From Nocardioides anomalus (GTDB lineage: Bacteria > Actinomycetota > Actinomycetes > Propionibacteriales > Nocardioidaceae): DNA of 64,000 nt. Location of the stretch: positions 3,782,001-3,846,000 of the forward strand of contig NZ_CP049257.1 of NCBI RefSeq assembly GCF_011046535.1, in the 5' to 3' direction. This document shows positions 1-64,000 of the stretch, piece after piece; within the stretch, counting starts at the first letter, position 1; every line of letters begins with the position of its first letter. A program made the position numbers and the translations under genes. The notes below the pieces were generated by a model, which was not told the origin of the DNA, made no database searches, and worked only from the letters and a program-made list of their open reading frames with translations.

Positions 1-552
1 CAGGACATCAAGGTCCTGTCCGCGGTCGTGGTCTCCGCCCAGGCCGACTCCGGGACGTTCATCGCGACGTTCAGCAACTCCGCCGACAGCCTGGACGCCG
101 TCACCTTCGACGGCCTCGAGGGCGCCGGCGAGTGGACCGACCTGCAGGTCGGCGATGTCGAGCAGGCCGACATCCCGGCCCGCGGCTACGTCAACCTGGC
201 CGACGACGGCGGTGTCCCCATCGACGGCGACTTCTTCCCCGGCGACTTCATGCAGCTCACCATGACCTTCGGCAACGGCCAGTCCACGACCATGGGCGTC
301 CCGGTCGTCTACGCCTGCGACGAGTGGTCCGGCCTGGACACCTCCGCCTCCGCGCCGCTCGCGCCGTCCGCGTCGAGCTCGGCCAGCGAGTCGGTCTCGC
401 CCGGCGACGTGCCCACCGACGGCACCTCCGAGAGCGCCGACCCCGGGGACGAGGAGACCCCGATCGAGCCCGAGGGCTCCTCCAGCGCGTCCCCGAGCGC
501 GTCCGCCACGGCCCAGCCGTACGACTGCAACTCGGTCCTCGAGGAGCAGTGA
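1..552 (+). CDS. exported/lipoprotein-like protein, 5'-truncated by window edge
   Basis: The reading frame is open from the first base, so the N-terminus, including any signal peptide, lies outside the window. The visible 183 residues start with a beta-rich segment ([19 protein letters not shown]) that resembles the small copper-chaperone-like (PCu(A)C/DUF461) lipoproteins often found before phosphoglycerate mutase in actinobacteria. A low-complexity Ser/Ala/Pro/Glu tail follows (about residues 120-172), then a final Cys-containing segment. Two cysteines (in VVYACDEW and PYDCNSV) could pair outside the cell. The stop overlaps the gpmA start by 4 bp, so the two are probably co-transcribed. The family assignment is inference. 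Confidence 0.55.
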
Positions 553-1301
553 GCGACGTGGCCCACACCCTCGTCCTGCTCCGCCACGGCGAGAGCGTCT
601 GGAACGCCGAGAACCTCTTCACCGGCTGGGTCGACGTGCCCCTCAGCGAGAAGGGCCGCGCCGAGGCCGAGCACGGCGGCCGGCTGCTGGCCGAGTCGGG
701 GCTGCTGCCCGACGTGGTGCACACCTCGCTGCTGCGCCGCGCGATCACCACCGCCTCGATCGCCCTCGACGTCGCCGACCGCCACTGGATCCCCGTGCGC
801 CGCTCGTGGCGGCTCAACGAGCGCCACTACGGCGCGCTCCAGGGCAAGAACAAGAAGCAGACGCTCGAGGAGTACGGCGAGGAGCAGTTCATGCTCTGGC
901 GCCGCTCCTTCGACGTCCCGCCGCCGCCGATCGAGCCCGGCTCGGAGTTCAGCCAGGACGGCGACCCCCGCTACGCCGACCTCGGCGCCGAGATGCCGCG
1001 CACCGAGTGCCTCAAGGACGTCATCGCGCGCTTCCTGCCCTACTGGGAGTCCGACGTCACCGCCGACCTGCGCGCCGGGCACACGGTGCTCGTCGCCGCC
1101 CACGGCAACAGCCTCCGGGCGCTGGTCAAGCACCTCGACGGCATCAGTGACGACGACATCGCCGGGCTCAACATCCCCACCGGCATGCCGCTGGTCTACG
1201 AGCTCGACGACGAGCTGCGGCCCACGGTCGCGGGTGGTCGCTACCTCGACCCCGACGCGGCCGCCGAGGCCGCGGCCGCGGTCGCCAACCAGGGGCGCTA
1301 G
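549..1301 (+). CDS. gpmA: 2,3-bisphosphoglycerate-dependent phosphoglycerate mutase
   Basis: This cytosolic glycolytic enzyme interconverts 3- and 2-phosphoglycerate. The 250-residue protein has the histidine-phosphatase RHGES motif, with phospho-acceptor His13, followed by [10 protein letters not shown]. The signature substrate loops ([17 protein letters not shown]) and the second active-site histidine ([10 protein letters not shown], about residue 185) are present. Length matches the dPGM family. The GTG start at 549 overlaps the previous stop (GTGA), and the protein then begins [14 protein letters not shown], as expected for the family. Upstream in-frame starts would only add antisense-like Arg-rich residues. 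Convergent with phoU, 19 bp between stops. Confidence 0.97.
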
Positions 1302-1320
1302 ACCCGCTGGTCCCCGCGAC

Positions 1321-1977
1321 TCAGGCCCGCAGGGCCTGGGGGTACTCCCCGGTCACCACGAACACGACCCGGTTGGCCACCGACACCGCGTGGTCGGCGA
1401 TGCGCTCGTAGTAGCGACCGAGCAGGGCCACGTCGACGGCCGCCTCGACGCCGTCGGTCCAGCTGTCGGAGAGCAGCTCGGTGAAGCTGAGCCGGCGCAG
1501 GGAGTCCATCTCCTCGTCGTCCTTGCCGACGGCGAGGGCCGCGGTGATGTCGCGGGAGGTGATGACGTCCTTGACCCGGGAGACCATGTCCTCGGCGACC
1601 TCGGCCATCCGGGCGATGGTCGGGCGGATCTGGGCGGGCACGGCGATGTTCGGGACGCGCAGCCGGGCGATCTTGGCCACGTGCACGGACAGGTCGCCCA
1701 TGCGCTCGAGCTCGGTGACCATGCGCAGCGCGGCGACGACGACGCGCAGGTCGCCGGCCACCGGGGCCTGGAGGGAGAGCAGCGAGAACGCGGTCTCCTC
1801 CACGCGGGTGCGGGCCTCGTCGATGGCCCGGTCGGCCGAGATGACGCGCTCGGCGACCTCGGCGTCGCCGGTCAGGAGGGCGGAGGTCGCGTCGGAGACG
1901 GCCGTCTCGACCTGGGAGCAGATCGCAGCCAGGTCGCCGAAGATCGACTCGAGCTGATCGTGGAACACTTCGCGCAT
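1321..1977 (-). CDS. phoU: phosphate signalling/transport regulator PhoU
   Basis: This is a cytosolic helical protein that links the PstSCAB phosphate importer to its sensor kinase and damps the phosphate response. The 218 residues form two three-helix repeats, each with the metal-binding E/D-rich motif: ELERMGDLSVHV (about 90-100) and YYERIADHAVSVA (about 189-201). It begins MREVFHDQLESIF, the typical actinobacterial PhoU start. It is divergent from senX3-regX3; the 122-bp gap holds a PHO box. This matches the conserved phoU-senX3-regX3 arrangement of mycobacteria and Nocardioides. Confidence 0.96.
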   Translation of the reverse strand: MREVFHDQLESIFGDLAAICSQVETAVSDATSALLTGDAEVAERVISADRAIDEARTRVEETAFSLLSLQAPVAGDLRVVVAALRMVTELERMGDLSVHVAKIARLRVPNIAVPAQIRPTIARMAEVAEDMVSRVKDVITSRDITAALAVGKDDEEMDSLRRLSFTELLSDSWTDGVEAAVDVALLGRYYERIADHAVSVANRVVFVVTGEYPQALRA

Positions 1978-2020
1978 GCCCGCAACGTAGGCAGCCCAGA
2001 TGACCAGCCGGGGCCGAGAC

Positions 2021-2042
2021 GTGAACGAGGGGTGAACGTTCG
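2021..2042. promoter_or_regulatory. PHO box: 11-bp direct repeat in phoU-senX3 intergenic region
   Basis: GTGAACGAGGG is followed directly by GTGAACGTTCG, so the GTGAAC core repeats with an 11-bp period. Read on the minus strand this is GTTCAC repeated at 11 bp, the form of actinobacterial PhoP/RegX3 boxes. It sits between divergent phoU and senX3, where autoregulation by RegX3 would act. The repeat is seen directly; the binding is inferred. Confidence 0.7.
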
Positions 2043-2086
2043 GTACGCCGCCGTCCAGGAAAGCGGAGGGCGGACGCGGACCGGCC

Positions 2087-2092
2087 TACCAT
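2087..2092 (+). promoter_or_regulatory. -10 element of senX3, leaderless type
   Basis: TACCAT matches the actinobacterial TANNNT -10 consensus and ends 7 nt before the GTG start of senX3. Transcription would therefore begin at or next to the start codon. There is no Shine-Dalgarno sequence before the GTG, consistent with a leaderless mRNA. Confidence 0.5.
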
Positions 2093-2099
2093 CGACGGT

Positions 2100-3281
2100 G
2101 TGGACCCGACGACCCAGGCCTTCCTGGCTGCCGTCCTCGGGGCCGTCGTCGCCGGAGGCGCCGTGCTGGCGTGGCACATCAGCGACCGGCAGCAGACCAC
2201 CCGGACGGTGACCGAGGAGCCGGTCGTGCCGCCGGAGGTCGCGACCGTGCTGAGCGTCCTGCGCAGCAGCGCGGTGATCGTCGACGACACCGACACGGTG
2301 GTCAAGGCCTCCGCGCCGGCGTACGCCTTCGGCCTGGTCCGCGGCACCCAGCTGGTCTCCGACGAGCTCGACGCCATGGTGCGCGAGGTGCGCCGCGACG
2401 GGCAGATCCGCGAGACCGAGCTGCTGATGAGCCGTCCCGCCGCGCCCGCCCGGCACGTGACCGCGCGCGTGGCGCCGCTGGGCAGCCGGCTGGTGCTGGC
2501 CCTGGTCGAGGACCGCACCCGCGAGCGCCGGGTCGAGGCCGTGCGCCGCGACTTCGTCGCCAACGTCAGCCACGAGCTCAAGACGCCCGTCGGCGCGATC
2601 AAGCTGCTGGCCGAGGCCGTCGCCGACGCGAGCGACGACCCGGAGGCGGTCAAGCGCTTCGCGGGCCGGATGAACCTCGAGAGCGACCGGCTCACCCGCC
2701 TCGTGCAGCAGATCATCGAGCTCTCCCGGCTGCAGGCCGACGACCCGCTGGAGACGCCGACGGCGGTGGCCATCGACGACGTCATCGGCGTCGCGGTCGA
2801 CACCAGCGCGATCGACGCCGACTCCAAGAACATCGACATCGTCACCGGCGGCACGCCGGGTCTCGAGGTCTTCGGCAACGACGAGCAGGTGACCGCCGCG
2901 GTGGCCAACCTCGTGGCCAACGCGGTCTCCTACTCGGCCTGCGACTCCACCGTGCTGGTCACGACCAAGGCCGACGACGGCGCGGTGGAGATCTCGGTGG
3001 TCGACCAGGGCATCGGCATCCCGCCGGACGAGATCGACCGGATCTTCGAGCGGTTCTACCGGGTCGACCCGGCCCGGCACCGCTCCACCGGGGGCACCGG
3101 CCTCGGGCTCTCGATCGTCAAGCACGTCGCGGCCACCCACGGCGGCGACGTGCGCGTCTGGTCCGTGGAGGGCCAGGGCTCGACGTTCACCCTGACCCTG
3201 CCCCAGCACCTGCCCCACCACGCCCCCGGCCAGCTCGGGTCGGCCCCCAGCGAGAACGTCCAGAAAGAGGTACTCAAGTGA
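2100..3281 (+). CDS. senX3: phosphate-sensing histidine kinase SenX3
   Basis: This is a membrane-bound two-component kinase that phosphorylates RegX3 under phosphate limitation. One N-terminal transmembrane helix (about residues 5-25) is followed by a degenerate PAS region, the HisKA motif FVANVSHELKTP with His158 as phospho-acceptor, and a HATPase domain with N box (AVANLVANAVSYS), G1 (DQGIGIPPDEIDRIFERFY) and G2 (GGTGLGLSIVKH). The 393-residue length matches SenX3. regX3 follows with a 4-bp overlap, and phoU is divergent, so the whole phosphate-signalling unit is present. Confidence 0.95.
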   Translation: MDPTTQAFLAAVLGAVVAGGAVLAWHISDRQQTTRTVTEEPVVPPEVATVLSVLRSSAVIVDDTDTVVKASAPAYAFGLVRGTQLVSDELDAMVREVRRDGQIRETELLMSRPAAPARHVTARVAPLGSRLVLALVEDRTRERRVEAVRRDFVANVSHELKTPVGAIKLLAEAVADASDDPEAVKRFAGRMNLESDRLTRLVQQIIELSRLQADDPLETPTAVAIDDVIGVAVDTSAIDADSKNIDIVTGGTPGLEVFGNDEQVTAAVANLVANAVSYSACDSTVLVTTKADDGAVEISVVDQGIGIPPDEIDRIFERFYRVDPARHRSTGGTGLGLSIVKHVAATHGGDVRVWSVEGQGSTFTLTLPQHLPHHAPGQLGSAPSENVQKEVLK

Positions 3282-3955
3282 CCCGCGTGCTCGTCGTCGA
3301 GGACGAAGAGAGCTACAGCGAGGCCCTGGCCTACATGCTCCGCAAGGAGGGCTTCGAGGTCGCCATCGCGGCCGACGGCAACACCGCCCTCACCGAGTTC
3401 GACCGCAACGGCGCGGACATCGTGCTGCTCGACCTGATGCTGCCCGGCATCCCCGGCACGGAGGTGTGCCGGACCATCCGGCAGACCTCGAGCGTGCCGG
3501 TGATCATGGTCAGCGCCAAGGACGACGAGGTGGACAAGGTGGTCGGGCTCGAGCTGGGCGCCGACGACTACGTCACCAAGCCCTACTCCCCGCGCGAGCT
3601 CGTCGCCCGCATCCGCGCCGTCCTGCGCCGCGGTGTCGAGCCGGACCTGGCCCCGGCCACGCTCGAGGCCGGCCCGGTCCGCATGGACGTCGAGCGGCAC
3701 GTCGTGACCGTCGGCGGCCAGGAGCAGCGGCTGCCGCTCAAGGAGTTCGAGCTCCTCGAGATGTTCCTGCGCAACCCCGGGCGGGTGCTCACCCGCGGTC
3801 AGCTCATCGACCGCGTGTGGGGCTCGGACTACGTCGGCGACACCAAGACGCTGGACGTCCACGTCAAGCGGCTGCGGGCCAAGCTCGAGCCCGACCCGAG
3901 CGAGCCGAAGTACCTCGTCACCGTGCGCGGCCTGGGCTACAAGCTCGACCTGTAG
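3278..3955 (+). CDS. regX3: phosphate response regulator RegX3 (OmpR/PhoB type)
   Basis: This is the DNA-binding response regulator partner of SenX3. In 225 residues it has a receiver domain with the acidic pocket (VVEDEES), phospho-acceptor Asp52 (IVLLDLMLPGIPG) and conserved Lys (SAKDDEV). A winged-helix C-terminal domain follows (TLDVHVKRLRAKLE, TVRGLGYKLDL). The GTG at 3278 overlaps the senX3 stop and has a strong Shine-Dalgarno (AAAGAGG) about 7 nt upstream. It is expected to bind the direct-repeat box at 2021-2042 and control phosphate genes. It ends 1 bp from the convergent TetR gene. Confidence 0.95.
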   Translation: MTRVLVVEDEESYSEALAYMLRKEGFEVAIAADGNTALTEFDRNGADIVLLDLMLPGIPGTEVCRTIRQTSSVPVIMVSAKDDEVDKVVGLELGADDYVTKPYSPRELVARIRAVLRRGVEPDLAPATLEAGPVRMDVERHVVTVGGQEQRLPLKEFELLEMFLRNPGRVLTRGQLIDRVWGSDYVGDTKTLDVHVKRLRAKLEPDPSEPKYLVTVRGLGYKLDL

Positions 3956-3956
3956 G

Positions 3957-4556
3957 TCAGTCCGGCAGGGCCAGGATCCGGTCCAGCCGCTGCGCCCGCT
4001 CGACCACGTCGGCGATGCGGGCGTGCGGGTCCTCTCCCTGCGCCTCGGCGTCGTACGGCGCGGCGAGGACCAGCGCACCGATGGCGGCGCCGGCGTACAT
4101 CCGCACGTCCTCGTCCACCGCGCGGCCCAGCCGCCGACCGATGGCCTCGGCGAGCAGCTCAGCCGGGCGGAGCATCTCCGCGGCCATGCCCCGGCGCAGC
4201 TCGGGCACGTCGTGGATCAGCCGGTTGCGCAGCTGCTCGAGCTCGAAGTCCTCGGCCGGCAGCTCGGCGATCCCGGTGCGCACGGCGTGGCCCAGCGCGG
4301 CCGGCACCGACAGGTCGGCCGGGGCCGCGACGAACCGCTCGATGGTGGCCTCGTCGATGAAGTCGGCGAGGACGACCTCCTCCTTGGTCGGGAAGTAGCG
4401 GAAGAACGTGCTCGGCGAGACCTCCGCCGCCTCGGCGATCGCCTCGACCGAGGTGGCGGCGTAGCCGTCGCGGGCGAAGAGCCGCAGGGCCTCGCGCTGG
4501 ATGGTCGCGCGGGTGCGGGCCTTCTTGCGCTCACGCAGCCCGGGCGAGGTCGACAC
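3957..4556 (-). CDS. TetR family transcriptional regulator
   Basis: This 199-residue protein has an N-terminal TetR helix-turn-helix (ATIQREALRLFARDGY, then EVSPSTFFRYFPTKEEV). The C-terminal ligand domain is typical of the MftR-like group often linked to drug efflux. It starts with GTG inside the 3' end of the MFS gene (26-bp overlap), so the two are co-transcribed. The perfect palindrome just before the MFS start is the probable operator, giving autoregulation of the pair. The inducer is unknown. Confidence 0.9.
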   Translation of the reverse strand: MSTSPGLRERKKARTRATIQREALRLFARDGYAATSVEAIAEAAEVSPSTFFRYFPTKEEVVLADFIDEATIERFVAAPADLSVPAALGHAVRTGIAELPAEDFELEQLRNRLIHDVPELRRGMAAEMLRPAELLAEAIGRRLGRAVDEDVRMYAGAAIGALVLAAPYDAEAQGEDPHARIADVVERAQRLDRILALPD

Positions 4557-5964
4557 CCTCCGATTCTGCCTGGGCGGCGTGCGGGGTGCGCGGCAGCCGG
4601 GCCGCGGCCAGGACGGCGGCCACCAGCGCGACGCCGACCGAGACCCACAACGCGAGGTCCATGCCCTCCACGAAGTGCGCGGCGCTGTCCCCTGCGCCGG
4701 CGTAGCGCGAGCTCAGCGCGGCACCGAGGACCGCGATGCCCAGGACGCTGCCGACCTGGCGCAGCGTCTGCACCAGCGCCGACCCGGCCCCGGCGCGGTG
4801 CCGCGGCAGGCTGACCAGGGCGGCGTTCTGCGCGGCGAAGAGGGTCGCGCCGGTGCCGACGCCCACCAGGGCCGTCCAGACCGCGGCCCGGACCGAGCCG
4901 TCGTCCAGTCCGGTCGTGGCCCCCAGGGCCATGCCGGCGGCGACCACCAGGGAGCCGGCCGCGGCCAGCACCCGCGGGGCCACCCGGGCGCCGAGCCGCA
5001 TCGACACCTGCATGGCGACGAGCATGCCGAGCACCAGCGGCAGCGTCCGCAGCCCGGTGCCGAGGGCGTCGGCGCCGAGCACGAGGCGGAAGTACTGCGG
5101 CACGGTGAACATCACGCCGAACATCGACAGGCTGCCGACCGCCGCGGTCACGGCGCCCCAGCGGAACGCCGGGTGCGCCCACACCGCGAAGTCGAAGACG
5201 GGGACCGTCTCGCGCAGTCGCCGCTCCCAGACCAGGAACGCCGCCAGCACGACCACCGCTCCGCCGGCGCAGCCCAGGGTCAGCGGGTCCGTCCAGCCCC
5301 GCTCCGGTGCCTCGATGACGCCGTAGGTCAGCCCGACCAGCCCGAGCGCAGCCAGCACGACCCCGACCGCGTCGAAGCCCCCACCCTCCTGCGCGACACC
5401 GCCGCGGGGCAGGAATGTCACGACCGCCACCAGGGCGACGAGCACCACCGGCGCGTTGACCAGGAACACCGAGCCCCACCAGAACGACTGCAGCAGCGCC
5501 CCACCGACGACCGGGCCGAGCGGCAGCCCCACCATCGTGGCCAGGCTCAGCACCATGACCGCCCGGGCCCGCTCGTGCGGCTCGAACATCACCACCACCG
5601 CGGACATGGCCAGCGGGACCAGGACGGCGGCGCCCAGCCCCAGCACGCACCGGGCGGCGATGAGCGCGCCTGGGCTGCCGGCGTACGCGCACCAGAGCGA
5701 TCCGGCCCCGAACACCACCAGGGCACCGACGGTCAGCCCCTTGCGCCCGAGCCGGTCGCCGAGCATGCCGGCCGGCAGCATGACCGCGGCCAGCACCAGC
5801 AGGTAGGCGTCGGCGAACCACTGCAGCTGGGAGGTCGACGCGTCGAGGTCCGCGGCGATGTCGGGCAGCGCGACGTTGAGGACGGTCATGTCCAGACCGA
5901 CCACGAGCAGCGAGAGCGCGGTGGCGGTGAGAGCCCACCAGCGGCCGTTTGTGGAAGTCACCAT
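4531..5964 (-). CDS. MFS drug:H+ antiporter (DHA2, 14-TM type)
   Basis: This 477-residue integral membrane transporter begins MVTSTNGRWWALTATALSL and carries the DHA2 signature LDMTVLNVALPDI in helix 1. It also has the motif-A loop GMLGDRLGRKG and the motif-C-like PLGPVVGGALLQSFWW. About 14 hydrophobic segments are visible. It probably exports a toxic hydrophobic compound. Co-transcribed with the downstream TetR repressor. The ATG lies 4 nt from the 15-bp palindrome, so a bound repressor would block transcription. No clear Shine-Dalgarno is seen. Confidence 0.92.
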   Translation of the reverse strand: MVTSTNGRWWALTATALSLLVVGLDMTVLNVALPDIAADLDASTSQLQWFADAYLLVLAAVMLPAGMLGDRLGRKGLTVGALVVFGAGSLWCAYAGSPGALIAARCVLGLGAAVLVPLAMSAVVVMFEPHERARAVMVLSLATMVGLPLGPVVGGALLQSFWWGSVFLVNAPVVLVALVAVVTFLPRGGVAQEGGGFDAVGVVLAALGLVGLTYGVIEAPERGWTDPLTLGCAGGAVVVLAAFLVWERRLRETVPVFDFAVWAHPAFRWGAVTAAVGSLSMFGVMFTVPQYFRLVLGADALGTGLRTLPLVLGMLVAMQVSMRLGARVAPRVLAAAGSLVVAAGMALGATTGLDDGSVRAAVWTALVGVGTGATLFAAQNAALVSLPRHRAGAGSALVQTLRQVGSVLGIAVLGAALSSRYAGAGDSAAHFVEGMDLALWVSVGVALVAAVLAAARLPRTPHAAQAESEGVDLARAA

Positions 5965-5968
5965 GTTT

Positions 5969-5983
5969 TGACAGTAACTGTCA
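5969..5983. promoter_or_regulatory. 15-bp palindromic operator upstream of MFS-TetR operon
   Basis: TGACAGT-A-ACTGTCA is a perfect 7-1-7 inverted repeat lying 4 nt upstream of the MFS start. Size, symmetry and position are typical of a TetR-family operator, and the operon encodes such a regulator. The palindrome is directly visible; binding is inferred. Confidence 0.75.
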
Positions 5984-6063
5984 GTATTGTCCGGGGCAAG
6001 CCGCTGGCGGGAAGTCGTGGTGCGATGTCCGATGACCGCGTGTCCACCGTCGGTGCCCGTCCC

Positions 6064-6069
6064 TAGGCT
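6064..6069 (+). promoter_or_regulatory. -10 element of EamA transporter gene, leaderless type
   Basis: TAGGCT fits TANNNT and ends 6 nt before the GTG start at 6076. No ribosome-binding site is present in the short gap, so a leaderless transcript is likely. Confidence 0.45.
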
Positions 6070-6075
6070 GAGCCG

Positions 6076-7023
6076 GTGACCGCGACCACGCCTGCCGAGG
6101 AGGCGACCCGACCCACCGCTCCCGCGCCCCCGGCCTGGCTGCCGCTGGCCGCCGTCGGGGTGACCCTGGTGCTGTGGGCCTCGGCCTTCGTGGCCATCCG
6201 GCACCTGGCCGGCACCTTCGGCGCGGGCTCGCTCTCCCTGGGACGGCTGCTGGTCGGCTCGGTCTGCCTCGGCGTCGTCGCCCTCAGCCGCGGGCTGCCC
6301 CGGCCCAGCGGCCGCCAGTGGGCCGCGCTGGTCACGATCGGGGTGCTGTGGTTCGGCGTCTACAACGTCGCGCTCAATGCCGGCGAGCAGCACGTCGACG
6401 CCGGCACGGCGGTCATGCTCATCCAGGTCTCCCCCGTGCTGGTGGCCCTGCTGGCCGCGACGTTCCTGCACGAGCGGTTCACGGCCCACCTCGCCGTCGG
6501 CCTCGGGCTCGCCTTCGCCGGCATCGCGCTCATCGCCACCGCGTCCAGCGACGACGGCGGTGACCGCAGCGTCCTCGGCGTGCTGCTGTGCCTGCTCTCC
6601 GCGGCCGTCTACTCGGTCAGCCTGGTCCTGCAGAAGCCGCTGGTCGCCGCCCTGCCGGCCATCCACGTGACCTGGCTGGCCTGCACCATCGGCGCCGTGG
6701 TCTGCCTGCCCTTCGCCGGACAGCTGGTCGGTGACGTCCGCGACGCCTCGGTCTCCGACGTGTGGTGGGTGGTCTACCTCGGCGTCTTCCCGACGGCCAT
6801 CGCCTTCACCACCTTCGCCTACGCACTGCGCACCATGACGGCCAGCAACCTCGGCGTCACGACCTACCTCGTGCCGCCCATCACCATCGTCATGGGCTGG
6901 CTCCTCCTCGGCGAGACCCCGCCGACCATGGCCTACGTCGGCGGCGTGCTCGCGCTCGTCGGCGTCGGCGTGGCCCGCCGCAAGCCCAGGACGCTCGCCG
7001 ACGAGGCTCCCGCACCCGCCTGA
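6076..7023 (+). CDS. EamA/DMT-family transporter
   Basis: This 315-residue membrane protein has about ten hydrophobic helices arranged as two EamA repeats (roughly residues 20-150 and 170-305), the drug/metabolite exporter fold. Helix 1 contains TLVLWASAFVAIRHL, and the second repeat ends with the conserved YLVPPITIVMGWLLLGE-type segment. Substrates of close relatives are amino acids or metabolites; none can be assigned here. The N-terminal 20 residues are Pro/Ala-rich and probably cytosolic. It is a single-gene unit divergent from the MFS-TetR operon. Confidence 0.9.
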   Translation: MTATTPAEEATRPTAPAPPAWLPLAAVGVTLVLWASAFVAIRHLAGTFGAGSLSLGRLLVGSVCLGVVALSRGLPRPSGRQWAALVTIGVLWFGVYNVALNAGEQHVDAGTAVMLIQVSPVLVALLAATFLHERFTAHLAVGLGLAFAGIALIATASSDDGGDRSVLGVLLCLLSAAVYSVSLVLQKPLVAALPAIHVTWLACTIGAVVCLPFAGQLVGDVRDASVSDVWWVVYLGVFPTAIAFTTFAYALRTMTASNLGVTTYLVPPITIVMGWLLLGETPPTMAYVGGVLALVGVGVARRKPRTLADEAPAPA

Positions 7024-7040
7024 CCCCGCTCCTCTCCCGG

Positions 7041-7080
7041 CGTGGCCGCACGGGGCCGCACGGGGCCGCACGGGGCCGCG
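7041..7080. repeat. 10-bp tandem repeat, 4 copies
   Basis: The unit CGGGGCCGCA is present four times head to tail, with the first and last copies each one base different. It lies between the EamA gene and the small DUF1304 gene and is non-coding. Confidence 0.85.
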
Positions 7081-7100
7081 CGGCCTGCCATGCTGCCCCC

Positions 7101-7454
7101 GTGGAGATCGTGGCGGGCATCGTCGTCGGCGTCGTCGCGGCGCTGCACCTGTACTTCCTCGTGCTCGAGATGTTCCTGTGGAACACCCCGACCGGGCGGG
7201 CGGCGTTCGGGCTGGAGCCGGAGTTCGCGGCGCAGACCACGGTGCTCGCGGCCAACCAGGGCCTCTACAACGGCTTCCTGGTGGCCGGGCTGGTCTGGGG
7301 CCTGGTCGCAGACCGCCAGGACGTGCAGCTGTTCTTCCTGGCCTGCGTCATCGTGGCCGGGGCGTACGGCGCGGTGACGGTCAGCCGCAAGATCCTCGTC
7401 GTGCAGGCCCTACCCGCGGTGGTCGGGTTCGTGCTCGTCCTGCTGGCCGGCTGA
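7101..7454 (+). CDS. DUF1304-type small membrane protein
   Basis: This 117-residue protein has four hydrophobic helices and the conserved DUF1304 features VLEMFLWNTP, ANQGLYNGFLV and a C-terminal [15 protein letters not shown]. Function is unknown; it is presumably in the inner membrane. The GTG at 7101 gives the family N-terminus (VEIVAGIVVG). Its last 45 bp overlap the 3' end of the convergent YbjN-domain gene. Confidence 0.8.
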   Translation: MEIVAGIVVGVVAALHLYFLVLEMFLWNTPTGRAAFGLEPEFAAQTTVLAANQGLYNGFLVAGLVWGLVADRQDVQLFFLACVIVAGAYGAVTVSRKILVVQALPAVVGFVLVLLAG

Positions 7455-7958
7455 GGGGGACGACCCGTCCTCTAGCCAGCCCCGGAACGCCTCGAGGTTG
7501 GTGGTCGACTCCCCACGCGAGGTGCGCCACTCCCACTCCTTGCGGATCGAGGAGGCGAAGCCGAGCTCGAGCAGGAGGTTGAAGGACTCGTCGGCGGTGG
7601 CCAGGACGGTGCCGAGCAACCGGTCGAGCTCGTCGTCCTCGAGCGCGGACAGCGGCAGCCGGCCGTCGAGGTAGATGTCGCCGACGGCGTCGATGGCGAA
7701 GGCCACGCCGAACAGGCGCAGGTTGCGCTGCAGCAGCCAGGCGTACACCCGCTCGTGGTTCTCGTCGGGGCGCCGGCAGACGAAGGCGTGCACGCCGAGC
7801 GCGTGGGTGCCGACGTCCATGCGCACCGGGGTCTGCAGCTTCTTCTCGCCGGGCAGCGCGAAGGAGAACTGGCCGGGGGACGGTTCGTCGTACTCCAGGT
7901 CGTTGGCCTCGAGGTACGCGCGGAGCCTGGCGGCCGGGTCCGGGGTCGGCGCGCTCAC
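7410..7958 (-). CDS. YbjN domain-containing protein, mshA operon partner
   Basis: This 182-residue cytosolic protein has a YbjN/type-III-chaperone-like fold: an N-terminal [15 protein letters not shown] and core [20 protein letters not shown] followed by [10 protein letters not shown]. The start GTG overlaps the mshA stop by 4 bp. mshA followed by a YbjN gene is a conserved actinobacterial pair, so a role linked to mycothiol synthesis is possible but unproven. The last 20 or so residues are disordered and acidic. Confidence 0.85.
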
Positions 7959-9211
7959 GAGGCTGCGGCCAGCGCGTGCCGGGCGCGGGCGTAGACGTCG
8001 AGGGTGGCCTCGGCGGTGCCCTCCCACGAGAAGCGCTGAGCCTGGCGCACCGCGCCCTCGCGGAGCCGGTCCTGGAAGGCCCGGTCGGCCAGCACGCGCT
8101 GCAGGGCGTCGGCCCACGCGGCGGTGTCGTGGCCGGGCACGAGCAGGCCGCTGTGGCCGTCGCGGACCACGGTGGTGAGTCCGCCCACGGCGGCGGCGAC
8201 CACGGGGGTGCCGCTGGCCTGGGCCTCGGCGGCGACGAGGCCGAAGGACTCGTTGTAGGACGGGACGGCCACGAGCGAGGCGGCGGCGTACCACTGCGCG
8301 AGCTCGGTCTGCGAGACCGGCGGCACGAACCGGACCAGGTCGCCGATGCCGAGGTGGGCGGCCAGGTCGGCCAGGGCCTGGGGCTTGTCCAGGCCGGAGC
8401 CGGAGGGGCCACCGACCACCGGTACGACGAGCCGGGCACGCCTGGCGGGCTCGCGCGCGACGAGCTCGGCCACCGCGCGCAGCAGCACGTCGGGCGCCTT
8501 GAGGGGCTGGATGCGCCCGGCGAACAGCAGCACGTCCGCGTCCCGCGGGAGGCCGAGCGCGGTGCGGGCCTCGGCCTCGGGGACCGGGCGGAACAGGTCC
8601 AGGTCCACGCCGGGGTGGACGACCGCGACCCGGGCCGGGTCGGCGGCGTACAGCTCGACGAGCTGCTGGGCCTCCTGGGCGGTGTTGGCGATGAGCATGT
8701 CCGCGGCCTCGACGACCTGCTCCTCGCCGATCACGCGCGCGGCCGGCTCGGGGGTGTCGCCCTCGGCCAGCGCGGCGTTCTTGACCTTGGCCATGGTGTG
8801 CATGGAGTGCACCAGCGGGACGCCCCAGCGGTCTCGGGCCAGCGCGCCGACCTGGCCGGAGAGCCAGTAGTGGCTGTGCACCAGGTCGTAGTGGCCGACC
8901 GGCTGGGCGGCCTCGGTGCGCAGCACCTCGCGGGCGAAGACACACAGCTGGGCCGGCAGCTCGTGCTTGGTCAGGCCCTCGAAGGGGCCCGCGTGGATGT
9001 GCCGCACCGTCACGCCGTCGCAGGCCTCGACGACCGGATCCAGCGCGGAGCTGGTGGCGCGGGTGAAGATGTCGACCTCGACCCCGTGGCGGACCAGGCG
9101 TTTGGCGAGCTCGATGACGTAGACGTTCATGCCGCCCGCGTCGCCCGTCCCCGGCTGGTCGAGCGGTGAGGTGTGCAGGCTGACCATGGCCAGCCGGCGG
9201 AGCTCGCCCAT
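7955..9211 (-). CDS. mshA: D-inositol-3-phosphate glycosyltransferase (mycothiol synthesis)
   Basis: This enzyme transfers GlcNAc from UDP-GlcNAc to 1L-myo-inositol-1-phosphate, the first step of mycothiol synthesis, in the cytosol. The 418-residue protein is GT-B (GT4 family): N-terminal [19 protein letters not shown], nucleotide loop [19 protein letters not shown], and the C-terminal E-x7-E motif [21 protein letters not shown]. The ATG at 9211 is chosen because GGAGG lies just upstream. It is translationally coupled to the YbjN gene. Its presence is a strong marker of an actinobacterium. Confidence 0.95.
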
Positions 9212-9244
9212 CACACCTCCTGCACCCTGGGCACCCTGGTCACA

Positions 9245-9274
9245 CACGCCCCCGTGGCGACAACAGGGGGCGTG
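9245..9274 (-). terminator. GC-rich hairpin between the 9.3-kb membrane-protein gene and mshA
   Basis: CACGCCCCC pairs perfectly with GGGGGCGTG around a 12-nt loop. It lies 3' of the minus-strand gene at 9309-9695 and 5' of mshA. No U-tract follows, as is common in high-GC actinobacteria. It could equally be a leader structure of mshA. Confidence 0.45.
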
Positions 9275-9308
9275 GGGTGCTTGTTCCCGGTCCCCGCGGT
9301 ACCCGCGC

Positions 9309-9695
9309 TCAAGCGGCGTGCGACCCCCGGGACCGCGACTCGGACGCCACGGCGGGCCGCCGGCGCCGGCGCAGCAGCCCGGCGAGGCAGTAGCCGGCCA
9401 TCAGCGCGCCCAGGACACCGTCGACCCCGCGGTCGACGTACTCGTGGTGGAGGAACTCCAGCACCGCCCAGGCCAGCGCCACCAGGCAGACCGCGACCAC
9501 CACCCGCAGCGCGGCGAGACCGGAGACCAGGCCGGCGCCGATCCCGAGCAGCGCGATGACGAGGAGGGCGAGGCCGCCGTAGTGCAGGCCGTTGATGAGG
9601 GACTCCGGACCGTCGCCGTCGTCGAGCACGGCCCGCACGACCCAGCACAGGCCGCCCAGGACCCCGGCGACGCGGGTCAGGGAGGTCGGCGTCAT
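9309..9695 (-). CDS. small membrane protein of unknown function
   Basis: This 128-residue protein has four predicted transmembrane helices and a basic, Arg-rich C-terminus ([16 protein letters not shown]) that would face the cytosol. I do not recognise a specific family. The ATG at 9695 is the only start that removes the shadow sequence upstream. It is divergent from the SDR gene (30-bp gap) and upstream of mshA on the same strand, separated by a hairpin. Confidence 0.7.
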
Positions 9696-9713
9696 GGCCG
9701 CAGAGTCTGCCAC

Positions 9714-9719
9714 CACAAT
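9714..9719 (+). promoter_or_regulatory. -10-like element of the SDR gene at 9726
   Basis: CACAAT is a 5/6 match to TANNNT-like -10 elements and lies 6 nt before the ATG. There is no Shine-Dalgarno in the gap, consistent with leaderless transcription. Confidence 0.35.
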
Positions 9720-9725
9720 GGGTCC

Positions 9726-10478
9726 ATGAGTCAGCCGTCGGCAGTCGTGACCGGAGCGAGCAGCGGCATCGGGGCGGCGACGGCCCGGCACCTGGCCGCG
9801 GCCGGTTTCCACGTCTTCTGCGCCGCGCGCCGGGCCGACCGGATCGAGGCGCTGGCCGCCGAGATCGGCGGCACGCCCGTCGTCTGCGACGTCACCGACC
9901 CCGCCTCGGTCGAGCAGCTGGCCGCCGCCGTGGGCGACACCCTGCACGTGCTGGTCAACAACGCCGGTGGCGCCTTCGGCTCCACCCCGGTCGCGCAGGC
10001 CGACAGCGACGACTGGCGGCGGATGTACGAGGTGAACGTCATCGGCCTCGTCCAGGTCACCCGCGCCCTGCTCCCGGCCCTCGTCGCCAGCGGCGACGGC
10101 GTGCTGCTCAACGTCGGCTCCACGGCCGGCCGGATCGCCTACGAGGGCGGCGGCGGCTACACCGCGGCCAAGCACGGCACCCAGGTCGTCACCGAGACCC
10201 TGCGACTCGAGCTGTGGGACCAGCCCGTCCGCGTCTGCGAGATCGCCCCGGGCATGGTGAAGACCGACGAGTTCGCGATGGTCCGCTTCGACGGCGACCG
10301 GGGCAAGGCCGAGGCGGTCTACGCCGGCGTGCCCGACCCGCTGACCGCCGACGACATCGCCGACGCCATCACCTGGATGGTCACCCGGCCCTCGCACGTG
10401 AACGTGGACGAGCTCGTCATCCGGCCGCGGCGCCAGGCGGCGCAGCACAAGGTCCACCGCGAGCCGACGCCCGAGTGA
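9726..10478 (+). CDS. short-chain dehydrogenase (classical SDR)
   Basis: This 250-residue NAD(P)-dependent oxidoreductase has the cofactor motif TGASSGIG (about residues 9-16), CAARR at the end of beta-2, the NNAG motif, and the YTAAK catalytic Tyr/Lys pair. It resembles the YdfG/serine 3-dehydrogenase group with dimer-forming C-terminus. Basic residues after beta-2 suggest NADP. Substrate unknown; not obviously part of the catabolic region. Confidence 0.9.
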   Translation: MSQPSAVVTGASSGIGAATARHLAAAGFHVFCAARRADRIEALAAEIGGTPVVCDVTDPASVEQLAAAVGDTLHVLVNNAGGAFGSTPVAQADSDDWRRMYEVNVIGLVQVTRALLPALVASGDGVLLNVGSTAGRIAYEGGGGYTAAKHGTQVVTETLRLELWDQPVRVCEIAPGMVKTDEFAMVRFDGDRGKAEAVYAGVPDPLTADDIADAITWMVTRPSHVNVDELVIRPRRQAAQHKVHREPTPE

Positions 10479-10533
10479 GGGCCCCCGCCCGCCTCACGTC
10501 GAGCATGGGAGAGTGACGCCCGTGGCGAGCTCC

Positions 10534-11229
10534 ATGAAGACGATCGGCCTGGTCGGCGGGATGAGCTGGGAGAGCAGCGCGGCGTACTACCGCGAGCTCA
10601 ACCTCGGCGTGCAGCAGCGCCTGGGCGGGCTGTCCTCGCCCAAGCTGGTGCTCAGCACCGTGGACTTCGCCGAGCTCACCGATCTCGAGGACGCCGAGCG
10701 CTGGGACCAGATCGGCGCCCTGCTGGCCGACGCCGCCCAGGGCGTGGAGCGGGGCGGCGCGGACTTCCTGTTGCTGTGCACCACGACGTTCCACAAGGTC
10801 GCCGACCAGGTCGCGGCCGCCGTGGACATCCCGCTGCTGCACCTGGCCGACGTCGTGGCCTCCGCGTGCCAGGCCGCCGGCGTGCGCAACGTGGCCTTCG
10901 TCGGCACGACCGTGGCCATGTCGGACGGCTTCTTCACCTCGCGGATGGCCGACCACGGCCTGAGCGTCGTCGTGCCCGACGCGAGCGAGCACGAGTGGCT
11001 CAACGCCGCGATCTACGAGGAGCTCGTGCACGGCGTGGTCCTCCCCCGCACCCGGACCCGCGTCGTCGACCTCATCCACCGGATGTGGGACGAGGGCGCC
11101 GAGGGCGTCCTGCTCGGCTGCACCGAGCTCGAGCTGCTCATCAAGCAGGCCGACGTCGACCTGCCGGTCTTCCCGTGCACCACGCTGCACGTCTCGGCCG
11201 CGCTGGACGAGGCGCTGGCCCAGCCCTAG
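10534..11229 (+). CDS. aspartate/glutamate racemase family protein
   Basis: This is a PLP-independent racemase-fold protein of 231 residues. The two catalytic cysteines are in LLLCTTTFHK and LLGCTELELL, and the N-terminus MKTIGLVGGMSWESS is the family signature. That match is why the ATG at 10534 is preferred over GTG codons at 10513 and 10522 in the same frame. It would interconvert D- and L-aspartate or a related acid. The stop overlaps the convergent peptidase stop by 4 bp. Confidence 0.88.
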   Translation: MKTIGLVGGMSWESSAAYYRELNLGVQQRLGGLSSPKLVLSTVDFAELTDLEDAERWDQIGALLADAAQGVERGGADFLLLCTTTFHKVADQVAAAVDIPLLHLADVVASACQAAGVRNVAFVGTTVAMSDGFFTSRMADHGLSVVVPDASEHEWLNAAIYEELVHGVVLPRTRTRVVDLIHRMWDEGAEGVLLGCTELELLIKQADVDLPVFPCTTLHVSAALDEALAQP

Positions 11230-12527
11230 CCCTCGAGCACCAGGCTCGCCACCCGCCGCAGGTCGGCGGTGAGGTGCTGCTCGGGCACCGTGGCGGTGTC
11301 GCCGCAGAGGTCGAAGGCGTAGACGTACATGTCCGGCCTGGGCTCGCCCGCCCGGACCTCGCGCAGATCGATGCGGTCGACGAGCTGGGCCAGCTCGGGC
11401 CCGCGGGTGTCGTCGGCGTCGAGGTCGACCCGGCCGTCGGCGACCAGCCCGGCGAAGCCGCCGGACCGGCGCACGCGCACGGTCCGCTCGCTGCGCTCGG
11501 GTGAGGCGGGCGGCGGCTGGCCGGCCCCGGAGGTCGCGGACTGCGGGGTGACGCCGACGGTGCGCCAGGCCTCCTCGACCGCGTCGGCGTGCTCGCCGGC
11601 GGCCGCCACGGTGGCGGCGGCGAAGCCGGCGAAGTCGGTGCGCGACGACAAGCCGCCGGTGAGCGCGGCGTACCAGATCCGGCCGGCTCCCTCGGCCGAG
11701 GAGCCGCCGACGGCCACCGCGGCCAGCTGGAAGGCCCGGTTGGGGATGCCGGAGTTGATGTGCACGCCGCCGTTGTCGTCGGTGGTCTCGACGTAGTCGT
11801 CCAGGTGCGCCGGCTGCGGGTCCTGCCCCAGCCGCGGGTCGTCGTACGCCGTGCCGGGGTGGGCCATGTCGCGCAGCGCGCGGCCCTGCACGCCGGGCAG
11901 GAACAGCCCGGCGCCGATCAGCCAGTCGCCGGCCACCGCGTCCTGGCCGAGCAGCCGCTGCTTGAGGCAGCTGCCGAAGACGTCGGAGATGGACTCGTTG
12001 AGCGCGCCGGACTGGCCCTCGTAGGCCAGGCCGGCGGTCCTCTCGGTCACCGCGTGGGTGAGCTCGTGGCCGAGCACGTCGACGGCCGCGGTGAAGCGCC
12101 CGAAGACCTCGCCGTCACCGTCGCCGAAGACCAGCTGGGTGCCGTTCCAGAAGGCGTTGTCGTAGTCGCGCTCGTAGTGCACCGTCGCCACCACCGTCGC
12201 GCCGGCGTCGTCGTAGGAGTCGCGGCCGTAGACGTCGGCGTAGAGCGCCAGCGCGCCCGCCACCCCCTCGGCCGCCTCGTCGACGGCCACGTCACCGCTC
12301 GCGGGCTGACCGGGCCGGCGCACCACCCGCCCGGGCAGGGTGGACCCGTGGCCGGCGTCGTGGACCACCCACGACTCGCCCGACGCGGCCGCGGGCACGG
12401 TGAGGGTCCGCTGGAGCCGGACGTCGTCGTCGTGCGCCAGCTGCCGCTCCAGCCACGCCGCCGCCTCGGGTCGGGACTCGGCCAGCCGCTGCAGGAGGTA
12501 CGGCGGGACGATGCACCGCGCGCTCAC
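11226..12527 (-). CDS. protealysin-like M4 neutral metallopeptidase
   Basis: This zinc peptidase is of the thermolysin family. In 433 residues it has a short protealysin-type propeptide with the conserved PPYLLQRLAE near the N-terminus, the zinc motif HELTH (about 154-158), third ligand Glu in GALNESISDVFG, and the C-terminal catalytic His in VHINSGIPNRAF. No signal peptide is seen, as in protealysins. After residue 340 there is an extra domain (ERTVRVRRSGGFAGLVADGR) found in actinobacterial homologues. GTG start overlaps the upstream PPOX gene by 4 bp. Confidence 0.92.
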   Translation of the reverse strand: MSARCIVPPYLLQRLAESRPEAAAWLERQLAHDDDVRLQRTLTVPAAASGESWVVHDAGHGSTLPGRVVRRPGQPASGDVAVDEAAEGVAGALALYADVYGRDSYDDAGATVVATVHYERDYDNAFWNGTQLVFGDGDGEVFGRFTAAVDVLGHELTHAVTERTAGLAYEGQSGALNESISDVFGSCLKQRLLGQDAVAGDWLIGAGLFLPGVQGRALRDMAHPGTAYDDPRLGQDPQPAHLDDYVETTDDNGGVHINSGIPNRAFQLAAVAVGGSSAEGAGRIWYAALTGGLSSRTDFAGFAAATVAAAGEHADAVEEAWRTVGVTPQSATSGAGQPPPASPERSERTVRVRRSGGFAGLVADGRVDLDADDTRGPELAQLVDRIDLREVRAGEPRPDMYVYAFDLCGDTATVPEQHLTADLRRVASLVLEG

Positions 12528-12997
12528 GACTGCGGGACCCGGTCCGGCGGGAAGCCCCCGGTCGCGACCGGCCCCCACCGCTCGGGCGTGATCCGCAGCA
12601 GCGACTTGCCCTGCGCACGCATGGCGGCGCGGTACTCCTCCCAGTCGGGGTGCTCACCGGAGATGCAGCGGAAGTACTCCACCAGGCCGTCCTCCGCCTC
12701 CTGGCTGGGCATGTCGAGGACCTCGGCGGTGCCGTCGACCTGCACCCACGCGTCGTTCCACTCCTCGCCCAGCACCAGCACGCTCGCGTGCGGGTCGCGG
12801 CGCAGGTTGGTGGCCTTGGCGCGGTCGGGGTAGGTGGAGATGACGATCCGCCCCTCGGCGTCCACGCCGCCGGTCACCGGCGAGACCTGCGGGCTGCCGT
12901 CGTGGCGCCGGGTGAGGAGCACCAGGTGGTGGCGGGTCCGCGCGAAGTCGAGCAGCTCGTCGAGGGAGACCCGGGTGTTCGTCGCGATCGAGGGCAT
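12524..12997 (-). CDS. PPOX-class F420/FMN-dependent oxidoreductase
   Basis: This 157-residue split-barrel flavin-binding protein resembles pyridoxamine-5'-phosphate oxidase-like F420-dependent enzymes. Visible features are HHLVLLTRRHDGSPQVSPVT (substrate/cofactor strand), RIVISTYPDRAKATNLRRDP, and a C-terminal RITPERWGP. Its stop overlaps the M4 peptidase start, so the two form an operon. Substrate unknown. Whether FMN, F420 or heme is bound cannot be decided from sequence. Confidence 0.85.
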   Translation of the reverse strand: MPSIATNTRVSLDELLDFARTRHHLVLLTRRHDGSPQVSPVTGGVDAEGRIVISTYPDRAKATNLRRDPHASVLVLGEEWNDAWVQVDGTAEVLDMPSQEAEDGLVEYFRCISGEHPDWEEYRAAMRAQGKSLLRITPERWGPVATGGFPPDRVPQS

Positions 12998-13045
12998 GTC
13001 GCCACGGTAGCCACGACCGCCGACGGGCAGTCGCTGCTCCGCGAC

Positions 13046-13672
13046 TCAGCGCGGGTGCAGCCCCAGCCTGGCCAGCGCCACGGCCTGGTCGAGGGTCGGC
13101 TGGCCGGCGCGACGGCCGGTCACCGCCACGACGAGGGTCTTGCCCGAGCGGGCGACGTACCAGACCTGGTCGAGGTGGTCGGTGACGCTGCCGTCGGCGG
13201 CCAGCGACTGCGAGAGCACGTGGTAGGCCACCGCGCGCTGGCCGGCGGGCAGCCGCCGCGGGAGGCCGATCGGCTTGACCCGGTTGCGGACGGTCCCGGC
13301 GACGTGCGGGCCACGGCAGGCGCGGACGTAGGAGCGCACGGCCAGCACGACCTGGTCGGCGGCGTGCCGGCCGGCGTACTTCTGCACGCCGATGACCGCG
13401 ACCGCGGTGGCGGAGCGCCCGCCGCGGCGCTTGCCGATGTAGTTGGCGCGCTCCCCGCGCACGGCGCTGCCGACCGGCGTCTGGGCCGCGCAGTCGGGGC
13501 CGGGGACGGTGTAGGTCGTGAAGTCGGAGACCTCACGGGTGCCGTGCTGGAGGGCGGGCAGCTCCCGCACGACGGGGCCGAGGGACGGGACGAGGTGGTC
13601 GCGGGCGGCGTGCGACGGGGCCGGGAGGGCCAGGAGGAGCGCAGCGGCGACCAGGTGGGGGACGAGACGCAC
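13046..13672 (-). CDS. secreted protein of unknown function
   Basis: A clear Sec signal peptide (MRLVPHLVAAALLLALPAPSHA, cleavage after AHA/SHA near residue 22) precedes about 185 residues with two cysteines and basic patches (GKRRGGRSATAVAV). The mature part has an alternating beta-like pattern and ends in LVVAVTGRRAGQPTL, but I do not recognise the family. It resembles the small secreted sensor-domain-like proteins of Nocardioides. Single gene; 48 bp upstream of the PPOX start on the same strand. Confidence 0.75.
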   Translation of the reverse strand: MRLVPHLVAAALLLALPAPSHAARDHLVPSLGPVVRELPALQHGTREVSDFTTYTVPGPDCAAQTPVGSAVRGERANYIGKRRGGRSATAVAVIGVQKYAGRHAADQVVLAVRSYVRACRGPHVAGTVRNRVKPIGLPRRLPAGQRAVAYHVLSQSLAADGSVTDHLDQVWYVARSGKTLVVAVTGRRAGQPTLDQAVALARLGLHPR

Positions 13673-13733
13673 GGTGACCAGCCTCGCACTCCCCGGAGGC
13701 GTCGCGGATGAGGGTCGGCTGGGTCCGGACTCC

Positions 13734-13739
13734 TACAGT
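13734..13739 (+). promoter_or_regulatory. -10 element of typA, leaderless type
   Basis: TACAGT matches the TANNNT consensus and ends 8 nt before the chosen GTG start at 13748. No Shine-Dalgarno is present. A start at the TTG inside this element would be implausible. Confidence 0.5.
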
Positions 13740-13747
13740 TGATCCTC

Positions 13748-15637
<1,890 letters not shown>

Positions 15638-15666
15638 CGCTCGCCCCAGCGGGTACCCCCACACGC

Positions 15667-15795
15667 ATGAAGCTGATGCGAGGAGCCGTGGCCATCGGGG
15701 TGGCCAAGAAGGCCTACGACGTGGCCCGCCGCCCGGAGAACCAGGCCCGGATCCGGGCCGCCGTCGACAAGGTCCGCGCCCGCCGGGGTCGCTGA
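15667..15795 (+). CDS. small basic protein of unknown function (42 aa)
   Basis: This short ORF begins MKLMRGAVAIGVAKKAYDVA and ends with a basic tail (ARRGR). It lies 29 bp after typA in the same direction. Codon third-position GC bias fits its neighbours, and the amphipathic Lys/Arg-rich sequence resembles small conserved proteins annotated in Nocardioides. There is no domain; function unknown. No good ribosome-binding site is visible, so it may be read through from typA. Confidence 0.55.
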   Translation: MKLMRGAVAIGVAKKAYDVARRPENQARIRAAVDKVRARRGR

Positions 15796-15812
15796 CCTCG
15801 GGCCGGCACCCC

Positions 15813-16649
15813 TCAGCCGAAGCGCCGGACCGGCAGCCCCGGGACGTCGACCTCGTGGGCCAGCACGGCGCCGGCCCAAGGCTCGGCGGCGCGGTCCTCG
15901 AGGTGGTGCGCGCTGGTCGTGACCAGGAGCGTGCGCAGCGCCGGTCCGCCGAGCGCGACGCTGGTGGGGTAGGTCACCGGCGTGACGACCTCGTCGAGCA
16001 GCGTGCCGTCGGGCGCGTAGCGCCGCAGCGTGCCGCCGCCCCACAGGGCCGTCCAGACGCAGCCCTCGGCGTCGACGGTCAGCCCGTCCGGACGTCCCTC
16101 GCCGTCCCCGGCCGCCATCAGCGTGCCGTCGGGGACGAGGTCCTCCCCGACCAGGCGGAGGCGGTCGATGCGCGCGTGCCCGGTGTCGGTGGCGTAGAGC
16201 ACGCCACCGTCGGGCGAGAACCCCACGCCGTTGGCGGCGACCGCCCCGGTCAGCACCGGGCGCACGGCGCCGTCGGGCGTCACGACGTGCAGCCCGGCCT
16301 CGGGCTCGCCGCGCGTCGACCAGGTGCCCACCCACAGCCGCCCCTGTGCGTCACAGACCCCGTCGTTGAGGCGGGTGTGCGGGTTGTCCGGGTCGATCTC
16401 GCACAGCGGCTCGAGGCGCTCGCCGTCGTCGAGGAACAGCCGGTCGACCTGGGCGACGACGCGCCGGCCGTCCGCGCACGGAAGCGCCAGGCTGACGTCG
16501 TCGGGCAGGCTCCGCGACCGGACCTCCTCCGACGGCCTCCAGGTACGCACGGCGTGGCCGACGATGTCGACCCAGGTGAGCGCACCGGCGTCGGGGTCCC
16601 ACCACGGCCCCTCGCCGAGGAGGTCGCGCGCGGGCGTGACCGCGTGCAC
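15813..16649 (-). CDS. SMP-30/gluconolactonase-family hydrolase
   Basis: This 278-residue six-bladed beta-propeller has the SMP-30 hallmarks LLGEGPWWDPDAGALTWVDI (metal-binding Glu), RLNDGVCDAQGRLWVGTW, ANGVGFSPDGGVLYATDTG and GRPDGLTVDAEGCVWTAL. The family opens sugar or other lactones, using Ca or Zn, in the cytosol. It starts at an ATG/GTG 2 bp from the stop of the broken acyl-CoA dehydrogenase upstream on the same strand, so it may be the last gene of that catabolic operon and hydrolyse a lactone intermediate. Confidence 0.9.
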   Translation of the reverse strand: MHAVTPARDLLGEGPWWDPDAGALTWVDIVGHAVRTWRPSEEVRSRSLPDDVSLALPCADGRRVVAQVDRLFLDDGERLEPLCEIDPDNPHTRLNDGVCDAQGRLWVGTWSTRGEPEAGLHVVTPDGAVRPVLTGAVAANGVGFSPDGGVLYATDTGHARIDRLRLVGEDLVPDGTLMAAGDGEGRPDGLTVDAEGCVWTALWGGGTLRRYAPDGTLLDEVVTPVTYPTSVALGGPALRTLLVTTSAHHLEDRAAEPWAGAVLAHEVDVPGLPVRRFG

Positions 16650-16651
16650 CC

Positions 16652-17819
16652 TCAGCCGCGCTGGTCGAAGCGCCGCCCCAGCAGCTCGGAGACGATGCGC
16701 ACCCGCTGCATGGTCGGCGTACCTCCGGCGATGGCCCAGCCGTGGGCGTCACGGTGCAGGCGCTCGATGCCGTACTCCTCGGAGAACCCGTTGCCGCCGT
16801 GCAGCTGGATCGCGAGCTCGGAGACCCGCTTGCCGGCCTCGTTGGCCGCCCGCTTGGCCATCGAGACCTGCAGGCTGTCGGGAAGCCCGGTGCCGGCCTC
16901 GCGCGCCGCGCGGTACACCAGCAACCGCGCCGCCTCGACCTGCACGACCATGTCGGCCAGGTCGGTCTGCACAGCCTGGAACTCGATGAGGGGCTTGCCG
17001 AACTGCTCGCGGGTGGTGACGTAGTCGATCGTCCGGTCGAGCGCGGCCTGGGCGATGGACAGGCTGACCGTGGCGTTGCCCAGCCGCTCCCACGAGAAGG
17101 CGGTGAACAGCTTGCGGAAGCCGTCGCCCGGCTCGACCAGCAGGTTCTCGGCCGGGACCAGCACGTCCTCGAAGTAGATGTCGCAGGAGGGGGATGCCAC
17201 GGAAGCCCATGAGCTTCTCCGGGACGCCGAACTGCACGCCGTCCATGTCCTTCTCGACGATGACCGCCCCGATGCCCTTGGCCCCGGGCTGGTCGTCCAT
17301 GCGGACGTAGAGCAGGTAGAGCTCGGCGTGACCGGAGTTCGAGATCCAGCGCTTGGCGCCGTTGATGCGGTAGGAGTCGCCCTCGCGGACCGCCTTGGTC
17401 GTCATGTCCGTCGCGGCCGACCCGGCGTCGGGCTCGGAGATCGCGACGGCCATCGAGAGGTCGCCGGAGATGATCGAGGGCAGGTACTTCTCCTTGAGCC
17501 GCTCCGAGCCGTGGTGCGCCACGACGCGCGCCGGGCCGGTGTTGGACTCGAAGACCTGGAACGCCGCCGGACGGCAGACCTTGGCCAGCTCCTCGATGGC
17601 GACCAGGGCGTCGAGGATGGGGGCGGCCGAGCCGCCGTACTCCTCGGGCAGGGCGATGCCGAGCAGCCCCAGCTCGCCCAACCGGCGACGCTCCTCGACG
17701 GGGAACGGGGTGCGGTCCTGGTCCCACTCCAGGGCCCGTGGGGCGTACACCTCCCGCGCGATGCGCGCAGCGGTCTCCTTGACCTGCTGCTGCTCATCGG
17801 TCAGCGCGGCGCTGCTCAT
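16652..17819 (-). pseudogene. acyl-CoA dehydrogenase, frameshifted
   Basis: Two frames together give a complete ~388-residue acyl-CoA dehydrogenase. The N-terminal part starts MSSAALTDEQQQVKE at 17819 (GGAG 7 nt upstream) and reads to GFRGIP. The C-terminal part (SCDIYFEDVLVPAENLL onward) is one base out of frame. The break is in a run of five G (17190-17194 on the plus strand); four G restores GFRGIPSCDIYFEDV, which aligns with GFRGIPSADIHFDGV of the intact paralogue at 40224-41405. Either a recent loss-of-function or a base-calling error. If intact it is an FAD enzyme of acyl-CoA beta-oxidation. Confidence 0.85.
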
Positions 17820-17872
17820 CTGGTGCTCCGATCGATGTCCGACCCTGGAGTCGGGCGGTAATTGATGATCAC

Positions 17873-17888
17873 CATTATGCTCAAATGA
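17873..17888. promoter_or_regulatory. weak copy of the shared catabolic operator (upstream of acyl-CoA dehydrogenase)
   Basis: CATTATG-CT-CAAATGA lies in an AT-rich stretch 54 bp upstream of the broken acyl-CoA dehydrogenase. It matches the shared 16-bp motif at only about half of the informative positions; an overlapping ATTGATG-AT-CACCATT is similar. Listed because position and composition fit the other copies. Confidence 0.25.
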
Positions 17889-17910
17889 GCGAGGTTGGCA
17901 ACCGGGGTCC

Positions 17911-18669
17911 TCAGCCCTGTTCCGCGGTCGACGGAGCACCGACCCCGTTGACGGCCCAGCCCCCGTCCACCGGCAGCACCGTCCCGGTCACGTACGTCGA
18001 CGCGGGCGAGAGCAGGAACGCCACCGCGCCGGCGACGTCGGTCGGCCCGCCGGAGTGGCCCATCGGCACCCGCTCGGCGTACTGCTCGAAGGTCGCGGTG
18101 CCGGTGGCCACGAACTCCCGCGCCATCTCGGTCAGGATCGTCCCGGGTGCGACGGCGTTGACCCGGATGCGCTCGGACCCCCACTCGACGGCCAGGGAGC
18201 GGACCAGCCCGTTCACCCCCGCCTTGGCCGCGCAGTACGCCGCCCGGCCGCCCATCCCCAACGTGGCGTTGACCGAGCTGATCATCACCACGCTGCCGCC
18301 CGCGACCAGGTGCGGTCGAGCCGCCCGCGCGCCGAGGAAGGGCGCGGTGAGGTTGACGGTCAGCAGCTCCTCCCAGTCCGAGCGCGCGTAGTCGGCACTG
18401 GGCCCGGGGCGCGCGAGACCGGCATTGGCCACGAAGCCGTGCAGGCCGTCCCGCTCGTGCGCCTCGAGGCACGCCCGGGCCAGCAGGTCCTCGTCCGCGG
18501 CGTCGCCGACCAGCGCCACGTGGCCGTCGCCCGGCCACGACGCGACCGTATCGTGCACGGTCCCGCTCCGGTCGAGCCCCGTCACGGCGTACCCGACATC
18601 GGCCAGCTGCCGGCCGATCGCCGCTCCGATCCCCCGGGCCGCCCCGGTCACCACCACCGCTCTGCGCAC
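17911..18669 (-). CDS. short-chain dehydrogenase
   Basis: This 252-residue classical SDR has the cofactor motif VTGAARGIG, Asp after beta-2 (TGLDRSG, suggesting NAD preference), NAGLA in place of NNAG, YCAAK catalytic pair and the C-terminal GTVLPVDGGW. GTG 18669 has AGGAGG 6 nt upstream; the GTG at 18672 is also possible. It is closely similar to the SDR at 49765-50538. The gene is divergent from the acyl-CoA dehydrogenase at 18785, with an operator-like site between. Confidence 0.9.
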   Translation of the reverse strand: MRRAVVVTGAARGIGAAIGRQLADVGYAVTGLDRSGTVHDTVASWPGDGHVALVGDAADEDLLARACLEAHERDGLHGFVANAGLARPGPSADYARSDWEELLTVNLTAPFLGARAARPHLVAGGSVVMISSVNATLGMGGRAAYCAAKAGVNGLVRSLAVEWGSERIRVNAVAPGTILTEMAREFVATGTATFEQYAERVPMGHSGGPTDVAGAVAFLLSPASTYVTGTVLPVDGGWAVNGVGAPSTAEQG

Positions 18670-18707
18670 CACGGACCTCCTCGTCGTCTCCACCCGATGT
18701 TGACGAC

Positions 18708-18723
18708 AATCATGCGCATAATT
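18708..18723. promoter_or_regulatory. shared catabolic operator, SDR / acyl-CoA dehydrogenase divergent promoter
   Basis: AATCATG-CG-CATAATT is an almost perfect palindrome (one mismatch from AATCATGCGCATGATT). It sits midway between divergent start codons at 18669 and 18785, in the only AT-rich stretch nearby. It matches the motif found at other promoters of the region. Confidence 0.55.
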
Positions 18724-18784
18724 AGCATCAGTTGGCGACCTCCGAGACCGGCGGTCGAGTCGAGCGACAGACCGGGCGGTCACC

Positions 18785-19951
18785 ATGGACTTCAGCAAGA
18801 ACCCTCTGCACGACGACATCCGCGCCGGTGTGCGCGACATGATGAAGCCGTTCGACGACCAGTACTGGATGGAGCACGACCGCGACCACGAGTTCCCCTG
18901 GGAGTTCTACAACGCGGTGGCCAAGGCCGGCTGGCTCGGCATCACGATCCCCGAGGAGTACGGCGGCGGCGGGCTCGGCGTGACCGAGGCGGCGATCGTC
19001 GAGCACGAGATCTCCGCCTCCGGCGGTGGCATGAACGCCTGCAGTGCCGTGCACATCGGCATCTTCGGCTTCGACCCGATCATCCGGCACGGCAGCGACA
19101 GCCTCAAGGAGCGCTTCCTGCCGCGCGTGCCGAACGGCGACCTGCACATCTCGTTCGCGGTGACCGAGCCGGACGCCGGCACCGACACGACCGGCATCAC
19201 GACGTTCGCGCGCAAGGTCGACGGTGGCTTCCGGGTGACCGGCAAGAAGGTCTGGATCACCAAGGCGCAGCAGGCCGAGCGGATGCTGCTGCTGGTGCGC
19301 ACGACCAAGCGCGAGGACGTCGCGAAGCGCACGGACGGCATGACGCTGCTCTTCGCCGAGATGGACCCCGAGCACGTGCAGATCCGCGAGATCCCCAAGC
19401 TGGGTCGCAACGCCGTCAACACCAACGAGGTCTTCATCGACGACCTCTTCGTCGCCGACGAGGACGTCGTGGGGGAGGTGGGCAAGGGGTTCCGTGCGAT
19501 CCTCGCCGGCCTCAACGCCGAGCGCATCATCGCCTCCAACGCCGCGACCGGCATCGGTCGCGCGGCGATCCGGCGGGGCGTCGCCTACGCCAACGAGCGG
19601 CACGTGTTCGGCCGGCCCATCGGTCAGAACCAGGCCATCGCCCACCCGCTGGCCGAGGCCTCGATGCGGCTCGACGCGGCCCAGCTCGTCATCGACCAGG
19701 CGGCCTGGCTGCTCGACAACGGCTTCGAGTGCGGCAAGGAGGCGAACCAGGGCAAGTACCTCGCCGCCGACGCCGCCTTCAACGCCGCCGACGTGGCCCT
19801 GCAGACCCATGGCGGCTTCGGCTTCGGCAAGGAGTTCCACGTCGAGCGCTACTTCCGTGAGGCCCGCCTCAAGCGCATCGCACCGATCTCGCAGGAGATG
19901 GTGCTGAACTACCTCAGCGAGCACGTGCTGGGTCTCCCCCGCTCCTACTGA
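18785..19951 (+). CDS. acyl-CoA dehydrogenase
   Basis: This 388-residue FAD-dependent dehydrogenase would introduce an alpha,beta double bond in a CoA thioester. Features: IPEEYGGGGLGVTEAA, flavin/substrate segment SFAVTEPDAGTDTTG, KKVWITKAQQAERM, and the C-terminal THGGFGFGKEFHVERYFREARL that carries the family's flavin and tail contacts. It is followed after 12 bp by a CitE-like lyase gene and a MaoC hydratase, an operon able to turn a branched acyl-CoA into a beta-hydroxyacyl-CoA and cleave it. Confidence 0.93.
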   Translation: MDFSKNPLHDDIRAGVRDMMKPFDDQYWMEHDRDHEFPWEFYNAVAKAGWLGITIPEEYGGGGLGVTEAAIVEHEISASGGGMNACSAVHIGIFGFDPIIRHGSDSLKERFLPRVPNGDLHISFAVTEPDAGTDTTGITTFARKVDGGFRVTGKKVWITKAQQAERMLLLVRTTKREDVAKRTDGMTLLFAEMDPEHVQIREIPKLGRNAVNTNEVFIDDLFVADEDVVGEVGKGFRAILAGLNAERIIASNAATGIGRAAIRRGVAYANERHVFGRPIGQNQAIAHPLAEASMRLDAAQLVIDQAAWLLDNGFECGKEANQGKYLAADAAFNAADVALQTHGGFGFGKEFHVERYFREARLKRIAPISQEMVLNYLSEHVLGLPRSY

Positions 19952-19963
19952 TCGGAGTCGCCG

Positions 19964-20858
19964 ATGCGCCCCTACCGCACCGTCCTGTTCGTCCCCGCCC
20001 ACAAGACCAGCTGGTACGACCGCGCCGCCGAGGCCGGGGCCGACGCGGTGTGCCTGGACCTGGAGGACTCGGTCCCCGAGCACCTCAAGCCGGGGGGCCC
20101 GCGAGGAGGTCGCCGCCGGGATCGAGCGGCTGTCCGCGTCGCACCCCGACCTGGGCCTGTTCGTCCGGTGCAACGCGATGGCGACCCAGCACGTGGGCGC
20201 CGACCTGCGCGCAGCCGTCGTGCCGGGGCTGACCGGCATCTTCGCGCCGAAGGTCAACAGCGCGATCGACGTGCACAAGTACGACGCGCTCGTCGACCTG
20301 TTCGAGAGGGAGAACGGGGCCTCGGGGCTGGAGTACATCGTCCCGGTCGAGACGATCCACGGCATCCAGAACTGCGAGGAGATCGCGGCCGCGTCGCCCC
20401 GCGTCGGCGCCATGATCGGACCGACCGCGGAGCACGCCGACATCGCCAAGGCCGTCGGCTACGAGTGGACGCCGGAGGGCACGGAGTCGGCGTACCACCG
20501 CACCAAGATCATGCTGGCGACCAAGGCGGCCGGCCGGCACGCGCTGACCGCGCTCTGGGAGCGGATCCACGACCTCGAGGGGCTCGCCGTCTTCAGCGAC
20601 CGGAGCCGGGCGATGGGCTTCCGCGGCCAGGTGGTGCTGCACCCCTCGCACGTGCCGGTGGTGAACAAGGCCTACACGCCCGACCAGGAGCAGATCGACT
20701 TCTACCGCGGGCTGCTCGACACCTATAACGAGGCGGACGCCCGCGGCGACGGCGCCGTCATGTACGGCGAGATCCACATCGACAAGGCGCACGCCGACAA
20801 GGCCACCGAGTGGCTGGCCCGCGTCGACGAGCTCGCCTCGCTCAACGGCGGCCTCTGA
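19964..20858 (+). pseudogene. HpcH/HpaI aldolase / CitE-like lyase, frameshifted
   Basis: Start MRPYRTVLFVPAHKTSWYD and AVCLDLEDSVPEHLKP are in one frame; the rest (REEVAAGIERL, EYIVPVETIHGI, MIGPTAEHADIAKAV, FRGQVVLHPSHVPVVN) continues one base out of frame. The break is a run of six G at 20092-20097; five G would restore a ~298-residue CitE-family protein with its Mg-binding Glu/Asp residues. The family cleaves or condenses beta-hydroxyacyl-CoAs (malyl-CoA, citramalyl-CoA type). Same sign and base type as the break at 17190, so sequencing error is possible. Confidence 0.85.
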
Positions 20859-20907
20859 CCGCCGCCCCTGCCCAGCCCACCCCACGACGTACCCGCGAGG
20901 AGCACCC

Positions 20908-21363
20908 ATGACCGGCCTGTGGTTCGAGGAGTTCGAGATCGGCACGCAGTACAAGCACGACTGGACGCGCACGGTCACCGAGACCGACACGATCCTCTAC
21001 TGCGGCATCACGATGAACCCCGCGCCGATCCACCTCGACCAGCACTACATGGAGGGCACGATCCACGGCCAGCGGCTGGTGCCGAGCCTGTGGACCGCGG
21101 GCGTGATCGGCGGGATGATCGTCAACGACCTGACGCTCGGCACCACCCTGGGCAACCTCGGCTACACGAAGTTCGACTTCCCCAAGCCGGTCTTCCACGG
21201 CGACACGCTGCGCGCGGAGTCGACGATCATGGACAAGCGCGAGTCCAAGTCCCGCACCGACTCCGGCATCGTCTACTTCGAGCACCTCGGCATCAACCAG
21301 CGCGACGAGGTGGTCCACATCGCCCACCGCGCCGGGCTGATGCTGAAGAAGCCGGTCGACTGA
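20908..21363 (+). CDS. MaoC-family (hot-dog) dehydratase
   Basis: This 151-residue single hot-dog protein of the MaoC/mesaconyl-CoA hydratase type has the hydratase-like segment YCGITMNPAPIHLDQHYM, with the Asn-Pro and His that shape the active site, and LGYTKFDFPKPVFHGDTL. It would hydrate or dehydrate an acyl-CoA. A good GAGGAG lies 8 nt before the ATG. It forms an operon with the acyl-CoA dehydrogenase and CitE-like gene; MaoC plus CitE is typical of methyl-branched dicarboxyl-CoA cleavage (inference). Confidence 0.88.
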   Translation: MTGLWFEEFEIGTQYKHDWTRTVTETDTILYCGITMNPAPIHLDQHYMEGTIHGQRLVPSLWTAGVIGGMIVNDLTLGTTLGNLGYTKFDFPKPVFHGDTLRAESTIMDKRESKSRTDSGIVYFEHLGINQRDEVVHIAHRAGLMLKKPVD

Positions 21364-21478
21364 CGCGCGCCTGCCCTCCGCACCCCCGGGCGCTCGCCGT
21401 CCCAGCTCGGACGCGCCGCCGGTGATGACCCTGACGATGGCTTCGGTCTCCATGACTGGTCCTCTCCCGAAGGCCCGA

Positions 21479-22906
21479 TCACGGCGGCGTGACCAGCTCG
21501 GGCTCGTGACGGGCCGGGGCGCGGCGTCCCCGCAGCAGGACCAGGTCCACCATCGCCGTGCCGGCGAAGACGGCGACGCCGATCCAGGCGGCGACCGCGA
21601 ACCCGCCGGGCGGGGTCGAGCCGGTGCGTGGGTCGGCGTACGCCGCGAGGACGGCCGCGAACGCCGCGGCTCCGGTCGCGTAGCCGATCGAGCGCATGAC
21701 CTGGTTGAGACCCGTGGCGCTGCCCACCTCGCCGGAAGGCACGGCGCGGACGATCACGCTCGGCATCGAGGAGAACGTGCAGCCCGCGCCGACGCCGCCG
21801 ACCCCCATCACCAGGTAGGCCTGCCACGGCTGGTCGCGCAGCACCGCGAGCAGGCCCATCGAGACCGCGAAGACCAGGCAGCCGATCGGCATCGACCAGG
21901 CGTCCCCGAGCCGCTCGACCAGGCGCGGGACGGCGAGCTGAGCGGTCGCGACACTCGTGACCGAGAACGGCACCATCGCGCCGGCCGCGACCAGGGTCGA
22001 CAGGCCGAAGCCGCCTCCGGTGGCCGGCGACTGCAGGAGCCAGCTGACCGACGACATGAGCAGGTACACGCCGACGCCCGCGGTCAGGGCGGTGAGGTCC
22101 GCGACCAGCACGGGCCCGTGGCGCAGCAGCCGCAGGTCGACCAGCGGGGTGGCCGCGCGCTGCTCGTGCCGCACGAAGACCGCGAGCAGCGCCGGCGAGA
22201 GCACGGCGAGCGCGACCACCTCGGGCGACGACCAGCCCCACTGCCGGCCCTGGCTGAGCACCAGCAGCAGCCCGGCCACGCCCAGTCCCAGCAGCACCGC
22301 TCCCGGCACGTCGAGGTGCGCGCGGTCGAGGTGGCGACCGGTCGGCAGCACGCGCGCCGCCACCGCGAGCGCGACCACGACGACCCCCGCCCCGAACCAG
22401 AAGCTCGCCCCCACGCCGCCGACCGCGGCCAGGGCGCCGCTCACCGGGTAGCCGACGCCGGCGCCCGCGACCGACGAGATCGACACCAGGACGACCGCCC
22501 GGCGCACCCGCGGCGGGTCGAGGTGGTCGCGCAGCACCGCGACGCCCAGTGGCATCAGCCCCAGGCCGAGCCCCTGGAGCGCCCGACCCACCAGCAGGGT
22601 CGCGAAGCCCCAGTCCGGTGCGGCCAGCACACAGCCGGCCGCCACGAGGGCGAGGGTGACCAGCACGACCTCGCGGCGCCGCGGCCCGTCGCCGAGCCGG
22701 CCGAGCACGGGCGCCAGCACCGCGCCCGTGAGCAGGGTGATGGTGAGCGACCACTGCGCGGCGCTCGGGCTGACGTGACGCGACTCGGCAATGGCCGGGA
22801 TGAGCGGGGCTCCCAGGCTGCTGACCACCCCGACGCACACGACGACGAGCACCAGCGCGGCGGTCAGCCCGGCCTGGTTGTCGACGCGGGTGGTGGTCGT
22901 GCTCAC
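21479..22906 (-). CDS. MFS transporter
   Basis: This 475-residue, ~14-TM major facilitator protein starts VSTTTTRVDNQAGLTAALVLV. Motif A-like LGRLGDGPRRREVVLV and the LQGLGLGLMPLGVAVLRDHL segment are visible. It is the same length as, and clearly paralogous to, the MFS protein at 33220-34647 (shared TGLNQVMRSIG / TGVNQVLRLLG regions). Its GTG overlaps the upstream amidohydrolase stop by 4 bp, so it probably imports or exports the compound handled by that operon. Confidence 0.9.
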   Translation of the reverse strand: MSTTTTRVDNQAGLTAALVLVVVCVGVVSSLGAPLIPAIAESRHVSPSAAQWSLTITLLTGAVLAPVLGRLGDGPRRREVVLVTLALVAAGCVLAAPDWGFATLLVGRALQGLGLGLMPLGVAVLRDHLDPPRVRRAVVLVSISSVAGAGVGYPVSGALAAVGGVGASFWFGAGVVVVALAVAARVLPTGRHLDRAHLDVPGAVLLGLGVAGLLLVLSQGRQWGWSSPEVVALAVLSPALLAVFVRHEQRAATPLVDLRLLRHGPVLVADLTALTAGVGVYLLMSSVSWLLQSPATGGGFGLSTLVAAGAMVPFSVTSVATAQLAVPRLVERLGDAWSMPIGCLVFAVSMGLLAVLRDQPWQAYLVMGVGGVGAGCTFSSMPSVIVRAVPSGEVGSATGLNQVMRSIGYATGAAAFAAVLAAYADPRTGSTPPGGFAVAAWIGVAVFAGTAMVDLVLLRGRRAPARHEPELVTPP

Positions 22907-23778
22907 CGTGGCGTCTCCAGGCGGTACGCCCGACGCGCGGTCTCGCCCATCACCGCCGCGCGCTCGCCGGGGCTCAGCCCTGCGACCAGCGCCCGCGCGG
23001 CCTCGAGCGTCCGCGCGTAGTCCCCTGCGCGCCGGCTCACCGGCCAGTCGGACCCGAACAGCACCCGGTCCGCGCCGAACAGCTCCAGCAGGTGCTCGAC
23101 CCAGGGCCGCAGGTCCGCGACCTCCCACCGTGCGAGGTCGCCCATCGTGGTCAGGCCCGACAGCTTCACCAGCACGTGCGGCAGACGGGCGAGCCGCGCC
23201 ACCCGCGCGGCCCAGTGGTCGGCGTCCGCGGAGCCCCACCCGCTCAGCACCGGCGCCTTGCCGGCGTGGTCGAGGACGAACGTGGTGCCCGGGTGCGCGC
23301 CGAGGACGTCGCGGGCAACGTCGAGGTGCTCCGGTCGCAGGATCAGGTCGCAGGCCAGCCCCCGCTCCTCCAGCGCGGAGAGGCCCGGACCCGCTCCCGC
23401 CCGGGCGAGCCAGGCCGCGGGGTCGGCCTCGGCGAGGGCCTGGTGGCGCACGCCCACCAGCGGCGTGCCCGAGGGGTGCGCGCCCAGCGCGTCGAGCGCC
23501 TCGCCCACGCCGGGGTCGAGCAGGTCCACCCACCCGACCACCCCGTCGACCACCGGCGAGCGGCCGGCCCAGAGGAAGTCGTCGGTCTCGCCGGGGTCGT
23601 TGAGCACCTGCACCAGCACGGACCCGGTGACGTGGGCGGACCGCAGCTCGGCCTCGAGCTCACCGACGGGGTGGTCGCGGGCGATCTCGGACATCGTGAC
23701 CGGGTCGATCCAGCGCTGCGGGCGGCGCGCCAGGTCCCAGACGTGGACGTGGGCGTCGACCACCGGTTCGGACATCAA
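22903..23778 (-). CDS. amidohydrolase-2 family (TIM-barrel) hydrolase
   Basis: This 291-residue metal-dependent hydrolase of the L-fuconolactonase/dicarboxylate-lactone group has the N-terminal metal motif VDAHVHVWDL, the mid-barrel FVLDHAGKAP, and the C-terminal VLFGSDWPVSRR with the conserved Asp. The family opens lactones or decarboxylates ring acids in the cytosol. It is the first gene of an operon with the MFS transporter and is divergent from the old-yellow-enzyme gene; two operator-like sites lie between. Confidence 0.88.
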   Translation of the reverse strand: MMSEPVVDAHVHVWDLARRPQRWIDPVTMSEIARDHPVGELEAELRSAHVTGSVLVQVLNDPGETDDFLWAGRSPVVDGVVGWVDLLDPGVGEALDALGAHPSGTPLVGVRHQALAEADPAAWLARAGAGPGLSALEERGLACDLILRPEHLDVARDVLGAHPGTTFVLDHAGKAPVLSGWGSADADHWAARVARLARLPHVLVKLSGLTTMGDLARWEVADLRPWVEHLLELFGADRVLFGSDWPVSRRAGDYARTLEAARALVAGLSPGERAAVMGETARRAYRLETPR

Positions 23779-23782
23779 GGCT

Positions 23783-23798
23783 CATCATGTGCATGGAT
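23783..23798. promoter_or_regulatory. shared catabolic operator, amidohydrolase promoter side
   Basis: CATCATG-TG-CATGGAT matches 13 of 14 informative positions of the shared motif and lies 4 bp upstream of the amidohydrolase start codon (minus strand). A repressor here would block that transcript. Confidence 0.55.
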
Positions 23799-23860
23799 CC
23801 GGGAGGCGTCAACGCTCTTGCCGATGTCGGCACAGCGCCGTAGATTGACCTAACCCTGCC

Positions 23861-23876
23861 AATCATGAACATGGAA
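23861..23876. promoter_or_regulatory. shared catabolic operator, old-yellow-enzyme promoter side
   Basis: AATCATG-AA-CATGGAA matches 13 of 14 informative positions. It covers the region just before the GGAAGG Shine-Dalgarno of the gene starting at 23886. With the site at 23783 it gives two copies 78 bp apart (centre to centre) in one divergent promoter. Confidence 0.55.
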
Positions 23877-23885
23877 GGCGTCACG

Positions 23886-25868
23886 GTGAGCGAGGCGTAC
23901 CCCCACCTGTTCGAGCCCATCCAGGTCGGGACCATGAGCCTGCACGGCCGCGTCATGCTGCCTCCCCACGCCTCCGCCATCGGCAACATCTACGGCACCG
24001 ACGAGGACGCGGCGCGCAACATCGCCTACTTCGAGCAGCGTGCGGACGCCGGCGTCGCGTGGGTGGGCAGCCTGAGCACCCACCTGCGCAACCGCGTGGT
24101 CCCCGGCTTCGACCCCAGCGGCGTCGGAGCCGCGACCACCGGCTTCTTCCGCCTGCCGTACTTCGTCGAGCGGGTCCAGGCCTTCTGCGACGCTATGCAC
24201 GCGCGCGGCACCGCGGTGACCGTGCAGATGGTCCACCAGGGAGGCATGCCGCACGCGCCCAGCCCGGTCATGAGCGCGCCGACGATCAACCTCATGCCGC
24301 ACGTGATGGACACCGACGACATCGCCGCGTTCGTCCAGGAGTACGCCGAGTCCGCGGTCCGCTCCCAGCAGGGCCGCGCCGACGGGGTCGAGCTGCACCT
24401 CAACCACGACGACCTGCACGAGTGGTTCCTCTCGCCGCTGACCAACCAGCGCGAGGACGCCTACGGCGGGTCACTGGAGAACCGCGCCCGCTTCTCGGTC
24501 GAGTGCCTCCGCGCGATCCGCGACGCGGTCGGCGACTCGATGACGGTCGGCGTCCGGCTCAACATCCGCGAGGAGCTGCCCGGCGGCTACGACACCGACG
24601 GTGGCGTCGCGATCGCGCAGTACCTGGAGTCCACCGGTCTCATCGACTACGTACACGGTGTGGTGGGCACGCCCTGGGGCAACCCGAGCTACATCCAGCC
24701 GACGTACTTCGAGCCCGGCCAGTGGGCCGCCCTCGCCGGCCGGCTCAAGCAGGCCCTGTCGCTGCCGGTCGTGCACACCGGCCGCATCACCGACCCCGAC
24801 GTGGCCGAACGGGTGCTGGCCGCGGGCCACGCCGACCTCGTCGGCATGGCGCGGGCCCACATCGCCGACGGCGACCTGCTCCGTAAGGCGCGCGAGGGAC
24901 GGCCGCAGGACGTGCGCCCGTGCGTGGGCGGCAACGACTGCATCAGCCGGCGCTACGTCGAGGGCCTGCCCTTCGGCTGCGCGGTCAACCCCGGCACCAG
25001 CCACGAGGTCGAGGGCGTGTGGCTCAACCCGCGGCCCGGCCGGCGGCTGCTGGTCGTCGGCGGCGGCCCGGCCGGCATGGAGCTGGCGGCGCTCAGCGCG
25101 GAGTCCGGCGTGGACGTCGAGCTGCACGAGGCCGGGCCGGAGCTCGGCGGCCAGCTGCGGTACGTCGTGCGAGCACCCGGCCACGACGGCTACCAGAAGT
25201 ACCTCGACTGGCAGGTCCGCCGGCTGGGGTCCCTCGGCGTCCGGGTGCACACCGGCTCGCGGCTGGGCGTGGACGACGTGCTCGCCCGCGACGTCGACGT
25301 GGTCGCCGTGGCGACCGGCGCCGGGCCGCGGCGCCCCGCCGTACCGGGGGTCGACGGCGCGCACGTGCACGAGGTCCGCGAGGTCCTGGCCGGCGAGGTC
25401 GAGACCGGCGAGCGGGTGCTCGTGGTCGCGCAGGACGACCACGTGCCGCCGCTGTCGGTGGCCGACCACCTCGCCCAGCAGGGCAAGCAGGTCACCGTGG
25501 TCTACGCGACCCACCAGCCCGCCCCACTACTCGGCCGCTACTACATCGGCGCGATCCTCGGCCGCCTCGACGCCGCCGACGTGCGGTTCGTGTTCATGGA
25601 GGAGGTCGTCGCCATCGGAGCCGGCAGCGTGACGACCCGCAACGTCTACTCCGGCAGGGAGCGCGAGCTGGGCGGGTTCGACACCGTCGTGCTCGCGTGC
25701 GGCAGCGTCTCCGACGCCACGCTGTACGACGAGCTGCGCGGCCGGCACCCGGACGTGCACGTGCTCGGTGACGCCTACGCCCCCCGCCGCCTCGTCTTCG
25801 CCACCCAGCAGGCCAGGGCCCTGGCCCAGCAGATCGTGACGGCCGGCTCGGCCCTCGAGCCCGCCTGA
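23886..25868 (+). CDS. NADH:flavin oxidoreductase / 2,4-dienoyl-CoA reductase-like, Fe-S and FAD domains
   Basis: This 660-residue three-domain ene-reductase has an N-terminal FMN TIM barrel (GVELHLNHDDLHEWFLSP, YGGSLENRARF) and a Rossmann FAD/NAD domain (LLVVGGGPAGMELAA). It belongs to the trimethylamine-dehydrogenase/2-enoate-reductase family. The Fe-S region reads CVGGNDC...GCAVNP: Cys346, Cys352 and Cys365 have the family spacing, but the second ligand (position 349) is Gly, so the cluster is probably altered or absent. GTG 23886 has GGAAGG 7 nt upstream; the ATGs at 23865 and 23871 lie inside the operator-like site. It probably reduces an enoyl compound. Confidence 0.9.
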   Translation: MSEAYPHLFEPIQVGTMSLHGRVMLPPHASAIGNIYGTDEDAARNIAYFEQRADAGVAWVGSLSTHLRNRVVPGFDPSGVGAATTGFFRLPYFVERVQAFCDAMHARGTAVTVQMVHQGGMPHAPSPVMSAPTINLMPHVMDTDDIAAFVQEYAESAVRSQQGRADGVELHLNHDDLHEWFLSPLTNQREDAYGGSLENRARFSVECLRAIRDAVGDSMTVGVRLNIREELPGGYDTDGGVAIAQYLESTGLIDYVHGVVGTPWGNPSYIQPTYFEPGQWAALAGRLKQALSLPVVHTGRITDPDVAERVLAAGHADLVGMARAHIADGDLLRKAREGRPQDVRPCVGGNDCISRRYVEGLPFGCAVNPGTSHEVEGVWLNPRPGRRLLVVGGGPAGMELAALSAESGVDVELHEAGPELGGQLRYVVRAPGHDGYQKYLDWQVRRLGSLGVRVHTGSRLGVDDVLARDVDVVAVATGAGPRRPAVPGVDGAHVHEVREVLAGEVETGERVLVVAQDDHVPPLSVADHLAQQGKQVTVVYATHQPAPLLGRYYIGAILGRLDAADVRFVFMEEVVAIGAGSVTTRNVYSGRERELGGFDTVVLACGSVSDATLYDELRGRHPDVHVLGDAYAPRRLVFATQQARALAQQIVTAGSALEPA

Positions 25869-25888
25869 CCCACCCGAAGGAGAACGCA

Positions 25889-26653
25889 ATGCTGCTCAAG
25901 GACAAGGTCGCCCTCGTCACCGCCGGTGCCTCCGGCATGGGCCGGTCCGGCGCCGAGGCCTTCGCCCGCGAGGGCGCCCACGTGATCGTCGTCGACGTGA
26001 ACGAGACCGCGGCCAAGGAGACCGTGGCCGGCATCGAGAGCGAGGGCGGCAGCGCGGCGTACGCCGTGGTCGACGTGCGCGACCTCGGTGCGCTCAAGGA
26101 GCTCGCCGACGGCGTCACCCGCGACCACGGCAAGCTGCACGTGCTCTACAACAACGTCGGCATCCCGGGCGCCGCCGGTCTCGAGCTGACCGAGGAGGAG
26201 TGGGACCTCGGGCTGGAGGTCAACGGCCGTGCGAGCTTCTTCCTCAGCGGCTACCTCCTGGACTCGCTCCGGGCGGCCCAGAACGCGTCGGTGATCTTCA
26301 CCAGCTCGACCTCCGGGCTGGTCGGCTCGCCGTTCAGCCCCATGTACTCCTTCACCAAGGGTGGCGTCATCGCCCTGGTCCGCTCGATGGCGCTCGCCCA
26401 CGCTGCCGAGGGCATCAGGGTCAACGCCATCGCGCCCGGCTCGGTCGAGACCCCCGGCCTGCCCGGGTTCTTCCGCATCGACGACCCCGAGGAGATCGAG
26501 AGGCGCAAGCAGGCCTTCTTCGCGACCATCCCGATGGGTCGCGCGAGCCAGCCCGAGGAGATCGCCCAGGTCGCCCTGTTCCTGGCCAGCGACATGAGCA
26601 GCTACGTCACCGGCGTCACGATCCCGGTCGACGGCGGCATCACGGCCAAGTGA
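25889..26653 (+). CDS. short-chain dehydrogenase
   Basis: This 254-residue SDR starts MLLKDKVALVTAGASGMGRS, has Asp after beta-2 (IVVDVNE, NAD preference), YNNVG in place of NNAG, and the catalytic YSFTK. AAGGAG is well placed before the ATG. It is 20 bp after the old-yellow-enzyme gene and co-transcribed. Closest relative in the window is the SDR at 51685-52458 (shared GSPFSP and YS-x-TK). Probably oxidises a hydroxyl formed in the same pathway. A hairpin terminator follows. Confidence 0.92.
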   Translation: MLLKDKVALVTAGASGMGRSGAEAFAREGAHVIVVDVNETAAKETVAGIESEGGSAAYAVVDVRDLGALKELADGVTRDHGKLHVLYNNVGIPGAAGLELTEEEWDLGLEVNGRASFFLSGYLLDSLRAAQNASVIFTSSTSGLVGSPFSPMYSFTKGGVIALVRSMALAHAAEGIRVNAIAPGSVETPGLPGFFRIDDPEEIERRKQAFFATIPMGRASQPEEIAQVALFLASDMSSYVTGVTIPVDGGITAK

Positions 26654-26771
26654 CCCGCCTGGCCGCACCGGCAAGGCCGAGGTGACCGCCGGCGGCGCCG
26701 GCGGCGCGCGGCTCCACCGGTTCACGGCGCTGGGCGAGCCGCCCAGGCCCTTCTCGCACCACTAGCGGTCC

Positions 26772-26818
26772 CGACGACGAGGCCCGGCGGACGGAGTCCG
26801 CGGGGCCTCGGGTCGTCG
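26772..26818. terminator. bidirectional hairpin terminator between convergent SDR genes
   Basis: The arms at 26772-26791 and 26797-26818 pair over about 20 bp with one mismatch and a 2-nt bulge around a 5-nt loop. It lies between convergent SDR genes ending at 26653 and 26823, so it can stop transcripts from both sides. The preceding 120 bp (26654-26771) holds no convincing gene. Confidence 0.7.
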
Positions 26819-26822
26819 TGGC

Positions 26823-27638
26823 TCAGGTCAGGTCGGCGCGGACCCGGTCCAGGCGGTCGAGGGCGAGTGCGGCGACCTCGGGTGAGGTCACGACGTACAT
26901 CCGGTCGGCCTCGACGGCCTCGACCACCTGCCGGCCCACGACGGCCGGCTCGACGGCCGCCAGCGGGGTCATCGTGGTCGTGCGAGCCGGGACGGGGGTG
27001 GCGCCGGTGTCGGCCAGGGCCGCCGGCCGGTTGCGCGAGGACTCGTGGATGCGGCTCGGGACCGGTCCCGGGCACAGCACGGTGACGCCGATCTGGGGCG
27101 CCACGTCGTCGAGCTCGACCCGCAGGGTCTCGGAGAGCCCGACGACGGCGTGCTTGGAAGCCGAGTAGGCGCCGTTGCCTCCGCCGGGGATCGTGGTCAG
27201 CCCGGCCATCGAGGCGGTGTTGACGACGTGGCCGCGGCCCGCCGCGATCATCGCCGGCACGAAGGCGCGCACGCCGTTCGCGACGCCGAGCAGGTTCACG
27301 TCGAGCGTCCAGCGCCAGTCGTCGGGCGTGTGCTCCCAGAGGGGGCGGCGCGGGGCGATCACGCCGGCGTTGTTGACCAGCACGTCGACCCGTCCGAGCT
27401 CGGCCAGGACGTGCTCGGCGAGCTCCGAGACCGAGTCGGGTGAGGACACGTCGACGACGACTCCGGCCGCCGTCGCCCCGGTCGCGTTGACCGCGACGAC
27501 CGCCTCGTCGAGCGACGAGGGCTCCACGTCGGCAATGACGACGGTCAGGCCGCGCGCCGCGAAGGCGTCCACGATCGCGCGACCGATCCCCGACGCACCA
27601 CCGGTGACGACCGCGACCTGGCCCGCCTCGAGCCTCAC
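26823..27638 (-). CDS. short-chain dehydrogenase
   Basis: This 271-residue SDR has VTGGASGIGRAI, Asp after beta-2 (VIADVEP), the canonical NNAGV, and YSASK. A longer C-terminal part (ARTTTMTPLAAVEPAVVGRQ) is typical of the retinol/hydroxysteroid-like SDR group. GTG 27638 overlaps the LLM gene stop by 4 bp. It is the last gene of a long minus-strand operon running from the P450 at 33170 down to here. Confidence 0.9.
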   Translation of the reverse strand: MRLEAGQVAVVTGGASGIGRAIVDAFAARGLTVVIADVEPSSLDEAVVAVNATGATAAGVVVDVSSPDSVSELAEHVLAELGRVDVLVNNAGVIAPRRPLWEHTPDDWRWTLDVNLLGVANGVRAFVPAMIAAGRGHVVNTASMAGLTTIPGGGNGAYSASKHAVVGLSETLRVELDDVAPQIGVTVLCPGPVPSRIHESSRNRPAALADTGATPVPARTTTMTPLAAVEPAVVGRQVVEAVEADRMYVVTSPEVAALALDRLDRVRADLT

Positions 27639-28639
27639 GAGGCCAGCTCCGGCAGCACCTGGGAGCCGAACTCCTCGAGCTGCGCCATCGCGTCGCGGTG
27701 CGAGAGCCCCGGCCAGTGCGGCTTGTAGACGAAGTGGGTCATCCCGATGTCCTCGCCGAGCTGACCGAGCTGGTCGACGCACTCGGCGGCGGTGCCCAGG
27801 ATGAAGCGGTCCTCGATGTCGGCGCGCAGCTCGGCGCCGTCCTCGACCGGGGTGTTCTCCCCCGAGAGCCCCCACTTCTTGTAGACCTCGTAGCGCGCGC
27901 GGTAGCGCTCCAGCGCCGCCTCGAGGCCCGCCGCCCTCGAGGGCGCGATGAGCAGCTCGCGGCGCACCGGGAAGTCGCCGTCCAGCGGCAGGCCGGCCTC
28001 GGCGCGGGTGGTCAGGAACAGCTCGCGCAGCCCGCGGAGCTCGGTGTGCGTCGGGAAGGGAGGGGTGTACCACGCGTCGCCGAGCCGCGCCGCGCGCTTG
28101 ACCGCGCCCGCGGCCTGGCCGCCGATCCACACCGGGATCCCGCCCTGCTGCAGCGGTCGCACCGAGGGCTGCGCTCCGCTCACGGAGAAGAACTCGCCCT
28201 CGAAGTCGACGACCTCGCCGCTCCACAGCCGGCGCACCAGAGCCAGGGACTCCTCGAAGCGCTTGACCTTGCTGCCCTTCTCCACGCCGAACGCCGCGAA
28301 CTCGTGCGGGCTGTAGCCCAGACCGACACCGAAGACGGCGCGCCCGTCGGTGAGCACGTCCAGGGTCGCCATCTGCTCGGCGATCTCCACCGGGTTGACC
28401 ATCGAGAGCAGCACGATGCCGGTCGCGGTCCGCATCGACGGTGCCACGCCACCCATGTGCGTCAGCCAGGGCACGGGCTGGAAGTAGCGCAGCTCGGAGC
28501 CGAGGAAGTGCTGGCCGCAGACCATGAGGTCGAAGCCGAGCTCCTCGGAGGTCCGCACCAGCTCCTCGTGCTCGCGGACCTGCTGGCGCGGGTCGGTCGT
28601 GGCGTCGTGCACCGAGGTGAGCAGGATCCCGAACCTCAC
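27635..28639 (-). CDS. LLM-class flavin-dependent monooxygenase
   Basis: This 334-residue luciferase-like TIM-barrel oxidoreductase starts VRFGILLTSVHDATTDP. It has the family strands LMVCGQHFLGSELRYFQ, GRAVFGVGLGYSPHEFAAF and GIPVWIGGQAAGAVKRAA. It uses FMNH2 or F420H2. It is distantly related to the two LLM proteins at 47572 and 48708 but not a close duplicate. Coupled by 4-bp overlaps to DUF4387 upstream and SDR downstream, it could oxygenate a cyclic ketone or similar intermediate (inference). Confidence 0.88.
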   Translation of the reverse strand: MRFGILLTSVHDATTDPRQQVREHEELVRTSEELGFDLMVCGQHFLGSELRYFQPVPWLTHMGGVAPSMRTATGIVLLSMVNPVEIAEQMATLDVLTDGRAVFGVGLGYSPHEFAAFGVEKGSKVKRFEESLALVRRLWSGEVVDFEGEFFSVSGAQPSVRPLQQGGIPVWIGGQAAGAVKRAARLGDAWYTPPFPTHTELRGLRELFLTTRAEAGLPLDGDFPVRRELLIAPSRAAGLEAALERYRARYEVYKKWGLSGENTPVEDGAELRADIEDRFILGTAAECVDQLGQLGEDIGMTHFVYKPHWPGLSHRDAMAQLEEFGSQVLPELAS

Positions 28640-28956
28640 GACGCCTCCCCGGTGAGCGACCCGGCGGCGAGCGGCGTGTGCAGGTGCGCACCGAACAGGT
28701 CGGCGCAGTACGGATCGGTGCTCGACGACCAGCGCATCAACGAGACCTTCGCCGCGCGGATGCGGTCGTCCCACCACACGCCCTTCACGCGGTCCACCGC
28801 GACGTCGTACGCCGCGGCCACGCCCTCGGGGGTCAGCAGCGCCGACTCCCGCGCCATCCGGTAGCGCTCCTCGTCGCCGAAGAACAGGTCGATGGTCACC
28901 GCGAACGGGCCCGCGTTCTTGCTGCGGATGATGTCTGCGCAGTCATAGAGCCGCAT
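28636..28956 (-). CDS. DUF4387 domain protein (AtuA partner)
   Basis: This 106-residue protein begins MRLYDCADIIRSKNAGPFAVTID and contains the DUF4387 pattern SKNAGPF-x-T-D-x-F plus VDRVKGVWWDDRIRAAKVS. DUF4387 proteins are almost always encoded next to AtuA/DUF1446 proteins, as here (14-bp overlap with the AtuA gene). The biochemical role is unknown; it probably forms a complex with, or acts as a small subunit of, the neighbouring AtuA-like protein. Confidence 0.88.
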   Translation of the reverse strand: MRLYDCADIIRSKNAGPFAVTIDLFFGDEERYRMARESALLTPEGVAAAYDVAVDRVKGVWWDDRIRAAKVSLMRWSSSTDPYCADLFGAHLHTPLAAGSLTGEAS

Positions 28957-30379
28957 GCGCCACCTCCGGGTTGCTGGGTGCCGACACCCGCCGGGGGAAG
29001 GCGGTGACGTCGACCGGGAACGCCGCCACCGGATCGGCGACGGGGAGCAGGTGGTAGATCGAGAAGCTGTAGACGTCGGAGACCGGCACGACCACCGGCA
29101 TCAGCGGCGCGGCCGCGTTGCCGGCGGTCGTCTTGCGTCCCGGGTAGGGACCGATGAACAGCCGGATGAACGCGTAGTACGCCGCCTCCTGGGCCAGCTC
29201 CGCGGTGTCGGCGACGACGTCGACGAGCACGCCCGCCTCGTGTCCGGTCACCGCGTGGTGCGGCTCCAGGTCGCCGAGCACCGCGTCGAGTCCGAAGATC
29301 CGCGTGTGCAGCCGCAGCCGGCCCTCGGCGACGGCCTGGGCGAAGCGCGGTGCGGTCAGCGTCGCCTGCTCGGCCGCGTCGGTCCACGAGCGGGCCTGCT
29401 CCAGCAGCGCCGGCTCGCGGACGCCGAGGAGCGAGACGGCGCGGAAGCCCTCGCGCCGCGCCCCCTCGAGCAGCAGGGTGTACGGCGCCTCGTGCCACTG
29501 GGCACCCTCGCAGCGGATGCCGCCGTCGACCTCGGCGTAGGTGGCCGCCGAGAGGTCGAGGGTGCCGCCCGGGTTGTCCTCCTGCGTCGGGTGCGAGCGC
29601 TCGTAGAAGGTGTGCGAGACCAGCGAGCGGATCGTGGGAGCCGCGCCCTCGTGCGGCGAGCGCACCGTGAAGCCGGTGGCGTCGAGGCTGGCCCAGATGC
29701 AGCGCCCCGAGTCGCCCGGCTCGAGCGCCAGCCCGCCGCACTCCAGCATCTTGCCGGCGTGTGCGGCGATCGCGGTCGGGATGCCGCGCAGCATCGGCAG
29801 GGCCATGAACAGCCCGATGTCGAGCGCTCGGCCGGTGATGACGCCGTCGACCCCTTGCTCGAGACCGGCCATGACCGGCTCGGGGCCGATCAGGGCGACC
29901 ACGCGCTCGACCTGGTCGACGTCCTCGACGGTCAGCGGGTCCGCGAGCCCGGCGCCCGCGGCGCACGGCACGACCGGCGGGCCCTGCTCGACGGCCGCCC
30001 GCAGGTCGGCACGGGAGAGCTCGGAGCGGATCACGCCCACCCGGGGCCGCCAGCCGTTCCGCTCGCACATCTCGTCGAACCGGCGCAGGCAGCTCTCGAG
30101 GTGGACGTCGCCGCCGGCGATCCCGAAGGAGAAGACGAACGGCACGCCGTGCTCCAGCGCGGCGCGGACGTAGGGCTCCACGTTCGCGGCCTGGTTGGCC
30201 GCGACCTGCTCGCCCGAGCCGAGCCAGTAGGGGCCCCAGTCACTCCCGGTCCCCTGAGCGACGACCGCGTCGACACCCCACTCGAAGGCGCGCGCGATCG
30301 CCTCCTCGACGTCCGCGGACGGCGCGATGTGGTTGACGAAGCCGAGCAGGCGCACCGGCTCGACAGGGAGTCCGCTCAT
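28943..30379 (-). CDS. AtuA-like (acyclic terpene utilisation, DUF1446-type) protein
   Basis: This 478-residue protein is of the DUF1446/AtuA family. It has an N-terminal nucleotide-like segment (GVDAVVAQGTGSDWGPYWLGSG), MAGLEQGVDGVITGRALDIGLF, and ECGGLALEPGD. It lacks the C-terminal AtuA domain found as a separate gene at 36591. Family members are needed for citronellol/geraniol use in Pseudomonas, but the reaction is unknown. ATGA overlap with the CoA ligase upstream and overlap with DUF4387 downstream mark one operon. Confidence 0.85.
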   Translation of the reverse strand: MSGLPVEPVRLLGFVNHIAPSADVEEAIARAFEWGVDAVVAQGTGSDWGPYWLGSGEQVAANQAANVEPYVRAALEHGVPFVFSFGIAGGDVHLESCLRRFDEMCERNGWRPRVGVIRSELSRADLRAAVEQGPPVVPCAAGAGLADPLTVEDVDQVERVVALIGPEPVMAGLEQGVDGVITGRALDIGLFMALPMLRGIPTAIAAHAGKMLECGGLALEPGDSGRCIWASLDATGFTVRSPHEGAAPTIRSLVSHTFYERSHPTQEDNPGGTLDLSAATYAEVDGGIRCEGAQWHEAPYTLLLEGARREGFRAVSLLGVREPALLEQARSWTDAAEQATLTAPRFAQAVAEGRLRLHTRIFGLDAVLGDLEPHHAVTGHEAGVLVDVVADTAELAQEAAYYAFIRLFIGPYPGRKTTAGNAAAPLMPVVVPVSDVYSFSIYHLLPVADPVAAFPVDVTAFPRRVSAPSNPEVAHAAL

Positions 30380-31899
30380 GCCTGCACCTCCACCAGCTCC
30401 TCGCGCAGCCGGCGGCGGAGCACCTTGCCCGCCGCGTTGCGCGGCAGGTCCTCGACGACCACGACGTGGCGCGGTCGCTTGTAGCCCGCGAGCCGGGTCC
30501 CGGCCCACGCGGTCAGCTCGTCGGGGTCCAGCCCGTCGCGCGGCACGACGACGGCCGCGACGACCTCGCCCCAGCGCTCGTCGGGTACGCCGACCACCAC
30601 GGCCTCGGCGACGTCCGGGTGCTCCCGGAGCACGCGCTCGACCTCGGCCGGGTAGACGTTCTCGCCGCCGGAGATGATGAGGTCCTTGACCCGGTCGGTG
30701 AGGTAGAGCAGGCCCTCCTCGTCGAGGTGACCCCCGTCGCCGGTGCGCAGCCAGCCGTCCTCGGCGTACAGCGCGGCCGTCTCCTCGGGCCGCCCGGCGT
30801 ACCCCGGTGAGTTCTGGGCGGAGCGCGTCCACACCTCGCCGAACTCCCCCACCCCGCAGCGCGCCCCGGTCTGCGGGTCGTGGACCTCGAGCTCGACCCA
30901 GGGGTAGGGCCGTCCCGCCGAGCGCCAGCGCGGCGACGCCGGGTCGATCTGCGGATCGGCCGGCATCTCGGTGAACGCGCCGGTGGTCTCCGACATCCCG
31001 TAGAGCTGGGTCAGCACCGGCCCGAACAGGGTGTGGGCCGCACGCTGGGTGGCCGGGCTGATGGGCGAGGCGCCGTAGAGCACCCGGCTCAGGTGCGGGA
31101 AGCGTGAGCCGGCCGGGGCCTCCGCGCACAGCCGGTCGATGATCGCCGGCACCAGGAACGTGTGCGTGATCTCGTCGCGCTCGAGGTGACCGAGCAGGGT
31201 CGCCGGGTCGGCGTCGGAGGCGAGCACCGAGGTGGAGCCCGCGACCAGGCCGGCCAGGCCCCAGCTCAGCGCGCCGACGTGGAACAGGGGCGTGGCGAGC
31301 AGGGTCCGCGAGTCCGGCTCCAGGCGCCACCAGGGCACGACGCCGGTGGCCTTGGTGCCGAGGTTGCGGTCGGTGAGCAGCACGCCCTTGGGCCGGCCGC
31401 TGGTCCCGGACGTGTAGACCTGCAGGACGACGCGGTCCAGGTCCTCGGGCAGGTCGGCCAGGTCGACGGCCGGGGCCGCGGCCAGCCAGGCCTCGTACGC
31501 CGGGCCGAGCTCGAGGTCGAGCAGCGAGCCAGGGACGGCGCGCAGCGCCGGGAACAGGTGGGCGGTCCGCGGCTCGAGGACGGTGGCCCGGGGCGCGGCG
31601 TCGGCCGCCACCTCGCTCAGCTCGGCGGGCGCCAGCCGCCAGTTGAGTGGCACGGCGACGGCCCCGGCGCGCGCACACCCGAGCAGCGCCTCGAACGTCT
31701 CCAGCGCGTTGGCCAGGATCAGCGCCACGCGGTCGCCCGGCCGCAGCCCCGCGGCGAGCAGCCCGCGCGCGAAGCGGTCGGCGCGGGCGTCGAGCTCGGC
31801 GAAGGTCTGCACCCGCCGGGCCCGCACGAACGCCGGGTGGTCCGGTCGGCTCCGCGCCCACTCCCGGGCCTGGTCGGCCAGCCGGTACGGGCCGCTCAC
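30376..31899 (-). CDS. acyl-CoA synthetase (AMP-forming)
   Basis: This 507-residue adenylate-forming ligase activates a carboxylic acid to its CoA thioester via an acyl-AMP. Motifs: P-loop YTSGTSGRPKGVLLT, YGMSETTG, TGDGGHLDEEGLLYLTDRVKDL, the hinge SGGENVYPAEVE, and the catalytic Lys near the C-terminus (PRNAAGKVLRRRL). It resembles medium/long-chain or cyclic-acid CoA ligases; the acid cannot be specified. Overlaps of 4 bp with the P450 and the AtuA genes indicate strict coupling. Confidence 0.92.
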   Translation of the reverse strand: MSGPYRLADQAREWARSRPDHPAFVRARRVQTFAELDARADRFARGLLAAGLRPGDRVALILANALETFEALLGCARAGAVAVPLNWRLAPAELSEVAADAAPRATVLEPRTAHLFPALRAVPGSLLDLELGPAYEAWLAAAPAVDLADLPEDLDRVVLQVYTSGTSGRPKGVLLTDRNLGTKATGVVPWWRLEPDSRTLLATPLFHVGALSWGLAGLVAGSTSVLASDADPATLLGHLERDEITHTFLVPAIIDRLCAEAPAGSRFPHLSRVLYGASPISPATQRAAHTLFGPVLTQLYGMSETTGAFTEMPADPQIDPASPRWRSAGRPYPWVELEVHDPQTGARCGVGEFGEVWTRSAQNSPGYAGRPEETAALYAEDGWLRTGDGGHLDEEGLLYLTDRVKDLIISGGENVYPAEVERVLREHPDVAEAVVVGVPDERWGEVVAAVVVPRDGLDPDELTAWAGTRLAGYKRPRHVVVVEDLPRNAAGKVLRRRLREELVEVQA

Positions 31900-33170
31900 C
31901 TGCCCCGGTCCTCGCCCAGGTCGGTGGGCAGCGACTGGACCGCGCGCAGCATCGCGCTGCCGGCGTACGCCGGGTCCTCGTCGAGCAGCCGCGCGTCGGG
32001 GAAGCGCCGCAACAGCGTGGAGAAGACGACGTCGCCCTCGAGGCGCGCAAGGGCTGCCCCGAGGCAGTAGTGCGCACCGAAGGCGAAGGAGAGGTGCTCG
32101 TTCTTGTTGGCCCGGGTGAGGTCGAGCCGGTCCGGGTCCGCGAAGACGGTCTCGTCACGGTTGGCGGCGCCCATCACCACGACGACCGTCTGGCCCTCGC
32201 GCACCGGCACGCCACCGATCTCGAAGTCGCCGGCCGCGACGCGCGGCAGGTAGTGGTGCGGCGAGTCGTAGCGGATGAGCTCGTCGCTCGCGCCACTGAC
32301 CAGCTCCGGCCGCTCACGCAGCAGGTCCCACTGGTCCCGGTTGCGCTGGAGGGCCAGGAAGCCGTTGCCGAGCAGGTTGGTGGTGGTCTCGCTGCCACCG
32401 AAGAGGATGAGCAGGTACATCGCGACCAGCTCGTCCTCGGTGAGCACCTCGTCGTCGGCCGAGGCCAGCAGCGCCGCGGCGAGCTCGGGGCCCTCACCGG
32501 TCTGGCGGAAGCGGGTGACGGTCCGACCGACGTACTCCCGGAAGGCGTCGATGGCCTCGTCGGCCTCGTGCAGCGAGCGCTCGTCGAGCGAGAACAGCCG
32601 GCCGACGGCCTCCGACCACTCCCAGATCAGCTCGCGGTCCGACTGCGGCACCCCGAGCATGTCGACGATCACCCGGACGGGGAGCTTGTTGGCCAGGTGC
32701 TGCTTCACGTCGGCGACCGGCGCCGCCTTCATCTCCTCGATGAGGTCGTCGACGTGGGCCTGCACCGAGTCGCGCAGCTGGGCGATCCGGCGGGCGGTGA
32801 AGCCGCGGGCCGAGATCCGGCGCAGCCGCGCGTGGGACTCCGCGTCCTGCCGGCTCATGAACAGGCTCTCGAAGTCGAGCACCTTGAAGAACGTGTCGTG
32901 CTGGTCGAGCGGCAGCCGCGCGATCGTGCCCTCGGCGAGCTCGCCGAAGCGGTAGGCGTTCTGGATGATCGGGTAGCGGCCCGCCATCACGTCCTTCACG
33001 TCGCGGTAGCGCGTGACCACGGTCGCCGGACCGCTCTCCCACCGCACCACACCGCTGCCGGAGCGCCAGCGCTCGTACATCGGGTAGGGCCAGGCGATGG
33101 TCGCAGGGTCGGCGGAGAAGAAGGCCGTGATCTCCTCGTCGCGGACCCGGGCGGTCGCCGTCGCGCTCAT
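31896..33170 (-). CDS. cytochrome P450
   Basis: This 424-residue bacterial class-I P450 has the I-helix LLILFGGSETTTN (oxygen activation), the K-helix ExxR in SDELIRYDSP, and the heme-thiolate loop AFGAHYCLGAALARLE with Cys369. Length and motifs fit CYP families hydroxylating terpenoid or steroid-like substrates. No ferredoxin or reductase gene is nearby. First gene of a six-gene operon (P450, CoA ligase, AtuA, DUF4387, LLM, SDR). An operator-like site lies 24 bp upstream. Upstream in-frame ATGs lack support. Confidence 0.94.
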   Translation of the reverse strand: MSATATARVRDEEITAFFSADPATIAWPYPMYERWRSGSGVVRWESGPATVVTRYRDVKDVMAGRYPIIQNAYRFGELAEGTIARLPLDQHDTFFKVLDFESLFMSRQDAESHARLRRISARGFTARRIAQLRDSVQAHVDDLIEEMKAAPVADVKQHLANKLPVRVIVDMLGVPQSDRELIWEWSEAVGRLFSLDERSLHEADEAIDAFREYVGRTVTRFRQTGEGPELAAALLASADDEVLTEDELVAMYLLILFGGSETTTNLLGNGFLALQRNRDQWDLLRERPELVSGASDELIRYDSPHHYLPRVAAGDFEIGGVPVREGQTVVVVMGAANRDETVFADPDRLDLTRANKNEHLSFAFGAHYCLGAALARLEGDVVFSTLLRRFPDARLLDEDPAYAGSAMLRAVQSLPTDLGEDRGR

Positions 33171-33193
33171 CTCGGCTCGCTCTCTACCCTGCT

Positions 33194-33209
33194 TATGTTG
33201 ATCATGGAT
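33194..33209. promoter_or_regulatory. shared catabolic operator upstream of P450 operon
   Basis: TATGTTG-AT-CATGGAT matches 11 of 14 informative positions, with a perfect right half. It lies in the 49-bp gap between the P450 start (33170) and the MFS stop (33220). Confidence 0.45.
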
Positions 33210-33219
33210 TGCGAGCACG

Positions 33220-34647
33220 TTATTCCGCGGTGAAGTGGCTGTCAACCGTCGCACTGACGACCGTGCGGCGCGGCAGCAGGAGCCACGCGACCCCGGCCGA
33301 GACGAGGGCACCGGTGCAGGAGACCAGCGAGGCCACGACGATGCCCGTCTCCCGCGGCCCGTCCTCGCCCACGGGCGTGTACGCCGCGAGGACGGTCGCC
33401 ACCAGCGCGGCACCGAAGGCGCCGCCGAGCAGCCGCAGCACCTGGTTGACGCCCGTGGCACTGGCGGTGCGCTCGTCGGGCGTGCGGGCCACGATCAGCG
33501 CGGGCATCACCGAGTAGGCCAGGCCGATACCGACGCCGAGCAGGAGCATCATCAGCAGCACGTCGACCGGGCCGGCGTGCCGCAGGGCGAAGACGCCGAA
33601 GGAGGCCGCGACCATCACCGAGCCGAGGGTCAGCACCGCGCGGAACCCGATGCGTCGCGCGAGCACCCGCGCGAGGCCCGGGCACACGAGGCTGGCCAAC
33701 GCCATGGGCAGCATCAACAGTCCGTAGACCAGGACCGAGTAGCCGAGCCCGAACCCGGTCGCCGTCGGTGACTGCGCCACGAGCACCACGACCGAGACCC
33801 CGCCGAAGATGCCGACGCCGAGCAGCAGGGCCGCGACGTTCACCGCCAGCACGCCGGGGGCGGTGGCCAGCCGCAGGTCGATGAGCGGGGCCGGCACCCG
33901 CAGCTCGAGCACCGACCACGCCACGAGCAGCACCACGCCCGACGCGCCGAGGCCGAGGACCGGCGTCGACGTCCAGCCCCAGACACTGCCGCGGGCGATG
34001 GCCAGCAGCGTCGCAGCGAGCCCGAGCCAGAGCAGGAGGGCACCGGGCAGGTCGACGGCGACGGCCCCGCCGCCGGTCGACACGGGCACCCGCCGCCACA
34101 CCCAGAGCGCGGCGCTGCCCGCGACGACCGCGGCGAGCAGGAACGCGAGCCGGTAGCCGCCGAGCAGGACGCACAGGCCGATGGCCGGGTTGCCGAGGCC
34201 GACCCCGACGGCCACGCTCGTCGACAGCACGCCGAGGGTCCGGGCCAGCACCGCGCCCTCGAGCTGCTCGCGGGCGATGCTGACGGTCAGCGGCACCATC
34301 GCGTAGCCGAAGCCCTGCAGGGACCGCGCGGTCAGCAGGGCCGAGAACGTCGGTACCAGGGCCACGAGGCTCGCCGCGGTGACGACGAGCAGCGACCCCA
34401 CGAGCAGGTGTCGCCGCAACCGGCCGTCGGCCAGCCGCGAGAGCACGGGAGTGCAGACCGCGCCGACGACCAGGGTGACGATGAGTCCCCACTGGGCGTC
34501 GGCGACCGTCACGTCCCGGGTCACCGCGACCTCGTAGACGATCGGGCTGCCCAGGCCGGCGACGATGGCGCCGGTGAGGGCGGCGAAGGACAGGCAGGCG
34601 ATGAGTCCGCGGTCGGTCGCCGCGTGCGTCACCTGGCCGGCGGTCAC
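33220..34647 (-). CDS. MFS transporter
   Basis: This 475-residue, ~14-TM transporter has VVGAVCTPVLSRLADGRLRR (motif A) and LQGFGYAMVPLTVSIAREQL, and ends in a basic tail. It is a paralogue of the MFS at 21479-22906 with the same length. GTG 34647 lies 8 bp after the thiolase stop; a later GTG (34632) is also possible. It is the last gene of the thiolase-containing operon and likely moves substrate or product. Confidence 0.88.
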   Translation of the reverse strand: MTAGQVTHAATDRGLIACLSFAALTGAIVAGLGSPIVYEVAVTRDVTVADAQWGLIVTLVVGAVCTPVLSRLADGRLRRHLLVGSLLVVTAASLVALVPTFSALLTARSLQGFGYAMVPLTVSIAREQLEGAVLARTLGVLSTSVAVGVGLGNPAIGLCVLLGGYRLAFLLAAVVAGSAALWVWRRVPVSTGGGAVAVDLPGALLLWLGLAATLLAIARGSVWGWTSTPVLGLGASGVVLLVAWSVLELRVPAPLIDLRLATAPGVLAVNVAALLLGVGIFGGVSVVVLVAQSPTATGFGLGYSVLVYGLLMLPMALASLVCPGLARVLARRIGFRAVLTLGSVMVAASFGVFALRHAGPVDVLLMMLLLGVGIGLAYSVMPALIVARTPDERTASATGVNQVLRLLGGAFGAALVATVLAAYTPVGEDGPRETGIVVASLVSCTGALVSAGVAWLLLPRRTVVSATVDSHFTAE

Positions 34648-34655
34648 CCCGCGGG

Positions 34656-35807
34656 TCAGACCAGCTCGAACAACGTGGCGTTGGCCATGCCGCCGCCCTC
34701 GCACATCGTCTGCAGCCCGTAGCGCTGGCCCTCGCGCCGCATCCGGTGCAGCAGCGTGGTGGTCAGCCGCGCGCCCGTGCCGCCGAGCGGGTGACCGAGC
34801 GCGATGGCGCCGCCCTGGGGGTTGGTGCGCCCCGGGTCCGCCCCGGTCTCGGCGAGCCACGCCATCGGGACGCTCGCGAAGGCCTCGTTGACCTCGAACG
34901 AGCCGATCTCGTCCAGCGGCACGCCGGAGCGGTCGAGGAGCTTGGCGGTGGCGGGGATCGGGCCGGTGAGCATGAGGACCGGGTCCGAGCCCTCGACCAC
35001 CATGGTGTGGACCCGGGCGAGAGGAGCGAGGCCGTGCTTCTCGACCGCGCGACTCGAGGCGACGAGGAGTGCGGCCGCGCCGTCGGAGACCTGGCTGGCC
35101 AGGGCGGCGGTCAGGCGACCACCCTCGGTCAGCGGGTTGAGCGAGGCCAGCTTCTCCGCGGTGGTGTCCGCGCGGGGGCCCTCGTCGCGGCTCAGACCCG
35201 CGACGTCCACGATCTCGGCGTCGAAGTCCCCGGCCGCCTGCGATCGCAGCGCGCGGGCGTGGCTCTCCAGCGCGTAGGCCTCCATCGCCGCGCGCGGGAG
35301 TGCCCACTTCTCGGCGATCAGCTCGGCGCCGCGGAACTGCGAGATCTCCTGGTCGCCGTAGCGCTGGGCCCAGCCGGTGCCGCCGCGCGGGTGGGCCATG
35401 CCCTTCTCCAGGCCGATCAGCGTCGGCGAGGCGATCGGCACCTGGCTCATCACCTCGACGCCGCCGGCGACCACGACGTCCTGGGTGCCGGACAGCACCG
35501 CCTGCGCGGCGAAGTGCAGCGCCTGCTGGGAGGAGCCGCACTGGCGGTCGATGGTCGTGCCGGGGACCCGCTCGGGCAGCCCGGCCGAGAGGGCGGTGAT
35601 CCGGGCGGTGTTGGAGGCCTGCGGGCCGACCTGACCGACGCAGCCCCAGAGGACGTCGTCGAGGGCCTCGGGGTCGACCCCGGTCCGGGAGACGAGCTCG
35701 CGCAGCACGGCGGCGCCGAGGTCGACGGGGTGCACACCGGACAGCGCGCCGCCGCGGCGGCCCACCGCCGACCGCACCGCGCCGACGACGAAGGCCTGCT
35801 CAGCCAT
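34656..35807 (-). CDS. thiolase (acetyl-CoA acyltransferase)
   Basis: This 383-residue thiolase cleaves a 3-ketoacyl-CoA to acetyl- or propionyl-CoA. The acyl-accepting Cys is in TIDRQCGSSQQALHFAAQ (about residue 90), the His in GGAIALGHPLGGTGAR, and the proton-donor Cys in QTMCEGGGMANA. The N-terminus MAEQAFVVGAVRSAVGRRGG is standard. It overlaps the enoyl-CoA hydratase gene by 8 bp. A similar thiolase at 53469 suggests two degradative branches. Confidence 0.94.
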   Translation of the reverse strand: MAEQAFVVGAVRSAVGRRGGALSGVHPVDLGAAVLRELVSRTGVDPEALDDVLWGCVGQVGPQASNTARITALSAGLPERVPGTTIDRQCGSSQQALHFAAQAVLSGTQDVVVAGGVEVMSQVPIASPTLIGLEKGMAHPRGGTGWAQRYGDQEISQFRGAELIAEKWALPRAAMEAYALESHARALRSQAAGDFDAEIVDVAGLSRDEGPRADTTAEKLASLNPLTEGGRLTAALASQVSDGAAALLVASSRAVEKHGLAPLARVHTMVVEGSDPVLMLTGPIPATAKLLDRSGVPLDEIGSFEVNEAFASVPMAWLAETGADPGRTNPQGGAIALGHPLGGTGARLTTTLLHRMRREGQRYGLQTMCEGGGMANATLFELV

Positions 35808-36594
35808 CGGGGGACTCCTTCCACCGGGGTGGTCGCTTCTCGAGGAACGCCGCGGCCCCCTCGGGCAGGTCGCTGCCGAGGAAGAACGGCAGGTTCATGA
35901 ACTGGGCCGCGTCGAGGGCCTGGTCGGCCGGCAGGTCGGCCAGGTGCGCGAACGCGCGACGACCCAGGCGCACGGCGAGCGGGCTGGTGTCGGCGAACAT
36001 CGCGGCGTACTCGTCGGCGGCGGCCCACAGCTCCTCGGTGCCCTCGCAGACGCGGGCGAGGAAGCCGGCCTTGTCGGCCTCGGCCACGTCCATCGCCCGG
36101 CCGGTGAGCACCAGGTCCATCACCAGCTTGCGCGGCAGCGCGCGGACGAGCGGTGCGACGATGATCATCGGGAAGAGCCCGATCTTGACCTCGGGCATGG
36201 CGAAGCTCGCGCGCCGGGTGGCCAGCACCACGTCGCACATCCCGGCCAGGCCCATCCCGCCGGCGTACGCCGGGCCGTCGACCAGGGCGACCAGGGGCTT
36301 CGGTGCGCGCAGCGCGAGCCGGTGCAGGTCCACGATCGACTGCGGCCACGCCCACGCCACCTCGCCCGGCGTCGAGGCGAGCTCCTTCATCTGTCTCAGG
36401 TCGCCGCCCGCGGAGAACGCCGGGCCGTGGGCCGCGATCGCCACCGACCGGGTCCCGTCGTCCTCCAGCGCGGTCCGCAGCGCGTCGAGGAGCGCGTCGG
36501 CGAGCTCGCCGTTGAGCGGGTTGCGGGCCTCGGGCCGGTCCAGGGTGAGGACCGTCATCGAGCCCCGGGTGGAGACCAGGACGGGCGCGCTCAC
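35800..36594 (-). CDS. enoyl-CoA hydratase/isomerase family protein
   Basis: This 264-residue crotonase-fold protein has LDRPEARNPLNGELADAL and the oxyanion loop GPAFSAGGDLRQMK. Only one of the two usual catalytic glutamates is present: PEVKIG keeps the second, but the first is replaced in PAYAGGMGLAGMCD. So it may be an isomerase or hydrolase rather than a hydratase. GTG 36594 overlaps the AtuA-related stop by 4 bp. It is in the operon from the acyl-CoA dehydrogenase at 41405 to the MFS at 33220. Confidence 0.88.
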   Translation of the reverse strand: MSAPVLVSTRGSMTVLTLDRPEARNPLNGELADALLDALRTALEDDGTRSVAIAAHGPAFSAGGDLRQMKELASTPGEVAWAWPQSIVDLHRLALRAPKPLVALVDGPAYAGGMGLAGMCDVVLATRRASFAMPEVKIGLFPMIIVAPLVRALPRKLVMDLVLTGRAMDVAEADKAGFLARVCEGTEELWAAADEYAAMFADTSPLAVRLGRRAFAHLADLPADQALDAAQFMNLPFFLGSDLPEGAAAFLEKRPPRWKESPDG

Positions 36595-36902
36595 CCGGGC
36601 AGCTCCATGCGCAGCAGCCAGGCGTACATGACCTTGCCGAGGTGGTCCGAGCGCAACGACATGGTGCCGCCACCGTCGAGGGCCCCGGTGAGCACGAAGT
36701 TGAGCGCCCTGATGCCCGGCAGCTCGTAGCGGGTCACGCTGCCCTGCACGAGGTCGCCGAAGTGCGCGGTCACGCGCTCCTCGGTCACCTCCCGGCACAG
36801 CACCTCGTAGCCGGCGTCGTCCCACGCGACCAGGCCGACGTTGCAGGTGTCGCCCTTGTCGCCGGAGCGGCCGTGGGCGAGGTCGGCGACACGGGTGGGC
36901 AC
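36591..36902 (-). CDS. AtuA-related protein (stand-alone AtuA C-terminal domain)
   Basis: This 103-residue protein has the motif AHGRSGDKGDTCNVGLVA, the hallmark of the AtuA C-terminal domain, and ends ALNFVLTGALDGGGTMSLRSD-type. In Pseudomonas AtuA this domain is fused to the DUF1446 part; here it is a separate gene directly after the AtuA gene (1-bp gap). The two products probably form a complex. GTG start. Confidence 0.88.
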   Translation of the reverse strand: MPTRVADLAHGRSGDKGDTCNVGLVAWDDAGYEVLCREVTEERVTAHFGDLVQGSVTRYELPGIRALNFVLTGALDGGGTMSLRSDHLGKVMYAWLLRMELPG

Positions 36903-36903
36903 C

Positions 36904-38271
36904 TCAGACCTCCAGCATCTCGACGGACTGCGTGACGTGCTCGCGGGGGATCAGGCAGGGCCAGATCGCGTAGAGCTCCTTGAGCGGCGGCCGGGTGCCG
37001 ACGCCGGCCACGCCGGCGGGGCCGTTGTTGTAGAGCGGCACGCTCTCGGTGAAGACCTTGCGGGCGTTCTCCGCGTCCGGGCAGCGCGCGGCGTAGCGCA
37101 CCACGATCTCGGTCAGCTCGGGGTCGTCGGGCTCGGCCACGACGCCGGGGAACATCGAGGTCTGCCCGACGTACTCCACGTGGTCCTCGGTGTACTGGAA
37201 GTCGGCGCGCTCGAGGCGGGTGCGCAGGAACTCGAGCCCGCGCTGGGCCTTGGCGTAGGCGTCGGGCCAGGTGTAGGTGAACACGGCCTCGCCGACGAAG
37301 CCCGCGCGGTAGCCCATGTTGACCTTGAGCGTCGCGGGCGCGGGCTTGCCGGTGCCGCCGGTGATGCGGACCCGGTCGTCGCCGAGGTCCTCCAGGTGCA
37401 CCTGGGTGAAGTCGGCGGTGACGTCGGCGGTGAGGTAGTTGCCGGGGTCGAGGATCTCGTAGACGAGCTGCTCGCTGACCGTGCCGACGTCGACGCGACC
37501 GCCCGTGCCGGGGGTCTTGGTCAAGACGGCGGTGCCGTCCTCGGCGACCTCGGCGATCGGGTAGCCGAGCTCCTCCAGCCCGGGCACGCCCTGCCAGTCG
37601 CCGGCGTACAGCCCTCCGGTGGCCTGTCCGCCGCACTCGATGGCGTGGGCGACCACCGTCGCCATGCCGAGCCGGTCCCAGTCGTCACGGGCCCAGCCGA
37701 ACTCGTGGATGAGGGGGCCGAGATAGAGCGCGATGTCGGTGACCCGGCCGCAGACCACGATCTGAGCGCCCTGGCGCAGCGCGTCGACGATGCCCTCGCA
37801 CCCGGTGTAGACGGCCGCGTGGGTGAGCCGCTCGCGGACCTCGGACAGCGGTCGTCCCGTGTCGAGGTTCTCGAACCCCACGCCCGAGGTCATGAGGTCG
37901 TCGATGTCGGCCTCGATGTCGTCGCCGGTGACCACGCCGATGCGCAGCCCGGAGATCCCGAGCTCCTTGGCCATCGTCGCGATCGCCTCGGCGGCCGCGC
38001 GGGGGTTGGCACCGCCCGAGTTGGTGACGACCTTGACGCCTTTCTCGACGATGGCCGGCAGTGCGCCGCGCAGCAGGTCGAGGATGTCGCGGGTGTAGCC
38101 GCGGTCGCTGGCCTTGGCGCGCTGCTTGGCCAGGATCGACATGGTCAGCTCGGCCAGGTGGTCGCAGCACAGGTAGTCGATGTCGCCGCGCTCGACCATC
38201 TCGATGGCCGGCTGGACCCGGTCGCCCCAGAAGGCCATGCCGGCACCGAGCCGGACGGTCCGGCCGCTCAT
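36904..38271 (-). CDS. AtuA family (acyclic terpene utilisation, DUF1446) protein
   Basis: This 455-residue protein starts MSGRTVRLGAGMAFWGDRVQ and contains CCDHLAELTMSILAKQ, VTNSGGANPRAAAEAI, GRVTDIALYLGPLIHEFGW and AIECGGQATGGLYAGDW. All are conserved in DUF1446. The function of the family is unknown, but it is genetically required for acyclic terpene catabolism in pseudomonads. It overlaps the amidohydrolase stop by 4 bp and is followed by its separate C-terminal-domain partner. Confidence 0.9.
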   Translation of the reverse strand: MSGRTVRLGAGMAFWGDRVQPAIEMVERGDIDYLCCDHLAELTMSILAKQRAKASDRGYTRDILDLLRGALPAIVEKGVKVVTNSGGANPRAAAEAIATMAKELGISGLRIGVVTGDDIEADIDDLMTSGVGFENLDTGRPLSEVRERLTHAAVYTGCEGIVDALRQGAQIVVCGRVTDIALYLGPLIHEFGWARDDWDRLGMATVVAHAIECGGQATGGLYAGDWQGVPGLEELGYPIAEVAEDGTAVLTKTPGTGGRVDVGTVSEQLVYEILDPGNYLTADVTADFTQVHLEDLGDDRVRITGGTGKPAPATLKVNMGYRAGFVGEAVFTYTWPDAYAKAQRGLEFLRTRLERADFQYTEDHVEYVGQTSMFPGVVAEPDDPELTEIVVRYAARCPDAENARKVFTESVPLYNNGPAGVAGVGTRPPLKELYAIWPCLIPREHVTQSVEMLEV

Positions 38272-39059
38272 GCGGGCAGCCCGAGGAGACGGGCGAGGTT
38301 GCCACCGAGGACCCCGTCCTCCTCCTCCTGGGTCAGGCCGAGGGCGCGGATGGCCGCGATCTCCCGGGCGGGGTCGGCCATCGGCCAGTCCGAGCCGTAG
38401 ACGACCCGGTCCGCGCCGTGGGTGCGGATGAGGCGGACGACCCTCTCGGGCTCGAGCTCGGCCATGGTGGGCGGCCAGGAGGTCTCGAGGTGGACCGAGC
38501 TGCCGACGACGTGCTCCTCGGCCTCGTCGAGCAGGTGGTAGCCGCCGTAGTGGCAGGCGATTAGCTCCAGGTCCGGGATCGTGTCCGCGATCTTGCGCAG
38601 CAGGTGCGGGCGACCGCGCTCGTTGGCGGCCTCGTCGCCACCGGCGCCGACGTGGCAGACCACCGGCAGGCCCTCCTCGGCCAGGGCCGAGAGGATCTCG
38701 TGGACGCGGGAGTCGGCCAGCGAGACGTCCTGGAACAGCGGGTGCAGCTTGACCCCGACGATGCCGTTGTCCCGCAGGCTCTTGAGGTTCTCCTCGACGG
38801 AGAGCTCGGGGTGCACGGTGCCGAACGGCACGAGCCGGTCGCGCGGCACGGTGCCGATGAACTCGTTGGTCCGCGCCACGACCGAGGCCTTGATGCCGAC
38901 GCCGAGCGCGAGCCCCATGTCGATCCCGGCCGCGTCCATGGTCTCCAGCAGCCCGGAGAGCTTGCCGTTGAACAGCAGCGGCATCCCCGAGGGGCGTTGG
39001 GCCTGCATCGCGTCGGCGATGTGGTCGGGCCACACGTGGAGATGGCAGTCGACGATCAC
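38268..39059 (-). CDS. amidohydrolase family (TIM-barrel) hydrolase/decarboxylase
   Basis: This 263-residue amidohydrolase-2 protein has the metal motif VDCHLHVWPD at its start, VKLHPLFQDVSL, PVVCHVGAGGDE and the C-terminal metal Asp in VVYGSDWPMADP. ACMSD/6-methylsalicylate-decarboxylase-like relatives remove CO2 from unsaturated or ring acids; others open lactones. GTG start. Only 10 bp from the preceding acyl-CoA dehydrogenase gene on the same strand. Confidence 0.88.
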   Translation of the reverse strand: MIVDCHLHVWPDHIADAMQAQRPSGMPLLFNGKLSGLLETMDAAGIDMGLALGVGIKASVVARTNEFIGTVPRDRLVPFGTVHPELSVEENLKSLRDNGIVGVKLHPLFQDVSLADSRVHEILSALAEEGLPVVCHVGAGGDEAANERGRPHLLRKIADTIPDLELIACHYGGYHLLDEAEEHVVGSSVHLETSWPPTMAELEPERVVRLIRTHGADRVVYGSDWPMADPAREIAAIRALGLTQEEEDGVLGGNLARLLGLPA

Positions 39060-39069
39060 CGGGCCGCCC

Positions 39070-40227
39070 TCACTGAGCCAGGTCCTTGACGAGCTTCTTG
39101 GCCAGCGAGTCGAGGATGACCTCGGTCGAGCCCTCGTAGATGCGCATCGGGCGGGCCTCGCGGTAGATCCGCTCCATCTTGCCGCCGCGGACCAGTCCGA
39201 AGCGGCCCATGACCTGCACGCAGCGGTCGACCACGCGGCCGCAGGCCTCAGTGGCGTGCACCTTGGCGATCGAGGACAGGTGCAACCCGGCCAGCGGGTC
39301 GCGGGCGGCGGCGGCCGCGGCGCGGTAGGTGATCGCCCGGGCGGCCTCGATCTCCACCCAGCAGGTCGCGAGGCTGGCCGGTACGCCGCCCAGCTTGGCC
39401 AGCGGCATGCCGAACTGCTCGCGGGTGGTCGCGTGCGCGACCGCCTCGTGCAGGGCCGCCTCGGCCAGGCCGACGGAGGCGCCGGCGACCGACACGCGGA
39501 AGGTCGCCAGGGTGGACAGCATCAGCCGGAACCCCTGGCCCGGCTCGCCGAGGCGGTGGTCGACCGGCACCCGGACGTCCTCGAGGACGACGTCGCCGAG
39601 GACGTGGGGCGCGAGGATCTGGTGCGGGGTGGTGACGGTCACGCCCGGGGCGTCGGCAGGCACGAACACCAGGGAGTAGCCGTCGTCCTCCTTGGCCAGG
39701 ACGGCGAAGAACGAGGCGTCGGGCGCGTTGGTGATGAAGGACTTGTGGCCGTTCACCACCAGCTCGCCGTCGTGCTCCTCGACGGTGGTGGTGATGGCCC
39801 GGAGGTCCGAGCCGACCCCGGGCTCGGTGAGCCCGATCGCGGCGATCGCCTCCAGCGCGGCGACCTGCGGCAGCCACTGCTTGCGGACCGCGTCGGAGCC
39901 CGCGACCGAGACCGCGAAGCTGCCGATGCCCTGCATCGCGAACATCGAGTCGAGGTGGTCGCTGACCGCGGCCAGCTGCTCGCGCACCACCGTGACCGCG
40001 AGGGAGTCGACGGCCTCGAAGCGGCCGCCGTACTCCGCGGCGACGACGACCTCGCACAGACCGGAGGCGGCGAGCCGCTCGCGGACGTCGGGGTCGAAGC
40101 GGTCGGCCTCGTCGGCGCGGTCGGCCACGTCCTCGCAGGACGCGGCGAGCCGGTGCGCCTCGGCCTGCAGGTCGACGTAGCGCTGGGGGAGCTCGAAGAG
40201 ACCCGTCTGCTCGTCAGTCACGCTCAC
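39070..40227 (-). CDS. acyl-CoA dehydrogenase
   Basis: This 385-residue FAD enzyme has AIAAIGLTEPGVGSDLRA (flavin-binding), HKSFITNAPDASFFAVL, and the C-terminal YREARPMRIYEGSTEVILDSLAKKL, which is the classical acyl-CoA dehydrogenase tail. GTG 40227 overlaps the stop of the next acyl-CoA dehydrogenase by 4 bp, so the two dehydrogenases are made together and may act on successive intermediates or as a heteromer like those of steroid degradation. Confidence 0.92.
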   Translation of the reverse strand: MSVTDEQTGLFELPQRYVDLQAEAHRLAASCEDVADRADEADRFDPDVRERLAASGLCEVVVAAEYGGRFEAVDSLAVTVVREQLAAVSDHLDSMFAMQGIGSFAVSVAGSDAVRKQWLPQVAALEAIAAIGLTEPGVGSDLRAITTTVEEHDGELVVNGHKSFITNAPDASFFAVLAKEDDGYSLVFVPADAPGVTVTTPHQILAPHVLGDVVLEDVRVPVDHRLGEPGQGFRLMLSTLATFRVSVAGASVGLAEAALHEAVAHATTREQFGMPLAKLGGVPASLATCWVEIEAARAITYRAAAAAARDPLAGLHLSSIAKVHATEACGRVVDRCVQVMGRFGLVRGGKMERIYREARPMRIYEGSTEVILDSLAKKLVKDLAQ

Positions 40228-41405
40228 TGGGCGATCGCCTCCGGGGGACGCTGGTTGAAGTTCCGGCCGAACAGCTCCGAGGCGATCCTGACACGCTGGA
40301 TCGCGGGCGTTCCGCCGGCGATCGCCCACCCGTGGGCGTCGCGGTGGAGTCGCTCGATGCCGTACTCCTCGGTGTAGCCGTTGCCGCCGTGCATCTGCAT
40401 GGCGAGGTCGGAGACCTCCTTGCCCATCTCGTTGGCGAAGCACTTGGCCACCGAGACCTCGTAGGCGTGGGGCAGGCCGGTGCCGGCGTTGGTCGCGGCG
40501 CGCTGGATGAGCAGGCGCGCGGCCTCGACCTTCATGGCCATGGTCGCCACGACCATCTGCACGTTCTGGAACTCCACCAGTGGGCGGCCGAACTGCTCGC
40601 GCTGCTCGACGTAGCTGCGCGTGCGGTCCAGCGCAGCCTGGCCGATGGCCAGCGACATCGTGGCGTTGCCGAGCCGCTCGATGGAGAAGACGCCGAAGAG
40701 CTTGTGGAAGCCGCCGGCCTCGACCACCACGTTCGAGGCCGGCACGCGCACCCCGTCGAAGTGGATGTCGGCGCTGGGGATGCCCCGGAAGCCCATGAGC
40801 CGCTCGGGGGCACCGAAGCTCACCCCCGGGGTGTCGGCCGGCACGATGACCGCACCGATGCCCTTCGCGCCCGGCTCGTCGCTGAGGCGGCAGTAGACGA
40901 GGTAGTGGTCGGCGTGGCCGCCGTTGGAGATCCAGCGCTTGTTGCCGTCGATGACGATCTCGTCGCCGTCGCGACGTCCACGCGTCTTGAGGTCGGTGGC
41001 GGCCGAGCCGGCGTCCGGCTCGCTGATGCCGATGGCCATCGTGACCTCACCGGTGGCCACCCGCGGGAGGATCGAGTGCTTCTGCTCCTCGGTGCCGAAG
41101 AACTCGATGACGCGACACGGGCCCACGTTGGCCTCGAAGATCTGGAACGCGGCCGGGCGGCACTCCTTGGCCAGCTCCTCCTGGACGATCAGCGCGTCCA
41201 TGAGGGTGCCGCCGTGGCCGCCGTACTGCTCGGGGATCGCGATGCCGAGGAAGCCGAGCTCGGCCAGTCGACGGACCTCTTCGGCGGGCAGGGCGGTCCG
41301 GTCGCGGTCCCAGGCCTCGGCGTAGGGCGCGTAGCACTCGCGGGCCACGTCGGCCGCCACCTCGCGGAGGTGGTGCTGCTCGGGGGACAAGAGAAAGCCC
41401 TGCAC
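40224..41405 (-). CDS. acyl-CoA dehydrogenase
   Basis: This 393-residue FAD enzyme has FLGIAIPEQYGGHGGTLMDA, MAIGISEPDAGSAATDLKT, GNKRWISNGGHADHYLVY and MQMHGGNGYTEEYGIERLHR. It is the intact paralogue of the frameshifted gene at 16652-17819, sharing RLHRDAHGWAIAGGTP. GTG 41405 has GGGGAG 6 nt upstream; the ATG at 41486 would place the operator-like site inside the gene. First gene of an eight-gene minus-strand operon reaching 33220. Confidence 0.93.
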   Translation of the reverse strand: MQGFLLSPEQHHLREVAADVARECYAPYAEAWDRDRTALPAEEVRRLAELGFLGIAIPEQYGGHGGTLMDALIVQEELAKECRPAAFQIFEANVGPCRVIEFFGTEEQKHSILPRVATGEVTMAIGISEPDAGSAATDLKTRGRRDGDEIVIDGNKRWISNGGHADHYLVYCRLSDEPGAKGIGAVIVPADTPGVSFGAPERLMGFRGIPSADIHFDGVRVPASNVVVEAGGFHKLFGVFSIERLGNATMSLAIGQAALDRTRSYVEQREQFGRPLVEFQNVQMVVATMAMKVEAARLLIQRAATNAGTGLPHAYEVSVAKCFANEMGKEVSDLAMQMHGGNGYTEEYGIERLHRDAHGWAIAGGTPAIQRVRIASELFGRNFNQRPPEAIAQ

Positions 41406-41455
41406 GTCGGCTCCCCGTCGTGAGGACGCCGGGTCCGGCGTCGTGAGTGGATGAT

Positions 41456-41471
41456 AACTATGATCATGGTA
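41456..41471. promoter_or_regulatory. shared catabolic operator, acyl-CoA dehydrogenase / SDR divergent promoter
   Basis: AACTATG-AT-CATGGTA matches 10 of 14 informative positions. It lies between the divergent starts at 41405 and 41553 in the AT-rich part of the gap. Confidence 0.4.
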
Positions 41472-41552
41472 CTGATAGATTGCCACCCGTCAAGGCGGCG
41501 GCCACACTGGCCGGCAGGCCGCCCCGCCGCGAGCCCGACCCGAGGAGAGGCC

Positions 41553-42329
41553 ATGACGCAGGACCCGACCCCGCCCCCCGGACCCGGCTTCGACCTGGCC
41601 GGCCGGACCGTGCTGGTCACCGGCGGGAGCCGCGGCCTCGGCCGCGCGATGGCCTACGGCTTCGCCCGCTGCGGGGCCCGTGTCGTGGTGGCCAGCCGCA
41701 ACGGCGAGGCCTGCGAGGAGTTCGCGGCCGAGCTCTCGGAGACCACCGGTGTGCCCGCCCAGGGGCTCGGCGCCCACGTCGGTCACTGGGACGAGCTCGA
41801 TGCGCTCGCCGATGCGGCCTGGTCGGCGTTCGGGTCGGTCGACGTGCTCGTCAACAACGCCGGGATGTCGCCGGTCTACGACCGCGAGGTCGACGTCACC
41901 GAGGCCCTGTTCGACAAGGTCATCGACGTCAACCTCAAGGGCCCGTTCCGGCTCACCGCCCTGCTCGGCACCCGGATGGCCGAGTCCGGCGGCGGCTCGG
42001 TCATCAACATCTCCAGCGCGGGCGCGGTCCACCCCCGCCCCGGCATCCTCCCGTACGCCGCGGCGAAGGCGGGTCTCAACGCCATCACCGTCGGCTTCGC
42101 GCACGCCCTCGGCCCCGACGTGCGCGTCAACGCGATCATGGCGGGCACCTTCCTCACCGACGTCAGCAAGGCCTGGGACGAGGAGGCCTTCGCCCGGCGT
42201 GCACAGACCTTCGCGGCCCAGCGCGGCGGGCAGCCCGACGAGATCGTCGGCGCCGCGCTCTACCTCGCGAGCGACCTCGCGTCGTACACGACGGGCTCGG
42301 TGCTCACCGTCGACGGCGGTCAGCCGTGA
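41553..42329 (+). CDS. short-chain dehydrogenase
   Basis: This 258-residue SDR has VTGGSRGLGRAM, VVASRNGE after beta-2 (NADP-type Ser/Arg), VNNAGM, catalytic YAAAK, and the C-terminal GSVLTVDGGQP. The ATG at 41553 follows GAGGAGAGG. It heads a plus-strand operon with two small AhpD-like genes that overlap by 4 bp each. Confidence 0.91.
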   Translation: MTQDPTPPPGPGFDLAGRTVLVTGGSRGLGRAMAYGFARCGARVVVASRNGEACEEFAAELSETTGVPAQGLGAHVGHWDELDALADAAWSAFGSVDVLVNNAGMSPVYDREVDVTEALFDKVIDVNLKGPFRLTALLGTRMAESGGGSVINISSAGAVHPRPGILPYAAAKAGLNAITVGFAHALGPDVRVNAIMAGTFLTDVSKAWDEEAFARRAQTFAAQRGGQPDEIVGAALYLASDLASYTTGSVLTVDGGQP

Positions 42330-42703
42330 GCGCCCCTCGCGCGGCCCTGGCCCGGCTCGCCCCCGAGCCCACCGCGGCACTGGCCGAGGTCGAGCGCGTG
42401 GCGGCCGCGAGCGTCGACCCCCACGTCCTCGAGCTGGTCCGCGACCGGGTGGCCTCCGTGCTGGGCGGTGTCCCCTCCGACCTCGACGACTGGCGCTCGC
42501 GCACCGACCTCGACGCGGCCGACCGCGCGGTGCTCGACTTCGTCGAGCAGTTCGTCTTCTCGGTCTCCAGCCTCGACGACGCCCAGGTCGCCGCGCTGCT
42601 CGAGCACGCCGACCCGATCCGCGTCCACGAGCTCTGCAACCTGGTCTGGGCCGTCGACCTCGGCACCCGGCTCGACCTGGTCGCCGGGGTGGTGCTGTCG
42701 TGA
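42326..42703 (+). CDS. small AhpD/CMD-like helical protein, no redox cysteines
   Basis: This 125-residue protein starts VSAPRAALARLAPEPTAALAE and contains ADRAVLDFVEQFVFSVSSLD followed by VAALLEHADPIRVHELCNLVWAVDLGTRLDL. The order (helical segment, then LDDAQVAAL...) resembles the C-terminal half of carboxymuconolactone decarboxylase/AhpD-like proteins. The CxxC active site is absent. It overlaps both neighbours by 4 bp. With the next gene it may form a split two-subunit protein. Function unknown. Confidence 0.7.
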   Translation: MSAPRAALARLAPEPTAALAEVERVAAASVDPHVLELVRDRVASVLGGVPSDLDDWRSRTDLDAADRAVLDFVEQFVFSVSSLDDAQVAALLEHADPIRVHELCNLVWAVDLGTRLDLVAGVVLS

Positions 42704-43209
42704 GCAGCCGGATCCCGCTCCCCACCGACCCGTCCGTCCCGAAGTACGGCACCCCCGTCGACTTCGCCGTCGCCGCCTTCGCCGCCGCGGTCGTGCGCCA
42801 GCGCGCGCTCGACCCGACCACCACCGAGCTGGTGCGCCTGCGGTGCGCGCGCGTCCACGACTGCCGGCTGTGCCAGTCGGTGCGCAACGTGGAGGCCGGC
42901 GAGGTCGACGAGTCCCTCGCGACCCAGGTCGACCACCACGAGACGAGCGTCCTCAGCGAGCGGCACCGGGTCGCGCTGCGCCTGACCGACGCGATGATCC
43001 TCGACCCGTCGGCGGCCGACGAGGCGCTGCGCGCCGACGCCCGCCGCCTCTTCACCGAGACCGAGATCGCCGAGCTGCTCCTCGACGTCGTGAAGTGGAG
43101 CCAGCAGAAGGCCTCGGTCGCACTGCGCATCGAGGTCGCGCCGCGCGAGGGTCTGAGCGAGCTCTCCTTCGACGCCGACGGACAGGCGCGGGTGGGCGGC
43201 GCGCTGTAG
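42700..43209 (+). CDS. carboxymuconolactone decarboxylase/AhpD-like protein
   Basis: This 169-residue AhpD-fold protein has the redox CxxC in CARVHDCRLCQSVRN, preceded by TTELVRLR, as in peroxidase-related CMD proteins. The C-terminal helix LLLDVVKWSQQKASVAL is family-typical. GTG 42700 overlaps the previous stop. It lies in the SDR operon; a role in peroxide or radical handling, or in isomerisation of a pathway intermediate, is possible. It converges with the CoA-transferase gene. Confidence 0.82.
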   Translation: MSSRIPLPTDPSVPKYGTPVDFAVAAFAAAVVRQRALDPTTTELVRLRCARVHDCRLCQSVRNVEAGEVDESLATQVDHHETSVLSERHRVALRLTDAMILDPSAADEALRADARRLFTETEIAELLLDVVKWSQQKASVALRIEVAPREGLSELSFDADGQARVGGAL

Positions 43210-43212
43210 ATG

Positions 43213-44421
43213 TCAGCCGCGGCCGGCGACGCCCGCGGCCACGAGCTCGTCGCGCTCGGCCTGGCCCAGGCCCAGCCACTGCTCGAGGACCTCGTCGGTG
43301 TGCTCGCCGATGCTCGGGATCCCGTCGTACGTCGGCCCGTGGTAGTCGTGCAGGTGCACGACCGGGCCCGGCATGAGGACGCGACCGAGCGCCTCGCTGC
43401 CCTGGAGCTCGACCAGGGTGCGCTCCAGGTAGTGCTCGTCCTGGACGATGTCGCTGGCGTCGTTGACCTGGGAGCAGACGACCTCGTGCTCGTCGAGGAT
43501 CTTGAGGATCTCGTCGCGGGGGCGCTCGGCGACCCAGGCGGTCACCTTCTCCTGGAGCTCGTCGTTGTGCTGCATGCGGACGGCGTTGGTCGCGTAGCGC
43601 GGGTCCTCGATGAGCTCGGGCTGACCCATGGCCGCGAAGAGCCGCTTGGCGATCCGCTGGTTCGACGCGGCGATGGACAGCCACTTGCCGTCGGCGGCCT
43701 GGTAGACCCCGCGCGGCGAGGCCGAGCCCGTGCCGTTGCCGACCCGACCCTGGACGAAGCCGGTGCCGGTGTAGTTCATGATCATGTCGCCCACGATGAA
43801 CATGAGCGGCTCGTAGAGCGCCACGTCGACCTGGTCCCCGCGGCCGTCGCGCTCGCGGCGGTACAGCGCCATCGCGGTGCCCATCGCGGCCGCGATGCCG
43901 GAGATCGAGTCGGCGAAGCCGAACGGCGGCGACGTCGGCGGGGTCTCGGGCCAGCCGTTGATGTAGGCGAAGCCGCTGCCGGTCTCGGCGACCGTGCCGA
44001 ACCCGGGCTTGGCCTTGTTGGGCCCGAACTGGCCGAAGCCGGAGACGCTGGTGACCACGATGCGCGGGTTGATCTCCGAGAGCGCCTGGTAGCCGATCCC
44101 CCAGGCGTCGACCCGCCCGGGCCGGAAGTTCTCGATGACCACGTCGACCTCGGTGGCCAGCCGGCGGATCAGGTCGTGGGCCTGCTCGGTGCGCAGGTCG
44201 AGGGCCAGCGAGCGCTTGCCGGAGTTGAGCCGGCCGAAGCCGAAGGACTGGCCGTTCTTCATCGGCGTCCACTGGCGGGCGTAGTCACCGGTCGCCGGGT
44301 CCTCGACCTTGACCACGTCCGCACCGAAGTCACGCAGCATCCGCCCGCACGTCGGCGCGGCGTACATCGACCCGAGCTCGAGGACCTTGACCCCCGCGAG
44401 CGGCCCCTGGGACTGCGCCAT
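43213..44421 (-). CDS. CaiB/BaiF-type (family III) CoA-transferase
   Basis: This 402-residue enzyme moves CoA between carboxylic acids. Motifs: KVLELGSMYAAPTCGRMLRDFGADVVKVE at the N-terminus, VVIENFRPGRVDAWG, and the loop FGFADSISGIAAAMGTA with the catalytic Asp. It is 1 bp overlapped with the aldehyde dehydrogenase (TGATG) and is last in the operon LLM - CoA ligase - ALDH - CoA-transferase. It may activate the acid made by the aldehyde dehydrogenase. Confidence 0.92.
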   Translation of the reverse strand: MAQSQGPLAGVKVLELGSMYAAPTCGRMLRDFGADVVKVEDPATGDYARQWTPMKNGQSFGFGRLNSGKRSLALDLRTEQAHDLIRRLATEVDVVIENFRPGRVDAWGIGYQALSEINPRIVVTSVSGFGQFGPNKAKPGFGTVAETGSGFAYINGWPETPPTSPPFGFADSISGIAAAMGTAMALYRRERDGRGDQVDVALYEPLMFIVGDMIMNYTGTGFVQGRVGNGTGSASPRGVYQAADGKWLSIAASNQRIAKRLFAAMGQPELIEDPRYATNAVRMQHNDELQEKVTAWVAERPRDEILKILDEHEVVCSQVNDASDIVQDEHYLERTLVELQGSEALGRVLMPGPVVHLHDYHGPTYDGIPSIGEHTDEVLEQWLGLGQAERDELVAAGVAGRG

Positions 44422-45911
44422 CACAGCCGCCACTGGATGTGCTTGACCTCGAGGTACTCGCGCATCCCCCACTCGCCGAGCTCACGCCCGACGCCGGAGC
44501 GGCCGTAGCCGCCGAACGGTGCGTCCGGACGCATCGCGCCACCGCCGTTGATCCACACCGTGCCGGCGCGGACGGCCTCGGCCATCCGGCGGGCCTGGAC
44601 CGGGTCGTCGCACCAGATGTTCGCGGCCAGGCCGTACGCCGTGTCGTTGGCCAGGCGGACCGCGTCCTCCTCGTCCTCGAACGGCAGGATCACCGCGACG
44701 GGACCGAAGATCTCCTCCTGGACCGCACGCGCGTCGTGCGGCAGGTCGCCGAGCAGGACGGGGTTCACGAACCAGCCCTTCTCCGGCAGCGGCTTGGTCA
44801 CCTCGAGCAGCTTGGTGCCGCCCTCGGCGACGGAGCCGTCGATGAAGCCCCGCACGCGGGCCTGGTGGTCGGGTCGGATCATCGGCCCGATGTTGGTCGC
44901 GCGGTCCCACGGGTCGCCCACGACCATCTGGTCGAAGGCCGAGGCGCCCGCCTCGAGGAACTCGTCGTAGCGGCTCTTGTGCACCAGCAGCCGCGCGAGC
45001 GCCGCGCAGCCCTGCCCGCCGTTGCGCGACCAGCGCAGGTGCATCTCGACCGCGATCTTCGAGACGTCGACGTCGGGCATGACAATGCTGGGCGACTTGC
45101 CGCCGAGCTCGAGGGTGACGCCGGCGAGGTTCTCCGCGGCCTGGGCCATGATCTTCGAGCCGACGCCGTCGGAGCCGGTGAAGGAGACGCGGTCGACGCC
45201 GCGGTGCGAGGAGAGCTGCACGCCGACCTCGGTGCCGCCGACGATGACGTTCATGACGCCGGCGGGCAGCCCGGCCTCCTGGATCAACTCGCCGAGCAGC
45301 AGCGTGGTCAGCGGCGTCCGCGGCGAGGGGAACAGCACGACGGTGCACCCCGCGGCCAGCGCGGCACCGAACTTGAAGATGGCCAGGTTGAGCGGGTAGT
45401 TGTAGCCGGTGATGGCGGCGACCACGCCGACGGGCTGGTGGACCACGTCGCTCTCGGTCGGCACCGGCTTGTCGTAGCCGCCGAGGTGCTCGGTCCGGTC
45501 GCGCTTCGCGGCCTCCGCCGCCCAGCGCAGGTGCTCGTCGACGGCCATCTTGACCTGGAGGTACTCCGCCAGCGCGACGGGCGTGCCGACCTCGTTGACG
45601 ATCGAGGGCAGCAGCCGGTCGGCCGCGCCCTCGAGGACGTCGGCCAGTCGGTGGATGTGGCGCGACCGCTCCTCCCCGGACAGGGCCGCCCAGGCCGGGA
45701 ACGCCGTGCGGGCCGCGGCGACGGCATCGTCGACCTGCGTGGGCGAGGCGCCGCCCACGGTCGCGATGACCTCCTCGGTGGCCGGGTTGAACACGTCCCA
45801 GCGCTCCCCCTCGGGGTCGACCATGTGTCCGCCGATGAGCAGCGTCCTGGTGTCGGGGACCCAGGTGCGCATCTCGTCCTCGGTCAGGGGGCGGTCGGTG
45901 GTGACGGACAT
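44421..45911 (-). CDS. aldehyde dehydrogenase family protein
   Basis: This 496-residue NAD(P)-dependent dehydrogenase has the catalytic Cys in NGGQGCAALARL, the general-base Glu in VTLELGGKSPSIV and EEIFGPVAVILPF. Two conserved positions differ: the usual WNFP loop is GYNYPLNLAIF, and the Lys of the VLKP(S/A) cofactor motif is Phe (VVLFPSPRTPLT). So cofactor binding may be unusual. It probably oxidises an aldehyde formed after monooxygenase action. Coupled (TGATG) to both neighbours. Confidence 0.9.
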   Translation of the reverse strand: MSVTTDRPLTEDEMRTWVPDTRTLLIGGHMVDPEGERWDVFNPATEEVIATVGGASPTQVDDAVAAARTAFPAWAALSGEERSRHIHRLADVLEGAADRLLPSIVNEVGTPVALAEYLQVKMAVDEHLRWAAEAAKRDRTEHLGGYDKPVPTESDVVHQPVGVVAAITGYNYPLNLAIFKFGAALAAGCTVVLFPSPRTPLTTLLLGELIQEAGLPAGVMNVIVGGTEVGVQLSSHRGVDRVSFTGSDGVGSKIMAQAAENLAGVTLELGGKSPSIVMPDVDVSKIAVEMHLRWSRNGGQGCAALARLLVHKSRYDEFLEAGASAFDQMVVGDPWDRATNIGPMIRPDHQARVRGFIDGSVAEGGTKLLEVTKPLPEKGWFVNPVLLGDLPHDARAVQEEIFGPVAVILPFEDEEDAVRLANDTAYGLAANIWCDDPVQARRMAEAVRAGTVWINGGGAMRPDAPFGGYGRSGVGRELGEWGMREYLEVKHIQWRL

Positions 45912-47569
45912 CAGCGGGTCTCTCCTCGGGGCTGGGTGCTGTCGAAGGTGTCGGCGGTGACGCCGTCGTCGCGGAGCGCGGCCTTGCGGACCTTCTCCGA
46001 GGGCGTCTTGGGGAGCGCGTCGACGATGCGCAGGTAGCGCGGGATCGCGAAGGCGGGGATCTTGCCCTGGGCCCACGCGAGCAGGTCGCCGGCGCTGACC
46101 GCGTCGGGTCCCGTCGTGACCACGACCGCAAGGACCTCGTCCTCACCGGCCTCCTGGTCGGCGGGCACGCCGACGACGGCGGCCTCGACCACGTCGGGGT
46201 GGCCGAGCAGGGCCTGCTCGACCTCGTAGGAGCTGATGTTCTCGCCGCGGCGCCGCAGAGCGTCCTTGTAGCGGTCGATGAAGTAGAACCAGCCGTCCTC
46301 GTCCTGGCGCAGCGCGTCGCCGGTGTGGAACCACAGGTTGCGCCAGGCCTCGACGGTCTTCTCGGGCATGTTGTAGTAGCCGCCCGAGCAGGTCCACGGG
46401 TGCACCGGGCGGACCACGAGCTCGCCGATCTCGCCCACCGCGACCTCACGGTCGGTCTCGGGGTCGACCAGGCGGATGTCGAACCACTCCTTGTTCTGCA
46501 GCCCGGCCGCGCCCGCGGGCCGCGGCACGGCGTAGGGCGACATGATCGGCGCGCACGTCTCGGTCAGACCGAAGGCGTCGACGAACGCCTCGATGCCGTA
46601 GCGCTCCCTGAACTGCTCCACGATCGTGCTGGCCGTCGGCGCGGCGTACACGACGCGCAGCTGGTTGTCGCGGTCGTCGGCGCGCGGGTCCTGCTTCCAG
46701 GCGAAGTCCATCATCACGCCGACGAAGTTGGTCGCGGTCACGCCGGAGTCGCGGACGTGGTCGATCCAGCGGCTGGCGCTGAACTTGGGGCGCACGACGG
46801 CGCGGCCGCCCGCGACGATGACCGGGTAGACGGCCATGAACGTCGCGTTGCCGTGGAACAGCGGCGTGGTCGTCAGGTAGACGTCCTCGGGCGTGAGCCG
46901 GCACAGGGAGACGACGATCTGGGCGAAGAAGTACAGCTGCGACTGCGGCATGGCCACGCCCTTGGACGGGCCGGTGGTGCCGGAGGTGTAGAAGATCGCG
47001 CCCAGGTCCTGCGGGCGGACCTGCGGGAGCTCGGCCTTCTCGGCCGCCTCGAGCTCCTCCCACTCGGCGGCCTCCCAGCCGTGCTCGCGCAGCAGGTCGA
47101 CGGCCTTGTCGCGGATGCCGGCGCCGGAGTCGATGACCCAGAACTTCTCGATGCCACGGGCGTGCTCGGCCACCGCGACCCACCGCTCGGCCATCACGTC
47201 GTCGATGACGGCGTAGCGCGCCTGCGCGACGTCGAGCTGGTGGCGCAGGAACTCGCCCTCGTAGTTGGTGTTGATCGGCACCTCGACCAGACCGCCGAGG
47301 GAGATGCCCCACCAGGTGCGGACGAAGCGCGAGGAGTTGTAGGCCATGAGGACCACCCGGTCGCCCTGGGCCGCGCCCGCGGCGTACAGCGCGGAGGCGA
47401 TGCGCTCGGAGAAGTCCAGCGCCTCGGAGTAGGTCCAGGTCTGCTGCTCCTCGGGGGTGTCGAGGCAGACGGCGTCCGGTCGCTCGGCGGCGTGGTGGCG
47501 CAGCACGTGGCCGAAGGTCCAGGTCTCGGGGTCCGGGAACGTCGGGACGAGGTCCTCGTAGTACTGCAT
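45911..47569 (-). CDS. acyl-CoA synthetase (AMP-forming)
   Basis: This 552-residue adenylate-forming ligase has FYTSGTTGPSKGVAMPQ, DAFGLTETCAPIM, WFHTGDALRQDEDGWFYFID, RRRGENISSYEVEQ and the C-terminal KTPSEKVRKAAL Lys region. It is of the crotonobetaine/carnitine-CoA-ligase-like group. ATG 47569 sits 2 bp from the LLM stop. It would activate the acid for beta-oxidation; distinct from the ligase at 30376 in length and sequence, so two acids may be activated. Confidence 0.92.
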   Translation of the reverse strand: MQYYEDLVPTFPDPETWTFGHVLRHHAAERPDAVCLDTPEEQQTWTYSEALDFSERIASALYAAGAAQGDRVVLMAYNSSRFVRTWWGISLGGLVEVPINTNYEGEFLRHQLDVAQARYAVIDDVMAERWVAVAEHARGIEKFWVIDSGAGIRDKAVDLLREHGWEAAEWEELEAAEKAELPQVRPQDLGAIFYTSGTTGPSKGVAMPQSQLYFFAQIVVSLCRLTPEDVYLTTTPLFHGNATFMAVYPVIVAGGRAVVRPKFSASRWIDHVRDSGVTATNFVGVMMDFAWKQDPRADDRDNQLRVVYAAPTASTIVEQFRERYGIEAFVDAFGLTETCAPIMSPYAVPRPAGAAGLQNKEWFDIRLVDPETDREVAVGEIGELVVRPVHPWTCSGGYYNMPEKTVEAWRNLWFHTGDALRQDEDGWFYFIDRYKDALRRRGENISSYEVEQALLGHPDVVEAAVVGVPADQEAGEDEVLAVVVTTGPDAVSAGDLLAWAQGKIPAFAIPRYLRIVDALPKTPSEKVRKAALRDDGVTADTFDSTQPRGETR

Positions 47570-47571
47570 GC

Positions 47572-48627
47572 TCAGGCCTCCGCGGGCGCCGCGAAGGCCG
47601 ACTCGTCGATGGTGGTGCGCGGCTCGAGCGCGAGCATCGCCGGCACGACGTCCTTGCCGAGGCGCTGGATGGCCGCGACGGTCTCGTCGCCGTCCATCGT
47701 CGGCCACTGCGGGCGCAGCAGCAGCGGGTCGACCGGGAGCTTGTGCACGTAGTCGGTGAGCGTGGCGACCACGTCGTCGGGCGTGCCGATGACCGCGTGG
47801 CCCGAGACCGCCTTGGCGAACTCGTTCTGCAGGTCCTGGTCCTTCATGACGTCGAGGCCCTTGTTGGCGTAGGTCAGGTAGCGGCCCTGCGCGACGCGGG
47901 CGAACTCGACGATCGCCTCGTCACGCGAGTCGGCCACTAGGCAGTTGCGGCGCAGCGGCTGCGGCGTGAACTCCTTGCCGCGTGCGGCGAAGCCGTCCAT
48001 GACGATCTGGTGCCGCTCAGCGATCTCGTGCATGGGCGTCTCGGGCGGGCAGGCGTAGGCGTCGCCGTACTTGGCGCAGCGCTGGACGCCGGGGATGGCG
48101 TGGGCGCCGATCCAGATCGGCGGGTGCGGGTCCTGCACCGGGTGCAGGTGCGGGCGGACGTCCTCGAGGTGGAAGTACTTCCCGTGGTGAGTGACCTCGT
48201 CCTCGGTCCACAGCCGCTTCATCAGCTCCAGCGACTCGTCGAAGCGGCCGGCACGCTGCTTGTAGGGGATGTCGAGGTAGTCGAACTCCTCGGGCCGGTA
48301 GCCGAGCCCGGCGCCGAAGACGAGCCGGCCCTCGGTGACCACGTCGAGCGTCGCGATCTCCTCGGCCAGCATCACCGGGTGGTAGAGCGGCGCGATCATG
48401 ATCTGGGTGACGAGCTTGACGTCGGGGTCGACCTCGGCCGCCAGGCGGGCCAGGAGCGGCACCGGCTGGAGCCAGCGCAGCTCGCCGTACAGGAAGTGCT
48501 GGCCGATCGCGATGTAGGTGAAGCCGTTGGCCTGGGCGGCCTCGACGATGCGGAGCACGTCCTTGAACTGCTGAGCCGGGGTCACCGACTTCGGCACGTC
48601 GCTCAGGAGCAGACCCATCTTGACCAT
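47572..48627 (-). CDS. LLM-class flavin-dependent monooxygenase
   Basis: This 351-residue luciferase-like oxidoreductase starts MVKMGLLLSDVPKS. It has FTYIAIGQHFLYGELRWLQP, GRLVFGAGLGYRPEEFDYLD, PPIWIGAHAIPGVQRCAKYG and a C-terminal DDVVATLTDYVHKLPVDP. It is a tandem paralogue of the next gene upstream (48708-49760), sharing the QHFLYGELRWLQPVPLLARL block. First gene of the CoA ligase/ALDH/CoA-transferase operon, with an operator-like site about 60 bp upstream. Cofactor FMN or F420 not decidable. Confidence 0.9.
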   Translation of the reverse strand: MVKMGLLLSDVPKSVTPAQQFKDVLRIVEAAQANGFTYIAIGQHFLYGELRWLQPVPLLARLAAEVDPDVKLVTQIMIAPLYHPVMLAEEIATLDVVTEGRLVFGAGLGYRPEEFDYLDIPYKQRAGRFDESLELMKRLWTEDEVTHHGKYFHLEDVRPHLHPVQDPHPPIWIGAHAIPGVQRCAKYGDAYACPPETPMHEIAERHQIVMDGFAARGKEFTPQPLRRNCLVADSRDEAIVEFARVAQGRYLTYANKGLDVMKDQDLQNEFAKAVSGHAVIGTPDDVVATLTDYVHKLPVDPLLLRPQWPTMDGDETVAAIQRLGKDVVPAMLALEPRTTIDESAFAAPAEA

Positions 48628-48688
48628 GCTGTTGTCCCTCGGTTCCTGGAGTCACGGGCGGCCGTGCCGCTCACGCCATAACCATCAT

Positions 48689-48704
48689 ATTGATGCTCAT
48701 GGAT
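48689..48704. promoter_or_regulatory. shared catabolic operator upstream of LLM operon
   Basis: ATTGATG-CT-CATGGAT matches 12 of 14 informative positions, with a perfect right half. It lies in the 80-bp gap between two tandem LLM genes, upstream of the one starting at 48627. Confidence 0.5.
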
Positions 48705-48707
48705 TCG

Positions 48708-49760
48708 TCAATGTGTCGGCGTGGTGAACGCCGACGGCTCGATGGTCGTCCGCGCCTCCAGCTCGCGTACGCCGGGCACCACGTCGCGCCCGAGCCGGCG
48801 GATCGCGGCGCACACCTCGTCAGCCGACATCGATGGCCACCCCGGCCGCCACACGATCGGGTCGACGGGCAGGCGGGTCGCGAGGTCGGTCAGCTGGGCG
48901 ACCACCTCGTCGGGCGTGCCGATGACCGCGTGGTCGGCGACGGTGTCGAGGAACCGGCGCTCGAGCTCGCCGAGGTCCATCGCGTCGAAGCCGGTCTGGG
49001 CGTAGGCCACGTAGCGCCCCTGCGCAACCCGGGCGAACTCCGCGCGCGCCTGCTCGGTGGTGTCGGCGACCATCCCGTTGCGGCGCACCGGCTGGGGCGT
49101 GAACGCCTTCCCGCGCGCGGCGAAGCCGTCCATCACGACCTGGTGCCGCTCGGCGATCTCGGCCACCGTCGCCTCCGGCGAGCAGGCGTAGGCGTCGGCG
49201 TACCGCGCGGCCCGGCGCACGCCGGGGAGCGCCTGGGCGCCGACCCAGATCGGCGGGTGCGGGTCCTGCACCGGGCGCAGGTGCGGTCGCACGCCCTCGA
49301 GCTGCCAGTGCCGGCCGTGGTGGGTGACCTCGTCCTCGGTCCAGAGCCGCGGCAGGAGCTCGAGGATCTCGTCGAAGCGGCTGGCGCGCTGCTTGAAGGG
49401 CACGTCGAGGTGGTCGAACTCCTCGGGTCGGTAGCCCAGGCCGCAGCCCCAGGTGAACCGTCCCTCGGTCACCACGTCGAGGGTGGCGAGCTCCTCGGCC
49501 AGCAGCACCGGGTGGTAGAGCGGCGCGACCATGATGTTGGTGGCGAGCCGCACGTGGGGGTCCACGTCCGCGGCCAGGCGCGCGAGCAGCGGGACCGGCT
49601 GGAGCCAGCGCAGCTCGCCGTACAGGAAGTGCTGGCCGATCGCGATGTGGGTGAAGCCGGCCTCCTGCGCGGCCTCGACCATCCGCCGCACCGCGTCGAA
49701 GTGCTCGGCGGGCGGCAGGGAGGTCGGGACGTCGCTGAGGTGGACTCCCATCTGGACCAT
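48708..49760 (-). CDS. LLM-class flavin-dependent monooxygenase (tandem paralogue)
   Basis: This 350-residue luciferase-like oxidoreductase starts MVQMGVHLSDVPTSLPP. It is highly similar along its full length to the protein at 47572 (shared GQHFLYGELRWLQP, LWTEDEVTHHG, DPHPPIW, MDGFAARGK). The two arose by tandem duplication. It lies 4 bp downstream of the SDR at 49765 and is co-transcribed with it. Differences cluster around RFTWGCGLGYRPE, so substrate range may differ. Confidence 0.9.
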   Translation of the reverse strand: MVQMGVHLSDVPTSLPPAEHFDAVRRMVEAAQEAGFTHIAIGQHFLYGELRWLQPVPLLARLAADVDPHVRLATNIMVAPLYHPVLLAEELATLDVVTEGRFTWGCGLGYRPEEFDHLDVPFKQRASRFDEILELLPRLWTEDEVTHHGRHWQLEGVRPHLRPVQDPHPPIWVGAQALPGVRRAARYADAYACSPEATVAEIAERHQVVMDGFAARGKAFTPQPVRRNGMVADTTEQARAEFARVAQGRYVAYAQTGFDAMDLGELERRFLDTVADHAVIGTPDEVVAQLTDLATRLPVDPIVWRPGWPSMSADEVCAAIRRLGRDVVPGVRELEARTTIEPSAFTTPTH

Positions 49761-49764
49761 GCGC

Positions 49765-50538
49765 TCAGGCCTGGCCGGCGACCGCCGGCGCCACCGCCGG
49801 CAGCCCGCCGCCGTCCCACCCACCGTCGACGGGCAGGACGACACCACTGATGTAGCGCGCCTGCTCGGAGACCAGGAAGGTCACGGCGTGGCCGATGTCG
49901 TGCGGGTGCCCGACGTGGCCGAGCGGGATGCGGGTCAGCGCGAGCTCGTTGGACAGCCGGCCCGAGGCTATCATCGCGCGCTGCATCTCGGTCTCGATGG
50001 TCCCGGGCGCGACGGCGTTGACGCGGATGCCGTCCGGACCCCACTCCATGGCCAGGGAGCGGACCAGGCCGTCGACCCCGGACTTGGAGGCGCAGTACGC
50101 CGCGCGCGCGGCGAACCCCTGGTGGGCGGCGATCGAGGAGAGCATCACCATGCTGCCGCCGCTGGACAGGTGCGGACGCGCGGCCTGGGCACCGCGGAAG
50201 ACCCCGCGCAGGTTGACCCCCAGGACGCGGTCCCACTCCGCCACGTCGTAGGTCACGGTCTCGCCCGGCGAGGCGACGCCGGCGTTGAACACGACCGCGC
50301 GCAGACCGTCGCCCCGCGCCGCGGCCTCCTGGCAGGCACGGTCCACGACGGCCGGGTCGGTCACGTCACCGACGAGGCCGAGGTGGCCCTCGCCCTCGAG
50401 GCCCAGGTCGGTCACGGACTCGTGCAGGTCGATCCCGACGACCGTGTGCCCAGCGCTCGCGAGGCACTCGGCGATGCCCTTGCCCAGACCCTGCGCGGCT
50501 CCAGTGACCACCACTCCGTTGGGCCGTCCGCTGGGCAT
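49765..50538 (-). CDS. short-chain dehydrogenase
   Basis: This 257-residue SDR has VVVTGAAQGLGKGI, Asp after beta-2 (VVGIDLHE), NAGVA, catalytic YCASK and GVVLPVDGGWDGGG. GGAGG lies 7-8 nt before the ATG. It closely resembles the SDR at 17911-18669 (shared RAAYCASKSGVDGLVRSLAMEW pattern), showing duplication within the region. It is divergent from the SnoaL-like gene across an operator-like site. Confidence 0.91.
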   Translation of the reverse strand: MPSGRPNGVVVTGAAQGLGKGIAECLASAGHTVVGIDLHESVTDLGLEGEGHLGLVGDVTDPAVVDRACQEAAARGDGLRAVVFNAGVASPGETVTYDVAEWDRVLGVNLRGVFRGAQAARPHLSSGGSMVMLSSIAAHQGFAARAAYCASKSGVDGLVRSLAMEWGPDGIRVNAVAPGTIETEMQRAMIASGRLSNELALTRIPLGHVGHPHDIGHAVTFLVSEQARYISGVVLPVDGGWDGGGLPAVAPAVAGQA

Positions 50539-50616
50539 CGCGCTCCTCCGCTCAGGCCCACCACGAGGCTGGCGGGCCGGGTCCCGCGACGCTAGCATCG
50601 GCGTGCTTACTCTGAC

Positions 50617-50632
50617 AATGATGCGCCTTGAT
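50617..50632. promoter_or_regulatory. shared catabolic operator, SDR / SnoaL-like divergent promoter
   Basis: AATGATG-CG-CCTTGAT matches 11 of 14 informative positions. It lies between divergent starts at 50538 and 50642, just before the TTGGAG Shine-Dalgarno of the latter. Confidence 0.45.
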
Positions 50633-50641
50633 TGGAGCCCC

Positions 50642-51226
50642 GTGGATCTGGACCTCGCCACCACCACGACCCTCGCCACCTCGCCCGAGGAGCTCGCCCG
50701 GCAGGTGCGGAGGCTCGCGGACACCGAGGCGGTCCGCGCGCTCAACGCGCTCTACTCCGTCGCGGTCGACGACCACGACCTGGCCACGGTCGTGCGCTGC
50801 TTCGCCGCGGACGGCACCTTCACCCGCGCCGGCGTGACCTACCGGGGCCACGACGAGCTGCGGCCGTTCTACGCCTCGATGATGGACCGCTACGTGACCA
50901 CCCTGCACGTGTCGCACTCGCACGTCCTCGATCTCGACACCCATGCCGGCAGCGGCACCGGCCTGGCCACCGGCCACGGCGAGCTCGCGCTCGAGGGCCG
51001 GCTGCTCATGACCGCCTTCCGCTACGACGACCGCTACGTCCGGCTCGAGGACGGCCGCTGGGTCTTCGCCGCCCGTGACCTGCGCTCGATGTACGTGATG
51101 CCGATCGAGGAGATGCCGCACGGCTTCGCCGACTCCCGCCGGGTCCGGATGCCCGGCGCGGAGCCTGCCCAGGCCGCGATCCCCGAGACGCTGCCCACCT
51201 GGACGACGTACCGCGACCTCCTCTGA
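50642..51226 (+). CDS. SnoaL-like / NTF2-fold protein
   Basis: This 194-residue cone-fold protein has RRLADTEAVRALNALYSVAVDD (helix with the typical D-x-D after it), VVRCFAADGTFTRAG and RDLRSMYVMPIEEMP. SnoaL-like proteins act as isomerases, hydrolases or lyases on polycyclic or terpenoid compounds. GTG 50642 has TTGGAG 5 nt upstream; the ATGs at 50618/50621 lie in the operator-like site. Convergent with a second SnoaL-like gene. Confidence 0.82.
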   Translation: MDLDLATTTTLATSPEELARQVRRLADTEAVRALNALYSVAVDDHDLATVVRCFAADGTFTRAGVTYRGHDELRPFYASMMDRYVTTLHVSHSHVLDLDTHAGSGTGLATGHGELALEGRLLMTAFRYDDRYVRLEDGRWVFAARDLRSMYVMPIEEMPHGFADSRRVRMPGAEPAQAAIPETLPTWTTYRDLL

Positions 51227-51229
51227 GCC

Positions 51230-51688
51230 TCAGCCCTTGCCGACGTGGGCGTAGCTGCCCTCGGCGGCCGGCAGCACGAGCTGGCGCTGCACGCGGATCT
51301 TCTTGTGCGCGAGCCGCAGCTCGCCGTCCACCTCACGGTGCACGTCGTCGTACACCCCGATGACCACGCGGGTCCGGCCCTCCTCGAGCATCGTGGCCTC
51401 GAAGTAGGCGTGGGTCACGACGTCGTCGCCGTCGCGCTCGGCCAGCACGTTGGTGACCACGTGCTTGCACACCGGGATCTCGAGCGCGTTGTGCGCGCGG
51501 TAGACGTCGAGGAACGCCTCGACCCCGTCCTCGGTCGGGTGGTCACCGCGCGTGATCTGGATGTCGTCGGTGGCCATGGCGCGCAGCGCGTCGAGGTCGC
51601 CTTCGTCGACCGCGCGGGCGTAGCGGTAGTAGAGACGGGCGCTCTGGGCGCCCAGGACGCCGAGGTCGGTCGTGGTGTCGTGGCTCAT
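51230..51688 (-). CDS. SnoaL-like / NTF2-fold protein
   Basis: This 152-residue protein starts MSHDTTTDLGVLGAQSARLYYRYARAVDEGDLDALRAMAT and has the two-domain NTF2 pattern ending VQRQLVLPAAEG. It resembles small ring-hydroxylating-dioxygenase beta-subunit-like or SnoaL proteins. Its start overlaps the SDR stop by 4 bp; last gene of the PPOX - EthD-like - SDR - SnoaL operon. Substrate unknown. Confidence 0.82.
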   Translation of the reverse strand: MSHDTTTDLGVLGAQSARLYYRYARAVDEGDLDALRAMATDDIQITRGDHPTEDGVEAFLDVYRAHNALEIPVCKHVVTNVLAERDGDDVVTHAYFEATMLEEGRTRVVIGVYDDVHREVDGELRLAHKKIRVQRQLVLPAAEGSYAHVGKG

Positions 51689-52458
51689 CGGGCTGTCTGT
51701 CCTCCGTCGACGGGAATGGTCGCGCCGGTCACGAAGCCGGCGTCGTCACTGGCGAGGAACGCGACCACGCCGGCGATCTCCGCCGGGGTCGCGGGCCTCT
51801 GCAGGGGGATGAGGGCGATGAACGCCTCCATCAGGTCGGCCATGTCCGCACCGGGGTCGCGGCCGAAGAACGTGGGGAGCATCGGGGTGTCCACCGGGCC
51901 GGGGCAGATCACGTTGACCCGCACGCCGTCCGGCCCGCCGACCAGCGCCAGCGCGCGGGTGTACGCCGTGAGCGCTCCCTTGGTCAGCGAGTAGAGCGGA
52001 CTGAACGGCGAGCCGACGAGGGCCGCGGTCGACGCGGTCATCGAGATCGAGCCCAGGCGGTCGGCCTTCTTGACCAGCTCGTAGCCGAGCGAGGCCACGT
52101 AGAAGGCCTGCTTGACGTTGACGTCGATGGCCAGGTCGAAGTCGGCCTCGCTGACGTCGAGGCCGCCGGCCCCGGGCATGCCCACCTGGTTGTGCAGGAC
52201 GTGGAGCTTGCCGTGCTCGGCGTCGATGTGGGCGTACAGCGCGCGCAGCGCGTCGGTGTCGGTGGCGTCGAGCGTGACGGCCTGCGCGGCGTCGCCGATC
52301 TCCTCCGCCACCGCCGCGGCGCCGTCGGCCGACAGGTCCGCGACGTAGACGTGCGCACCCTCCTCGGCCAGCCGCAGCGAGGTCGCCCGCCCCATCCCGG
52401 ACCCGCCGCCCACGACGAGCGCCACGCGCCCCTCGAGGCGCGCTGGTCGTGGGGTCAC
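51685..52458 (-). CDS. short-chain dehydrogenase
   Basis: This 257-residue SDR has VVGGGSGMGRAT, YVADLSADG, HNQVGMPGAGG (NNAG variant), catalytic YSLTK and GATIPVDGGQTAR. It is the paralogue of the SDR at 25889-26653 (shared GMP/GIP-GA and GSPFSPLYS/GSPFSPMYS). GTG 52458 overlaps the EthD-like gene stop by 4 bp. Confidence 0.9.
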   Translation of the reverse strand: MTPRPARLEGRVALVVGGGSGMGRATSLRLAEEGAHVYVADLSADGAAAVAEEIGDAAQAVTLDATDTDALRALYAHIDAEHGKLHVLHNQVGMPGAGGLDVSEADFDLAIDVNVKQAFYVASLGYELVKKADRLGSISMTASTAALVGSPFSPLYSLTKGALTAYTRALALVGGPDGVRVNVICPGPVDTPMLPTFFGRDPGADMADLMEAFIALIPLQRPATPAEIAGVVAFLASDDAGFVTGATIPVDGGQTAR

Positions 52459-52844
52459 GCGCCGCCGCCGCCCAGTCGCCGGGAGGGCACCTCGGGTCCG
52501 AGCGCGGAGAAGAAGCCGACCAGGAACGCCGACGGGTCCAGGCTGTCGCTGACCGCGATCAGGGGTTCGCGGCCGGCCGCCGTGGCCTCGGCGCGCTCCC
52601 GGCGGCCGTGGAGGAACTGCTCGTAGGCGCGGGCGACCCGGTCGTCCTCGATCGCGTAGAGAGCGAGGTAGCGGTAGGGCACGTCGGGCGCGCCCTCGAG
52701 GTCGGCGAGCTCGAAGCGCTGGGCCGCCGCGAAGCCGTCGAGCTTGTCGATGGTCTCGCGCATGTGCACGTCGTACCACGCGTGGAACTCGGCCTCCCGG
52801 CCGTCCTTGGCGTTGCTCAGCACGAGCATGAGGTGCTGGGGCAC
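52455..52844 (-). CDS. EthD/DUF4286-like dimeric alpha-beta barrel protein
   Basis: This 129-residue protein starts VPQHLMLVLSNAKDGREAEFHAWYDVHM and continues LDGFAAAQRFELADL and PYRYLALYAIEDD. That is the common actinobacterial form of small ferredoxin-fold barrels. Such proteins often act as lyases or isomerases next to oxygenases. GTG start is 4 bp before the PPOX stop in the same direction. Specific role unknown. Confidence 0.8.
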   Translation of the reverse strand: MPQHLMLVLSNAKDGREAEFHAWYDVHMRETIDKLDGFAAAQRFELADLEGAPDVPYRYLALYAIEDDRVARAYEQFLHGRRERAEATAAGREPLIAVSDSLDPSAFLVGFFSALGPEVPSRRLGGGGA

Positions 52845-52848
52845 GGGG

Positions 52849-53373
52849 TCAGACAACCTTGTGCGGGCGGGCCGGCTCGGTGTCGAGGCCGCGGCCGTTG
52901 CCGGGGATCTTGCGCTGGTCGTGACTCGTCGGCTTGGCCTCCGGGACCACCTCGAACACCACGCGGTGGGGGCTGTCGAGCAGCGCCCGCCACTGGTCCG
53001 GGCCCTCGGGTTGGAGGCGGTGGGTGAACTCGTGCAGGAACCAGTCGAGGGTCTCCCGGTCCCGGTGCACCACCACGCGGCCGCGGACCGCGACCATCCG
53101 GCGGCCGGGCAGCGCACCGGCGCTGGAGACGATCACGGTCACCCGCTCGTCGCGGTCGGCGGCCTTGACGTGCCGGCGCCCCTCGACCGCGGTGAGCCAG
53201 AAGCGGCCGTCGACCCAGATGAAGCTCATGATGACGCCGGTCGGCCAGCCGTCCGCGGTGCTGAAGACGAAGCTGCACTCGGTCTGGGTGGTGAGCAGCT
53301 CCTCCTGGGCCTCGTCGTCGAGGTGGGTGCCCTGGAGCTTCTCGAGGTTCTTGGTGCCGAGCTCGCCGCTCAT
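52849..53373 (-). CDS. PPOX-class F420/FMN-dependent flavoprotein
   Basis: This 174-residue split-barrel protein starts MSGELGTKNLEKLQGTHLDD. It has CSFVFSTADGWPTGVIMSFIWV, RFWLTAVEGRRHVKAADRDERVT and PGRRMVAVRGRVVVHRDR. It probably binds FMN or F420 and reduces or oxidises a small organic compound. GGGAGG lies 6-7 nt before the ATG. First gene of a four-gene operon, divergent from the thiolase across two overlapping operator-like sites. Confidence 0.84.
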   Translation of the reverse strand: MSGELGTKNLEKLQGTHLDDEAQEELLTTQTECSFVFSTADGWPTGVIMSFIWVDGRFWLTAVEGRRHVKAADRDERVTVIVSSAGALPGRRMVAVRGRVVVHRDRETLDWFLHEFTHRLQPEGPDQWRALLDSPHRVVFEVVPEAKPTSHDQRKIPGNGRGLDTEPARPHKVV

Positions 53374-53400
53374 CGCCCGCCTCCCGGTTGTGAGCAAAAC

Positions 53401-53422
53401 CATGATGTTCATGAGCATGATT
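53401..53422. promoter_or_regulatory. two overlapping shared operators, PPOX / thiolase divergent promoter
   Basis: CATGATG-TT-CATGAGC (53401-53416) overlaps GTTCATG-AG-CATGATT (53407-53422). The second, read on the minus strand, matches 12 of 14 informative positions. A -10-like TACAGT at 53429-53434 for the thiolase gene lies just downstream, so a bound protein would cover its -35 region. Confidence 0.5.
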
Positions 53423-53468
53423 ACCGACTACAGTCGGGACCGCAAGAGTCCGCAACCCGGAGGTACGC

Positions 53469-54650
53469 ATGCCTGAGGCCGTGATCGTCGACGCCGTCCG
53501 CTCGCCGATGGGGAAGGGCAAGCCGGGTGGCGCGCTCTCCGGGCTGCACGCGGTCGACCTGCTCAGCCAGACCCTCGCCGCGCTCGTGCAGCGCACGGGC
53601 ATCGACCCGGGCACGGTCGAGGACTTCATGGTCGGCTGCGTGACCCAGGCCGGGGAGCAGTCCGGGACGCCGGGCCGCCAGGCGTGGCTCGCCGCCGGCT
53701 ACCCGGTCCACGTCCCGTCGGTGACCATCGAGCGCAAGTGCGGCTCGGGGCAGCAGGCGCTGGAGTTCGCGGTCCAGGGCGTGGTCGCTGGCACCTACGA
53801 CATCGTGGTCGCCGGCGGCATCGAGTCGATGAGCCGGGTGCGCATGGGGGTGAACCGGCTCGACCAGGACCCGCAGGGCCCGACGGTGCGCGAGCGGTTC
53901 CCCGACCTGGTCCCCCAGGGCGTCTCGGCCGAGCTGGTCGCCGAGAAGTGGGGCCTGTCGCGCCAGCAGCTGGACGAGTACGCCGCCCGCTCCCACGAGC
54001 TCGCGGCCGCGGCCGCCGACTCCGGTGGCTTCGACGACGAGATCGTCACCATCACCACCCCCGACGGCACCAAGGTCACCGCCGACGAGTCCATCCGCCG
54101 CGGTACGACGGCCGAGAAGCTGGCCGGTCTCGACGCCGTCTTCGGCACCGAGGAGAACCGGGCCAAGCTGCCGCACATCGACTGGAAGGTGACCGCGGGC
54201 AACGCCTCGCAGATCACCGACGGGGCGGGCGCCGTACTCGTGATGAGCGCGGAGCGGGCCGCGGCTCTCGGCCTCCGGCCCCGGGCCCGGGTGGTCGCGT
54301 CCTCGGTCGTCGGCGACGACCCGACGCTCATGCTCACCGGACCGATCCCCGCCACCGCCAAGGTGCTGGAGCGCTCGGGGATGAGCATCGACCAGATCGA
54401 CGCCGTCGAGATCAACGAGGCCTTCGCGCCGGTGCCGCTCGCCTGGCAGGCGGAGTTCCCCGTCGAGATGGCCAGACTGAACCCACGTGGCGGCGCGATC
54501 GCGCTCGGGCACCCGCTGGGCGCCTCGGGCATCCGCCTGTTCACCTCCCTGCTGAACCACCTCGAGCAGACCGGCGGCCGCTACGGCCTGCAGTCGATGT
54601 GCGAGGCGGGCGGCATGGCCAACGCGACGATCTTCGAGGTGCTCCGATGA
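53469..54650 (+). CDS. thiolase (acetyl-CoA acyltransferase)
   Basis: This 393-residue thiolase has the reactive Cys in VTIERKCGSGQQALEFAVQG (about residue 90), the His in GGAIALGHPLGASGIRLF and the second Cys in QSMCEAGGMANATIF. GGAGG precedes the ATG. SDR and enoyl-CoA hydratase genes follow with 4-bp overlaps, giving a compact beta-oxidation module (hydratase, 3-hydroxyacyl-CoA dehydrogenase, thiolase). Confidence 0.95.
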   Translation: MPEAVIVDAVRSPMGKGKPGGALSGLHAVDLLSQTLAALVQRTGIDPGTVEDFMVGCVTQAGEQSGTPGRQAWLAAGYPVHVPSVTIERKCGSGQQALEFAVQGVVAGTYDIVVAGGIESMSRVRMGVNRLDQDPQGPTVRERFPDLVPQGVSAELVAEKWGLSRQQLDEYAARSHELAAAAADSGGFDDEIVTITTPDGTKVTADESIRRGTTAEKLAGLDAVFGTEENRAKLPHIDWKVTAGNASQITDGAGAVLVMSAERAAALGLRPRARVVASSVVGDDPTLMLTGPIPATAKVLERSGMSIDQIDAVEINEAFAPVPLAWQAEFPVEMARLNPRGGAIALGHPLGASGIRLFTSLLNHLEQTGGRYGLQSMCEAGGMANATIFEVLR

Positions 54651-55411
54651 ACCTGACCCACGCTTCCGCCCTCGTCACCGGCGGGGCCTCCGGCCTCGGC
54701 CTGGCCACCGTGCAGCAGCTCGTCGACCGCGGCGTGCACACGACGATCGTCGACCTGCCCTCCTCCGACGGCGAGGCGGTCGCGGAGAAGCTGGGCGACC
54801 TCGCGTCGTTCTCCCCCTCCGACGTCCGCGACGAGGAGGGCGTCGACCGCGCCCTCGACATCGCCACCAGCAAGGCGCCCTTGCGCGTGCTCGTGCACTG
54901 CGCCGGTCGCGGCGGCACCGTGCGCCTGGTCAACAAGGACGGCAGCCCGGGCGACTACGACCTCTACCGCGAGATCGTCGACATCAACCTGGCCGGCACC
55001 TTCAACGTGCTGCGCCTCAGCGCCGCCCGCATGTCCGCCAACGAGCCGGTCGACGACGAGCGCGGCGTCTGCGTGCTCACCGCCTCGGTCGCCGCGTGGG
55101 AGGGCCAGATCGGCCAGATCCCCTACGCCTCGGCCAAGGCCGGCGTGGTGGGCATGACCCTGGTCGCCGCCCGCGACCTGTCCCGCGCGCTCATCCGCGT
55201 CTGCTCGGTCGCCCCCGGCGTCTTCGACACCCCGATCCTCAACCGCTTCTCCCAGGAGATCAAGGACGGCCTGGCCGCCCAGATCCCCCACCCCGCCCGC
55301 CTCGGCCGGCCCGAGGAGTTCGCCGCCACGGCTATGCACATCGTGGACAACGCCATGCTGAACGGCGAGACCATCCGCCTCGACGGCGCCATCCGGATGA
55401 CCCCTCGATGA
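54647..55411 (+). CDS. SDR, 3-hydroxyacyl-CoA dehydrogenase type-2-like
   Basis: This 254-residue SDR has LVTGGASGLGLAT, VDLPSSDG after beta-2 (NAD), HCAGRGGT, and YASAK. The insert RLVNKDGSPGDYDLY and the C-terminal HPARLGRPEEFAATAMHIVDN are typical of the mitochondrial HSD17B10/HADH2-like group, which oxidises 3-hydroxyacyl-CoAs. Position between thiolase and enoyl-CoA hydratase genes, with ATGA overlaps, supports that role. Confidence 0.92.
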   Translation: MNLTHASALVTGGASGLGLATVQQLVDRGVHTTIVDLPSSDGEAVAEKLGDLASFSPSDVRDEEGVDRALDIATSKAPLRVLVHCAGRGGTVRLVNKDGSPGDYDLYREIVDINLAGTFNVLRLSAARMSANEPVDDERGVCVLTASVAAWEGQIGQIPYASAKAGVVGMTLVAARDLSRALIRVCSVAPGVFDTPILNRFSQEIKDGLAAQIPHPARLGRPEEFAATAMHIVDNAMLNGETIRLDGAIRMTPR

Positions 55412-56193
55412 CCGACACCCAGGCACCTGCGACGGAGAACGTCACCACCGAGGTCGTCGACGGCGTCCTCGTCGTCACCATCGACCGGCCCGAGGCCCGC
55501 AACGCGATCAACACCGCCACCGCCGTCGAGATCGGCGCCGCGATGGACCGCCTCGACGACGACCCGACCCTCGTCGCCGGCGTCCTCACCGGTGCGGGGG
55601 GCACCTTCTGCGCCGGCATGGACCTCAAGGCCTTCCTCGCCGGCGAGAAGCCCTCCATCCCCGGCCGCGGCTTCGCCGGCATCGTCGAGGGCCCGCCCGC
55701 CAAGCCGATCATCGCCGCCATCGAGGGCTACGCCCTCGCGGGCGGGTTCGAGATCGCCCTGGCCTGCGACATGATCGTCGCCGCCGAGGACGCCAAGTTC
55801 GGCCTCCCCGAGGTCAAGCGCGGCCTGGTCGCCGCCGGCGGCGGCCTGATGCGCCTCCCCGAGCGCGTGCCGTACCACCTGGCCATGGAGTGGTCCCTCA
55901 CCGGCGAGCTCGTCCCCGCCACCCGCGCCCACGAGGTCGGCTTCGTCAACCGCCTGACCCCGAAGGGCGGAGCCCTCGACGCCGCCCTCGAGCTCGGCCG
56001 CGCCATCGCCCAGAACGGGCCCCTCGCCGTACGGGCCACCAAGCGCGTGATCGTCGAGTCCCCCGGCTGGACGCGCGAGGAGATGTTCGACAAGCAGCGC
56101 GAGATCACCCTCCCCGTCCGCGAGTCCGAGGACGCCCGCGAGGGCGCCACCGCCTTCAAGGAGAAGCGCGCCCCCCAGTGGAAAGCCCGGTAG
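55408..56193 (+). CDS. enoyl-CoA hydratase (crotonase)
   Basis: This 261-residue crotonase has both catalytic glutamates: GYALAGGFEIALACDM and FGLPEVKRGLVAAGGG. It also has the oxyanion hole TGAGGTFCAGMDLKAF and the C-terminal FKEKRAPQWKAR. It would hydrate an enoyl-CoA for the dehydrogenase and thiolase encoded upstream. ATG 55408 overlaps the SDR stop. Confidence 0.94.
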   Translation: MTDTQAPATENVTTEVVDGVLVVTIDRPEARNAINTATAVEIGAAMDRLDDDPTLVAGVLTGAGGTFCAGMDLKAFLAGEKPSIPGRGFAGIVEGPPAKPIIAAIEGYALAGGFEIALACDMIVAAEDAKFGLPEVKRGLVAAGGGLMRLPERVPYHLAMEWSLTGELVPATRAHEVGFVNRLTPKGGALDAALELGRAIAQNGPLAVRATKRVIVESPGWTREEMFDKQREITLPVRESEDAREGATAFKEKRAPQWKAR

Positions 56194-56197
56194 AGAC

Positions 56198-56761
56198 ATG
56201 ACCCGCATCCCACCCGCCAGCCCCGACGTCTATGGACCGCTCTTCGGCGACCAAGCGCCGCTTCGCCAGCAGGTCTACGCCAACGCCCCCGCCATTGCCG
56301 GCCCGTACCTGCAGTTCATGAAGGCCCTGCGCGACAACTCCGTCCTCGCGAGACGTCTCGTCGAGCTCGTCCGCCTCCGCATCAGCTTCCACAACCAGTG
56401 CCGAAGCTGCATGGCCATCCGCTACGCCGACGGCATCGACGACGGCCTCACCGAGGACCTCGTCTGCAGCCTCGAGAAGCCCCAGGAAGCAGACGACCTC
56501 ACCCCAGCCGAACGAGCCGCCCTCGCCTTCGCCGACAAGATGGCCACCGACCACCTCCAGGTCGACGACCAGACCTTCAGAGACCTCGCCGCCCACTTCA
56601 CCGACCAGGAACGCATGGACCTCTGCTTCCAGGTCGCCACCTTCGTCGGCTACGGCCGCCTGGGCTCCGCCCTCGCCATGACCGATGACCTCCCGCAGGA
56701 GTACGCCGATCCGGACGCGGTGCTGGCGCCGTGGACGCAAACACCTCAGTCAGTCGTCTGA
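56198..56761 (+). CDS. carboxymuconolactone decarboxylase/AhpD-like protein
   Basis: This 187-residue AhpD-fold protein has the CxxC in RISFHNQCRSCMAIRYADG and the C-terminal half LTPAERAALAFADKMATD with YGRLGSALAM. It lies 4 bp after the enoyl-CoA hydratase and ends the operon. Its 3' end is duplicated in inverted orientation directly downstream, at the left border of the SIR2 island; only the last residues (PWTQTPQSVV here) differ from that copy (PWTQAPREGG). Confidence 0.88.
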   Translation: MTRIPPASPDVYGPLFGDQAPLRQQVYANAPAIAGPYLQFMKALRDNSVLARRLVELVRLRISFHNQCRSCMAIRYADGIDDGLTEDLVCSLEKPQEADDLTPAERAALAFADKMATDHLQVDDQTFRDLAAHFTDQERMDLCFQVATFVGYGRLGSALAMTDDLPQEYADPDAVLAPWTQTPQSVV

Positions 56762-56847
56762 CTTCGTCAGCCTCCCTCCCTCGGCGCCTGCGTCCACGGC
56801 GCCAGCACCGCGTCCGGATCGGCGTACTCCTGCGGGAGGTCGTCGGT
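56681..56847. repeat. inverted repeat, left border of island (59-bp arms)
   Basis: Arms 56681-56739 and 56789-56847 are complementary at 58 of 59 positions with a 49-nt spacer. The left arm is the 3' coding end of the AhpD-like gene; the right arm is the same stretch in reverse. Outside the arms the two copies diverge, both toward the stop codon and upstream. Confidence 0.9.
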
Positions 56848-56851
56848 CAGA
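56767..56851 (-). pseudogene. 3' fragment of an AhpD-like gene (inverted copy)
   Basis: The minus strand reads LTDDLPQEYADPDAVLAPWTQ-APREGG then stop, the C-terminal ~27 residues of a paralogue of the gene at 56198. Homology stops abruptly at 56851, where low-GC island sequence begins. The differing last residues show it comes from a different gene copy, not a snap-back artefact of the neighbour. Confidence 0.75.
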
Positions 56852-57011
56852 GTGATGGATCTGTGACAAGACCAGACGTCTCCGAGTCTGCCGGCGGCGA
56901 GCCGAGAAGTGCGGCAAAGCTACTGAGAGTGTCAAGTCGATCGACCGCTTCGCTCTATCGGATTCCGAGGGCGCGGCGGTGTACGGTCCTACCCTTAGCG
57001 CGGGATCGAGC

Positions 57012-58022
57012 ATGGGGACTTGGATGTTAGACGAGTCAGCTCTCCTCTTGGGGAGGCTTTCGGACCGGATCAGCCAGCGCCGGCGCCCCTTGGCGCTAAT
57101 CCTTGGGTCCGCAATCTGTCAGCAAGATGGCAGAGGCGTGACAGGCGTGAAAGGGATCGTGCAGGCTGGACTGGCCCAATTTGGCGATGTCGATCCCGAT
57201 CAGTCGCTCTTGCGAGCTTTAGAGAGTTCAGCCGTCGACCTCGGCGAGATCTACCGAATCTTCATGGGTCGCTTGATCAAGTTCCGCGGTCGCTCCGCCG
57301 CCGACGGGCTCGTACGCGACGCGGTGCTCGCCGCATGGGCTGGAAACGGAGTTCCGACTGGGGACGGCACCGCTGCCGCGGAGAACGCCGATTGGAGTCT
57401 GACCGATGGCCTGATCGGGCTCGGCGAGATCATTGCGGCCAACCCCGAGGCATTCTCGGTGATCATAACCACCAACTTCGATCCCCTAATCGAGGTCGCC
57501 TTAGCTCGCGCTGGAGTTCAGACTCGTCGTCGGGTCGTAACGGGTGATGCGCCCATTGCCAATGACACGACTGCCTCAGTCGACGGGGTCGTGGAGGTCG
57601 TGTACGTTCATGGGTTCTGGCACCAAGCGCCGACCATGCACACGCCCGAGCAGCTGATGTACTCGCGCCCTCGACTACAGACTGCCATAGTCCGGACCAT
57701 CGGGAACGCAGACGCTCTCGTCGTGGGTTATGGCGGCTGGGACGATGTTGTGACCGGGGCGCTTGAGGCTCTAGCCGTCGACGATGGCGCCACAGCCGAG
57801 GTCATGTGGTGCTTTTATGAATCCGACGAGGCCGTTATTCAAGCGCGGCATCGGACTCTCCTTGGCCGCGTCGGTCGATTGATTATTGACGGCCTCTTTC
57901 ACAGATATTCGGGCATCGACTGCCACGCGTTTTTCCCCCCGCTTAGCCCGAGAGTTGGAGATATATTCGGACGAGGCAGTTCCTGCCGTCCACGGGGCGC
58001 CGAAGGGTCTAGTCCTACTTGA
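57012..58022 (+). CDS. SIR2-domain protein (N-terminal half of a probable SIR2-STAND fusion)
   Basis: This frame encodes a SIR2-like NAD-binding/NADase domain (residue numbers from ATG 57012): LALILGSAIC (glycine-rich NAD loop, about 27-36), ITTNFDPLIEVAL (TTNFD at 153-157), YVHGFW (His200-Gly201) and VVGYGGWDD (239-245). The last ~35 residues after HAFFPP are shadow sequence, because the homologous continuation (PRLARELE) is in the next frame. Removing one C from the T5C6 run at 57931-57941 fuses it to the NTPase below, giving 927 residues. A start at ATG 57024 is also possible (GGGGA upstream). Probably an NAD-depleting effector of anti-phage defence. Confidence 0.8.
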   Translation: MGTWMLDESALLLGRLSDRISQRRRPLALILGSAICQQDGRGVTGVKGIVQAGLAQFGDVDPDQSLLRALESSAVDLGEIYRIFMGRLIKFRGRSAADGLVRDAVLAAWAGNGVPTGDGTAAAENADWSLTDGLIGLGEIIAANPEAFSVIITTNFDPLIEVALARAGVQTRRRVVTGDAPIANDTTASVDGVVEVVYVHGFWHQAPTMHTPEQLMYSRPRLQTAIVRTIGNADALVVGYGGWDDVVTGALEALAVDDGATAEVMWCFYESDEAVIQARHRTLLGRVGRLIIDGLFHRYSGIDCHAFFPPLSPRVGDIFGRGSSCRPRGAEGSSPT

Positions 58023-59796
58023 CGACTCCTTAATCTCAGGCGCCCAAGCTCTTCATTCCGAACAGGACCTGTCGGCGTTCTTCGACGGTCGCGCCCCTGA
58101 CTGGGCGTTGGCGAGTTCCTCAACCATCCCATCCCTAGATGTCGTAGACCGCATCTGCTCAACGTTAGAGAGTGGTAAGCAATCACGGCCCCGGTGGCTC
58201 ATGCTCCTCGCTGCCGCGGGCGACGGAAAATCGACCGCGCTGATGCAGGTTGCATACAGGATGCATAAGGCGGGAAGGAACGTATATTGGCGACCTCACG
58301 CCGGCGTCACGTTGGACGTCTCAGCCATCGCAGACCTTGCTACAGAGGAAGCCCCTCTACTAATTGTTGACGAAGCTGACAATTGCGTACCGGCCCTCGA
58401 AGAGTTGGCAGGGGCCCTGGAAGGGCGCCAACTCGACGTCGTCGCGGGCGCCCGATTGTCGGACTGGCGGAATGCGCGCGGTGATATCTCGCGATTCGCG
58501 AACGTTACTGCGTCTGAGGAGACTTTTGGACGTTTGAGCAGGCGAGAGGGCCGGGCGATCATCGCCGCTTGGTCGTCGATTCCCAAGGGTCTCGGCCTGC
58601 TCGGCGACAAGGGCGGTCTGGACGAGCAACTCAAACGCCTTTTGGACGCTGTCGAATCAGATAAGCGTAGTAACGGCTCGCTGCTCGGCGGGCTCTTTCG
58701 ACTACGGTTCGATCAGTCGCGACTCGATGCACACGTCAACGAAATGCTAGACAATCTTGAAGAGCACACTATCGACGGCTCGCACGTTTCACTACTTAAA
58801 GCATTTATCTATGTGTGCGCGTTTGAGATCGGTGGCCTCGCTGGGATCGACCGCAGGCTTTGGGCTGAACTGCTAGGCATCGACGTAAAGGAACTGAGAC
58901 GAACTGTCGAATTCAGCCTAGGAACCGAAGCCGCGACCGCACGAGCGGGAGGGCTTGTTCAGGTTCGCCACCCCGAAATTGCAAGAAGTGCCATCAGGCT
59001 GCTGCGAGGACGTAGTCGTGGTCTTGACCTCGGAGAGATATACGGCGATATAGTCCGGTCGGCGATAGCCCTAGGTCGTCACCTAGAGCTGGCCGATTAC
59101 TCGCGCGTCGTGCATCTACCCACGAAGATATCGGACGGTCTACGGGAGGCTGGGTACTCCAAGATTAGCTCATACCAAATCGCCGTAAACGCTGCCAGCG
59201 AGGCCGCGGAGGCAGAGCCGAGTCTGCTCGTGTACGAAACCGATCTCGGATCACTATATCGGAAGATGGGCCAGCCGGAGGTTGCCGCAGAGCGCTACGC
59301 CGCCGCGTATACTCGCATGCACCTATATCGTGATCGCGAGCGGTCAGCAAGCGGATTCTTCTACGATTGGTCTCTCTCATATCTCGACGCGGACGAGCCT
59401 GCGAGCGCGCTTCTTGTTGCCGCGGTTGGCCTGAGTCGCGAGCGGGCCAAACTGACTCGCACCGAGGCCGGGCGGTACTTCGTTGTAATCGCTCGATCCC
59501 TCGTTCGGATCGGACGCGATACCGGATCGGAGCGAGCAAGACTCGGGCTCGCGGCCGTCTTCAAGCTGGCCGAATCTACCCTTGTTCCCGCGGACGATCT
59601 AGAGGCGTGCCGAAACTTATCAAGTCAGGGAAAAGCTCCGTCCACTTCTCAACTCGACTCCTCACTAGCCTTGAGACTGCTTGAAAAATGTCTCGTTCAA
59701 CTTACCAGGGAGGCCGCAGCCCTGCAGACGTTACGCGTTCCGAACCCCGGGCTTCTTTCGGCGACCATCGAACCGCTAATCGGCCAAGGTCGATGA
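57886..59796 (+). CDS. P-loop NTPase with TPR-like C-terminus (C-terminal half of SIR2-STAND fusion)
   Basis: This frame encodes a STAND-like ATPase: Walker A AAAGDGKSTALMQ (Lys406 of the fused protein), Walker B APLLIVDEADN (Asp453-Glu454), a sensor Arg in VVAGARLSDWRN, and LSRREGRAIIAAW. A helical C-terminal region follows with TPR-like pairs (DLGSLYRKMGQPEVAAERYAAAYTRM). Its first possible start, TTG 57886, has no Shine-Dalgarno and lies 137 bp inside the SIR2 frame, so it is unlikely to be made alone. In STAND defence proteins the C-terminal repeats sense a phage product and the ATPase oligomerises to activate the effector. Confidence 0.78.
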   Translation: MTASFTDIRASTATRFSPRLARELEIYSDEAVPAVHGAPKGLVLLDDSLISGAQALHSEQDLSAFFDGRAPDWALASSSTIPSLDVVDRICSTLESGKQSRPRWLMLLAAAGDGKSTALMQVAYRMHKAGRNVYWRPHAGVTLDVSAIADLATEEAPLLIVDEADNCVPALEELAGALEGRQLDVVAGARLSDWRNARGDISRFANVTASEETFGRLSRREGRAIIAAWSSIPKGLGLLGDKGGLDEQLKRLLDAVESDKRSNGSLLGGLFRLRFDQSRLDAHVNEMLDNLEEHTIDGSHVSLLKAFIYVCAFEIGGLAGIDRRLWAELLGIDVKELRRTVEFSLGTEAATARAGGLVQVRHPEIARSAIRLLRGRSRGLDLGEIYGDIVRSAIALGRHLELADYSRVVHLPTKISDGLREAGYSKISSYQIAVNAASEAAEAEPSLLVYETDLGSLYRKMGQPEVAAERYAAAYTRMHLYRDRERSASGFFYDWSLSYLDADEPASALLVAAVGLSRERAKLTRTEAGRYFVVIARSLVRIGRDTGSERARLGLAAVFKLAESTLVPADDLEACRNLSSQGKAPSTSQLDSSLALRLLEKCLVQLTREAAALQTLRVPNPGLLSATIEPLIGQGR

Positions 59797-59929
59797 CTGA
59801 CGCACGTCCGAGGCCATTGCACTAACAGGCACGAGGCGCTTCCTGGATTCCAACTACACAACGCTTTGCTCGGCAGAGAATTTGTGATCCGAGAAGTTGG
59901 ACAGCAGCAGGGCTCGACGTCCCGGCAAG

Positions 59930-60147
59930 TCAGCACCGGCCTGGGCATGCTCGTCCAGGCCATCGGCTCACCCGACATGCGCGAGGGCGCGCAGGCCTTC
60001 ATCGACAAACGCGGGCCGGAGTTCGCCGGGCCCGCCGTCAGGCGGGGTCGGGGAACTCTGGCTTGCGTTTGTCGATGAAGGCCTGCGCGCCCTCGCGCAT
60101 GTCGGGTGAGCCGATGGCCTGGACGAGCATGCCCAGGCCGGTGCTGA
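59930..60147. repeat. inverted repeat, right border of island (83-bp perfect arms)
   Basis: Arms 59930-60012 and 60065-60147 are perfectly complementary over 83 bp, with a 52-nt, partly complementary spacer. The right arm is the 3' part of the crotonase gene at 60038-60850; the left arm is the same stretch inverted. Perfect identity at synonymous sites points to a recent event or gene conversion. Confidence 0.92.
59932..60037 (+). pseudogene. 3' fragment of a crotonase gene (inverted copy)
   Basis: The plus strand reads STGLGMLVQAIGSPDMREGA-QAFIDKR then GPEFAGPA, matching the C-terminus of the crotonase at 60038 except for its last residues (KPEFPDPA there). It has no stop of its own: it runs directly into the neighbouring gene's stop on the other strand. 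Homology begins abruptly at 59930. Confidence 0.75.
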
Positions 60148-60850
60148 AGGAGTCGCGGGCGGCGTTCCACCAGAGGTTGGAGCTGATCTTGGTGATCTCG
60201 ATGTAGCGGGGGCTCTTGGTAGCGAGCTCGGCGCACATGGCGTCGACGGCTTGCTCGAGCTGGTCGTCGCCGACGACCTCGTTGACCAGGCCCATCTCGT
60301 AGGCGCGTTGGGCGTCGTACCTTCGGCAGAGCATGCTCAGCTCCTTGGCGCGCTTCTCGCCGATCTGGACGCCCATGACGTTGGTGGCGCCGGTGACGGG
60401 TGAGCTGCCGACCTTGGGGCCGGTCTGGCCGAACGTCGCGGAGCGGGCGGCGATGGCGAGGTCGCAGGCGACGACGAGCTCGTTGCCGCCGCCGGCGGCG
60501 GCGCCGTTGACGGCGGCGATGACGGGCCTCGGGCAGGTGCGGATGGCGTCGAAGAGGCGGAGCGAGGCCTTGTAGAGGCCGCGCATGTTCTTCATGTCGG
60601 GCTCGGCGAGGCCGGTGAGGGCGCCGCCGGCGCAGAAGGAGCCGCCGCTGCCGGTGATGACGACCGAGTGGTACGTCGAGACGTCCTCGAGGACGTCGGC
60701 GATGGCGTGGGCCATGGGACCGTCGTAGGCGTTGCGGCGCTCGGGGCGGTTCAGGCGGATCCACTTGGTGGTCCCCTTGTCGAAGACCTCGACGTCTCCC
60801 CCGGCGTGCTGGGTCACCTCGCTCTTGGTCTCGCTGGTGCCCTCGCTCAT
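60038..60850 (-). CDS. crotonase-family protein, MenB/BadI-like
   Basis: This 270-residue protein has RLNRPERRNAYDGPMAHAI, ITGSGGSFCAGGALTGL, AAAGGGNELVVACDLAI, and FGQTGPKVGSSPVTGA followed by MLCRRYDAQRAYEMGLVNEV. The GPKVGS and CRxYDAxxAxxMGLVN motifs are those of naphthoate synthase and of BadI-type 2-ketocyclohexanecarboxyl-CoA hydrolases, rather than ordinary hydratases; the second catalytic Glu is absent. A ring-opening hydrolase is possible. It overlaps the acyl-CoA dehydrogenase by 4 bp. Its 3' end is duplicated at the island border. Confidence 0.88.
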   Translation of the reverse strand: MSEGTSETKSEVTQHAGGDVEVFDKGTTKWIRLNRPERRNAYDGPMAHAIADVLEDVSTYHSVVITGSGGSFCAGGALTGLAEPDMKNMRGLYKASLRLFDAIRTCPRPVIAAVNGAAAGGGNELVVACDLAIAARSATFGQTGPKVGSSPVTGATNVMGVQIGEKRAKELSMLCRRYDAQRAYEMGLVNEVVGDDQLEQAVDAMCAELATKSPRYIEITKISSNLWWNAARDSFSTGLGMLVQAIGSPDMREGAQAFIDKRKPEFPDPA

Positions 60851-62094
60851 GCGTGCGCCTCCGTCTCTCGCAGCTCCTTGAGCACCGTGCGGTGCCGGTC
60901 CATGCTCTTCCACCCGAGGGCGTCGTCGGCGATGAGGACGGCCTGGATGTTGGCCGAGCCCTCGCCGGTCTGCCAGAGCTTGGCGAAGTTGAGGTAGAGG
61001 CCGATGGGCAGCTCGTCCATGAAGGCGGCGCCGCCGAAGATCTCGGCGGTGGCCTGGGCGGCGCGGTTGCAGACCTCGCCGGCGTAGTACTTGGCGATCG
61101 AGCTCTCGCGGGTGGCGAGGTCGCCCTCGTCGTAGCGGGCCGCAGCCACGTCGACCATCAGGCGGGCGGCGGCGACCTCGGCGGTCATGTCGGCGAGCTG
61201 CTTCTTGACCATCTGGAAGCTGCCGATCTTCTCGCCGAACGCCGTGCGCTCGTTGGCGTACGCCAGGGCCGCGTCGAGGCAGGCCTGGGCCAGGCCGACC
61301 GAGCGGGCGGCGACGGTGAGGCGGCCGTAGTCCATGGCGTTCATGGCGACGACGAAGCCCTGGCCCTCGTCGCCGAGCAGCGCGTCGGCGGGCACGCGGA
61401 CGTCGGTGAGGCTGATCGAGGTGGTCGGCATCAGCTTGCCGAGGCCGCGGCACGGGACGCGGGTGGCCTCGAAGCCCGGGGTGTCGGTCGGTACGACGAA
61501 CGCGCTCACGCCCTTGTGCCCGGCGGCCGGGTCGGTCTTGGCGTAGACGATGGCCACGTCGGCGACGTTGGCGTTGGTGATCCACATCTTCGCGCCGTTG
61601 ATGACGTACTCGTCGCCGTCACGCACCGCGCGCGTGCGCATCGCACCCAGGAAGTCCGAGCCGCCGTCGGGCTCGGTCATCGCGTTGCAGCCGAGCAGCT
61701 CGCCGGCGATGAGGCCGGGCACCCAGCGCTCGCGCTGGGCGGTCGAGCCCCAGTTGGCGATGGTGAGCGGGACGGTGGCGGCCTGGAGGTTCATCGAGGC
61801 CGAGAGCGGCGGGTAGACCCAGGCCAGGTTCTCCGAGACCGCGGCCAGCGCGCGGAAGCCGGCGCCGGTGCCGCCGAGGGACTCGGGGAAGCAGCAGCCG
61901 AAGAAGCCCAGCTCCCCCATCTGCCGGTAGAGGTCGTGCGGGAACTCGGCGCGCTGCTCGCGCTCGACGACGCTCGGGCGGACCTCGCGACGACCCCAGT
62001 CGCGGACCAGCAGCCCGATCTCCCGGGCGGTCTCGGCCCGCTCCGCGGCCCGTTCGCCGGCGGTTCCCGGCTGGTTCCTGTGGTCGACGGTCAT
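60847..62094 (-). CDS. acyl-CoA dehydrogenase
   Basis: This 415-residue FAD enzyme has the flavin segment GCNAMTEPDGGSDFLGAMRT, GAKMWITNANVADVAIVYAK, and a C-terminal LYLNFAKLWQTGEGSANIQAVLIADDALG. The GEG-x-x-N tail replaces the usual YEGT, as in glutaryl-/cyclohexanoyl-type dehydrogenases. Paired with the MenB/BadI-like gene, it may dehydrogenate an alicyclic acyl-CoA before ring opening (inference). Divergent from the GntR regulator. Confidence 0.92.
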   Translation of the reverse strand: MTVDHRNQPGTAGERAAERAETAREIGLLVRDWGRREVRPSVVEREQRAEFPHDLYRQMGELGFFGCCFPESLGGTGAGFRALAAVSENLAWVYPPLSASMNLQAATVPLTIANWGSTAQRERWVPGLIAGELLGCNAMTEPDGGSDFLGAMRTRAVRDGDEYVINGAKMWITNANVADVAIVYAKTDPAAGHKGVSAFVVPTDTPGFEATRVPCRGLGKLMPTTSISLTDVRVPADALLGDEGQGFVVAMNAMDYGRLTVAARSVGLAQACLDAALAYANERTAFGEKIGSFQMVKKQLADMTAEVAAARLMVDVAAARYDEGDLATRESSIAKYYAGEVCNRAAQATAEIFGGAAFMDELPIGLYLNFAKLWQTGEGSANIQAVLIADDALGWKSMDRHRTVLKELRETEAHA

Positions 62095-62212
62095 CGTGTT
62101 CCCTCTCGTCCTGGCGCCTTGCAACGGTTAGGTTGGCACCCGCGGCCTACCCGCCTGCAGGCATATCGGTGCTAATGTTTGTCAACGTTTCTCGCAGCGC
62201 GGAGGAGTCCCC

Positions 62213-62974
62213 ATGACCATGTCGGGCGTCAACGGGGCGGCCCAACGGCCTCCGAAGGCGGCGATGCTCGTGGCCCAGCGCATCGTGCAGGACGCGATCC
62301 GCGGCAGCCTCCGGCCCGGCGACCTGCTGGAGCCCGAGCGCACGATGCTCGAGAAGTACCAGACCGGACGCGGCACCTTGCGCGAGGCGCTGCGCCTGCT
62401 GGAGTTCCAGGGCGTCATCTCGCTCAAGCCCGGGCCGCGCGGCGGACCGGTGCTGCAGAACCCCGACGCCTCGCACCTCGGCAGCACCCTGGTGCTGCTC
62501 ATGCAGCTGCAGGCGGCGCCGTTCCGCAACGTCGCCCAGGTGCGCACGGCGCTGGAGCCGATGATCTCGCGGCTGGCGGCCGAGCAGATGACCGAGGACT
62601 CCCTGGTCGACCTGCGCGGCACGGTCGACCAGATGAAGGCCGAGATCGACGACCAGTACTCGTTCCTCGACGCCAACAAGCGCTTCCACGACATCATCGC
62701 GTGGTCCTCGGGCAACGTGCTCTTCGCCTACATCATCGAGTCGCTGCTCGGGATCATGGACGGCACCCAGATCGGCGTCGACTACCCCGCCTTCCGCCGG
62801 CAGGCGATCCTCAAGGCGCACGAGGAGATCTACGCCGCGCTCGCCGCGCGCGACCCGGCCGAGTCCGAGGCCCGGATGCGCGAGCACATCGAGGCCGCGC
62901 AGCGCTACGTCGAGCGCAAGTACCCCCAGCTGATGGAGCAGACGATCCCCTGGGACCAGCGCATCCTCGGCTGA
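62213..62974 (+). CDS. GntR family regulator, FadR (FCD) subfamily
   Basis: This 253-residue DNA-binding protein has a winged helix (AQRIVQDAIRGSLRPGDLLEPERTMLEKYQTGRGTLREALRLLEFQGVI) followed by an all-helical FCD ligand domain with the metal-binding pattern Asp...His...His (DANKRFHDIIA, AHEEIYAALAARD, MREHIEAA). GGAGG is well placed before the ATG. It is divergent from the acyl-CoA dehydrogenase operon and probably represses it in response to an acyl-CoA or acid. Its likely operator in the 62.1-62.2 kb gap does not match the shared 16-bp motif. Confidence 0.92.
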   Translation: MTMSGVNGAAQRPPKAAMLVAQRIVQDAIRGSLRPGDLLEPERTMLEKYQTGRGTLREALRLLEFQGVISLKPGPRGGPVLQNPDASHLGSTLVLLMQLQAAPFRNVAQVRTALEPMISRLAAEQMTEDSLVDLRGTVDQMKAEIDDQYSFLDANKRFHDIIAWSSGNVLFAYIIESLLGIMDGTQIGVDYPAFRRQAILKAHEEIYAALAARDPAESEARMREHIEAAQRYVERKYPQLMEQTIPWDQRILG

Positions 62975-62978
62975 GCGG

Positions 62979-63704
62979 TCAGTCACCGGCGCCGGCCAGG
63001 GCGGCCTCGCCCAGGAAGGCCAGCAGCACCGAGGCGTTGTTGCGCGCCTCGGCGGCCGGGCCGCTCCAGACAACCTCGCCGCGCGCCACGGCCACCACTT
63101 CGTCGGCGACGTCCAGACCGGCCTCGGCGTTCTGCTCGACCATGAGTACGCCGATGCCGGAGTCCGCCATCTGCCGCACCGTGGCCAGGATCGAGTCGGT
63201 GACCACCGGCGCGAGCCCCATCGACGGCTCGTCGAGCAGCACCGTCGTCGGCTGCGACATCAGGGCCCGGCCGAAGGCGAGCATCTGCTGCTCACCGCCG
63301 CTGAGCAGCCCGGCCGCGCTCGAGCGGCGCTCGGAGAGGATCGGGAACATCTCGTAGCACTGGGCCAGCGTCTTCTCGAAGGCGCTGCGCGAGGCGGTGT
63401 GCCCGCCGAGCCGGAGGTTCTCGGCCACGGTGAGCGGGGCGAACACCCGGCGCCCCTCGGGCACGAGTGCGACGCCGCGCTTGACGATCTTGTGGGCGGG
63501 CAGCCCGGTGATGTCCTTGCCGTCGAGCGTGACCCGCCCGTCGGTCGGCGCGTGCAGCCCGGCGATCGCCTTGAGCGTGGTGGTCTTGCCTGCGCCGTTG
63601 GCGCCCAGGACCAGGGTGATCTTGCCGGGGGTGGCGCTCAGGCTCACCCCACGGACGGCCTCGACGTTCCCGTAGCCCGCGTGCAGGTCGCTGACCTCAA
63701 GCAT
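62979..63704 (-). CDS. livF: branched-chain amino acid-type ABC transporter ATPase LivF
   Basis: This 241-residue ATPase energises a LivFGHM-type importer at the membrane. It has Walker A LGANGAGKTTT, the LivF Q-loop VPEGRRVFAPLTV, signature LLSGGEQQMLAFGRALMSQP, Walker B TVLLDEPSMGL and the H-loop-like VLMVEQNAEAG. The start overlaps the livG stop by 8 bp. In this setting, between degradation genes, the importer may carry a carboxylic acid substrate rather than leucine. Confidence 0.93.
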   Translation of the reverse strand: MLEVSDLHAGYGNVEAVRGVSLSATPGKITLVLGANGAGKTTTLKAIAGLHAPTDGRVTLDGKDITGLPAHKIVKRGVALVPEGRRVFAPLTVAENLRLGGHTASRSAFEKTLAQCYEMFPILSERRSSAAGLLSGGEQQMLAFGRALMSQPTTVLLDEPSMGLAPVVTDSILATVRQMADSGIGVLMVEQNAEAGLDVADEVVAVARGEVVWSGPAAEARNNASVLLAFLGEAALAGAGD

Positions 63705-64000
63705 CGTTGCGCCACTTCCTTCCGAGGTAGGCCTCCTGGACCAACGGGTTCTGCACGACCTCCGTCGGCGTCCCCTCGGCGATCAGCCGACCGGACGTCA
63801 TCGCGTAGACGTAGTCGCACGTGTCCACCATCATCTGCACGTCGTGCTCGACGAGCAGCTGGCACAACCCGCCACCGCGCATGCCCTGCATCAGCTCGGA
63901 GATCTCGGCGCGCTCGGTCTGGTTCATCCCGGCGGTCGGCTCGTCGAGGAGCAGCAGCCGGGGCCCCATGACCAGGGCGCGGGCGATCTCCACCCGGCGC
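63697..64000 (-). CDS. livG: branched-chain amino acid-type ABC transporter ATPase LivG, partial
   Basis: Only the C-terminal ~100 residues are inside the window; the frame continues past the right edge (RRVEIARALVMGP, the end of the LSGGQ signature). Walker B is LLLLDEPTAGM, followed by the H-loop LLVEHDVQMMVD and the LivG-type tail VVQNPLVQEAYLGRKW. It precedes livF with an 8-bp overlap. Confidence 0.92.
   Translation of the reverse strand, partial: RRVEIARALVMGPRLLLLDEPTAGMNQTERAEISELMQGMRGGGLCQLLVEHDVQMMVDTCDYVYAMTSGRLIAEGTPTEVVQNPLVQEAYLGRKWRNDA

Follow-up and report, generated by a model that had tools for sequence, protein, structure and literature searches.

How does a stretch of DNA that reads as a SIR2-type defence gene come to be divided between two reading frames, and what would its product do if the two parts belong together? 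The question is raised by a locus within the 64,000-nucleotide stretch analysed here (the window), where a Pfam scan places two domains, PF13289 (SIR2_2) and PF25199 (nSTAND_NTPase5, below nSTAND5), in neighbouring plus-strand frames. A preliminary description of the locus had read it as one SIR2-STAND protein split at a T5C6 run.

Gene structure and reading frames

The two plus-strand open reading frames overlap: ORF1 spans 57012-58022, while ORF2 is open from 57886 and ends with the stop codon at 59794-59796. SIR2_2 is found in ORF1 (57012-58019) with an E-value of 2.8e-10 and 40.9 bits (cut-off 24.5), and nSTAND5 in ORF2 (57886-59793) with an E-value of 1.1e-33 and 116.5 bits (cut-off 34). 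The two domains do not share one open frame in the printed assembly, the codon starts of ORF1 and ORF2 lying 1 apart modulo 3. In the alignment, full-length relatives track ORF1 as far as ...GIDCHAFFP and continue in ORF2 from LARELE..., which places a +1 change of frame at the T5C6 run (Table 1). The run consists of T5 at 57930-57934 and C6 at 57935-57940, one base away from the 57936-57941 that had been given for the cytosines; as an exact 11-base word it occurs once in the 5.12-Mb assembly, and the reversed control word 0 times.

The gene probably begins at the ATG at 57024, judging from homology to the nearest relative, P0002 (MLDESALLLGRL at ATG 57024 versus MINESDLLLGRL in P0002), which makes this start likelier than the 57012 proposed before. 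ORF1 is 71% and ORF2 54% identical to P0002.

Table 1. Positions of the gene parts, motifs and insertion edges within the window.
Feature	Position	Strand	Evidence or remark
Low-GC single-gene insertion between two convergent genes	56850..59929	+	GC about 0.59 versus about 0.7 around
Left edge, inverted copy of the 3' end of gene 56198-56761	56679..56849	.	60/61 nt, loop 49
Right edge, inverted copy of the 3' end of a minus-strand enoyl-CoA hydratase-like gene	59930..60147	.	101/107 nt, loop 4
SIR2 effector part, printed frame	57024..58022	+	After the frame change it hits the stop at 58020-58022; PF13289, P0002 homology
GAGxS-like NAD-binding motif, GSAIC	57105..57119	+	Sequence
TTNFD, catalytic Asn	57468..57482	+	N, F, D in 18/18 relatives
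YVHGFW, HG motif with catalytic His	57603..57620	+	HG in 18/18 relatives
GYGGWDD, SIR2 domain motif	57726..57746	+	Sequence, relatives
T5C6 run, +1 frame change	57930..57940	+	Sequence, alignment
Second frame (open from 57886): linker, nSTAND NTPase, C-terminal helical part	57941..59796	+	PF25199
Walker A, AAAGDGKST	58210..58236	+	G, G and K of GxGK in 18/18 relatives
Walker B-like, LLIVDEAD	58357..58380	+	First D in 18/18 relatives
TPR-like stretch, C-terminal helical tail	59098..59307	+	phmmer match 7obi (CTPR-rv4), E 4.8e-4

Fused relatives, conserved motifs and distribution

We searched ORF2 against 5.8 billion proteins (proteins of about 350-1113 aa; scoring covered the 7993 candidates with the most shared words) and obtained nine proteins at E≤0.001, namely P0001, which is the window's own fragment of 531 aa starting at ATG 58201, and eight non-self proteins. 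Every one of the eight carries PF13289 and PF25199 in a single chain, and none is NTPase-only. The second-frame part of the window gene is 49-55% identical to seven of these eight first-round relatives and 40% identical to the eighth. A second round, with the alignment of the eight as query (7994 candidates scored, threshold 1e-10), returned 28 non-self proteins. In 18 of them one chain carries both families, a count that presupposes the two domains and a length near 923 aa; in the remaining 10, SIR2_2 is accompanied by NB-ARC, another NTPase label or no such label. Named PF13289-PF25199 relatives are P0003 from Nostocoides sp. HKS02 (annotated as SIR2 family protein), P0008 from a Cellulomonas MAG and P0024 from Microbacterium sp. 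MYb62; they share the same two Pfam families and a similar size with the window protein, and differ from the window gene in that their frames are uninterrupted. By domain content, this SIR2-nSTAND5 group is the window protein's own family. Within the host genus, genome G403 encodes SIR2_2 and nSTAND5 in one 920-aa frame (GC 0.59); its identity to the window protein is 38% in the SIR2 half (145 aa aligned) and 26% in the NTPase half (450 aa aligned).

Because all eight relatives and the G403 protein are fused in one chain, we conclude that the SIR2 and NTPase parts are one gene, as had been proposed from the split frames. Homologues encoding the two parts as separate genes, an arrangement against which the proposal had been set, were not found among the eight non-self relatives, so that separate SIR2 and NTPase genes were ruled out; nor did the SIR2 motifs fail against profiles, since SIR2_2 exceeds its Pfam cut-off.

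The motifs of both halves are listed in Table 1. GSAIC departs from the sirtuin GAGxS at the last position: the first-round relatives that cover the motif have Ser where the window has Cys. Among 18 relatives this position is S in 12, T in 3, a gap in 2 and another residue in 1, and the relatives' motif also varies (GSALS, GAAVS, GAGLS). The repeat-like tail suggested earlier is borne out by the structure-database match in Table 1; TPR_12 is found in P0002 below the cut-off only.

The family is patchily distributed. Counting the host, nSTAND5 exceeds its cut-off in 9 of 196 genomes of the host genus, and matches at E≤1e-20 occur in 2 of 394 genomes of the class; the one outside the host is to the SIR2 region of a 930-aa frame in which a P-loop is also visible by eye. 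In the host genome itself, SIR2_2 and nSTAND5 each exceed their cut-off once. With ORF2 as query against 396 phylum genomes, the only matches besides the host's were two weak ones of about 55 residues, and a search of assembled-genome contigs gave 3 partial matches only. Among viral contigs there were 23 pattern matches, none confirmed as a relative. Thirteen plasmid records matched, none covering 80% of the query; the 10 listed match 18-33% of its length at the SIR2 end. Carriage by phage or plasmid was accordingly set aside, there being no confirmed viral relative and only partial plasmid matches. P0002 received no name in NCBIfam at E≤0.01, and a literature search of limited coverage, under the domain names, found no publication on nSTAND5/PF25199.

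Frame shifts at G/C runs in the assembly

To place the frame break in its context, we examined the window together with 60 further 20-kb stretches of the single-contig assembly (1.264 Mb in all), trained a codon model on long frames from the first 20 of these stretches and from the window, and compared frames at G/C runs of at least 5, counting a run only where a clear same-strand coding frame was present on both sides. At runs of five, the frame was the same in 760 cases, shifted by +1 in 10 and by -1 in 20; at runs of six the figures were 46, 6 and 2 (6 of 54 shifted by +1), at runs of seven 0, 6 and 0 (6 of 6 shifted by +1), and at random positions 6655, 41 and 91. The +1 shifts are systematic in this assembly.

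Runs of six and seven account for 12 +1 cases in 11 genes, one gene having two runs. When the pieces were scanned apart, a family profile was found to span the break in six genes (lpqB, nagB, TIGR00730, a citE-like lyase, priA and dimethylargininase), and there was partial family support across it in nagA, an NRPS A-domain and a ferredoxin reductase; two further genes (in L083 and L093) were recognised only by eye, from their peptides. The -1 cases at runs of six (L046 and L100:6682) are gene boundaries by eye and were kept in the counts. Within the window, the citE/HpcH-type lyase gene has its +1 break at a G6 run at 20092-20097, a probable assembly error of the same kind.

The scan left the SIR2-nSTAND5 gene itself unflagged because of its foreign codon usage; its shift has the same sign (+1) as the others. 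Given the +1 shifts at G/C runs in this assembly's housekeeping genes, we judge the T5C6 break to be most likely a homopolymer miscount in the assembly, since a living cell would hardly carry real breaks so densely in genes of this kind. The frameshift itself is ordinary, and a gene that looks frameshifted in this assembly, whether for defence or for housekeeping, should be given no biological reading without the reads.

Low-GC insertion and its edges

The gene is the only one in a low-GC insertion whose two edges are inverted copies of the 3' ends of neighbouring genes (Table 1). The right-edge copy is perfect over its outer 83 nt, its 6 mismatches all falling within the inner 24 nt. As a conjecture, such edges would be expected if each end of a chromosome break had folded back on itself and been copied (snap-back synthesis) before joining the foreign DNA. 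A search for a pre-insertion site found none, because the gene A homologue in G420 has no gene B homologue in the surrounding 12 kb.

Fold-backs with arms of at least 40 nt number 13 in the 1.264 Mb, or about ten per Mb, several of them away from low-GC DNA, which weakens the idea that such inverted repeats are a signature of islands only. With comparably long fold-backs at other places too, they may be a general habit of the host genome. At about 3.37 Mb of the same genome, a 77-nt fold-back (84%; L041:19595-19759) at the 3' end of a dapE-like gene adjoins a low-GC stretch encoding a DUF5343-like protein and another small protein (names by eye). Others, with arms of 64-87 nt, lie beside or inside gene ends (L077:16643-16913, L079:19177-19455, L091:2626-2805 and L086:3799-4061), one of them at the 3' end of a gene reading as tuf (EF-Tu). 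Fold-backs of identical size at L033:13722-13905, L033:16965-17148 and L103:12438-12621 (55-nt arms, 74-nt loop) look like a dispersed repeat, the two L033 copies being near-identical.

Alternative explanations

We consider it likely that the locus is a single, horizontally acquired gene at 57024-59796, encoding a SIR2-nSTAND5-helical-repeat protein of about 923 residues that acts by an Avs-type NAD+ mechanism, and that its split is an assembly error. If the frameshift were real, the gene would instead be a recent pseudogene, whose products would be no more than a truncated SIR2 domain and an unattached NTPase part. The presence of a frame break is what such decay would leave, as are the Cys in the GAGxS motif, itself one of the lost invariants, and the loss of 11 of the 127 positions of the NTPase half that are invariant in the eight first-round relatives; horizontally acquired defence genes are, moreover, frequently lost. 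We nevertheless regard a pseudogene as unlikely: the break is single in 2.8 kb, no second one being seen in the invariant-position check against these relatives, and the window keeps 93 of 97 invariant positions in the SIR2 half and 116 of 127 in the NTPase half, much as the intact P0002 keeps 97 of 103 and 127 of 140 in a leave-one-out control in which the closest-knit relatives keep all. The protein thus appears little decayed, with a retention similar to that of intact relatives, and the same +1 shift is present in other genes of the assembly, such as priA and lpqB.

An intact protein could also be a SIR2-STAND signalling or housekeeping regulator rather than an anti-phage system, and by eye no defence neighbour is present in the listed stretch. 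The patchy distribution described above, the low-GC insertion, the relative that has a nuclease in place of SIR2 and the resemblance to a proven defence protein (Avs5, by Foldseek) all speak against a regulator, which we hold to be quite improbable. The protein is accordingly retained as an anti-phage candidate, as it was first described, and as a SIR2-STAND protein it would probably act through NAD+.

That T5C6 is a functional switch, by run-length phase variation or by programmed +1 frameshifting at UUUUUCCCCCC, as was also suggested earlier, is very improbable and was rejected: the homopolymer does lie at the domain boundary, +1 slippage is possible in principle at CCC-C, and the second 0-frame codon after CCC is the host-rare CTT (45 in about 73,800 codons), but beyond CTT and the run there is no positive support, the eight non-self relatives and the G403 protein need no slip, the slip site has no stop codon (the 0-frame being open until 58020-58022), the codon beside CCC is CCG, the host's commonest proline codon (2573 versus 1547 CCC), six cytosines are short for a phase-variable tract, and the sign of the shift is that found elsewhere in the assembly, housekeeping genes included.

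Comparison with known systems

The closest likeness of the single-gene, defence-protein reading is to Avs5 (EfAvs5, 9jap; the AVAST5 filament, 9nc9; and PaAvs5), in which an N-terminal SIR2 domain (PF13289), a STAND ATPase and C-terminal helical repeats are likewise joined in one chain of similar size. Avs5 is the best Foldseek match along the chain, although the placement of the domains differs. By analogy, the window protein may work like Avs5: the C-terminal repeat part would hold the protein off and recognise a phage component as trigger, the STAND ATPase would then bind ATP and the protein oligomerise, and the clustered SIR2 domains would hydrolyse NAD+, so that infection is aborted.

The window protein is set apart from the tested PaAvs5 by its ATPase. 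According to PMC12931631, the tested PaAvs5 combines a PF13289 SIR2 domain with nSTAND3 (PF20720), whereas the window NTPase is nSTAND5 (PF25199). Pfam scans at E≤0.1 found no nSTAND3 in the window parts, P0002, P0005 or P0009, and because of this we do not file the window protein as Avs5. The nSTAND3/nSTAND5 border nevertheless appears soft: of eight more distant nSTAND5 proteins from the same genus, four also match nSTAND3, one of them over cut-off. Of the Avs5 SIR2 motifs, TTNxD and HG/NG (PMC12931631) are present in the window protein as TTNFD and HG, all 18 relatives having the N, D, H and G, while GAGxS is replaced by GSAIC. Avs5 chains are not among the 26 PDB-chain sequence matches of the family profile at E≤10, which include FAM118B at E 0.002 and DSR2 at no better than E 1.5.

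The remark that the protein matches no nameable system agrees with PADLOC-DB, which gave no whole-protein match. None of its Avs models matched at E≤0.1 (window parts) or E≤0.01 (P0002, P0005, P0008 and P0009), in a library that presumably includes an Avs5 model. Matches in version 2.0.0 were to the SIR2 part only, except for PtuA at E 0.049 with ORF2, and pAgo-type models covered only residues 128-271 of P0002 and 145-275 of window ORF1. SPARSA, Thoeris ThsA and DSR2 are also SIR2 effectors; as is generally known, their sensor or regulator modules (Argonaute in SPARSA, SLOG in ThsA, a helical body in DSR2) are unlike that of the window protein. No match beyond the SIR2 domain to the APAZ/Ago part of SPARSA (SIR2-APAZ/pAgo) was found for P0002 or window ORF1. 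Thoeris ThsA carries a SLOG sensor domain, and no SLOG family came up in Pfam scans of the window parts, P0002, P0005 and P0009 at E≤0.1, which separates the protein from ThsA.

The next Foldseek match after 9jap is to the SAMD9 family, with which the window protein shares the order of SIR2-like domain, STAND P-loop and TPR; a likeness between Avs5 and SAMD9 is already on record in print. According to PMC5445408, SAMD9 proteins have Gly in place of the Walker A Lys and contain AlbA and OB-fold domains. Unlike them, the window protein has GDGKST, with the Walker A K in 18 of 18 relatives, and Pfam gave no AlbA or OB match in the window parts, P0002, P0005 or P0009.

The host genus also points to a modular design. 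The N-termini of the eight other same-genus nSTAND5 proteins are SIR2_2 over cut-off in 3 and just under it in 1 (24.0 versus 24.5 bits), Mrr_cat with HTH in 1, and not recognised in 3, some of which may be partial or misread frames. The Mrr_cat case, a 1368-aa protein of genome G943 (L131:948-5051) with HTH, an Mrr-type nuclease and nSTAND5, is a nuclease version of the same receptor design, and there is therefore one clear effector exchange on the nSTAND5 NTPase. Exchange of effectors on a shared NTPase is likewise the design of the Avs families. We put at about even the chance that the SIR2-nSTAND5 proteins, together with the Mrr-type and unrecognised N-termini on the same-genus NTPase, form a distinct actinobacterial Avs-like type, in which a modular sensor-ATPase takes exchangeable effectors and the SIR2 version depletes NAD+. 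What is new is a candidate actinobacterial immune receptor that resembles Avs5 and has a different STAND clade, with named, intact relatives open to direct testing.
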